From a bacterium (GTDB lineage: Bacteria > UBP6 > JAFGXH01): DNA of 36,177 nt. The stretch covers positions 1-36,177 of the forward strand of contig JAMOQH010000129.1 of NCBI GenBank assembly GCA_027064085.1, given 5' to 3'. The position numbers and the translations under genes are program-made. Shown one piece after another: positions 1 through 36,177 of this stretch. Every line of letters starts with the position of its first letter. Within the stretch, counting starts at the first letter, position 1. The notes below the pieces were generated by a model. The model was given only the letters and a program-made list of their open reading frames with translations, was not told where the DNA came from and did not search any database.

Positions 1-472
1 CATCATCTGTAATGTCGCCTGTTACAACAATTAAATCAGGATTTTCTCTTTTTAAAGATACTACTATTTTATCCAAGATATCATCATCTACAATATGCCC
101 TTCTTTTGTTTGAAAACCATTCCATAATATATGTAAATCAGAAATATGAGCAATTTTATTTATTTTTCTATTTAAATCAACAAAACCATCTTTTTTACTG
201 TACAACTCATATAATTCTTGAATTAAAAACTGCTCATTTAACCCATATCCAATTAATTTTCTATTAGGCAAATAAAGAAGTCTTTTCAACTTAGGATAAA
301 ACCTATGAGCCTGAATCTCAAAATCTCCATTTTTAATTTCAGAAATTCTTTGCTTTTCCCAAAAAAAATAAGCATTTAAAATCTTTTCTTTTTGCTCCCA
401 AAATGGTCTAACTCTAGCTCTCTCAACATTACTATTAATGAATAATTCTATCATTTCTCCAATACTTTTCAT
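1..472 (-). CDS. Calcineurin-like metallophosphoesterase, 5' part only
   Basis: The reading frame starts at ATG 472-470 and stays open for 157 codons to the window edge, so the C-terminal part is missing. A GAGG ribosome-binding site lies just upstream. Residues 108-114 read AHISDLH and 149-153 read VVTGD, the first two metal-binding motifs of the calcineurin-like phosphoesterase family (DxH and GDxxDD-type). These enzymes hydrolyse phosphomono- or diesters with two metal ions. The first motif normally sits within about 20 residues of the start; here roughly 105 charged residues with no recognised motif precede it, rich in Phe/Tyr/Lys. No signal peptide is visible, so a cytoplasmic location is likely. 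The substrate cannot be told. The family is secure; the function of the N-terminal extension is unknown. Confidence 0.85.
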   Translation of the reverse strand, partial: MKSIGEMIELFINSNVERARVRPFWEQKEKILNAYFFWEKQRISEIKNGDFEIQAHRFYPKLKRLLYLPNRKLIGYGLNEQFLIQELYELYSKKDGFVDLNRKINKIAHISDLHILWNGFQTKEGHIVDDDILDKIVVSLKRENPDLIVVTGDITDD

Positions 473-526
473 TTATCCTCTCCAATTCAATCCCCTTGTA
501 CAATCAAGGGCATTACTCTGACTCAT
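473..526 (-). CDS. Possible 17-codon upstream reading frame (leader peptide)
   Basis: On the minus strand an ATG at 526 opens a 17-codon frame (MSQSNALDCTRGLNWRG) whose TAA directly abuts the ATG of the phosphoesterase at 472. A strong AAGGGAGG lies at 545-552, about 18 bases upstream, which is long for an ATG at 526. The stretch is visibly richer in G and C than the surrounding gap. It could be a coupled leader peptide, a structured 5' leader, or chance. Confidence 0.25.
   Translation of the reverse strand: MSQSNALDCTRGLNWRG
493..510. repeat. Small hairpin in phosphoesterase leader
   Basis: CCCTTG (493-498) and CAAGGG (505-510) are perfect inverted arms around a 6-base loop. The hairpin lies 20-40 bases before the phosphoesterase start, within the transcribed leader if its promoter is further upstream. 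No T-tract follows, so a terminator is unlikely. Confidence 0.35.
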
Positions 527-552
527 ATTTGCACAAGACCCAATCCTCCCTT

Positions 553-1036
553 AACACAATATAATTCACCTTGTTTATTTATTAAAGTTTCTAACTTTTT
601 TTTAATAAATTCATATTAATTCTTCCTAATAATCAAATTATAATTAATTATAACTAATATTTTCATTTCTTACAATGAACAATATTACTATAATATTTGT
701 TCACTTTTTTTAACAACTAAAAACCTAACTCATTGTTTTTAATTGCTTCTTATTTTTTAGAAAGTTCACATTAAATAATAATATAAAAAATGAATAACTG
801 TGATTCATAATTTGTTTTTTTACAAATGTAGTTAATATTATTTGTTAAAAATTATCTTGTTTTAAATTCTTTTTTACAAATCTTTTATCTTTTCTATAAA
901 ATATTAAAAATCCTTATGCTAGTATTAGAAAACGATATCCTTACAAATTAGGTAAAGATATAACAGAATATCATGTACATTATAAATTTTAAAAAAAAAA
1001 TTTTAATTACGAATCCCAGAAATGAATAATATCAAC
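553..1036. other. Long AT-rich gap without genes
   Basis: No open frame of credible length with a ribosome-binding site is seen on either strand. The sequence is extremely AT-rich. It holds an imperfect inverted repeat at 676-703, a short ATTTGT/ACAAAT hairpin at 810-827, and a TGAAT/ATTCA dyad at 791-807. It separates two divergent transcription units, so it probably carries the promoter of the leftward phosphoesterase and regulator sites. I saw no DnaA-box cluster and no RNA gene. Confidence 0.6.
676..703. repeat. Imperfect inverted repeat TGAACA...TGTTCA
   Basis: Arms TGAACAATATTA (676-687) and TAATATTTGTTCA (691-703) are complementary apart from one bulged base, around a CTA loop. A T-rich run follows at 705-711. 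No gene ends nearby on the plus strand, so an operator or a cruciform-prone site fits better than a terminator. The TGAACA half-site recurs next to the tetR promoter at 1049-1054. Confidence 0.45.
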
Positions 1037-1065
1037 TTGACAAAATCATGAACATAAGTTATTTT
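1037..1065 (+). promoter_or_regulatory. Promoter of the tetR operon with possible operator
   Basis: TTGACA (1037-1042), a 17-base spacer and TATTTT (1060-1065) make a good sigma-70-type promoter. The predicted transcript start is near 1072, about 30 bases before the gene. A CATAA/TTATG dyad (1053-1057 and 1064-1068) and direct TGAAC repeats (1049 and 1067) overlap the spacer and -10 box, where a TetR repressor would act. The operator is inferred. Confidence 0.6.
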
Positions 1066-1102
1066 ATGAACGAGTGTTACTTTTTTTAAATTATGGAGTA
1101 TT

Positions 1103-1711
1103 ATGGGTGTTAAAGAAAGAAAAGCAAGAGAATTTAAACAGAGAGAAGAAGAAATACTTTTAGCTGCTTATGAACTATTAATTGAATTAGAACCTATTCA
1201 AATGACAATGGAAATGATAGCTGAAAAAATAGAAATAGGAAGAGGTACTATTTATAAACATTTTAATTCCAAAGATGAAATTTATGCAAGACTTATCATA
1301 AACAGACGGGCTTTATTGCTTGATAGGTTACAGAAGCTTAAAAATACAAATAAAATAAGTCTTAAAGAACTAATAAGAGCATATATAGAATATTCTACTA
1401 ATGATATCAAAGCTTTTGTTGTTCATAAAAAATGTTTAAACTATTATATAAAATCAAATATCAACAATAATTTAATTCAATTAATGCAATCACAAGAAAC
1501 TAAAAAAATAGAATTAATTGAGTTTATTATGGGAGAAGCGCTTAAAAATTTAGACTTAGAACCTTTAAATATAAGGTATTTAATTTATGCAGGCTGGGGA
1601 ATGTTAAAAGGTGCTATGGATTTTATGATAGAAAATAAAGATTTATTAATAGAAGATAAAAAATTATTTCAAGAAGCTATTGAACAAATATTCTTACAAG
1701 GAATTTTATAA
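1103..1711 (+). CDS. TetR/AcrR-family transcriptional regulator
   Basis: This 202-residue protein has the normal TetR length. Residues about 15-62 form the N-terminal helix-turn-helix, with the typical run of a Thr-Met helix, AEKIEIGRGTIYKHF and SKDEIYARL. The rest is the all-helical ligand-binding half, which is poorly conserved, so the inducer cannot be read. ATG 1103 is preceded by TATGGAG with a short spacer. It is the first gene of an operon with a flavoprotein, a glycerol-3-phosphate dehydrogenase and a kinase (17 bases to the next gene), and most likely represses that operon by binding the dyad at its own promoter. TetR regulators beside alkyl-DHAP-synthase-like and GlpD-like genes are known in mycobacteria (Rv2249c-Rv2251 region). 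The family call is firm; the target is inference. Confidence 0.9.
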   Translation: MGVKERKAREFKQREEEILLAAYELLIELEPIQMTMEMIAEKIEIGRGTIYKHFNSKDEIYARLIINRRALLLDRLQKLKNTNKISLKELIRAYIEYSTNDIKAFVVHKKCLNYYIKSNINNNLIQLMQSQETKKIELIEFIMGEALKNLDLEPLNIRYLIYAGWGMLKGAMDFMIENKDLLIEDKKLFQEAIEQIFLQGIL

Positions 1712-1728
1712 CTTAAAGGAGTCAACTT

Positions 1729-3411
1729 ATGTTAGAAAAAAGATTTACACCTAATTGGATAAAAAAAGCACCAAAGAAAAATTCTTATAGATCTGTATTT
1801 AAGTGGGGAGCACCTAAAGGTTTCAAGCATCCTAATAAAAATTTTTATAACTTAATAAAGCAAGAACTTGAATTAACTGATGAAGATTTTAAAAATAAAA
1901 AAAATATAGGTAATGAAAAGATTATTTGTGATTCGCCTGTTAAACTTGATGAAAAACATATTAAATTCATAAAAAAAATAGTTGGAGAAAAAAATATAAA
2001 AACAGATGATTACGAAAGAGTAAAATACTCTACAGGAATGACTATGTTAGAAGTTGATGCACTAAGAAATAAAAAGCATTACTCTATTGCAGATATTGTT
2101 GTTCATCCTAGAAATAAAGAAGAAATAAAAAACATTGTTAAGTATTGTAATAAACATAAAATTCCAATAACTGTTTACGGAGGTGGTTCTTCTGTAAATA
2201 TGGGAGTGATGCCTAAAAAAGGTGGAATATCTTTAGTTATGAATACTCATATGAACAAAATTCTTGAATTTAATGAAACCGACCAGATTGTTAGAGTTCA
2301 GGCAGGAATGATGGGGCCGGATTTTGAAAATGCTTTAAATAATGCAGATAAACTATTTAATACAAAAAGCAAATATACTTGTGGACATTTTCCACAATCT
2401 TTCGAGTTTTCAAGTGTTGGAGGTTGGGTAATAACTTTAGGGAGTGGACAGGCATCATCTTATTATGGAGATGCCTATAATTTGGTTTTTTCACAAGAAT
2501 TTATAACTCCGGTTGGAGAAATTAAAACGCTAGAATATCCTGCAACAGCAACAGGACCAAAATTAAATGATATTATGAAAGGAAGTGAAGGAGCCTTTGG
2601 GATACTAACAGAATTAACAATGAAGGTTTTTAAATATCAACCTAAAAATAGGCAAGATTTTGCTTTTATTTTTCCAACATGGAGAGATGCAGTTAATGCA
2701 TCTAGGACAATTAGCCAAGGTGAATTTGGAATGCCTGCTGTTTTTAGAATTTCAGACCCCGAAGAAACAATTACAGGATTAAAAGTTTATAACCTAGAAG
2801 GAACACCGCTTGATAAAATTATTGAATTGAAAGGTTATAAACATGGTGAAAGGTGTTTGTGTATAGGTCATACTGAAGGAGAAAAGGAATTTTCTAAACA
2901 TGTAAAAAAAATGGTAAAGAAGATATGTAAAAATCATGGAGCGATGTATTTAAGTGGCTATCCGGTTAAAAAATGGAGAAAAGGACGATTTGCTGACCCA
3001 TATATGAGAGAAGATTTACAGGATTATGGAATAATATCGGATACTGTTGAAACAGCTGTGAAATGGTCAGATTTACATAAAGTACATGAAGGCGTAAGAG
3101 AATTTATTAAAAAAAGGTCTAATACCATCTGTTTAACACATGCTTCTCACTTTTATCCTCAAGGAACTAACCTATACTTTATCTTTATTGCAAAATATAA
3201 AGACATAGAAGAATATAAAGAATTATTAAATGGAATAATGGATAATATTCAAAACTACGGAGGATCTATTAGCCATCATCATGGAGTTGGTAAATTATTT
3301 GGTTCTAGAATGACTAAACACTTAGGCAATGAACAAGTAGCTGCATTAAAAGCCTTAAAAGCTCATTTTGACCCTAATGAAATTATGAATCCCGGACAAA
3401 TGGGGTTGTAA
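1729..3411 (+). CDS. FAD-linked oxidase, alkyl-DHAP synthase-like
   Basis: A 560-residue flavoprotein of the FAD-binding PCMH (VAO) family. The FAD domain spans about residues 115-300 with VHPRNKEEI and ITVYGGGSSVNMG; CGHFPQSFEFSSVGGWV (218-234) and GSGQASSYYGD are typical of alkyldihydroxyacetonephosphate synthases. The C-terminal SHHHGVGK (515-522) carries the triple-His active-site motif of that family, and DPNEIMNPG ends the protein. The eukaryotic enzyme swaps the acyl chain of acyl-DHAP for a fatty alcohol to start ether-lipid synthesis; many bacterial homologues are unproven and may act on other DHAP or 2-hydroxyacid substrates. An AGGAG precedes the ATG. The next gene starts one base after its stop, so it is co-translated with a glycerol-3-phosphate dehydrogenase, which supports a glycerol/DHAP-phosphate substrate. 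The family is secure, the exact reaction is not. Confidence 0.85.
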   Translation: MLEKRFTPNWIKKAPKKNSYRSVFKWGAPKGFKHPNKNFYNLIKQELELTDEDFKNKKNIGNEKIICDSPVKLDEKHIKFIKKIVGEKNIKTDDYERVKYSTGMTMLEVDALRNKKHYSIADIVVHPRNKEEIKNIVKYCNKHKIPITVYGGGSSVNMGVMPKKGGISLVMNTHMNKILEFNETDQIVRVQAGMMGPDFENALNNADKLFNTKSKYTCGHFPQSFEFSSVGGWVITLGSGQASSYYGDAYNLVFSQEFITPVGEIKTLEYPATATGPKLNDIMKGSEGAFGILTELTMKVFKYQPKNRQDFAFIFPTWRDAVNASRTISQGEFGMPAVFRISDPEETITGLKVYNLEGTPLDKIIELKGYKHGERCLCIGHTEGEKEFSKHVKKMVKKICKNHGAMYLSGYPVKKWRKGRFADPYMREDLQDYGIISDTVETAVKWSDLHKVHEGVREFIKKRSNTICLTHASHFYPQGTNLYFIFIAKYKDIEEYKELLNGIMDNIQNYGGSISHHHGVGKLFGSRMTKHLGNEQVAALKALKAHFDPNEIMNPGQMGL

Positions 3412-3412
3412 T

Positions 3413-4975
3413 ATGAGAACTAGAAAATTAGAACAAATCAAACAAGAAAACTGGGATATTATTATTGTTGGTGGCGGAATTACCGGTGCAGGAATATTAA
3501 GAGAAGCAGCTAATTCTGGACTAAAAGTTTTACTAGTAGAACAAAAGGACTTTTCATGGGGTACCTCTAGTCGCTCCACCAAAATGATACATGGAGGATT
3601 GCGTTATCTTAAATCGGGAGATGTTATTTTAACATATAAATCTGTAAGAGAAAGAGAAAACTTACTTAATGAACTTCCTGGCTTAGCTAAAAACAATGCA
3701 TTTATTTTACCTGTTTATAAAGGTAAAAGGTTTCAAAAGTGGCTAATTCATATTGGCTTAATTATTTATAACATATTGGCCTGGAAATGGAGAAAAAATA
3801 TCTTTCCTAAAAAAGAGCTTTTAAAGCTTACACCATCTATTAAACAAAATGGTTTTCAAGCTGGATTTTTAGTAAATGATGGAGTCACTGATGATGCAAG
3901 ATTAGTACTTAGAGTTTTAGATGAAGCAATAGATAAGGGAGCAACTGCAATTAATTACTGTAAAGTAACGAAATTATTAAAATCTAATAATAATAAAGTT
4001 AATGGTGTAAACTTAAAAGACATGGAAACTAGCGAAAGTTTTGATTTAAAATCTAAATTGGTTATTAATGCAACGGGTGCCTGGGTAGATAATCTTAGAT
4101 CTGAAATTAAAAAATCGAATTCATTAAAAATCAGGCCTTTAAGAGGAAGCCATTTGATTTTATCTAAAGATAGAATACCATTAAAGCATAATTTTTTAAC
4201 TATGCACCCTAAAGATAATAGGCCAGTAACAATTTTATTATGGGAAGGAAGAATTTTACTTGGTACAACAGATAAAGACCATAAAAACAATATGAATGAA
4301 GAGGCTTCTATAACAAAAGAAGAAATTGATTACTTATTGGAAGCAATTAATAATATCTTTCCAAAATTAGAAATAAAAAAAAATGATATTATTGCCACAA
4401 TTTCAGGAGTTAGACCTGTTGTTGATTCTGGGAAAAAAGATCCCTCTAAAGAATCAAGAGATTATGCTATATGGAAAGAAGATGGCTTGTTAACTGTTAC
4501 AGGTGGTAAATTAACAACTTTTAGGATAACTGCTTTAGATGCGTTAAAACAAGCCAAAAAATATATTGGAGAATTATCTAATATTGAAAAAAATAAAAAT
4601 ATATTTTCTGATTATGACAAAACTATTATAAAATCTATATTAAAAAAAGAACAAGTAATAAGGCTTCAAGGACGGTATGGAAGACATTTTAGTGAAATAA
4701 TAAAAAATGCTCAAGATAATGAACTTAAATTAATTCCTAATACAAATACAATATGGGCAGAACTTCGTTATGCTGCAAAAAATGAATCTATTGTTCATTT
4801 AGATGATTTAATGCTAAGAAGAACTCGTATAGGATTATTACTTAATAACGGAGGAAGTGATATTTTATCAAAAGTTAAAAAAATCTGTCAACCATTATTG
4901 GGTTGGAATGATGAAAAGTGGCAAAAAGAAGTTGATAGGTATTTGGAAATATGGAAAAAATATTATTCTTTCTAA
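3413..4975 (+). CDS. FAD-dependent glycerol-3-phosphate dehydrogenase
   Basis: This 520-residue protein belongs to the GlpD/GlpA family, which oxidises sn-glycerol 3-phosphate to DHAP and passes electrons to the quinone pool at the inner membrane. The N-terminal dinucleotide motif IIIVGGGITGAG (17-28) is followed by SSRSTKMIHGGLRYL (52-66), the family's substrate/FAD signature. The GLLTVTGGKLTTFR motif is near residue 365 and a GlpD-type C-terminal helical domain follows. Length matches the usual 500-560. It begins one base after the flavoprotein stop, with a weak GGGG-containing site inside the preceding codons, so translation is probably coupled. A kinase gene follows 10 bases later. Product DHAP is the precursor that the upstream alkyl-DHAP-synthase-like enzyme's family acts on. 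It could alternatively serve plain glycerol catabolism. Confidence 0.92.
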   Translation: MRTRKLEQIKQENWDIIIVGGGITGAGILREAANSGLKVLLVEQKDFSWGTSSRSTKMIHGGLRYLKSGDVILTYKSVRERENLLNELPGLAKNNAFILPVYKGKRFQKWLIHIGLIIYNILAWKWRKNIFPKKELLKLTPSIKQNGFQAGFLVNDGVTDDARLVLRVLDEAIDKGATAINYCKVTKLLKSNNNKVNGVNLKDMETSESFDLKSKLVINATGAWVDNLRSEIKKSNSLKIRPLRGSHLILSKDRIPLKHNFLTMHPKDNRPVTILLWEGRILLGTTDKDHKNNMNEEASITKEEIDYLLEAINNIFPKLEIKKNDIIATISGVRPVVDSGKKDPSKESRDYAIWKEDGLLTVTGGKLTTFRITALDALKQAKKYIGELSNIEKNKNIFSDYDKTIIKSILKKEQVIRLQGRYGRHFSEIIKNAQDNELKLIPNTNTIWAELRYAAKNESIVHLDDLMLRRTRIGLLLNNGGSDILSKVKKICQPLLGWNDEKWQKEVDRYLEIWKKYYSF

Positions 4976-4985
4976 GGGAGCTATA

Positions 4986-6545
4986 ATGAAAAATAATGAT
5001 AAATTTATTCTTTCAATAGATATGGGAACACAAAGTGTTAGGGCAGTAGCATTTGACATTAAAGGCAATATTCTAGATATGAATAAGGTAATTTATAAAC
5101 CTATTTCTAATAGTCCCGAAGATGGATTTCATGAGCAGGGTGTGGAATATTATTGGAAATGCTTAACTAAAGCATGTAAAAATTTGTGGAATCAAAATAA
5201 AGTAGATCCTAAAAATATACTTGGACTTTCAGTTACAACACAAAGGGGTACAGTTGTTAACCTTGATAAAGATGGTAAAGCTCTTAGGCCAGCAATATTA
5301 TGGTTTGATAAAAGGCTTAGTAAAAATATAAAAAAAATTACCCCTTTGTTGGATCTAGCATTTAATATTACAAAATTAAGAAAAAATATAGATTATTTTC
5401 AAAAAAAGGCTCAAATAAATTGGATAGAGGAAAATCAGCCGGAAATTTGGGATAAAACAGAGCATTATTTATTACTCTCCGGTTATATTAACTATAGGTT
5501 AACAACAAAGTTTATCGACTCCACTGCTTCGCAGGTTGGATATATACCTTACAATTATAAAAAACAAACTTGGGAAGAAAATAACTCTTGGAAATACAAA
5601 TTATTCAGAGTAAAACCTAAATCTTTACCTAAACTAGTTAAACCAAGTGAAATAATTGGTAAAATCAGCTCTCAAGCCTCAAAAGAGACATTAATCCCTA
5701 TTGACACTTTAGTTTTTGCCGCTGCATCAGATAAAGCATGTGAAATTACAGGAAGTGGAATGCTTGAAAATAGTGATGCTTGTATTGGTTTTGGAACAAC
5801 TGCAACTATCAGTATAAACAGTAAAAAATATATAGAACCAATTTTTTTAGCCCCTCCATATACTAGTGCAAAACAAGGATATTACAATCCTGAAGTACAA
5901 ATTTTTAGAGGTTTTTGGATGGTTACATGGTTTAAAGAACAATTTGCTCATCCAGAAAGCATAACAGCTCAAAAAAAAGGTGTTTCTACAGAAGAAGTAC
6001 TAGAAGAGCTAGCCTCAAAAATACCTGCAGGTTCACTTGGGCTTACTTTACAACCATATTGGACACCAGGAGTCAGATTTCCGGGGCTTGAGGCCAAAGG
6101 AAGTATTATTGGTTTTAACAGTATGCATAAAAAAGAACATATTTATAGAGCAATACTAGAGGGCTTAGCTTATGGAATTCGTGAGGGAAAGGAGAAAATA
6201 GAAAAAAAGAGTAAAATTAAAATGAAACAAATATTTGTTACAGGTGGAGGAAGTAAATCTGATTTAGTAATGCAAATTACTGCTGATATTTTAAATGTAA
6301 AAACAATAAGACCAAAGATAGAGGAAAGCTCCGCCCTCGGAGCAGCAATTTTAACAGCAATAGGCCTAAAAATATATAAAAATTATGATGAAGCAGTAAA
6401 AAATATGACTTCTAGTGGCGATACTTTTGAGCCAAATCCTGAAACAGTAAAAATTTATGATAAATTATATAAAAGCGTGTATAAAAATATTTATAAAAGA
6501 TTAAAACCGATTTTTCATAGTATAAAAAATATTATTGTAACTTAA
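4986..6545 (+). CDS. FGGY-family carbohydrate kinase
   Basis: The real start is ATG 4986, preceded by AAGGGAG at 4974-4980; the frame is open upstream into the previous gene, but nothing supports a start there. The 519-residue protein shows the FGGY fold: LSIDMGTQSVRAVAFD (9-24, phosphate loop 1), GLSVTTQRGT (80-89), SDK (248-250) with the likely catalytic Asp249, GFGTTATI (268-275), and a C-terminal TGGGSKSDLVMQITAD adenosine motif followed by ESSALGAAI. Such enzymes phosphorylate polyols or sugars with ATP. The sequence is not a close match to classical GlpK, so glycerol, dihydroxyacetone or another polyol are all possible. As last gene of an operon with glycerol-3-phosphate dehydrogenase, supplying glycerol 3-phosphate or DHAP is the natural inference. 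Confidence 0.85.
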   Translation: MKNNDKFILSIDMGTQSVRAVAFDIKGNILDMNKVIYKPISNSPEDGFHEQGVEYYWKCLTKACKNLWNQNKVDPKNILGLSVTTQRGTVVNLDKDGKALRPAILWFDKRLSKNIKKITPLLDLAFNITKLRKNIDYFQKKAQINWIEENQPEIWDKTEHYLLLSGYINYRLTTKFIDSTASQVGYIPYNYKKQTWEENNSWKYKLFRVKPKSLPKLVKPSEIIGKISSQASKETLIPIDTLVFAAASDKACEITGSGMLENSDACIGFGTTATISINSKKYIEPIFLAPPYTSAKQGYYNPEVQIFRGFWMVTWFKEQFAHPESITAQKKGVSTEEVLEELASKIPAGSLGLTLQPYWTPGVRFPGLEAKGSIIGFNSMHKKEHIYRAILEGLAYGIREGKEKIEKKSKIKMKQIFVTGGGSKSDLVMQITADILNVKTIRPKIEESSALGAAILTAIGLKIYKNYDEAVKNMTSSGDTFEPNPETVKIYDKLYKSVYKNIYKRLKPIFHSIKNIIVT

Positions 6546-6582
6546 AAAGTTTTTCAATTACTCTTATTATATGAAATTAGCC

Positions 6583-6596
6583 CCCACGAATGTGGG
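6583..6596. terminator. Hairpin between convergent operons
   Basis: CCCAC (6583-6587) and GTGGG (6592-6596) pair around a GAAT loop, in the 79-base gap between the kinase and trkH stops. There is no clear T-tract on the plus strand and only a T-rich stretch on the minus side, so it may be a weak bidirectional terminator. Confidence 0.4.
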
Positions 6597-6624
6597 CAAA
6601 TGGAGCTTTGATAATAAATAAAAA

Positions 6625-8097
6625 TTATCTTTTCCAAAAATGCTTTGAAAATAAAACCAAAATTGTATAGATTTCTAATCTTCCTAATAACATTCCAAAC
6701 GAAAGTAAAAGCTTAATCCACGGAGTGAACAATGTGTAATTTTCAGTAGGTCCTACTTCTGCTATACCGGGGCCAATATTACCAACTGATGCAAGTGTTG
6801 CAAAAAAAGATGTTTCATAACTATAGCCTGCTATATATATAATCACTGAAATTATAAGTAAAATAAGCACATAAAAATAAACAAACCCCCAGATATTGAG
6901 TGCTAGAGAATTTTTAATTCTATAACCACCAAATTTAACAGAATTGACAGTATTAGGAAATATTAACCTGTATAATTCATGAACAGATTGCTTAAAAATA
7001 ATAATAATTCTTATTACCTTTATTCCTCCACCTGTTGAGCCGGCAGAGCCTCCTATCATCATCGCAATAATAAGTGCAAGAGTCGCAAATTTTCCCCAGT
7101 GGTGGTCAGTAAAGTCAACAGAATTAAAACCTGTTGTTGTCAAAATAGAGGCAATATTAAAAGGAGCATGTCTTAAAGCATAGGTTAATTTTCCTGTTCT
7201 TATATATATATCAAAACCTGCAATTAAACTTAAACCTAGAAATATTGATATATAAACCTTAAATTCAAGGTCTTTGAAGTATTTTTTTATATCTCCCTTA
7301 AAAATAGCATAGTAATGTAAGCTGAAATTTGCTCCTGCTACAATCATAAAAAATGTAACAACTGCTTCTATGTATGCACTGTCAAAGCTTTCCATACTTT
7401 TATTTTTAGTTGAAAATCCTCCGGTTGCTAAAGTAGCAAAAGCATGGTTTACTGAATCAAAAAAGCTCATACCTCCAAATAAAAGTAATATTATCAATGC
7501 AACCGTTATAATCAAATATAGTTTCCATAGAATTTTTGCAGTTTCTCTTATTCTTGGAGTTATTTTTTCTTGGGTAGGTCCTGGAACTTCGGCTTTAAAT
7601 AGCTGAAAGCCACCAATTCCTAAAAAAGGCAGTATTGTCAAAGATAAAACAATAAATCCCATACCACCAATCCAGTGTGTTGTGGAACGCCACATTAAAA
7701 TACTGTGTGGATGAGATTCTATACCAACCAAAACAGTTGCTCCTGTTGTTGTTAAACCTGATATTGATTCAAATACAGAAGAAGCAAAGCTAGAAAAACT
7801 AAAATCACCAAATGTTTTCTGAAAAAAGAATGGTAAACCACCTGTAATTCCAATAAGTATCCATGAAGTTGTTGTAATAAAAAATCCTTCTTTGTGACTT
7901 ATGTTGTCATTATCTAAGTTTCGAAATGGTATATATAATAATATCCCCACAATCAAAGTAACAATACTTGCCTTTAAAAATGAAATAGTTCCTTTATCAC
8001 TATAATAGATTAATCCAACAAATATATGTGTTGCAATAATTAAAGAAAAAAATATTAAAAACAATCCATTTATTTTTGAAACAACTTTAAAGTTCAT
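6625..8097 (-). CDS. trkH: TrkH/KtrB-family potassium transporter membrane subunit
   Basis: This 490-residue multi-pass membrane protein is the pore subunit of a Trk/Ktr potassium-uptake system. Four pore loops are visible: SGLTTTGATV (113-122), ATLATGGFST (221-230), ILTTTGFNSV (318-327) and ATLASVGNIGPG (433-444), each carrying the filter glycine. GSAGSTGGGIKVIR (350-363) is the conserved segment after the third loop. About ten or more hydrophobic helices are seen, and length matches TrkH (480-490). ATG 8097 lies 8 bases after the stop of the first TrkA-like gene. It is the last gene of a four-gene operon, so its two RCK partners are made from the same transcript. Potassium uptake is driven by the membrane potential and gated by nucleotide-binding TrkA rings in the family. 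Confidence 0.95.
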   Translation of the reverse strand: MNFKVVSKINGLFLIFFSLIIATHIFVGLIYYSDKGTISFLKASIVTLIVGILLYIPFRNLDNDNISHKEGFFITTTSWILIGITGGLPFFFQKTFGDFSFSSFASSVFESISGLTTTGATVLVGIESHPHSILMWRSTTHWIGGMGFIVLSLTILPFLGIGGFQLFKAEVPGPTQEKITPRIRETAKILWKLYLIITVALIILLLFGGMSFFDSVNHAFATLATGGFSTKNKSMESFDSAYIEAVVTFFMIVAGANFSLHYYAIFKGDIKKYFKDLEFKVYISIFLGLSLIAGFDIYIRTGKLTYALRHAPFNIASILTTTGFNSVDFTDHHWGKFATLALIIAMMIGGSAGSTGGGIKVIRIIIIFKQSVHELYRLIFPNTVNSVKFGGYRIKNSLALNIWGFVYFYVLILLIISVIIYIAGYSYETSFFATLASVGNIGPGIAEVGPTENYTLFTPWIKLLLSFGMLLGRLEIYTILVLFSKHFWKR

Positions 8098-8105
8098 TCT
8101 TCCTA

Positions 8106-9461
8106 CTATTTAAAAAATTTAGCTATAACTCTATTAATATCCTTTTTAGATAAAAATATAAAAACAGTATCGTTTAACATAATATAATCACCACCACTAG
8201 GAAGAAATAACACATCATTCCTTTTTATTAGGCCTATTAACACAGAGTTACCAAGTATCAAGTCCTTCAACTTTTTATTAACAATATAATATTCATCAAT
8301 GATATCAATTTCTATAATACTTGCATCTTCATTAGCAATTGTTTTAATTGATTTTATATTTTCAGGATAATATTTTGAAAGTACCTTGTCTATTACAGGG
8401 TAATGAGGGTTTAGACATATATCAACTCCAAGCATGTATGATAAATTGTAAATAGATTTATTAAATGTAACAGAAACAGTATTTTTTGCACCATCTGTTT
8501 TAGCCAGTTTACATGAAATAATATTATTAAAGCCATCGTTAGTGGCCGAAACAAATAAATCATTACCTCCAACTCTATTTTCTTTTAAAGTGTTATGTAA
8601 AGTTCCGTCTCCATGTAAAATTATAGTCTGAAGTAATTGTTCATCCAGTTTTTTAGCTTTAACTTTATCTAATTCTATCAATTTAGAAGAAATCTTTCTT
8701 TTAGTAATTTCCTCTATAATTAATTTGCCATAACTACTTGCACCAACTACAGTGGAGTTTTTTATTTTATTTTTTTTATATCCCATTTTTCTAAGAATGA
8801 GTTCCTCATTCTTAGAAAGCATAAAAATATGTATAATATCATATAATTCTATTCTCTCTTGACCATTTGGAATAATCGTTTCTACTTCATCTTCTCTGCT
8901 GATTGCAGTAATAAGAAAATCAAGATTTTTAAATTTATTTTTTATTTCTGAAACGGTCATACCTATTAAAAATGACCCCTTATCAACCTTCAATCCTCTT
9001 AAAATCACTTCTGATTCAAGCATAGAAATAAATTCTCTTGTATTTTTATATTTCAATAAATCAAACATATGTTCAGCAACTTCTTTTTCAGGATATAATG
9101 GAATATCAATATTTAAAATATCATATAAATATTCAGCATTAAGTAGATTTTGATTTCTTATACGAGCAATTGTTAAAATATTTGGATTTATTCCTTTTGC
9201 TAACGAAGAAACTAATATATTTTGACTATCATTTGTCAATGTTGATAAAACTATTTTTGCATTACTAATTTCTGCTTTTATTAAAGAATGGTAGGATTCT
9301 CCTGTACCATTAACTATTTTTACTTCTTGAAAACGAGAAATTTTTTTTAAAACAATTTCATTTGTTTCTATTATTGCAATGGGAATATCTAATGCAATTA
9401 AATTAATAGCTAAATGATAACCTATATCTCCTAAACCAACAATAACAACATGTTCTTTCAT
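8106..9461 (-). CDS. trkA: TrkA-like potassium channel gating protein (two RCK units)
   Basis: A 451-residue cytoplasmic protein made of two RCK_N-RCK_C units, the usual TrkA length. The first Rossmann unit begins HVVIVGLGDIGYHLA (4-18), a complete GxGxxG, and an acidic residue ends beta-2 (IIETNE). The second unit begins near residue 235 with NSTVVGASSYGKLI. Each is followed by a RCK_C domain ending in strands such as DIIHIFML and DTVFIFLS. TrkA rings bind NAD(H) or ATP/ADP and open TrkH. The complete glycine motif makes this the more canonical of two adjacent paralogues. The spacing is 6 bases from the upstream paralogue and 8 bases to trkH. Confidence 0.9.
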   Translation of the reverse strand: MKEHVVIVGLGDIGYHLAINLIALDIPIAIIETNEIVLKKISRFQEVKIVNGTGESYHSLIKAEISNAKIVLSTLTNDSQNILVSSLAKGINPNILTIARIRNQNLLNAEYLYDILNIDIPLYPEKEVAEHMFDLLKYKNTREFISMLESEVILRGLKVDKGSFLIGMTVSEIKNKFKNLDFLITAISREDEVETIIPNGQERIELYDIIHIFMLSKNEELILRKMGYKKNKIKNSTVVGASSYGKLIIEEITKRKISSKLIELDKVKAKKLDEQLLQTIILHGDGTLHNTLKENRVGGNDLFVSATNDGFNNIISCKLAKTDGAKNTVSVTFNKSIYNLSYMLGVDICLNPHYPVIDKVLSKYYPENIKSIKTIANEDASIIEIDIIDEYYIVNKKLKDLILGNSVLIGLIKRNDVLFLPSGGDYIMLNDTVFIFLSKKDINRVIAKFFK

Positions 9462-9467
9462 ATAATC

Positions 9468-10811
9468 CTAATTTATTTCATTTAATACAATATCAACATC
9501 ATTTTTTGTAGCAAAAAATAAAATTTTATCATTTTCTTTTATAATACTTTCTCCATTTGCAATACTTGCATGATTATTATGTTCAATTACTCCAATTAAC
9601 ATATTAAGATTTTTTAATTCTTTTAATTTTTTATTAATTAACTTTGACTTTTTAGATGGCACAAATTCAAGCATTTCAATTTCTTCATTCCAAAGAGAAG
9701 ATACTGATATAATTTTTCCCATATGAAAATATGATAATAGCTCATCAACAACTAAAGACTTAGGATTTAAAACATTTTTAATCTTATAATGATTAAATAA
9801 TTCAAAATTACCTTGATGAAAGTAAATAGATAGAACACTTGTGTTTGATTTTAATGCATATACTGATGTTATAAAATTTATATTATCGTTATCTGTCATT
9901 GCAATATATAAATCAACATTAAATAGTTTCTTACTTTCAACCCTATCTAAATTTCTAATATCAACAAATAAATAATTTATATTTGGATATAGTGTTTTTA
10001 AATACTCAATTCTTTTTCTAGACCTATCTAAAACAGTTATAGAATAATCATTATTATATATTTTATCAATAAGAGCTTCACTATATCGCCCTCCTCCACC
10101 AATTAAAATACTTTCTATTTTTCTTCCTATTATATTAAATAATTCAAATAATGGTTTGATATGTTTTTTCGCTATCAACAAGTATAATATGTCATTTTCA
10201 CGTATTACAGTATCTCCTTTAGGAATCTTAAAGTCATTACCATTGTCAATACCAATTATAAGAGCTGCATGCTCCGATGTAATTTTTTTTAATTCAGATA
10301 GTTTTTTATCAATAACAGGACTATTTGACTTCACTTCAAATGCAGTAATAATAAACTTACCATTAACTATTTTGTGATATTCTATTATAGAGGGATGTTT
10401 TAATAATTGATTTATATGCTCTGCAGTTAATTTTTCAGGGCTAATAAAATTATCAATATTTAAAATATTTTTATTTAGTATTTTATAATTATAATCTGAT
10501 TTTTTATCAATATGATTAATAATTTTAACATCTTTGTTAAAATATCTTGCAATCAGGCCAACTGATATATTAATTGAGTCACTATCTGATAAAGCAAGTA
10601 ATATATCACATTCTTTTATATTTGCTCTTAGTAAAATATTTGGTTCTATTTCATTTCCAAAAATAAATTCAGCATCAAGACTATCCTTTATTTTTTTGTA
10701 CTTTTCTTCAGATGATTCAATTATATATAAATTTATATCAGAATTTTCACAAAGTGTCTCCGCAATATTTATTGCAATAGAATTACTTCCTATAATTATT
10801 ACATTTTTCAT
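9468..10811 (-). CDS. Second TrkA-like protein with altered N-terminal nucleotide motif
   Basis: This 447-residue paralogue has the same double RCK layout as its neighbour. The first unit starts KNVIIIGSNSIAINIA (2-17): the first and last glycines of GxGxxG are replaced (GSNSIA), so the N-terminal site may not bind NAD in the usual way. The second unit starts ESILIGGGGRYSEALI near residue 233 and keeps a glycine-rich turn. RCK_C strands DILYLLIA and DKILFFAT are visible. It overlaps the preceding PAS gene by one base (TAATG), so it is translationally coupled to it. Two TrkA proteins beside one TrkH suggest a hetero-ring gating TrkH, or a ring switching between partners. The family is sure, the partnership inferred. 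Confidence 0.88.
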   Translation of the reverse strand: MKNVIIIGSNSIAINIAETLCENSDINLYIIESSEEKYKKIKDSLDAEFIFGNEIEPNILLRANIKECDILLALSDSDSINISVGLIARYFNKDVKIINHIDKKSDYNYKILNKNILNIDNFISPEKLTAEHINQLLKHPSIIEYHKIVNGKFIITAFEVKSNSPVIDKKLSELKKITSEHAALIIGIDNGNDFKIPKGDTVIRENDILYLLIAKKHIKPLFELFNIIGRKIESILIGGGGRYSEALIDKIYNNDYSITVLDRSRKRIEYLKTLYPNINYLFVDIRNLDRVESKKLFNVDLYIAMTDNDNINFITSVYALKSNTSVLSIYFHQGNFELFNHYKIKNVLNPKSLVVDELLSYFHMGKIISVSSLWNEEIEMLEFVPSKKSKLINKKLKELKNLNMLIGVIEHNNHASIANGESIIKENDKILFFATKNDVDIVLNEIN

Positions 10812-11389
10812 TATTTATTTTTTAATTCTTCTAGTTCTTTTTTAGTTTCTTCTAGTTCTTTTTTAGTTTTTTCCAATTCTTGTAATAATTCTTTATTATC
10901 CATATCGAAATTTTTATATAAAGTTTCTTCAATTAATTTTTGTTCTGTAATATCTTTTGCCGTTCCAAGAATTGAAACAGGTTCTAATTTATCATTTAAT
11001 AAAAATCTAATTTTAACTTCACACCATACATTAATATCTTTGGTTTTATGTTTAAAACAAAGAATTAATCTTTCAAAGTAATCTTGATTTTTATCTGGAT
11101 TCTTTTTTATGTAACGAATTTCATTTTCAAGTTTCTTTTTTAATTCATCTGCAGAACCATCCACTAAATAATCTTCAATAGACTTATTTGCTAATTCGTC
11201 ATAAGAATACCCAAGTATTTTTTTTATAGAAGCACTAATGAAATTAAATTTTAAATCTAAATCTGCCACCCAGAATGTTTCATCAATGGTTTCATTCATT
11301 ATGTTATAAATATTATTATCTTTATTTTCAAACCCATCAATAATTGCTCTAAGGTGATTTATTTGATTAATATAATAATTTTCATTCAC
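10811..11389 (-). CDS. PAS-domain protein with C-terminal coiled coil
   Basis: The start is GTG 11389, five bases after a perfect AAGGAGG (11395-11401). The frame is open further upstream, but that part lies in the promoter; the nearby ATG is out of frame. The 192-residue product has one PAS domain at about residues 30-150, with EETFWVADLDLKFNFIS, GYSYDELANKS and the PAC-like SILGTAKDITEQK ending. A coiled coil follows, made of KKELEE heptads. There is no kinase, GGDEF or DNA-binding domain. It leads the operon of two TrkA proteins and TrkH and overlaps the next gene by one base, so it may sense a small molecule, redox state or light for potassium uptake. That role is inference; soluble cytoplasmic location is likely since no membrane segment is seen. 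Confidence 0.85.
   Translation of the reverse strand: MNENYYINQINHLRAIIDGFENKDNNIYNIMNETIDETFWVADLDLKFNFISASIKKILGYSYDELANKSIEDYLVDGSADELKKKLENEIRYIKKNPDKNQDYFERLILCFKHKTKDINVWCEVKIRFLLNDKLEPVSILGTAKDITEQKLIEETLYKNFDMDNKELLQELEKTKKELEETKKELEELKNK
10826..10867 (-). repeat. Exact 21-bp tandem duplication in the PAS gene
   Basis: Bases 10826-10846 and 10847-10867 are identical. Each copy encodes one heptad (KKELEET-type) of the terminal coiled coil, so gain or loss of a copy would lengthen or shorten the coil by seven residues without shifting frame. Confidence 0.85.
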
Positions 11390-11394
11390 TGTAG

Positions 11395-11401
11395 CCTCCT
11401 T
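11395..11401 (-). promoter_or_regulatory. Strong ribosome-binding site fixing a GTG start
   Basis: The minus strand reads AAGGAGG here, five bases before GTG 11389. It is the best Shine-Dalgarno sequence in the window and decides the start of the PAS gene. Confidence 0.8.
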
Positions 11402-11420
11402 ACAACAATACAATGTATAT

Positions 11421-11449
11421 AAAATATCAAATTTTAATAGAAAAAACAA
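11421..11449 (-). promoter_or_regulatory. Promoter of the PAS-trkA-trkA-trkH operon
   Basis: On the minus strand TTGTTT (11449-11444), a 17-base spacer and TATTTT (11426-11421) are present. The predicted transcript start is about 25 bases before the GTG start, leaving a short leader. Confidence 0.5.
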
Positions 11450-11475
11450 TTGTTAATTTTTTTTAGTAGGTTTTT

Positions 11476-11505
11476 ATCACTAAAAATGAATAAAAATCAC
11501 TAAAA
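11476..11505. promoter_or_regulatory. Direct repeat ATCACTAAAA x2, 20 bp apart
   Basis: ATCACTAAAA occurs at 11476-11485 and 11496-11505. The 20-bp period is close to two helical turns, placing both copies on one face. They lie between the divergent PAS/trk and proline dehydrogenase promoters, a typical position for an activator or repressor. No known regulator is recognised. Confidence 0.35.
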
Positions 11506-11539
11506 CTAATAATTTTATATTAAAAAATCAAAAAAACTA

Positions 11540-11568
11540 TTTTATATTTCTCTTTTGTAGTATATAAT
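11540..11568 (+). promoter_or_regulatory. Promoter of the proline dehydrogenase gene
   Basis: A perfect TATAAT (11563-11568) lies 25 bases before the gene. The -35 position (TTTTAT at 11540) is weak, which is common for promoters that need an activator; the upstream direct repeats could supply that site. Confidence 0.5.
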
Positions 11569-11593
11569 CTTTATATTTTTTTTTGAGGTAATT

Positions 11594-12784
11594 ATGAAAG
11601 ATATTATGAATAGTGATATTTTTAGCAACACAGAAATTGCATTTGAAAATCGTTCTGATGAAGAACTAAGAAGAATTTATGGCTTATTTAAGAAAATGAG
11701 CAACTCCTCATTATCATCGATAGGGAAAAATATGCTAAAGGCATCAATGTTTTTAAAGTTACCAATACATAAATTTGCAGAAAAGTATCTATTCTTTCAT
11801 TTTTGTGGGGGAATAACATTAGAAGCCTCACAAAATATTGTTGATAAATTATATCAATATAATGTAAAATCAGTATTAGATTACTCCGCTGAAAGTAGAA
11901 AATCAGAAGACTCTTTTAAACAAATAGAAAGTGAAATTATAAAAATAATAGATAATGTTGCAACAAATAGAAGTAAAATACCATACGCAGTTTACAAGAT
12001 GAGCGGTGTTGCAAATGTTGAATTAATTAGAAAAATACAAAAAAAATCAGAATTAACAGAAGAAGAAAAGATATCCAAAGAAAGGTTATTAAAAAGAATC
12101 AACTATATTTCAAAATATGCATATGATAAAAAAGTCCCAATTATGGTAGATGCAGAAAGGCTTGATGTTCAGGAATTCATTGATCAAATAATGGATGAAA
12201 TGATGATTAAATACAATAAGGAAGAAGCTATAATATTTAATACTATTCAATTTTATAGAAAAAGCTCAATGGAGATATTAAAAAAATCTTTTAAAAAGGT
12301 AACAGAAACAGGAGCTTATTATGGAATAAAACCTGTTAGAGGAGCTTATTATCAAGAAGAAAAAGATTTAGCTAAAGAAAATGGACTAGAATCCCCAATT
12401 TGTGATACTAAAGAAGACACTGATAAAAAATTTGATGAAGCATTGTTATTTTGCATAGAAAACATTGATAAAATTTCTTTATTTGCTGCAACTCATAATG
12501 AACACAGTGTTAAATATTTAATGACTTTAATGCAAGATAAAGGTATTGATAAAAATGATAATAGAATCTATTTTTCTCAATTATATGGTATGAGTGAACA
12601 CATTACTCTAAATCTTGCAAAACTGGGCTATAATATAACAAAATATATTCCTTATGGTCCTCTTAAATTAGTAATGCCATATTTATTAAGAAGAGCAGAT
12701 GAAAACAAAGCCATTCAAGGACAAACAAATAGAGAATTTGAGATAATCAAAAAAGAAATGAAGAGAAGAAATCTTATTAAATAG
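11594..12784 (+). CDS. Proline dehydrogenase
   Basis: This 396-residue protein is a monofunctional FAD-dependent proline dehydrogenase, which oxidises L-proline to pyrroline-5-carboxylate and passes electrons to quinones. The beta/alpha barrel motifs are present in order: YAVYKMSG (131-138), VPIMVDAER (181-189), KPVRGAYYQEE (246-256), AATHNEHS (298-305), FSQLYGMSEHIT (327-338) and GPLKLVMPYLLRRADEN (355-371). The RRxxEN pair binds the substrate carboxylate. It lacks the P5C-dehydrogenase half of PutA, and no such gene is in the window. ATG 11594 follows GAGGTA; a second Met four codons on is a possible start. It is a single-gene unit on its own promoter and ends at a large palindrome. Confidence 0.9.
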   Translation: MKDIMNSDIFSNTEIAFENRSDEELRRIYGLFKKMSNSSLSSIGKNMLKASMFLKLPIHKFAEKYLFFHFCGGITLEASQNIVDKLYQYNVKSVLDYSAESRKSEDSFKQIESEIIKIIDNVATNRSKIPYAVYKMSGVANVELIRKIQKKSELTEEEKISKERLLKRINYISKYAYDKKVPIMVDAERLDVQEFIDQIMDEMMIKYNKEEAIIFNTIQFYRKSSMEILKKSFKKVTETGAYYGIKPVRGAYYQEEKDLAKENGLESPICDTKEDTDKKFDEALLFCIENIDKISLFAATHNEHSVKYLMTLMQDKGIDKNDNRIYFSQLYGMSEHITLNLAKLGYNITKYIPYGPLKLVMPYLLRRADENKAIQGQTNREFEIIKKEMKRRNLIK

Positions 12785-12788
12785 GGGT

Positions 12789-12812
12789 GTGGTAACTCCT
12801 AGGAGTTACCAC
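12789..12812. terminator. Perfect 24-bp palindrome, shared terminator
   Basis: Arms GTGGTAACTC (12789-12798) and GAGTTACCAC (12803-12812) flank CTAG, giving a fully self-complementary 24 bases. It sits in the 33-base gap between convergent stops, flanked by GGGG and GGGGG runs and a T-rich stretch on the plus side. It would fold in transcripts from either direction; a bidirectional terminator is the likely role, though the T-tract is poor. Confidence 0.6.
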
Positions 12813-12817
12813 GGGGG

Positions 12818-14185
12818 TTATTTTATGCTTTTAAAATAATCTACTATATTTATATTATTACTTTGACTCGCTTCTTCTATTGCTGAAAGCTTAAAACCAT
12901 ATGACTTATGTATATCCGCTCCCTTTTCAATTAATAGCTTTAAAATATCAAAATAGCCTTCATTAATTGCAATTGTTATAGGAAACCCTAATATAAAGTT
13001 TCCCTTTCCATTAACATCTGCTCCTGAAGCTAATAATACTTTAACCATCTTTATGTCTCCTCTACTAACAGCAATCATAAGAGGAGAAAGATTATTTACA
13101 TAAGCATTATGATTTGCTCCTGATAAAATTAAATAATTGACAATTCTATATTTTGATGCTTTTACTGCCATAAAAAGCAAACTGTCAAGATTATCACAAG
13201 TGTTATCCTTTAATATTCTTTTTATTTCATCAAGATTATTTTTTTTTATTTTTATTTCCAGTCTTGTTTTAATATCAAGAGAGTTCAGAAGGTTTACAAA
13301 ATAAATTCTTTTTGCATAATTGTTTTCATATTTTAAAAGTTGTTCTGTTAAGTAATAATGCTTATTGCTATAAGCAAGTTCAAGATAATTATTTGAAACA
13401 GCACCTTTTTTTATTAAAAATTCCACAATTTCAATATGATTGTTTTTTATGGCTATATCTATAGGTGTTTCATTATTTAAATTTTTTATATTAATTTCAA
13501 CTCCATATTTTATAAGTAATTTTATAATGTCTAAATCACCATGTTTTACTGCCAATATAGCAGGGGTGTTCAGGAGATTATCTTTAGTATTAGGGTTAGC
13601 TCCATGTTTAAGCAATGATTTAACTATAAATAAATCACCGACTTCAACAGCTTTGTAAAGAGCCGTTTCGTTGTTGTTGTTTTTATAGTTTATATCTGCA
13701 TTGTTTTTAATCAGGATATTGGTGATTTTACTATTTGCCTTAAGGATTGCATTCATTAAGGGACTCCATGAAAGAATATCAATATGATTAACATCTGCAC
13801 CGTTTTCAATAGCTTTTGTTATTTTATCTATATTTTCTTCCTGAATACCTTGATATAATTCTTTTTGGTTTAAAACTTTTTCAGCAATATTTAAAGCTTT
13901 TTCTCTTATTTCTGAAGAATCTTCATACTTTAATAATGAAATAACAATATCTAAATATCCCTTTTCTGCAGCCATAAAAATTAGACTTTTATCATCTTTT
14001 ATATCTACACCGTTTTGTAATAGGTACTTTACTATTTCTTTATAACCATTCTTCATTGCCTTTGATATTCCATTTTCTCCATTTTGGTCTTTTATATCTA
14101 CATTTATTCCGTTTTTAATAAAATAAATAACTTGTTCATAATGTCCTCTTGAGATTGCATTTAAATAATCATTTTCTAAACCCAT
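12818..14185 (-). CDS. Ankyrin-repeat protein
   Basis: ATG 14185 is chosen because GGAGGAG lies directly before it (14188-14194); the longer frame would start at a TTG inside that site. The 455-residue product is built almost wholly of ankyrin repeats, about eleven to twelve units of 33 residues. Clear ones include NNNETALYKAVEVGDLFIV, NTPAILAVKHGDLDIIKLL, NETPIDIAIKNNHIEIVEFL and LSPLMIAVSRGDIKMVKVLL. Some central units around residues 260-330 are degenerate. No signal peptide, membrane helix or catalytic domain is seen, so it is probably a cytoplasmic protein-binding scaffold. Its partner is unknown and neighbours give no clue. It is a one-gene unit with its own promoter. Confidence 0.9.
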   Translation of the reverse strand: MGLENDYLNAISRGHYEQVIYFIKNGINVDIKDQNGENGISKAMKNGYKEIVKYLLQNGVDIKDDKSLIFMAAEKGYLDIVISLLKYEDSSEIREKALNIAEKVLNQKELYQGIQEENIDKITKAIENGADVNHIDILSWSPLMNAILKANSKITNILIKNNADINYKNNNNETALYKAVEVGDLFIVKSLLKHGANPNTKDNLLNTPAILAVKHGDLDIIKLLIKYGVEINIKNLNNETPIDIAIKNNHIEIVEFLIKKGAVSNNYLELAYSNKHYYLTEQLLKYENNYAKRIYFVNLLNSLDIKTRLEIKIKKNNLDEIKRILKDNTCDNLDSLLFMAVKASKYRIVNYLILSGANHNAYVNNLSPLMIAVSRGDIKMVKVLLASGADVNGKGNFILGFPITIAINEGYFDILKLLIEKGADIHKSYGFKLSAIEEASQSNNINIVDYFKSIK

Positions 14186-14187
14186 AA

Positions 14188-14194
14188 CTCCTCC
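14188..14194 (-). promoter_or_regulatory. Ribosome-binding site deciding the ankyrin gene start
   Basis: The minus strand reads GGAGGAG directly upstream of ATG 14185, so translation starts at the ATG and not at the TTG that opens the longer frame. Confidence 0.7.
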
Positions 14195-14218
14195 AATCAA
14201 ATGCTTATATTAATAATA

Positions 14219-14248
14219 ATCATAATTCTTAGAATTGTTAGAGAGCAA
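14219..14248 (-). promoter_or_regulatory. Promoter of the ankyrin gene with internal palindrome
   Basis: On the minus strand TTGCTC (14248-14243), an 18-base spacer and TATGAT (14224-14219) are seen. Within the spacer lies the perfect dyad AATTCT-T-AGAATT (14224-14236), well placed to be an operator. No regulator is recognised. Confidence 0.4.
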
Positions 14249-14368
14249 TTAATATTTTTAAAAGCTCCATTTATTTTTATTTTCATTAGTTATTTCAATA
14301 AAGATACACCGAAAAAGAGTTACTTAAAATTGAACTATATTTTTTTATTTATTACATTCCATAACCTT

Positions 14369-14389
14369 AAACCATAAAAAATATGGTTT
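14369..14389 (-). terminator. Hairpin downstream of the tamA-like gene
   Basis: AAACCATA (14369-14376) and TATGGTTT (14382-14389) pair around five bases, about 45 bases past the stop at 14434. A second weaker hairpin with arms AAATTTAAG/CTTAAATTT (14408-14435) overlaps the stop codon. Neither has a classic GC stem, so termination is only a possibility. Confidence 0.3.
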
Positions 14390-14433
14390 TATAAGTTTAT
14401 TACATGCAAATTTAAGCCAAATTTGTCTTAAAT

Positions 14434-17400
14434 TTAAAAAGGGTATGAAAAATTAAAGTGCCAAAAAGTTGTTCCTTTATTTATATAATTACTATTCAGT
14501 AACGGAACAAAATCAAATCTTAAAGGTCCAACAATAGTTATATACCTTAAACCAATTCCTACACTATAAAACATACTTTGCATATCTTCAGGAACCCACT
14601 TTTTTGAGTTAAAGAAGTCTGAAAAATTTTCAGATAGTCCTCCTATATCCATAAAGAATGCAATACTGAAATTATTTCTAAAATAAAATCTAATTTCTGT
14701 ATTAAATAATAACATTGAGTTTTCCCCTATTGGACGACCATTTTCAATAACTCCTGCCATATTAAAATCATAACCTCTAATAGAACTATCCCCCCCTAAA
14801 AAATACCTTTCCTTATGAGGAATACTTTTTTTAGTCTCACTTAAAGGTGTTCCAATTCCTAGTTTAATTGAATTTGCAAAAGTTAACCATTTTAATGGAG
14901 TAATATAAAAAGATAAATTCAACTCATTTTTAAAAAACTTTTCATTGCTAACATTAATACCAATGATATCTATTAATTTATTTGAAACATTATCAAATAG
15001 TCCTGCCCACTGAAAGGTATATTTTAGTGCAAAACCATTTCTTGGATCAAAAATACTATCTCTATTTTCATAAAATAAAGATAGTTTCATTGAATTAGTA
15101 AGGGATGTTTCTATATTTTGAAAGATATCTGGTGGATGAATATTTTTAGAATATGCAATCTCTGTTTTTGAGTATTCAAGTAAAACCGATGGAGAAAATG
15201 TTAGTTTTTTAAATAATGTTTTATAAAAAGATATTTCATTACCAACAATAGTTAAATTAAAAGCAGGAGGTGTTTCATATTTATAATATGTTTTTATATT
15301 TAGATTAATTTGACTTGAAAAAATATTAGGAGAATCAAAACCAAGTTCTAATTTACTATAAATTTCTCCAATTTTTCCCAAAAGAGAAAGTTTTTTTGCA
15401 TATCCTAATAAATTCTTCTCTACAATTTTTGTGGAAAACGACCATGTTTCATTTGTAGATGTTGAAATTAAAAAATCTATATACCTATTTTCACCTTCTT
15501 GTAAAAAAAATAATACATCTGTTGGAATTATTCCATTATCTTTTATTCCTCCCTTTTCATTTAATGCTGGTAATTGAATAGAGATAGTTTTAAAAACGCC
15601 TAAATTTCTTAATCTAGCTTCTGTTTCAGTTATTTTTTCGAGATTTAAAATTTCACCTTTTTTAAATATAATTTCATCAGTAATTGTTTCTTTTTTAGTA
15701 ATAAAGTTACCACTAACAAAAACAGAACCAAATTTTTTACGAGGTCCTTTTTTTATATAGTATGATAATTTTATTTTTCCGAATAAATTACTAAGTAACT
15801 CAGCTTCATTAGCAAATTCTTTTGATAAAGGATAGAATAAATATTTTTTTCCATTACTTTCAATATACGCATCAACTTTTGCTAAAGGATATCCTATAGC
15901 TTCATAATATTGCTGTATCGCATCTGCATTATACTTAAACCATTTAGGATTAAAGCCTAAAGACTTTGGTTCTTTTAAATATTTTTGCATATTATTAATT
16001 TCTTTAATATCTTTAAATCCATATATCTGAGGGGTTGAAAACAATATTTTTTTTCCTTCATTAATTTTTATAATAATATCTAGATAACGATCTTTATTAT
16101 AAAAATTAAATAATAATTTATCTATTTTAGCATGCAAATATCCCTTTTCTTGATAATATGACAGTATTGTTTTCATATCTTTTAAAAAAAGTTTTTCTTG
16201 TAAAAAACCTTGACTACCCAATAAGTTATAACTACCTGTTTCCATTAAAGAAAACAAACTGTTCTCTCCAATATCTTCATTAACGCCCTCAAGTGTGATA
16301 CTTCTTATATATAATCTTTTACCTTCCTTAATGTTATATACTAATTTTTTATTTTTTTGAACATTATCATTACTTGTTATTTTAATAAAATAATAACCAT
16401 TTGATTGATATAATTGTTTTAACTTTTTTATAGATTCTTTAATGGTACTTGGAGAAATTGAAGAATTTTCATTTAAAGCTATTTGTTCTTTTAAATCTTT
16501 AGTTGATATTTCTTTATGATTTTTAAAAAAAACATCAATTTTTTCTCCTAGATTAAGGCTTAACCATAAATCAACTTTTTTTTCTTTAAATTTTATAATA
16601 AAACCTCTTCTTTTAATTTTCAAATATTTTGATGATAAATCCTTTAATGAATATTTTTTATATATTTTTGATTTTATAACATTATTTTTTGAATTATTTA
16701 TATCTTTTATTAAATCATTTTGACTTGGTAGTTTAAGTAACTTCAACTTTGCTGAAATATATCCCTTTTTCTTTAACTTTAATTCAACATCTTTTAATTG
16801 TTTTTTAAGCTCGTTTTCATAAAAAGCCCTTGTTCTTTTTCCTAAAAAACTAGGACTCAACAATTTTTTTATTAACTCTCCTACTATTTTTTTATTTTTT
16901 TCTTTTTTATATATGATATTAATGTCATCAATAGTTAAATTAACTCCAATATTTTCAATATCTATAACTATTGTTATATATCTGTAGTTATTAGAATATT
17001 TATATGATGTTCTAATATTCGTATTATAAAAGCCCTTAGTTTCAAATAGATTTTCTATATTCTTTTTTATCAAATTATATTTATTTTCATCAAAATATTC
17101 TCCTTCATTAAAAAAAATTTTCCTTCTAATATTTTGTTCAAGTATTGGAAAATTATTTTTAATCACAATCTTTCTTATTATTGGCTTTAAAACTAAATAA
17201 AACACTAATTTATTATAAGCTCCTTTCTTTTTTATTTTTATAAACACCTTTTTAAATGCTTTAGTATTGAGTAGCCTAGTTTTTAAATATTTAATTTCTC
17301 TTTTAGTAACAAATGAATTTTTAGAAAGATTAATAAATTCTAGCCAGAATTTTTTATCAATATTATCTTCTGATATTATTTCAAGATTATCTATTTTTAT

Positions 17401-17478
17401 ATATTCAATTGATTGAGCAATTATTGGAGTAGATAATAATATACTAATTAAAAATAATATAAGTTTTATTGTTCTCAT
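14434..17478 (-). CDS. TamA/BamA-family outer-membrane protein with many POTRA domains
   Basis: This 1014-residue protein begins with a signal peptide (MRTIKLILFLISILLSTPII, cut near AQS). About residues 23-660 hold repeated POTRA-like units with the GFYNTNIR, GYISAKL, GYYFIKIT, GYLHAKI and LGVFKTISI turns; I count six to seven, against three in TamA and five in E. coli BamA. From about residue 665 a Bac_surface_Ag beta-barrel follows, with RYFLGGDSSIRGYDFNMAG (near 893-911, the conserved RGY loop) and a final aromatic residue (FNFSYPF) as outer-membrane insertion signal. It lies three bases after TamB, so it is best read as the TamA partner of that protein, inserting or moving lipids or proteins at the outer membrane. 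A main BamA role cannot be ruled out. Confidence 0.88.
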   Translation of the reverse strand: MRTIKLILFLISILLSTPIIAQSIEYIKIDNLEIISEDNIDKKFWLEFINLSKNSFVTKREIKYLKTRLLNTKAFKKVFIKIKKKGAYNKLVFYLVLKPIIRKIVIKNNFPILEQNIRRKIFFNEGEYFDENKYNLIKKNIENLFETKGFYNTNIRTSYKYSNNYRYITIVIDIENIGVNLTIDDINIIYKKEKNKKIVGELIKKLLSPSFLGKRTRAFYENELKKQLKDVELKLKKKGYISAKLKLLKLPSQNDLIKDINNSKNNVIKSKIYKKYSLKDLSSKYLKIKRRGFIIKFKEKKVDLWLSLNLGEKIDVFFKNHKEISTKDLKEQIALNENSSISPSTIKESIKKLKQLYQSNGYYFIKITSNDNVQKNKKLVYNIKEGKRLYIRSITLEGVNEDIGENSLFSLMETGSYNLLGSQGFLQEKLFLKDMKTILSYYQEKGYLHAKIDKLLFNFYNKDRYLDIIIKINEGKKILFSTPQIYGFKDIKEINNMQKYLKEPKSLGFNPKWFKYNADAIQQYYEAIGYPLAKVDAYIESNGKKYLFYPLSKEFANEAELLSNLFGKIKLSYYIKKGPRKKFGSVFVSGNFITKKETITDEIIFKKGEILNLEKITETEARLRNLGVFKTISIQLPALNEKGGIKDNGIIPTDVLFFLQEGENRYIDFLISTSTNETWSFSTKIVEKNLLGYAKKLSLLGKIGEIYSKLELGFDSPNIFSSQINLNIKTYYKYETPPAFNLTIVGNEISFYKTLFKKLTFSPSVLLEYSKTEIAYSKNIHPPDIFQNIETSLTNSMKLSLFYENRDSIFDPRNGFALKYTFQWAGLFDNVSNKLIDIIGINVSNEKFFKNELNLSFYITPLKWLTFANSIKLGIGTPLSETKKSIPHKERYFLGGDSSIRGYDFNMAGVIENGRPIGENSMLLFNTEIRFYFRNNFSIAFFMDIGGLSENFSDFFNSKKWVPEDMQSMFYSVGIGLRYITIVGPLRFDFVPLLNSNYINKGTTFWHFNFSYPF

Positions 17479-17481
17479 AAC

Positions 17482-20400
17482 CTACTTCAACTTAAGCCTG
17501 TACTTCAGACCTAAATCTGTCGTTCCTGCTTCAAAAGCCTTTAAAATTTCTATAACTAGTTGGTCAGTTATTATAACCTCTGCCGAGATCTCCTTTTGTA
17601 AAGTATTGTTTTCGAATTCTCCAACACCTGAAACAATTACCCTCTCAGCTATTCGTTTATTTGCAGAAACAGATAATCCTCCACTTGAATTTATAGATGT
17701 TTGAATTGAAATATCCGTTTGTTTGGTAAAATCAGAAGTTAATTTATTTAATGAGTTTTGTAATAATATTGAAAACACCTGATTCGTAATTTTACTTCCC
17801 CTATCTTCATTTACTATTGTGCCAGATGTATTTAATCCTGATTGTCCTGTAAGTAGTAGCATCAAAGTTTGGACTTTGGTAAGCCCTTCTCCTGTTAGTT
17901 CTACTTTGGGATTATTAAGTTTACCCGTAATAATTAAAGAAACATTTCTATTAGTATATTCATCAGAAACTGGATCATAATCCTTTATTATAGACTCTGC
18001 TTCAAACTCAAGCTTAGATGCTAATAAATCACTTTTATTAAACTTTATTCCTAAATTTGTCAAATCAAATATATTTCTTAGTAAATTAACAGACCCATCT
18101 TTTGCTGTAATTTCACCAACAATAATGGGATTCCCTAAAGTACCTAATATTGTTAAATTTGCCTTAACGGCAACATCTGACATCAAATTATTTGATATTG
18201 TTAATCCTTCATTAATTATATTAACATTTAAAGATATATTTTTTAATATTGGAATAGTCTTAAAATCGACACCTTCCTCATAAACTTCTGTTTTTTTAGT
18301 AATTGGATTTAGTATATTATCAACAATATTTATTTCTTTATAAAACTTACCATCTATAATTCTGGTTTTACCATATAATTTTAAATTCTTAATATTTCCT
18401 TTTAAAGTTAAGTCTAAACTTGTTTCTATATCTGCAATTTCAGGTAAATTATATTCTAGATTATTAGCATTTAAATTCAAATAAACATTTTGATTGCTCA
18501 AATTAAATATCAAATTATTATTACGAGGGTCTCCAGTGATTTCAAAATTTCCTCCTAACATATTTCCCTTTATATTTTTTATATAAACTTTATCTTGCCT
18601 CATCGTTATTTGAGCATTATCAATTGTTATATCTTTATCGTATCCTACTGGTTGAAAAGAAGCATTTTTTATTTTTAAATTAAAATTATACCTTGGTTTT
18701 TTAAATGTTCCACTTATATTACTATAAATATAAGCGTTCCCATCAATTGAAGAAAATATATTTTTAAAATATGCAAAGGATTTCAAATTAATTCCTCCAT
18801 ATATATTTAAACTTACTCTTTCCTTGCTTGGAAAGATTATACCAGATAAATTTATATGTTCATCCAAAAATGAAACGCCCAAGTCAACATATAATTTATC
18901 ATTTAAATATTCAACACAATTTTTCTTTACCTTCTTATTACTTACAGTAACAATACAGTGCTTATCACTTGGCTTTAATTTTCTTTTGGACTGTTTTATA
19001 TTTAACTCTCCCATATTTAAGTCAATATCTTCAAATATAATTCTACCAAATAATATTTTTTTGTTTAATAAATCATATTTCAAATTAGAGTTTAATGTTA
19101 TTAAGCTTTTTATTGGAGCAGTATAAAACTTATCTGCAGGAAACTTATCAACATCAATATCTACTGTTAATATTGGATGAGTTAAAAGGTCTTTAATATT
19201 ACTTTTAATGGATAATATCTTAAATAATTTACCATTAATTTTAGCATTATTTTGATCTCCTTTAATAGAAATCAAACCTTCTCCCAGTTTAAGTTTTTTA
19301 TTTAATTTGACTTTCTTAAATATAATTTTATCTGCTACACCAAATTCATCAGATTTTTCAACATTAGTTTTAGTAGTTTCTATCTCATACGGATAATAAC
19401 AAGAAGCTAATCTCATTTTTAAATCATAATTTACTGTTTTCTGCTTAATATTACCATTTAAAATAAGGCTAGAAATAGCATCTCCATTAAATAATGACTT
19501 ATTATTTATTTTTAAATTTGCAATTTTTCCTATTTTTAATCTTGGTATCAATGATTCTACATTGTAGTTCATTGTTCTTAAATTAAGCCTTCCAATTAAT
19601 TCAAATAATTTTGATTTATCTTTATTTATTTCAAAACTTTCTATATTTAAAATATTATCAGATGTTTTTGAATCCTCTGTAATTTTCATACTTAAGTTAA
19701 AACTATCAAAGGGTTCATTATTTATTATAAATTTTTTTGAATATGAAGTAATTGAACCATTCAATTTAGAAGGTGTACCATATATAATAACTTCACTATT
19801 TAAATTTAATTTAATTTCTTTATGTTGAAGTATATTACCTATTTTTGCATTTTCTAAATTAAAAAACAAAGAAAACTGAGGCTCTTTTAGTAGCTTCTTT
19901 AAATTTTTATTATATAGTTTTACTTTTGCAGTTATAAAAGATTTAAAATCATTATTTGCAATTGATAAACCATATAATTGAATTAAACCATTTTCAAGTT
20001 TAATATCTGTTGAAACATCATTATTTCTGTAGTGTAAATAATTGAAATCACTCAAATGTATATTTGCTTTTAAAAGTGGATTATAAAAATTACCAATAAT
20101 TTTACCTTTAAAAGTTGCATTTCCTGAAAAGTCATTTATATCCAGTTCTTTTAGAATTCCTTCAAATTTCTTTGATTGAACATTGAATTTAATATTAGCA
20201 TTTTTTTTATTTAAATTTAATCTTCCACTAGTAACAAATGATAAATTATCCGATTTCAAATAAGAACCATTATGAATATATAGACTTCCTTTATTATAAT
20301 TTAACTTAGTTTTAAGTTTTAAGTTTCTACCTATAATTTCTTTTTGAATTAATCTATAATTACTATAAATATTTAAATTAATGTTTTTTTGTTCATAAAT

Positions 20401-21786
20401 ATTTTCTGATGTTAGATTTATGTTTGTAAACAAATTTCCTTTTATTAAATGCCTATACTTTCTAGATATTTTTATTGGAATAAGCTCCTTTATATATTCA
20501 GGTTTAAAATCTTTTATAACTAAATTAAATTTATTTACTTCTCCTGTTAAAAAATTCAGTTTACTATCTATTTTTAAAGAACCATCAGAAATTTCAAATG
20601 ATAAGTTTTCTAAATCAATACTATCCTTATTATTAATAGATAAATTAGTTCTAAATCTTTTTATTTTTTTATTTTTATAGCTAACTTCTTTTAGATATAA
20701 ATTTAAATCACTTTGTTCGGCCTGATAATATGCTTCTAAAGAGCCTCTTTCAAAATTAATATTATCAAATTTTAAATTTCCAACTAATAAATTTAAATTC
20801 ACCATAGGATAATTTGTTGAACCAAATAAACTTGCCTCAATTGTTACATTTTTACCTAATTCTATTTTCCTAGGAATCTTTATCTTATTCTCTTTTATTA
20901 TAGATTTAATAATAGATGTTTTTAGATCTCCATTTAATGAGATGTTTAATTTACTCAATATATCCATACCTAATTTAGCTTTTGTATCAAATTTTGAATC
21001 TTTTATATATAAAAAGCCTTGTTTTAATTGAATATAATCAAGATTTTGCTCATATGAATAAAATTTTGCCTTATCAATTCTTAATTTTTTATCCTTAATT
21101 TGTATTAAAGCATCTGTCAAATCCCCATCAGCCCTAATTAAAATATCATCTTTTAATACTTGAAAACTTGCATTTTTTAAATTGATATCATTAGTTTTTA
21201 TCTTTATCGTATCTGATATTGATAAATATATTTTAGATTTATTAATATTTATATTATTTATTAGAATAGTAAGAGGCGTTTTACTTGGTTTATTACTTTT
21301 TATAAATCCACTATCATCAAAAAACATAAAATTATTTTTATACATCTTATTAAATATTAATTTTCTAAATTTTGCATGTTTATCCAAAGTATAAAATGTC
21401 TCTGCAATATTTTTATAATCTTTATTTATTATGATATTCATTGTGGCACTATCTACTGTCAATGAATCTATAGTTAATCTTTTAGAACTAAAAATATTTC
21501 TTATTAAAAAAATAGGGTTAATATTTAAAGTTAAATTACTTACTTCGATAACCTTTTCACCTCTTGGAGCGATTATTGATACATTTTTAAGTTTAATTTT
21601 ATTTAAACCAGGTGTAACAGATAGCTTTTCTATATAAAATTTACCTGGTAATATTTTAGATAATAAGTTTGATATTAAATATTTATTATATGATGTATTT
21701 AAATAAATAATAAAAAGAACATATATAATTATTAAACCTAATAAAAAATATGCAAATTTAAATAAATATTTAACTAATAAAACCAT
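17482..21786 (-). CDS. tamB: TamB-like translocation and assembly module protein (AsmA-like bridge)
   Basis: A 1434-residue protein anchored by one N-terminal membrane helix (about 8-28) and then built of long beta-rich stretches expected to form a groove across the periplasm. The C-terminal DUF490/TamB domain (about 1150-1434) shows GEITAKDGSVNLLRNIFDLT, LIITGKLNNPKVELTGEGL and LMLLLTGQSG, the hallmark of the family. TamB-type proteins work with TamA in outer-membrane protein insertion and in phospholipid transport between membranes. It is somewhat longer than E. coli TamB (1259). It starts 6 bases after the DnaC-like gene, with an AGGA just before the ATG, and ends three bases before the TamA-like gene. 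The family call is firm; the cargo is unknown. Confidence 0.9.
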   Translation of the reverse strand: MVLLVKYLFKFAYFLLGLIIIYVLFIIYLNTSYNKYLISNLLSKILPGKFYIEKLSVTPGLNKIKLKNVSIIAPRGEKVIEVSNLTLNINPIFLIRNIFSSKRLTIDSLTVDSATMNIIINKDYKNIAETFYTLDKHAKFRKLIFNKMYKNNFMFFDDSGFIKSNKPSKTPLTILINNININKSKIYLSISDTIKIKTNDINLKNASFQVLKDDILIRADGDLTDALIQIKDKKLRIDKAKFYSYEQNLDYIQLKQGFLYIKDSKFDTKAKLGMDILSKLNISLNGDLKTSIIKSIIKENKIKIPRKIELGKNVTIEASLFGSTNYPMVNLNLLVGNLKFDNINFERGSLEAYYQAEQSDLNLYLKEVSYKNKKIKRFRTNLSINNKDSIDLENLSFEISDGSLKIDSKLNFLTGEVNKFNLVIKDFKPEYIKELIPIKISRKYRHLIKGNLFTNINLTSENIYEQKNINLNIYSNYRLIQKEIIGRNLKLKTKLNYNKGSLYIHNGSYLKSDNLSFVTSGRLNLNKKNANIKFNVQSKKFEGILKELDINDFSGNATFKGKIIGNFYNPLLKANIHLSDFNYLHYRNNDVSTDIKLENGLIQLYGLSIANNDFKSFITAKVKLYNKNLKKLLKEPQFSLFFNLENAKIGNILQHKEIKLNLNSEVIIYGTPSKLNGSITSYSKKFIINNEPFDSFNLSMKITEDSKTSDNILNIESFEINKDKSKLFELIGRLNLRTMNYNVESLIPRLKIGKIANLKINNKSLFNGDAISSLILNGNIKQKTVNYDLKMRLASCYYPYEIETTKTNVEKSDEFGVADKIIFKKVKLNKKLKLGEGLISIKGDQNNAKINGKLFKILSIKSNIKDLLTHPILTVDIDVDKFPADKFYTAPIKSLITLNSNLKYDLLNKKILFGRIIFEDIDLNMGELNIKQSKRKLKPSDKHCIVTVSNKKVKKNCVEYLNDKLYVDLGVSFLDEHINLSGIIFPSKERVSLNIYGGINLKSFAYFKNIFSSIDGNAYIYSNISGTFKKPRYNFNLKIKNASFQPVGYDKDITIDNAQITMRQDKVYIKNIKGNMLGGNFEITGDPRNNNLIFNLSNQNVYLNLNANNLEYNLPEIADIETSLDLTLKGNIKNLKLYGKTRIIDGKFYKEINIVDNILNPITKKTEVYEEGVDFKTIPILKNISLNVNIINEGLTISNNLMSDVAVKANLTILGTLGNPIIVGEITAKDGSVNLLRNIFDLTNLGIKFNKSDLLASKLEFEAESIIKDYDPVSDEYTNRNVSLIITGKLNNPKVELTGEGLTKVQTLMLLLTGQSGLNTSGTIVNEDRGSKITNQVFSILLQNSLNKLTSDFTKQTDISIQTSINSSGGLSVSANKRIAERVIVSGVGEFENNTLQKEISAEVIITDQLVIEILKAFEAGTTDLGLKYRLKLK

Positions 21787-21792
21787 CTAATC

Positions 21793-22581
21793 CTAATTTA
21801 ACCTGTAATCATCACCAATTAAAAGATTCGCTTCAAATGAATTAAAATCTCCCAACCTAGAAAATAAAGCAGGAGAAACCATATCACCCATATACTTACC
21901 ATTTCCTTTATTTGTTATTTCATAATCAGTCCCAATAAACATAATTTTTCTTTTATTATATCTTTCATAAAATATCTTTTCAAAAGTTTCTTTTTCAAAT
22001 TGGGTTCTATTTTTTGCAAACTCATCAATAACTAATATATCAACAGTTGTTATCCTATTCATTTCTGCTTGAAGTTGCTCATTTAAATTAAAGTTAGTAA
22101 ATAAAGATTTATTCTCCAATATCCACTGAGGAAAGTCTAAATAAAGACCTGTTACTTCAAAATTTAAGACTAAATGAGATAATAAACCTATTAATAAGTG
22201 TGTTTTTCCAACACCATGCCCTCCATATAAAATAATTCCCTTTGAATCTAAATCAAAATTATCAATATATGTATTTAAGGTTTTTAAGATTCCTTTTTGA
22301 GTATCAGCAACAACTTTATTAAACATTTCTATTTTAAAATTAGATAATTTTTTATTGGCATATCTTGCAGGAATTCTTAACTCGTTATATCTTTTTATTT
22401 TTTCATCTATTTTTTTACATTCACATTTTTTTAGATACCTATATCCATCTTTATAAAAAGGTATATGGCCCCAATTATTACATATTTTACAATCATAAGA
22501 GCACTCACATTTTTCTATTTGGGCATAATTAAATGATTTTTTAGATACATATTTTTTATCTTTGCAAATGGGACAATTCAT
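21793..22581 (-). CDS. DnaC/DnaI-like AAA+ ATPase with N-terminal zinc finger
   Basis: ATG 22581 is chosen since AAGGAG sits five bases upstream; the frame continues seven codons further but that Met lacks a site. The 262-residue product starts with a Cys-rich module (CPIC, CEC, CKIC, CEC within the first about 50 residues, able to bind two zincs), similar in place to the N-terminal domain of DnaI helicase loaders. Residues about 100-262 are the AAA+ core with Walker A GGHGVGKTH, Walker B DILVIDEF, a sensor-1 IMFIGTDY and the arginine-finger segment LFSRLGD. Relatives load the replicative helicase or serve mobile elements (IstB). There is no transposase or replication gene beside it; instead it heads the tamB operon with six bases spacing, which is unexplained. 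Confidence 0.85.
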   Translation of the reverse strand: MNCPICKDKKYVSKKSFNYAQIEKCECSYDCKICNNWGHIPFYKDGYRYLKKCECKKIDEKIKRYNELRIPARYANKKLSNFKIEMFNKVVADTQKGILKTLNTYIDNFDLDSKGIILYGGHGVGKTHLLIGLLSHLVLNFEVTGLYLDFPQWILENKSLFTNFNLNEQLQAEMNRITTVDILVIDEFAKNRTQFEKETFEKIFYERYNKRKIMFIGTDYEITNKGNGKYMGDMVSPALFSRLGDFNSFEANLLIGDDYRLN

Positions 22582-22586
22582 ATTCA

Positions 22587-22592
22587 CTCCTT
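22587..22592 (-). promoter_or_regulatory. Ribosome-binding site of the DnaC-like gene
   Basis: The minus strand reads AAGGAG five bases before ATG 22581, which places the start at the eighth codon of the longest frame. Confidence 0.65.
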
Positions 22593-22605
22593 CAATAAGC
22601 ATTAC

Positions 22606-22634
22606 ATTTTATATTATAAGTGCTCATAATTCAA
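22606..22634 (-). promoter_or_regulatory. Promoter of the DnaC-like/tamB/tamA operon
   Basis: On the minus strand TTGAAT (22634-22629), 17 bases and TAAAAT (22611-22606) are seen, about 25 bases before the start codon. It lies back to back with the fur promoter. Confidence 0.5.
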
Positions 22635-22662
22635 TATTTTTATATCTAATCTTATAGAATTA

Positions 22663-22691
22663 TTGACAATATTATCTTTATATAATACATT
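22663..22691 (+). promoter_or_regulatory. Promoter of fur
   Basis: TTGACA (22663-22668), 17 bases and TACATT (22686-22691). The -35 box sits inside a TATTG-A-CAATA dyad (22661-22671), which could allow autoregulation, but no classical Fur box is recognised. Confidence 0.5.
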
Positions 22692-22702
22692 ATGGAGTAT
22701 TT

Positions 22703-23167
22703 TTGGGCTTATACATTATGAAAGAAAAGATATTTTTAGAAAAATTTAGACAAAAAATTAAGGATAATTCTTTAAAGCAAAGTAAGCAAAGGGAAGAGAT
22801 AATAAAAATTTTTTTAAAGCAAAATCATCATATTGATGCAGAAACCTTATACGCAAATATAAAAAAAAAATATCCTCAAATTGGTTACACAACCGTTTAT
22901 CGTACTTTAAAGTTACTATGCGATTTAGATATGGCTATTTCTCATTCATTTAATAAAAACATGGCATTTTTCGAGCCAATTTGGGATACGAATACCCATC
23001 ATGATCATCTTATTTGTACAAAATGTGGAAAGATTGAAGAATTTCAAAATAAAGAAATAGAAGAATTGCAAAATAAAATAGCTGAAAGTTATGGATTTAA
23101 GATTACAAATCATGTCTTAAATATGTATGGAATTTGCAAAAAATGTAGGAGTAAATTAAATGACTAA
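22703..23167 (+). CDS. Fur-family metal-dependent regulator
   Basis: The likely start is TTG 22703, five bases after GGAG (22694-22697); this leader closely resembles that of tetR at 1103. An ATG at 22718 (codon 6) is the alternative but has no well-placed site. The 154-residue protein has the Fur winged helix with GYTTVYRTLKLL (61-72) and then the metal-binding half: HHDHLICTKC (99-108) and CKKC (145-148) supply the structural zinc cysteines, and the HHDH region forms the regulatory site. Whether it senses iron, zinc, manganese or peroxide cannot be settled by eye. It overlaps the next gene, a phosphoesterase lipoprotein, by 8 bases, and diverges from the tamB operon. Confidence 0.9.
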   Translation: MGLYIMKEKIFLEKFRQKIKDNSLKQSKQREEIIKIFLKQNHHIDAETLYANIKKKYPQIGYTTVYRTLKLLCDLDMAISHSFNKNMAFFEPIWDTNTHHDHLICTKCGKIEEFQNKEIEELQNKIAESYGFKITNHVLNMYGICKKCRSKLND

Positions 23168-24017
23168 AACATTAATTTTTTCTTTTTTATTTATATGGTT
23201 CTTATCTTGTAATAAAGTAAATTCCTCAACTCCTAATAAACTTCCATTAGCAATAAACAATATTAAAATCAATGAAAACCAACCTATAGTAATATATGGA
23301 GATACTAGAGATAACTATGAAATACATAAAAAAATAATAAAATCATTTTTACAAAAAAAGCCTACCATAGTTTTTAATACAGGAGATTTAGTCCATGATG
23401 GCAATAAAACAGAATTATGGTCTGTTTTCTTTAATATAATAAAGCCAATATTGAAAACAGCCAAATATTATCCAGTATTAGGCAATCATGAAAGAGAATC
23501 TATTAATTATTTTAAACTATTTGAACTACCTAATAATGAAAAATGGTATAAAATAAATTTCAAAAACATTAGTTTTTTTATTTTAGACTCTAATTCAGAT
23601 TTAGAAATTAATAGTAAACAATACTTGTGGTTAAAAAATGAACTAAAAAACAATAAATTAGATTTTAAAGTTTTAATATTTCATCACCCTATATTAAGTA
23701 TTAGCCGTCATGGAAGTTATTCTTCTTTGGAGAAATCTTTAACTACTTTAATACAAAAATATTCTATACAACTTATTTTTAATGGTCATGACCATGCATA
23801 CCAAAGATTTTTAAAAAATAGAGTAAACTATATCGTAACAGGTGGAGGTGGAGCCCCTCTCTATGGTAAAATAGATAACCCTAAAGATGAAAAATATCTA
23901 AAAAAATATTTAAAAACCTATCATTATTGTTTATTAAACAGTAAAAACAAAGAACTAAATATTTCTGTTTATGATATTAACAATAATTTGATTGATTCAT
24001 TAATAATAAAAAAATAA
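23160..24017 (+). CDS. Metallophosphoesterase lipoprotein (purple acid phosphatase-like)
   Basis: A 285-residue protein starting within the last codons of fur, so its translation is probably coupled. The N-terminus is hydrophobic and ends FLSC-N, a plausible lipoprotein signal with Cys17. The calcineurin-like metal ligands are in order: GDTR (47-50), TGDLVHDG (74-81), LGNHE (107-111), FHH (174-176) and NGHDHAYQR (208-216). The first motif has Arg where many families have His, as in purple-acid-phosphatase-like proteins. It should hydrolyse a phosphate ester in the periplasm or on the cell surface. Co-transcription with a Fur-type regulator hints at metal or phosphate supply, but this is inference. 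It is a second phosphoesterase in the window, unrelated in detail to the one at 1-472. Confidence 0.85.
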   Translation: MTKTLIFSFLFIWFLSCNKVNSSTPNKLPLAINNIKINENQPIVIYGDTRDNYEIHKKIIKSFLQKKPTIVFNTGDLVHDGNKTELWSVFFNIIKPILKTAKYYPVLGNHERESINYFKLFELPNNEKWYKINFKNISFFILDSNSDLEINSKQYLWLKNELKNNKLDFKVLIFHHPILSISRHGSYSSLEKSLTTLIQKYSIQLIFNGHDHAYQRFLKNRVNYIVTGGGGAPLYGKIDNPKDEKYLKKYLKTYHYCLLNSKNKELNISVYDINNNLIDSLIIKK

Positions 24018-24033
24018 ATTAAAAAAAATAAAT

Positions 24034-24060
24034 TTGAAAAAAATATAACCTTGTGATAAT
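24034..24060 (+). promoter_or_regulatory. Candidate promoter of the Cys-rich lipoprotein gene
   Basis: An extended -10 TGTGATAAT ends at 24060 and TTGAAA (24034-24039) lies 15 bases before its GATAAT core. The spacing is short, but an extended -10 tolerates that. The gene's ATG is 34 bases downstream. Confidence 0.35.
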
Positions 24061-24094
24061 ATGTAGTGTTTGTTTATTTATTTAAGGAGTTTTT

Positions 24095-26197
24095 ATGAAA
24101 GTAAATTTACTTTTAATTGCATTCTTGTTTACAGTTTTATCTGTATTTACCACATCTTGTGATAGTAGTAATGATAAAACATGTGATCCCGAATGTACTA
24201 ATGCTTGGGAAACATGCAATACTAAAACAGGTAATTGTGAAGTTAAAACAGGTTTTTGTAGTGTTAAAGCTGATTGTGATGGTGCAAAAGTTTGTGGATT
24301 AGACCATAAATGTAAAGAACCTATGGCTGAAGAATGTAAAAATCAATGTCTTGACCAACATTCAGTTGTTCAAGGAACATGCTCAGTAGTAGGTGGCTTA
24401 CCTACATGTGAATGTAATGAAGGTTATCTTAAAAGTCCAAATGGTTTAAGATGTCTTGAAAAAACAGCTGATTGTAACGATGAAGCAACTGCTTGTGGTG
24501 GTCATGGAGATTGCATTGCACAAAACAATGGTACATTAGGTTGTAAATGTGACACTGATTACATACCAGATGCAACAGACCCAATGTTATGTTCTCCAAC
24601 TGTTATTTGTTCAAATTCAAACCATGATGGTACATGTGAAGCTTCATGTGAAGAATGTCTTGATGATGGAACAGGAAACTGGAAATGTAAAGTTCCAGAA
24701 GGAGAAAGACCTTGTTATAAAAATTTCAATGACCAATGTGACCCTAGTTTAGGTTACTCAAATAACCCCGGTTGTGCTTCTGATATGGTTTGTGAAGGCG
24801 ATACAGCTGAAGATGGTTACTGTACAGTAAGAACTTGTGAACAAGATTCTCAATGTCCTCCTGCTGGAGCGGATTCTTATGGCGACCAATTTGTATGTAA
24901 ATACTACGGAACTGGTTTTATTGGTATTTGTATTAAAGCTGATGATGACTGTTTTAACGCAGATGGCACAAGAAAAGGTGGCGGAGAAGAAGGTGATGCT
25001 TGTTCTGATAAATGTAAAGAAGCTGATTGTAATGTTGGTAATTTATGCGAAAAGGGCTCATGTTCTAAAAAATGTTCAGGTCCTACAGACTTAACTTGTG
25101 GTACAGACAGAGGCTGTGTTGACTTAACTGGTGGTCAAGGTGATGCAAGATTATATTACTGTGCAGGTCCAATTGTTGGTGCTGGTGAAGATTGTTTAGA
25201 TGCTGTATGTGCTAATGGTTTATCTTGTTTAGGCGACCAACAAACATGGGCTAACTGTTTTAAACCTTGTACAACAGTTGGTAGCGAAGATGAATGTGCT
25301 TCAGTTGGTGCAGGTTCAAAATGTGAAAACTTTGGACAAGTTGGTAACTTCTGTGGTGCTCCACAAACTCAACAACCTGGTGAAGAATGTGACCAATTTG
25401 CACATGGTTGTGCTGATGATGGTTGGTGTTTAGGTACAGGTGGAGACAATCCATCTTATTGTTTTGAGAAATGTACTACAGCATCAGATGCTTCTAATGA
25501 ATGTACAGGAAACACTGCATGTGTTCATTTTGGAACAGCTCCAAACGATGGTTACTACTGTGATATAGCTCCATCTAGAAATGCAGGCGAAGAATGTGAT
25601 ATGGTTCATACTTGTATGAATGATGGTTGGTGTTTAGGTAGTGGTGCAGATAGCCCATCTTATTGTTTTGATAAGTGTGAAACAGCAGGTGAAAATAGTA
25701 CAGAATGCCCTGGAAATACAACATGTGTTCATTTTGGAACAGCTCCAAATGATGGAAACTATTGCGAAGTAGCTCCAAACAAAGATTTCGGTGAAGCATG
25801 TGATATGGTTAATACTTGTATGAACGACGGGTTATGTTTAACTACAAATGATGGAGCATCTTGTTTTGAATCCTGTACAGATGCTAGCTCTGTTTGTACT
25901 CAAGGAGAAAACTTTAAATGTGTAGATACACAAAATGCTCAAATTGGTTGGATTTGTATGGAACAAACACCTCCAGGAAATACAGCAATAGGTGGAGATT
26001 GTAGTGGTGTTGCTGATGATGCAACTAAAAACTGTGTTGCTGGTGCAACTTGTTTAACTACTCAAGGAACACCTCCTGTGTCAACATGTTATGAAGATTG
26101 TGATGTTAATGCTCCTAGTTGTTCAACAACAGGTTATACATGTCAAACAATTCCTGATGTAGGTGATTTCTGTATGGCAGCACCTGCAGGAAAATAG
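24095..26197 (+). CDS. Large cysteine-rich modular lipoprotein
   Basis: A 700-residue secreted lipoprotein with a signal peptide ending TTSC (Cys22). The mature part holds many Cys spaced like EGF or Dickkopf-type disulphide modules. Residues about 30-200 have EGF-like blocks (for example CGGHGDCIAQNNGTLGCKCD), and from 25184 to 26194 five tandem modules of about 65-69 residues occur, each opening G(E/G)xC and carrying CLxxx...SxCFxxC and a GxxC pair. Modules two and three are nearly identical over VHFGTAPNDG. The codons are visibly less AT-rich than in neighbours, and a strong terminator follows, which suggests high expression. No enzyme domain is seen. It is probably a surface adhesin or structural protein stabilised by disulphides. 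The gene has a good AAGGAG site. Confidence 0.85.
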   Translation: MKVNLLLIAFLFTVLSVFTTSCDSSNDKTCDPECTNAWETCNTKTGNCEVKTGFCSVKADCDGAKVCGLDHKCKEPMAEECKNQCLDQHSVVQGTCSVVGGLPTCECNEGYLKSPNGLRCLEKTADCNDEATACGGHGDCIAQNNGTLGCKCDTDYIPDATDPMLCSPTVICSNSNHDGTCEASCEECLDDGTGNWKCKVPEGERPCYKNFNDQCDPSLGYSNNPGCASDMVCEGDTAEDGYCTVRTCEQDSQCPPAGADSYGDQFVCKYYGTGFIGICIKADDDCFNADGTRKGGGEEGDACSDKCKEADCNVGNLCEKGSCSKKCSGPTDLTCGTDRGCVDLTGGQGDARLYYCAGPIVGAGEDCLDAVCANGLSCLGDQQTWANCFKPCTTVGSEDECASVGAGSKCENFGQVGNFCGAPQTQQPGEECDQFAHGCADDGWCLGTGGDNPSYCFEKCTTASDASNECTGNTACVHFGTAPNDGYYCDIAPSRNAGEECDMVHTCMNDGWCLGSGADSPSYCFDKCETAGENSTECPGNTTCVHFGTAPNDGNYCEVAPNKDFGEACDMVNTCMNDGLCLTTNDGASCFESCTDASSVCTQGENFKCVDTQNAQIGWICMEQTPPGNTAIGGDCSGVADDATKNCVAGATCLTTQGTPPVSTCYEDCDVNAPSCSTTGYTCQTIPDVGDFCMAAPAGK
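25184..26194 (+). repeat. Five tandem Cys-rich modules
   Basis: Module starts are near 25184, 25379, 25586, 25790 and 25991, a period of 195-207 bp. Modules two and three are close at DNA level: the block at 25521-25550 recurs at 25725-25754, exactly 204 bases later, with few changes. This indicates a recent duplication or gene conversion. Confidence 0.8.
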
Positions 26198-26220
26198 TTT
26201 TTATTCATTCTATAAATGAG

Positions 26221-26245
26221 AAAGGGGCTTCGGCCCCTTTTTTTT
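26221..26245 (+). terminator. Strong intrinsic terminator after the Cys-rich lipoprotein
   Basis: AAAGGGGC (26221-26228), loop TTCG, GCCCCTTT (26233-26240) and an eight-base T run to 26245. This is a textbook Rho-independent terminator with a stable UUCG loop. Confidence 0.95.
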
Positions 26246-26309
26246 GGTATAGAATAAATGTATAAATTCTGTTAATAACAAATTTATCTAAAATATGGAG
26301 TAAAATACA

Positions 26310-26921
26310 ATGAATGAAATATTTAAAAAATATGGGTTCTCGTTAACACGAGATACTATAAAAAAATTTGAAACCTACAAGGATTTATTAATAGAATGGA
26401 ATAAAATCATAAATTTAACAGCTATAACAGATGAAAATGAGATAATTATAAAGCACTTCATTGACAGTTATTCAATTTCTCAAAAAATATTTGTAAGTAA
26501 TAATATAAAAACAGTTCTTGATATGGGAACAGGAGCAGGTTTTCCTGGTATAATTGGAGGGATTTTAAATCCTGAAATTAAATTTACCTTAGTAGATAGT
26601 GTAAATAAAAAAATAACATTTCTAGAAGAGGTTATTCAAAAACTAGAGTTAAAAAATATCTATCCAAAACATCACTATTTAGACAAAAAAAACTCCTCTG
26701 GTAAAAAATTTGATATTGTGATATCAAGAGCCTTTATGAAACCACATAAATTAATATATTTTGCAAAAAATTATGTTAATAAAAATGGTTTTCACATAAT
26801 GCTACTTACTGAAAATCAAAAAAATAATTTTCTTGACACAATTGCTAAATACAAGCCTGAAATCTTAACTTATCCCTATGAGGAAAAATTTAGATATATT
26901 TTAAAATTTAAACAGCTTTAA
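26310..26921 (+). CDS. rsmG: 16S rRNA (guanine-N7)-methyltransferase RsmG
   Basis: This 203-residue protein has the usual RsmG/GidB length. WNKIINLTAI (30-39) and the SAM-binding VLDMGTGAGFPGI (69-81) are diagnostic, followed by VDSVNKKITFLEEV and FDIVISRA. It methylates N7 of G527 (E. coli numbering) in 16S rRNA, using S-adenosylmethionine. GGAG lies about ten bases before the ATG. It stands between a strong terminator and ftsH, and is not next to gidA here. Confidence is high. Confidence 0.93.
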   Translation: MNEIFKKYGFSLTRDTIKKFETYKDLLIEWNKIINLTAITDENEIIIKHFIDSYSISQKIFVSNNIKTVLDMGTGAGFPGIIGGILNPEIKFTLVDSVNKKITFLEEVIQKLELKNIYPKHHYLDKKNSSGKKFDIVISRAFMKPHKLIYFAKNYVNKNGFHIMLLTENQKNNFLDTIAKYKPEILTYPYEEKFRYILKFKQL

Positions 26922-27015
26922 ACAACTCTAGTAAACCATAAAAACATTCAAATTATAATTATTGATATTTATATTAAAATATGATAAAGTGACATCTATT
27001 TTTGTGGAGTAGAAA

Positions 27016-28893
27016 GTGAAGCAATCACATAAAACACTTATTTTATGGATAGTACTAATAGGTTTTTTAATAACCATTGCTAAAATGATAACAGCAGCCC
27101 CTTCAAAAGGTGATAAAATTTCTTATGATGAATTTATTAAAAATGTTGAAGCAAATGAAATCACATCAGTTATCATTAAAGAAAATGAATATAGTGGTAA
27201 ATATAAAAATGATAAAAAGTTCTATTTTATTGGCCCTAAAACTCTTAATAAAGAAGAGCGTAAATTACTAGTTGACCATAAAGTAAAAATGGAATACGAA
27301 AAGAAAGAAGATGCATCACTATGGCAATCAATGTTAGTTTCTTGGCTTCCCATGATATTAATCTTCTTTTTATTCTTCTTTTTTATTAGGCAATTACAAG
27401 GTGGTGGTAACAAGGCTATGTCTTTTGGAAAGAGTAAAGCGAAATTAGTAACTGACACCCAGAAAATCACTTTTAAAGATGTTGCAGGGATTGATGAAGC
27501 AAAAGAAGAGCTTGAAGAAATTGTAGATTTTTTAAAAAAACCTCAGAAATACACCAAACTTGGCGGTAAGATACCAAAGGGAGTACTTTTAACTGGTTCT
27601 CCAGGAACAGGTAAAACATTACTTGCTAAAGCAGTTGCTGGCGAAGCGGATGTCCCCTTCTTTTCAATTTCGGGTTCTGATTTTGTTGAAATGTTTGTTG
27701 GAGTTGGTGCATCAAGAGTAAGGGATCTTTTTGAACAAGGCAAAAAGAATGCTCCTTGTATCATATTTATAGATGAAATAGATGCTGTTGGTCGTCAAAG
27801 AGGAGCTGGATTAGGTGGTGGACATGACGAAAGAGAACAGACATTAAATCAATTGCTTGTTGAAATGGATGGATTTGAGGGTAATGATGGTATTATTCTA
27901 GTTGCTGCAACTAATAGGCCTGATGTTCTTGATCCAGCATTATTAAGGCCAGGAAGATTTGATAGGCAAGTAGTTGTACCTAGGCCGGATGTTAAAGGTA
28001 GAGAAAAGATACTAGAAATACACAGTAAAAAGAAACCTATCTCGCCTGAAGTTGATTTAAGTATTATTGCAAAGGGAACAGCAGGGTTTTCTGGAGCTGA
28101 TTTGGCGAACTTATTAAATGAAGGAGCTTTACTTGCTGCGAGAGAAGATAAAGATGAAATAACACTTGATGAGCTAGAAAAGGCAAAGGATAAAGTTTTA
28201 ATGGGTGTTGAAAGAAAGTCTATGGTTATTTCTGACAAAGAAAAGTTTAACACCTCATTTCATGAATCAGGACATGCCTTAATGGCAAAAAAGCTTGAAG
28301 GTCCAGATAGTGATATGGTTCATAAAGTAACTATTATTCCAAGAGGAAGAGCCCTAGGGGTGACAATTCAATTACCAAATGAAGACAGATTAAGTGCAAC
28401 TGTTAATTGGTGCAATAATAGAATTCAGATATTAATGGCAGGAAGAATTGCAGAGGAGCTTCTTTCCGGTGATAACTTTACTTCAGGTGCATCAAATGAT
28501 TTTAAAGTTGCAACAAGTATTGCAAAATCAATGGTAACAGAATGGGGTATGGGAAAAGATTTACCTTTAATTTCATATAATTCCAACGATCAGGAAATAT
28601 TTCTTGGAAGAGAAGTAACAAAACATCAAAACTTAAGTGCTGAAACAGTTACAAAAATAGATAAAGAAATAGAAAGAATAATAATGGCTAATTACCATAA
28701 GGCCAAGAAATATCTTACAGATAATTATGATAAATTATTAACAATGTCTCAGATATTGATGGAAAAAGAAACAATTGATGTAAATATTATCAATAGAATA
28801 CATAATGGTGAGACAGTAGAAGATATTTTGGGATCATCAGATGCGCTAAAATGGAATTCTGAATATTTTTTAATAAAAGATAAAAAAGCTTAA
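27016..28893 (+). CDS. ftsH: ATP-dependent zinc metalloprotease FtsH
   Basis: The start is GTG 27016, six bases after GGAG. The 625-residue membrane protease has two helices (about 8-26 and 107-126) around a periplasmic loop, then an AAA+ domain with Walker A GSPGTGKT (194-201), Walker B IIFIDEID (249-256) and second region of homology RPGRFDRQ (311-318). The zinc site is HESGH (416-420) with Asp492 as likely third ligand. FtsH degrades misfolded membrane proteins and short-lived cytoplasmic regulators as a hexamer. Length is normal (about 610-650). It has no obvious co-transcribed partner; the LPP20-like lipoprotein follows after a 122-base gap holding an inverted repeat. Confidence 0.97.
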
Positions 28894-28920
28894 GTAATTT
28901 AGCTTGATTTTAAAGGGATT

Positions 28921-28985
28921 AAAGGTAATGACAAAAAAAATAAAAAAAAAAGTGAATAAATCTTTATTACTTTTGTCTAACCTTT
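28921..28985. repeat. Nested inverted repeat after ftsH
   Basis: The outer arms are AAAGGT-AAT-GACAAAA (28921-28936) and TTTTGTC-TA-ACCTTT (28971-28985), complementary except for the small internal bulge. Inside, GTGAATAAA (28952-28960) pairs with TTTATTAC (28963-28970) with one bulged base. It could end the ftsH transcript or form a structured leader for the next gene. Confidence 0.55.
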
Positions 28986-28987
28986 AG
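28928..28987 (+). CDS. Possible 19-codon leader peptide
   Basis: An ATG at 28928 opens MTKKIKKKVNKSLLLLSNL and stops at TAG 28987, 28 bases before the LPP20-like gene. An AAAGG precedes the ATG but too closely; AAAGGG at 28912-28917 is better spaced. It has a Lys-rich start and a short Leu run. It lies entirely within the nested inverted repeat and could be chance in A-rich sequence. Confidence 0.25.
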   Translation: MTKKIKKKVNKSLLLLSNL

Positions 28988-29015
28988 AGTTTGTAATTAT
29001 TTATTTGGAGGAATT

Positions 29016-29585
29016 ATGAAGAAGTTTTTACTTTTAGCAATCTCACTTGTATTTTTGGCTTCTTGTGGAAGCAAAACTGTTGTAGTTCAAGGTGGTGGAG
29101 ATGGAAGACCTGCATGGACAATGAAAGGTGCAGGTGCTTTTACAATTGAAGGAAGAAAAGTTTTTAGAGCAGTTGGTCTTAGTAGTGATCTAGGTGACGA
29201 AGGAATGACTAATAACCAATCAGCAGATGATGCAAGAAAGAATTTATCTTTTGTTATGAAAACTTATGTTAAAGCTTTAGATGAATCTTATAAAAGATCA
29301 ATAAAAACTGGTGATATGCCTAAAGCTCAATTTGAACAAGATATTACTCATGTTTCAGAAGTTATGACTAAGTCAAAATTTTCTGGTGCTCAAGTAGTTG
29401 ACAGATGGATTGACCCTAAAACCAACAGCGTTTATACTCTTTTAGAACTAGACTTAGGTGCTGTTCAAAATATGATTAAGAATGCAAAAGGTATCTCTCA
29501 AGCACTTATTGATACAGTAGGTAAGCGTTCAGAAGAAGCTCACGAAAGATTAAATGAGAAATTAAAAGAAGTTGGTGATTTCTAG
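29016..29585 (+). CDS. LPP20-like lipoprotein
   Basis: A 189-residue lipoprotein: signal peptide with lipobox LASC (Cys17), then a domain resembling the LPP20 family (PAWTMKGAG, KVFRAVGLSSD, followed by an ARKNLSF helix and a late strand YTLLELDLGAVQ). Such proteins are outer-membrane or surface lipoproteins of unknown function, first known from Helicobacter. The C-terminal 40 residues form a charged helix (KRSEEAHERLNEKLKEVG). An ideal TTTGGAGGAATT site precedes the ATG, codons are less AT-rich than average here and a strong terminator follows, so abundant expression is likely. The match to LPP20 is by pattern only. Confidence 0.75.
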   Translation: MKKFLLLAISLVFLASCGSKTVVVQGGGDGRPAWTMKGAGAFTIEGRKVFRAVGLSSDLGDEGMTNNQSADDARKNLSFVMKTYVKALDESYKRSIKTGDMPKAQFEQDITHVSEVMTKSKFSGAQVVDRWIDPKTNSVYTLLELDLGAVQNMIKNAKGISQALIDTVGKRSEEAHERLNEKLKEVGDF

Positions 29586-29604
29586 AAATCATTTTCAATA
29601 TTTT

Positions 29605-29632
29605 AAAAAGGGGCAAATGCCCCTTTTTTTTT
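29605..29632 (+). terminator. Strong intrinsic terminator after the LPP20-like gene
   Basis: AAAAAGGGGC (29605-29614), loop AAAT, GCCCCTTTTT (29619-29628) and continued T run to 29632. It is a clear Rho-independent terminator. Confidence 0.95.
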
Positions 29633-29699
29633 ACTAAATTCTTTATTTATTCTTAAAATTGTAATATTATAGTAATCCTAATGTTTATTTAGAGGAATT

Positions 29700-31406
29700 A
29701 TGGGTAAAACATCAAAATCTTTTAATAATTTTATTGAAGAAAATCATTTACTAAAGAAAGCGAATAAACTAGCTCATAAATATATGTCCGTTTTAAAAAG
29801 AAGAGAAATAGGTAAAACCATGTATAATCATGTTTTTGCTGTAGCAAAACATGTATATGATGCCGGGGTTACAGATATTGATATTATATCTGCAGCTTTT
29901 TTACATGATATTGTTGAAGACTCTGATAAGAGTTTAGAGAAAAGCCCAGAACTAAAAATAGCAATAACTGTAGATTATTTAAAAAAAGAATTTAATCATA
30001 ACATCGCTCATATAGTTGAAAATTTATCCAATATTTCATCACAAAAACTAGAAAAGGATTACAGAAAAAAACTAAATCTAAATAAAAGTGATAATGTAAA
30101 ATATCAATTAAAAAGAATGAATTATGTAAAAGGTTTCATGAAGCATCTTCTTGAAGCAGTAAAATTAAATATACTAGAATCCTTATTCTTAATAAAATTT
30201 TTTGATAGATATCATAATATGCAAACATTACAATATCATGGTAATGCAAGAAAACAAAATATGATTGCAAAAGAAACATTAGATATTTATATCCCATTAT
30301 TTTATATGGTTAAGCAAATACCAATAACTTATATTTATAACATGGAAAGAATTGCTTTTCAATATATGTATCCTGATATTTATGAGAATAGGCTCAGATA
30401 CTTAGAGCAAAATAAAAGTAAATTTGATAATGAATTTGAATTTCTAAAAAATTACATAAATAAAAACTATGAAAATATTGAAGTAATAGCAAAAGAAAGA
30501 AGTTTTTACCGTTTACATCTTACTAAAAGTAATTTTTCTGGTGTTAATTATGCAATTAATGAAGTTATCATTATATCTAAAGAACCTAGTTACGAAGAAT
30601 ACGACAAATTATCAGTAGAAGAATCTGAACAGATAAAACTAGATACAGAAAAAAGGCTTTATAACATTATGGTCGATTTAATTCACCTTTCTCTAAAAGG
30701 AAGTAAAAGGTCTAATAGGCACTATTTAATTCAAAATGATGCATTTAAGTACAGTTTGAATTTTCATTATGCACAAGCATACCTAAGACCTTTACCCGCA
30801 ATGAGATTAAACCTATATAGCAATAATAATAAAGTCATGTTTCAATTAAATTTAACAACAGAAAATAAATTTAATACTTATAATAAAAGAAGAGATATTA
30901 AAACATGGGTAAAAGATTTAAAAGATGTCCAAGAAAATCTTGTTTCAAATAATTCAACAGAAGGTACTTATGAAAAACTAAGAATGGATTTTTTGAAACC
31001 AGTAACCTTATATACTCCCAAAGGTGACTATTATCATTTACCATCTAATGCAACTTTAAGAGATTTCGCTTTTAGGATTCATACCGATTTAGGAATTCAT
31101 GGAAATTATGCCTTAATTAACCAAGTTGAAGAAATTGATCTAAATAAAAAAGTAACAGAATATCATGGAAATATAGTTGAGATAGTGTTATCTAATGAAG
31201 AAAGAAGTTTTGAAGATATTAATTTTTCTAAAATTTATTCGGAAACAGAACTTGCAAGTTCTGAAAAAAAGATAGATGAATTTGTTAAAAAATATTTAAA
31301 AGAAAATTTTGGCAATGATTTGAGTCAGGAAAAATTAACAAAATTAATAAAAATATTTAAAAAAGAAATTGAGAAAAAATTTACAAGAAGAGCAAAAAGG
31401 TATTAG
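29700..31406 (+). CDS. RelA/SpoT-like protein: HD hydrolase and TGS domains, degenerate synthetase
   Basis: A 568-residue protein. Residues about 15-200 match the RSH ppGpp-hydrolase HD domain: Arg35, His44, His69-Asp70, Glu73-Asp74 (FLHDIVEDS) and FFDRYHNMQTL with Asp169 and Asn173, the known metal and guanine-site residues. NMERIAFQYMYP (214-225) corresponds to the RSH linker. Residues about 255-400 occupy the place of the ppGpp synthetase but lack its recognisable motifs (no YSIYxK, no catalytic Asp strand, no NGYQSLHT). A TGS domain follows at 434-498 (LYTPKGDYYHLPSNATLRDFAFRIHTD). There is no ACT domain; the C-terminus is a Lys-rich helix. It is probably a ppGpp hydrolase or ribosome-responsive regulator that has lost synthesis. 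GAGG precedes ATG 29700, and a short-chain reductase follows after three bases. Confidence 0.85.
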   Translation: MGKTSKSFNNFIEENHLLKKANKLAHKYMSVLKRREIGKTMYNHVFAVAKHVYDAGVTDIDIISAAFLHDIVEDSDKSLEKSPELKIAITVDYLKKEFNHNIAHIVENLSNISSQKLEKDYRKKLNLNKSDNVKYQLKRMNYVKGFMKHLLEAVKLNILESLFLIKFFDRYHNMQTLQYHGNARKQNMIAKETLDIYIPLFYMVKQIPITYIYNMERIAFQYMYPDIYENRLRYLEQNKSKFDNEFEFLKNYINKNYENIEVIAKERSFYRLHLTKSNFSGVNYAINEVIIISKEPSYEEYDKLSVEESEQIKLDTEKRLYNIMVDLIHLSLKGSKRSNRHYLIQNDAFKYSLNFHYAQAYLRPLPAMRLNLYSNNNKVMFQLNLTTENKFNTYNKRRDIKTWVKDLKDVQENLVSNNSTEGTYEKLRMDFLKPVTLYTPKGDYYHLPSNATLRDFAFRIHTDLGIHGNYALINQVEEIDLNKKVTEYHGNIVEIVLSNEERSFEDINFSKIYSETELASSEKKIDEFVKKYLKENFGNDLSQEKLTKLIKIFKKEIEKKFTRRAKRY

Positions 31407-31409
31407 AAA

Positions 31410-32123
31410 TTGAATAAATGGGCCCTGATAACAGGTGGAGCAATTGGAATTGGAAAAGAAATAGCTAGAAACTTAGCATCTCAAGCTATAAATATCGTTG
31501 TTACCTTTAGAAAATCTCAAAAAGAAGCCGAATTATTAGTTAATAAACTTATTATTGATTATTCTATAGATGCAAAAGCTTTGAAAATGGATGGAAGTGA
31601 CGAAAATGATGTTAGTGAAGGCTTTAAAATATTAAATAAAGAAAATATAATTATATCCATATTAGTAAACAACAGTGGAGATTATCTATATAAAAATATA
31701 TTAGAAACTAGCTACAAAGAATGGAAATATATAATTGATAATAACTTAAACTCAACTTTTTTAATTACCAAATACTTTTTAAAGTACAGAATTCCTAGAT
31801 CTTGGGGAAGAATCGTAAATATAGGATATGTACACTCTGGAATTATGATAGCCAAAACAATGACAACTCCATACTATATCGCAAAATCAGGAATATACCA
31901 ACTAACTTTAGCTCTTGCAAAAGAATTATCAGGTGAAAATATAACAGTTAATATGGTGAGTCCTGGAATTATGGAAAATTCAATAAATACTGGAAAAGAA
32001 TTGGAGATTTACAGATATGGAAAGATTAAAGAAATAGCTGAGCTTATCAACTACTTATTGAGTGATTCAGCGGAATATGTTACCGGAAGTCAAATTGACA
32101 TAGCTGGTGGTTTTGGAATTTAA
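31410..32123 (+). CDS. Short-chain dehydrogenase/reductase (FabG-like)
   Basis: The start is TTG 31410; no in-frame ATG exists nearby and the Rossmann strand begins three codons later. A modest AAAAGG lies about 10 bases upstream, within the end of the RSH-like gene. The 237-residue protein has TGGAIGIGKEIA (8-19) for NAD(P) binding, LVNNSGD (NNAG variant), the active-site YYIAKSG (YxxxK) and the C-terminal GSQIDIAGGF typical of 3-oxoacyl-ACP reductases. The usual Ser 13 residues before the Tyr is a His here, with Ser one residue later. It may reduce a 3-oxoacyl or similar ketone; FabG itself is not proven. Stop lies only 10 bases from the convergent kinase stop. Confidence 0.85.
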   Translation: MNKWALITGGAIGIGKEIARNLASQAINIVVTFRKSQKEAELLVNKLIIDYSIDAKALKMDGSDENDVSEGFKILNKENIIISILVNNSGDYLYKNILETSYKEWKYIIDNNLNSTFLITKYFLKYRIPRSWGRIVNIGYVHSGIMIAKTMTTPYYIAKSGIYQLTLALAKELSGENITVNMVSPGIMENSINTGKELEIYRYGKIKEIAELINYLLSDSAEYVTGSQIDIAGGFGI

Positions 32124-32133
32124 TAGAAAGATA

Positions 32134-32763
32134 CTATTTTTTACCATAAAATAAACTAATTAATTTGTTTAAATCATCCTTGTTTATATATCTTTCTGCC
32201 TTCTTTGTATTCCCTAACAAATCAATATCTAAATTATAATTTATCCATTGAACTAAAAATCTTGCTAATTTTTTATTTTCAGAATTTATTTCAAGATAAT
32301 TTTTAACCTTTTTAGTTTTAGAAAAATCAATTAAAACCACTCTTTTATTTTCAAATAAAAAATTATTTAGTTTAATATCATCATGAATAAATCCATTTTG
32401 ATGAAGATAGCCAAATGCTTTAAAAATATTGTAAATATAATCATTTATATTATTTAAATTAAATTTATTCTCAATAAACTCCATAGAATAAAAACAATAA
32501 TCTTTAGCTTTATATAACTCATAGCCTCTTATTATATAGGGTGAACGCAACTTTACTATAGTTTTAAACTCATTTTGGAGTAAAGATATATTTTCTTTAT
32601 TTTTTATAATTTTTAAAACGCTTTCCTTGTCTAGAAGTTTATCATAAACTTTAATTATTTCATGTGTTATATTAGAATATAAGGTTTGTAACTTTATAAA
32701 TCTATCTATAATTACCAAATTACTATTATTTACAAATGTTTTTGTTGAAGTTTCATTTATCAT
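32134..32763 (-). CDS. Minimal protein-kinase-like protein
   Basis: A 209-residue protein with a short eukaryotic-type kinase fold. VLKIIK supplies the ATP-binding Lys (about residue 51), YLHQNGFIHDDIKLNNFLF the catalytic HxDxKxxN loop, and LIDFSKTKK the DFG-equivalent (DFS). No glycine-rich loop is evident and the C-lobe after DFS is only about 60 residues, shorter than Hanks-type Ser/Thr kinases and closer in size to Bud32/Kae-type or lipopolysaccharide-type small kinases. No membrane segment or sensor domain is seen. Its ATG overlaps the stop of the thermonuclease by four bases (ATGA), so the two are coupled. The target is unknown; catalytic residues are intact, so activity is plausible. 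Confidence 0.75.
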   Translation of the reverse strand: MINETSTKTFVNNSNLVIIDRFIKLQTLYSNITHEIIKVYDKLLDKESVLKIIKNKENISLLQNEFKTIVKLRSPYIIRGYELYKAKDYCFYSMEFIENKFNLNNINDYIYNIFKAFGYLHQNGFIHDDIKLNNFLFENKRVVLIDFSKTKKVKNYLEINSENKKLARFLVQWINYNLDIDLLGNTKKAERYINKDDLNKLISLFYGKK

Positions 32764-33743
32764 TTTAAAAATTTTATATCTTTTTGTCTTTTTATATAAA
32801 TATGATATTTATTATTGTGATCTTGCTTAACTTTTCCTGTAATATAAGCATAATAATCTTGGTTTTCTTTTAATTTTTCTAGTGAAATACCAGCTTTTTT
32901 AGAAACATGAACAATAACATCTACAAATTGATGAAAAGGTAGTTTATATGTGTACTCATTAGTTTCTTCTTCAATATCTCTAATTAAGCCAAATACTTTT
33001 ACTTTTTTATTAATAAATTTCTTTAGTTTGTAATAATCATAATCATTACCTCCAATAAAAAGATATCTTTTCTTTTTACCATTTTTACGATAATCATCTA
33101 TTTGTTCCCCCCTCTTATTCCACCACTTTAATCTGACTTCATAATCAGGATAATGCTTACCATCTTTACTCCAAACTCCTAATTTAGATTTTCTAGCAAA
33201 CTTCTGAGCCTCAACAAATTCTTTATGAAATCTTCTTGAACGACCATATTTTGTGCTATAAGGAGTGTAACCATGCCTAACAATTTCTATATTAAAATTA
33301 ACCCATTTATCTCTTTTTTTAACAAATACATAAGTTAAGTATCTACCAAAATACCCTTTTTTAGCAGATTTACTATCGTATTCAAGCCTAACAATAGATG
33401 CACCTCTAAAAAAATCCCTTGCCCATAGTGTTGCTTGATACCCAAGAGGAGTATTAAATTTAACTGGTTTATCTACAACTTTTAGCATTTTAGATTCTAA
33501 ATATTCATCCCAATTATCAGCAATTTCTTTAGTTCTAACAGCAGCCGTCCCATGTTTAAATGATTCCTCTGTATCTATAAATAAAATTCTTATAGATGCA
33601 TCCAATCCATCAACCTTTATTGTATCTCCATCTACAACTGCATGGTCAACATCTCCTTTTAAAGGAAATTCTCCTAAAAGAAGCATGTTTTTAGCAAAAA
33701 GAGCAAGTGTTGTCATAAATAAAATTAAAATTATTTTTTTCAT
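32760..33743 (-). CDS. Exported thermonuclease-like protein with C-terminal extra domain
   Basis: A 327-residue protein. Residues 1-17 are a signal peptide (KKIILILFMTTLALFA). Residues about 30-200 are a staphylococcal-nuclease domain with all catalytic positions: VVDGDTI, Arg in SIRILFIDTEES (matching Arg35, Asp40, Thr41, Glu43) and FGRYLTYV (Arg87), then EAQKFARKSKLGVWS. Such enzymes cut DNA and RNA with calcium. The last about 110 residues form a beta-rich domain, perhaps OB-like, not recognised. GGAG lies six bases before ATG 33743, directly next to the stop of the previous gene. It is probably periplasmic or secreted, for nutrient uptake or attack; its placement in an operon with a cytoplasmic kinase is odd. 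Confidence 0.85.
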   Translation of the reverse strand: MKKIILILFMTTLALFAKNMLLLGEFPLKGDVDHAVVDGDTIKVDGLDASIRILFIDTEESFKHGTAAVRTKEIADNWDEYLESKMLKVVDKPVKFNTPLGYQATLWARDFFRGASIVRLEYDSKSAKKGYFGRYLTYVFVKKRDKWVNFNIEIVRHGYTPYSTKYGRSRRFHKEFVEAQKFARKSKLGVWSKDGKHYPDYEVRLKWWNKRGEQIDDYRKNGKKKRYLFIGGNDYDYYKLKKFINKKVKVFGLIRDIEEETNEYTYKLPFHQFVDVIVHVSKKAGISLEKLKENQDYYAYITGKVKQDHNNKYHIYIKRQKDIKFLK

Positions 33744-34163
33744 CTATTTCTCCAAAAATATTTTCTCAAGTTTCTCTGTTTTTTCTAAATAATGTTTCAT
33801 AATATTTTCTTGTAATTTTAATGCAAATTTTGGTGAATTTTCTTTCAGTTTAACATATCGTTCTTTAGTTAAATAAAAATACTGACTTTTTTGTTCTGAT
33901 TTAACAGTCAATCTATGTTTAGAATTAGTAATTAAAGATAATACAGAAAAAATTATTCCTGCTGTAAAATATTTTTTTACTCCATTATAGCTAGTTGATA
34001 GTTTTCCACCTAAAACAATATATAGCCCCTTAGATATTTCACCTTCACTAAACAATAATTCATCAGCATCAATTAGTTTTCTTTCACCAAGTTTAAATAT
34101 TGCCTTTACTTGCTTTTCACTAAAATCTGAAAATAAATCTAGATTTTCAAAAAGATTACTCAT
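33744..34163 (-). CDS. Stand-alone cyclic-nucleotide-binding-like domain
   Basis: ATG 34163 is preferred: it has GAGG upstream and overlaps the previous stop by eight bases (ATGAGTAA); the longer frame begins with TTG inside that site. The 139-residue product is a single CRP/PKA-type cNMP-binding domain (LFENLDLFSDFSEKQVKAI, LLFSEGEISKGLYIVLGGKL, then HRLTVK). There is no helix-turn-helix. The phosphate-binding cassette, normally FGExxLL...R-A-T, reads FSVLSLI...HRLTV, so Gly-Glu is lost while the Arg may remain; binding of cAMP or cGMP is doubtful. The last helix is Lys/Glu-rich. Possibly it is a small protein-protein module for the operon. No known homologue is recognised beyond the fold. 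Confidence 0.75.
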   Translation of the reverse strand: MSNLFENLDLFSDFSEKQVKAIFKLGERKLIDADELLFSEGEISKGLYIVLGGKLSTSYNGVKKYFTAGIIFSVLSLITNSKHRLTVKSEQKSQYFYLTKERYVKLKENSPKFALKLQENIMKHYLEKTEKLEKIFLEK

Positions 34164-34695
34164 TTTTATAGTCCTCAATTAAGTCAAAATAATTTTGAGC
34201 AGATTTATAAAATTGTTCTTTCACTTCTTTTACTTTGGGAAATTCTTTTTTTACTACTGCAGGATTCCCAGCAACAAGAGTATATGGAGGTACAATAAAT
34301 CCTTCTTTAACAACACTTCCTGCAGCAACAACTGAACACTCTCCTATTTTTGCATCGTCTAACACAACAGCACCCATACCAATCAAACTATAATCAGATA
34401 TTTTACAACTATGCAAAACAGCATTATGACCTACAGTAACATAATCACCTATAACTAACTCTCCCTTTTCTGGATTAGCACTATAATGTTCCCTACTTGT
34501 AACATGTAAAATTGAACCATCTTGTATATTTGTATAATTACCTATTTTTATAGAGTTTACATCCCCTCTTATTACTGCATTAAACCAAATAGATGATTGT
34601 ATACCTATTTCAACTTCACCAATAATAATTGCCGTCTCTTCAACAAATGCTGTTTTATCTATTATTGGAGCTATATTTTTATACTTTTTTAACAT
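34156..34695 (-). CDS. Gamma-carbonic anhydrase family protein
   Basis: A 179-residue left-handed beta-helix protein of the YrdA/PaaY/CamH type, made of hexapeptide turns (IGEVEIGIQSSIWFNAVIRGD, IGDYVTVGHNAVLHSCKI). Three His likely to bind zinc, His64 (ILHVT), His90 and His95, have the CamH spacing, and GNPAVVKKEF ends the helix. It probably forms a trimer with zinc sites at the interfaces and may hydrate CO2, although many members show no such activity. It starts two bases after PrmA and overlaps the cNMP-like gene. Confidence 0.9.
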   Translation of the reverse strand: MLKKYKNIAPIIDKTAFVEETAIIIGEVEIGIQSSIWFNAVIRGDVNSIKIGNYTNIQDGSILHVTSREHYSANPEKGELVIGDYVTVGHNAVLHSCKISDYSLIGMGAVVLDDAKIGECSVVAAGSVVKEGFIVPPYTLVAGNPAVVKKEFPKVKEVKEQFYKSAQNYFDLIEDYKNE

Positions 34696-34697
34696 TA

Positions 34698-35645
34698 CTA
34701 CCTCTTAACATATAATAAACCTATCCAGTCATTAAGCTGAAATAAATCTATTAATTTTAACTTATTTGATGAAAACTTTCTAATAAATTCATCTTTCTCA
34801 CTAGCTTGGACACCAGAGAGTACTAAAATATTCTTTGTTTTTTCTATTAATTCGTTTTTTATATCATATAGCACAGAAGATATTATATTTGAAACAACTA
34901 AATCATAAGTTATATTAACATCTTCAATTAAAATATCAAGCATATTCACATTTTTTAATTTATTTTTAATTATATTGTTTTTAGCTATTCTTCTTGCTTC
35001 TAAGTCTATTTCAATTAAATCAATATTTGTTAAATCACTATTCAACATTGAAGCACTCATTCCTAAAATACCCGTTCCTGCACCAACATCTAACATTGAA
35101 GATAAATTATACTTTTCTTGTAAAAATACCTTTTCAATGGTTTGTACTATTAATTTTGTTGTTTCATGAAGACCTGTTCCAAATGCCATATCTGGATTTA
35201 TATCAATAACAAATTCATCATCTTTTATATCATAGGTTTCCCATTCAGGTTTAATTACAATATGTTTTGATATTTTTATTGGTTTAAAGAATTTTTTCCA
35301 TTCATTTTTCCAATCTTCATTTTTATTCACTTCATAAGTAATACTTTTTATAGAATTAATTAATAATTTTTCATCTTTTATAATATTTTTTAACTCTTTT
35401 TTAAGCTCAAACAAAAAAGAATCTACATCAATAACTTTATCAAAATAAATAATTGCTTCAATGTGGTCTTTTATAGGAATATTTCCATCTTCCCACTCCA
35501 TAAAAGTTTCATTATCCCTTGTTTCAACACCTGAAACACCTTTATTCCATAAAAAAATAGACAATATCTGAAAATACATATCTTGCTCTAAAGGAGCTAC
35601 AGCTAAAGGTAAGTCTATTTTTATTTTTATATAATTATTATCCAT
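34698..35645 (-). CDS. prmA: Ribosomal protein L11 methyltransferase
   Basis: ATG 35645 is preferred; the longer frame opens with a TTG three codons earlier and neither has a strong site. The 315-residue protein has the PrmA layout: an N-terminal substrate domain, INPDMAFGTGLHETTKL before the SAM domain, MLDVGAGTGILGMSA for S-adenosylmethionine, and VVSNIISSVL (post-I/IV motif), with LSGVQASE near the C-terminus. It trimethylates ribosomal protein L11. Length is slightly more than in E. coli (293). It is first of a five-gene leftward operon with a promoter just upstream. Confidence 0.92.
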   Translation of the reverse strand: MDNNYIKIKIDLPLAVAPLEQDMYFQILSIFLWNKGVSGVETRDNETFMEWEDGNIPIKDHIEAIIYFDKVIDVDSFLFELKKELKNIIKDEKLLINSIKSITYEVNKNEDWKNEWKKFFKPIKISKHIVIKPEWETYDIKDDEFVIDINPDMAFGTGLHETTKLIVQTIEKVFLQEKYNLSSMLDVGAGTGILGMSASMLNSDLTNIDLIEIDLEARRIAKNNIIKNKLKNVNMLDILIEDVNITYDLVVSNIISSVLYDIKNELIEKTKNILVLSGVQASEKDEFIRKFSSNKLKLIDLFQLNDWIGLLYVKR

Positions 35646-35669
35646 ATAAACCAACTAAAAGATCAGGAT

Positions 35670-35698
35670 ACTATATCATATTTGTTTTTTTTAAACAA
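35670..35698 (-). promoter_or_regulatory. Promoter of the prmA operon
   Basis: On the minus strand TTGTTT (35698-35693), 17 bases and TATAGT (35675-35670). The -35 box and spacer overlap the ATTTGTTT/AAACAAAT hairpin at 35680-35700, so a regulator or DNA structure could control it. Confidence 0.5.
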
Positions 35699-35700
35699 AT
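35680..35700. repeat. Inverted repeat in the prmA promoter
   Basis: ATTTGTTT (35680-35687) and AAACAAAT (35693-35700) are perfect arms around five T. A similar but shorter ATTTGT/ACAAAT pair lies at 810-827. Confidence 0.5.
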
Positions 35701-35723
35701 TCTCATAAAATAAAGATACTAAA

Positions 35724-35752
35724 TTGACAAAATCTCAATTACATAATAGAAT
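35724..35752 (+). promoter_or_regulatory. Promoter of the Cys-rich repeat lipoprotein
   Basis: TTGACA (35724-35729), 17 bases and TAGAAT (35747-35752), 33 bases before the ATG. It diverges from the prmA promoter. Confidence 0.6.
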
Positions 35753-35785
35753 GGAGAGTGTATTTATTCTTTTTCGGGGGATTTT

Positions 35786-36177
35786 ATGAAATATTTTGGA
35801 TATGTACTTATATTATTTTTATCATTTTTTATATTTTCATGTAATCAAACATCGACGGGTACTAATAATGGGCAATGTTCTAAACAAAATCCTCATGGTA
35901 AATGTACTGATGATAAAACTTGTATTCTTTTTGAGTGCCATGATAATACAGAGTTATGTAGTTCAGATAACCAAAATGGTTTATGTAATATAGATTATAC
36001 TTGTTATAATGGAGAATGTACTGAAGTAGGAACACTACCATGTAGTTCAGAACATCCCAAAGGTAAATGTGATACCGAGGGAAATATATGCTTTAACGGA
36101 ACCTGCATAGATGAGTCTGAGTTGTGTTCTGAAACAAATCAAACAGGAAAATGTGAAGGAAATAAAGTTTGTAAACA
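35786..36177 (+). CDS. Cys-rich repeat lipoprotein, 5' part only
   Basis: From ATG 35786 the frame is open for 130 codons to the window edge, so the gene continues outside. A GGGGG run lies five bases upstream. The N-terminus is a signal peptide with lipobox IFSC (Cys19). After a short Thr/Asn linker come four repeats of about 27 residues of the type xCSxxxxxGxCxxxxxCxxGxC, for example LPCSSEHPKGKC and ELCSETNQTGKC, each with four Cys. These resemble the Cys-rich stalks that precede larger extracellular domains in some Gram-negative surface proteins. What the missing C-terminal part does is unknown. It recalls the 24095 lipoprotein in style, but the repeat unit is different and shorter. Confidence 0.85.
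   Translation, partial: MKYFGYVLILFLSFFIFSCNQTSTGTNNGQCSKQNPHGKCTDDKTCILFECHDNTELCSSDNQNGLCNIDYTCYNGECTEVGTLPCSSEHPKGKCDTEGNICFNGTCIDESELCSETNQTGKCEGNKVCK

Follow-up and report, generated by a model that had tools for sequence, protein, structure and literature searches.

Gene neighborhood and domain organization

The window, i.e. the whole stretch of 36,177 nucleotides that was analyzed, contains an ORF for an RSH-like protein of 568 residues, flanked by genes for a lipoprotein and an SDR-family reductase (Table 1). A terminator-like hairpin followed by T9 lies between the lipoprotein gene and the ORF, and thus the latter probably has its own transcript start. The lipoprotein (positions 29016–29585) is LPP20-like and belongs to a family of several paralogs, with homologs in the genome that contains the window (G000, contig C69) and in two relatives of the same family, G001 (C369 and C270) and G002 (C79, C29 and C153). 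In the relatives, copies of this gene are often located at contig ends and likely break the assemblies. On the opposite strand, positions 32134–32763 encode a 209-residue protein kinase-like protein (Pkinase, 2.3e-14), which is short compared to a full kinase.

The reductase was initially annotated as FabG-like, which hinted at a link to fatty-acid metabolism. It scores 146.6 bits with the FabG model TIGR01830 (cut-off 297.75) and 201.7 bits with the TmpR model (cut-off 325), below the threshold in both cases, and the SDR proteins of G000, G001 and G002 all match the TmpR pteridine/dihydrofolate reductase model best, again below its cut-off. The three-base spacing suggests co-transcription with the RSH-like ORF in G000. 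However, the SDR orthologs in G001 (53%) and G002 (51%) are located elsewhere with no adjoining RSH, and in G002 the next gene after the RSH-like copy encodes a membrane protein, not an SDR. A functional link between the two proteins in fatty-acid metabolism is therefore very improbable, and the idea of a FabG operon was discarded on account of the non-conserved pairing.

The order of HD_4, a domain at the synthetase (SYNTH) position and TGS corresponds to the layout of long-type RSHs. An HMM of the HD domain derived from ∼20 long RSHs gives 86 bits, compared to a maximum of 7.7 for shuffled sequences; a general HD model overlaps HD_4 below its own cut-off. The TGS domain is as clear as the initial annotation had it, and Pfam detects neither a zinc-finger nor an ACT/RRM domain in the 568 residues, in agreement with its statement that no ACT domain is present. 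The NCBIfam Rel/SpoT family model yields 122.6 bits, far below the cut-off of 499.2. The solved structure that it matches best by sequence is Rel of B. subtilis (PDB 6yxa; E 8e-17, residues 35–552). A classification as a small alarmone hydrolase (SAH/MESH1 type), which consists of a single HD_4 domain of ∼180–200 residues, was rejected in view of the length of the protein and its further domains.

Table 1. Features of the RSH-like locus (positions refer to the window).
Feature	Positions	Strand	Remarks
Intrinsic-terminator-like GC hairpin GGGGCAAATGCCCC + T9	29610..29632	+	Read directly; terminator function putative
Shine-Dalgarno-like AGAGGA, 3 bases before the ATG of the RSH-like ORF	29691..29696	+	Read directly
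RSH-like ORF, 568 aa, ATG start	29700..31406	+	HD, pseudo-SYNTH, Core-like, TGS, short helical tail; ortholog in G002
HD_4 hydrolase domain, residues 23–200	29766..30299	+	Pfam E 3e-13; Z ∼17 against small alarmone hydrolases, including MESH1
R34, equivalent to RelSeq R44/SpoTAb R45 (guanine stacking)	29799..29801	+	Alignments; replaces the earlier R35
M41 at the position of RelSeq Y50/SpoTAb Y51, Y42 adjacent	29820..29822	+	Alignment; Tyr or Phe elsewhere; the one inactivating position not kept
HDIVED motif, H69-D70-x-x-E73-D74	29904..29921	+	Alignment
α6-α7 region, residues 110–160	30027..30179	+	Alignments; exceeds the canonical Rel region by ∼18 residues
K166-xx-D169-R170-xx-N173-xx-T176 (KFFDRYHNMQT)	30195..30227	+	Alignment; metal/3'-pyrophosphate side; SpoTAb K140, R144, N147, T150
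Pseudo-synthetase domain, residues 256–386	30465..30857	+	Predicted β-α-β-α-β-β-β, the SYNTH order; lacks the catalytic motifs
Helical linker at the SpoT Core domain position, residues 400–432	30897..30995	+	Position only; predicted helices 400–416 and 423–432, low confidence
TGS domain, residues 434–499	30999..31196	+	Pfam 436–496, E 1.3e-9; Z 10.8, rmsd 1.4 to 3hvz
Short C-terminal helical tail, residues 509–567	31224..31400	+	Pfam and AF2 model
SDR-family reductase, starting with TTG three bases downstream of the RSH stop codon	31410..32123	+	Closer to TmpR (pteridine reductase) than to FabG; not paired with the RSH-like gene in the relatives

Hydrolase site and synthetase position

Residues R34, H44, H69, D70, E73, D74, K166, D169, R170, N173 and T176 are kept in the RSH-like protein and its ortholog in G002. 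The full set of Rel/SpoT hydrolase residues listed in the initial annotation thus holds for H44, H69-D70, E73-D74, D169 and N173, while its R35 should read R34 (residue 35 is a lysine in the ortholog). The four metal ligands H44, H69, D70 and D169 are all retained. In SpoT of A. baumannii (SpoTAb), substitution of R45, Y51, E82, D83 or N147 inactivates the enzyme (PMC9974481). Four of these five positions are preserved (R34, E73, D74 and N173, respectively), and the fifth, Y51, corresponds to M41; M41 and the adjacent Y42 are common to both orthologs. Elsewhere in the site, K46 of SpoTAb corresponds to R35, K140 to K166, R144 to R170, T150 to T176 and L154 to H180. On the 5'-phosphate side, K158 is replaced by K185 (Gln in the ortholog) and R161 by M188 (Thr in the ortholog). 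The lengthened α6-α7 region could be a regulatory site.

The region at the synthetase position spans ∼145 residues and carries two insertions of ∼14 and ∼15 residues. Pfam finds no match to RelA_SpoT (PF04607) at E≤1 in the protein. A SYNTH HMM trained on the corresponding domains of ∼20 long RSHs gives 1.0 bit for the protein and −4.9 for its ortholog, compared to 4.8 for the best of 200 shuffled controls and ∼187 for real synthetases. In the alignment with long RSHs, GRxK(H), the aspartate and arginine of YDLxAxR, H312 and E323 were not found, and by alignment and HMM the catalytic residues D272, Q347, R249 and R277 of the Rel synthetase are lost. Y351 may be equivalent to the conserved Tyr308, and Q382 is possibly the Gln, in a part where the alignment is uncertain. 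An intact but divergent synthetase was ruled out by Pfam, the alignment, the profile comparison of the middle region and the SYNTH HMM.

Residues 15–502 align with 20 long RSHs in a single collinear profile alignment (probability 99.9%, E 7e-35), whereas the pseudo-SYNTH segment by itself gives no significant match to RSHs in a profile comparison. The assignment of its origin therefore rests on this collinearity together with structural models of modest quality. An AF2 model based on five sequences has a mean pLDDT of 63.8, with values mostly between 85 and 92 in the HD domain and between 54 and 82 in the strands and helices of the middle region. Residues 4–379 of this model superimpose on 7oiw (Z 22.8, rmsd 3.6 over 283 residues) and on SpoT 7qpr (Z 20.3, rmsd 3.5 over 285 residues), a likeness to Rel that is partly built in, since the alignment took in three other long RSHs. 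A model from the two orthologs only, which contains no RSH rows and is thus a less biased check, is poor (pLDDT 43.9). Its residues ∼220–389 nevertheless match nucleotidyltransferases weakly (Z 4.5–5.2, rmsd 3.8–5.7), including 6lbk, 8oef, terminal uridylyltransferases, DNA polymerase beta, CapRel and the GTP pyrophosphokinase family protein 2be3. The comparison with the nucleotidyltransferase fold that the initial annotation had proposed as a check thus gave a match, weak in the two-ortholog model and at Z 20–23 over HD and SYNTH together in the five-sequence model. Given the weak RSH-free match and the collinearity, a degenerate synthetase fold is the best reading, and the SYNTH position appears from these models to hold a nucleotidyltransferase-like domain that is catalytically dead.

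Conservation, distribution and the full-length Rel

The ortholog in G002 (L040:85-1779) is 64% identical over 561 residues. Between the two orthologs, dN is ∼0.29 overall and dS is saturated; a pseudogene or random ORF was excluded by the ortholog and by dN/dS. By domain, dN amounts to 0.25 for HD, 0.26 for pseudo-SYNTH, 0.23 for TGS, 0.37 for the linker and 0.42 for the tail. The dead synthetase is hence as constrained as the hydrolase domain, and the pseudo-SYNTH domain probably has a structural role.

Among 386 genomes, a pseudo-SYNTH profile detected relatives in none other than G000 and G002, and the viral contigs likewise contained none. In the genome contigs, which were scanned with two peptide patterns, the sole match was the G002 record. 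Matches in the phage and plasmid collections were all weak, at ∼25% identity, with the annotations shown being those of ordinary RelA/SpoT proteins. Scans of viral contigs for additional long RSHs turned up few. This narrow distribution, comprising two orthologs both from MAGs, applies to these collections at these sensitivities. The protein forms a long branch in all trees (FastTree, local support). In the HD tree, calculated without SpoT sequences, it weakly joins the family's own Rel (0.82), but TGS does not. Two other RSH-related ORFs have unusual fusions: a 474-residue protein of G001 (L078:6310-7734, C202) combines a RelA_SpoT synthetase domain with a SAM methyltransferase, and a 1109-residue ORF of G002 (L070:596-3925, C92) combines HD_4, a weak synthetase and an EamA transporter. 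The 4-kb contig that carries the latter also has a site-specific-recombinase-like ORF and may be foreign.

The search for a separate full-length RSH, also suggested in the initial annotation, identified one in G000 (745 residues, L036:2840-5077), which contains HD_4, a SYNTH domain with intact motifs (PF04607, 141.9 bits), TGS, AH/RIS and ACT. The synthetase motifs are intact in the full-length Rel proteins of the family. Their HD motif has an extra residue within HDxxED, reading HDTVEGD in G000 and HDVMEYD in G001 (L039) and G002 (L038). The other 18 long RSHs aligned, among them proteins from other families of the phylum, have HDxxED or HDxxEE without insertion, and no E-x-D arrangement was found among the HD proteins of the phage collection, in which the HDxxE[DE] motif could be read in 74 cases. 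Another HD_4 protein of G000 is small (301 residues, L037:2858-3763, C84; motif HDVIED) and is encoded close to an ORF resembling an antitoxin-type HTH and metallopeptidase protein and to an ATPase-like ORF (names assigned by eye).

Proposed function and comparison with known systems

Based on the sequence, the models and the analogy to SpoTAb, we consider it fairly probable that the protein is a long RSH specialized for (p)ppGpp hydrolysis ([Hs] type), independent of the ribosome and with a structural pseudo-synthetase. In the proposed mechanism, H44, H69, D70 and D169 would hold the HD metal, the guanine would stack on R34, and the 3'-pyrophosphate of (p)ppGpp would be cleaved via E73/D74 with N173, K166 and R170. 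In SpoTAb, Core and TGS clamp α6-α7 and keep the HD site ready for hydrolysis (PMC9974481); the pseudo-SYNTH domain, the Core-like helices and TGS may likewise keep HD hydrolysis-competent here. Since the zinc-finger and ACT/RRM domains are absent, stalled ribosomes should not affect the protein, which would work alongside the full-length Rel of the cell with its intact synthetase. Counting against a hydrolase are the replacement of Y51 by Met41, the lack of conservation at K158/R161, the longer α6-α7 loop and the fact that only two orthologs are available.

Some of the same features could point to another substrate. HD_4 enzymes acting on (p)ppApp (7smg, Z 13.8) or NADPH (human MESH1, 5vxa) exist, and with the 5'-phosphate-side residues K158/R161 and Y51 of SpoTAb not kept, the protein might mainly hydrolyze such a 3'-pyrophosphate or nucleotide in place of (p)ppGpp. 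We regard this as unlikely: R34, the presumed guanine-stacking residue, is retained together with T176, and the long HD-SYNTH-TGS architecture has so far been linked to (p)ppGpp. The loss of the tyrosine (Tyr50 in RelSeq, here Met41) and the long branch in all trees would also fit an RSH paralog without any catalytic activity and with a purely regulatory role, which might bind the full-length Rel or the ribosome through TGS. However, the two orthologs, although ∼37% of their positions differ, share all four metal-binding residues and both residues of the ED pair, a conservation that a dead site would not need; such a role is accordingly quite improbable. A hydrolase of (p)ppGpp remains the preferred reading.

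A further proposal, compatible with a (p)ppGpp hydrolase, concerns the division of labor with the full-length Rel. E82 and D83 are each essential for hydrolysis in SpoTAb (PMC9974481), and so the residue inserted in the HDxxED motif may weaken or abolish hydrolysis by Rel. With its SYNTH domain intact (PF04607 ∼141 bits), Rel might have become mostly a synthetase while the RSH-like protein took over hydrolysis, a reciprocal subfunctionalization that would be an independent analog of RelA[hS] and SpoT[Hs], outside the Beta-/Gammaproteobacteria pair. The motif distribution agrees with such a split (three of three family members, compared to none of the 18 other long RSHs, and no E-x-D in the phage-collection HD proteins), but the three genomes are non-independent evidence, as they probably reflect one ancestral change, and MAFFT is able to place the shifted Asp opposite D82. 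Moreover, G001, which is 93% complete, contains the HDVMEYD Rel with neither an ortholog of the RSH-like gene nor another HD_4 protein, and its Rel may therefore still hydrolyze, unless the gene is in the missing 7%. A search for an empty site in G001 located the genes that flank the RSH-like ORF elsewhere or at contig ends. The small HD_4 protein of G000 is another possible hydrolase. The case of G001 in particular leaves the split as a hypothesis, which we find possible but doubtful. If true, ribosome sensing would be cut from alarmone removal. If the partner Rel really lacks hydrolysis, the RelA/SpoT division of labor would have evolved on more than one occasion, with the inserted residue (E-x-D) as a simple, testable switch.

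Hydrolase-only alarmone enzymes were described in the initial annotation as usually short. Small alarmone hydrolases and MESH1 are indeed hydrolase-only and match the HD domain (Z ∼17), but they consist of a single domain with neither a pseudo-SYNTH domain nor TGS. Long examples are also known: the Moraxellaceae SpoT[Hs] proteins have been described since 2011 (PMC3153485), and a solved structure is available for A. baumannii SpoT, a long RSH that is hydrolase-only and contains a pseudo-SYNTH domain (PMC9974481, PDB 7qpr). Like these, the protein is a long RSH combining an HD domain with hydrolase residues, an apparently folded but dead synthetase position and TGS, in a cell where another long RSH carries the synthetase. 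It is most likely convergent with Moraxellaceae SpoT[Hs], and we do not claim membership in SpoT itself. SpoTAb differs in keeping HEL, zinc-finger, RRM and a short α6-α7 loop, whereas the present protein has a tail that stops shortly after TGS, a longer loop and a pseudo-SYNTH domain that carries insertions of ∼14 and 15 residues and can no longer be recognized by sequence. Thus, α6-α7 is shortened in SpoT[Hs] and lengthened in the present protein. SpoTAb without RRM and zinc-finger supports normal growth with activity reduced ∼5-fold, and additional removal of TGS-HEL reduces it 42-fold (PMC9974481). Most of this minimal working set (HD, pseudo-SYNTH, two helices at the Core position, TGS and a short tail) is present, and the protein approximates the part that suffices in the A. 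baumannii truncations, and thereby offers a natural test of the domains required for hydrolysis. If it is hydrolase-only, it adds another non-catalytic synthetase domain kept in a long RSH, outside the one well-studied lineage.

Bifunctional Rel[HS] proteins (B. subtilis 6yxa, T. thermophilus 6s2t, RelSeq 1vj7) share the HD-SYNTH-TGS order and the HD residues, but the present protein lacks their SYNTH motifs, zinc-finger and ACT. RshC[HS] of Bacillus is a long RSH similarly truncated in the helical domain soon after TGS; however, it is classed as keeping both activities, whereas SYNTH is lost here (PMC3153485). A 625-residue RSH on a viral contig (L083:2956-4830, IMG/VR UViG_3300028591_008352), ∼38% to the nearest Bacteroidota Rel, also combines an intact HD motif (HDVVED) with a degenerate SYNTH domain, and may represent a second, independent case of a long RSH restricted to hydrolysis; it has TGS and, unlike the protein described here, keeps ACT and a recognizable SYNTH domain (PF04607, 34.8 bits). 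Long hydrolase-only RSHs with a pseudo-synthetase are therefore rare but already documented, and what is new is the combination in this lineage, with SYNTH eroded past recognition.
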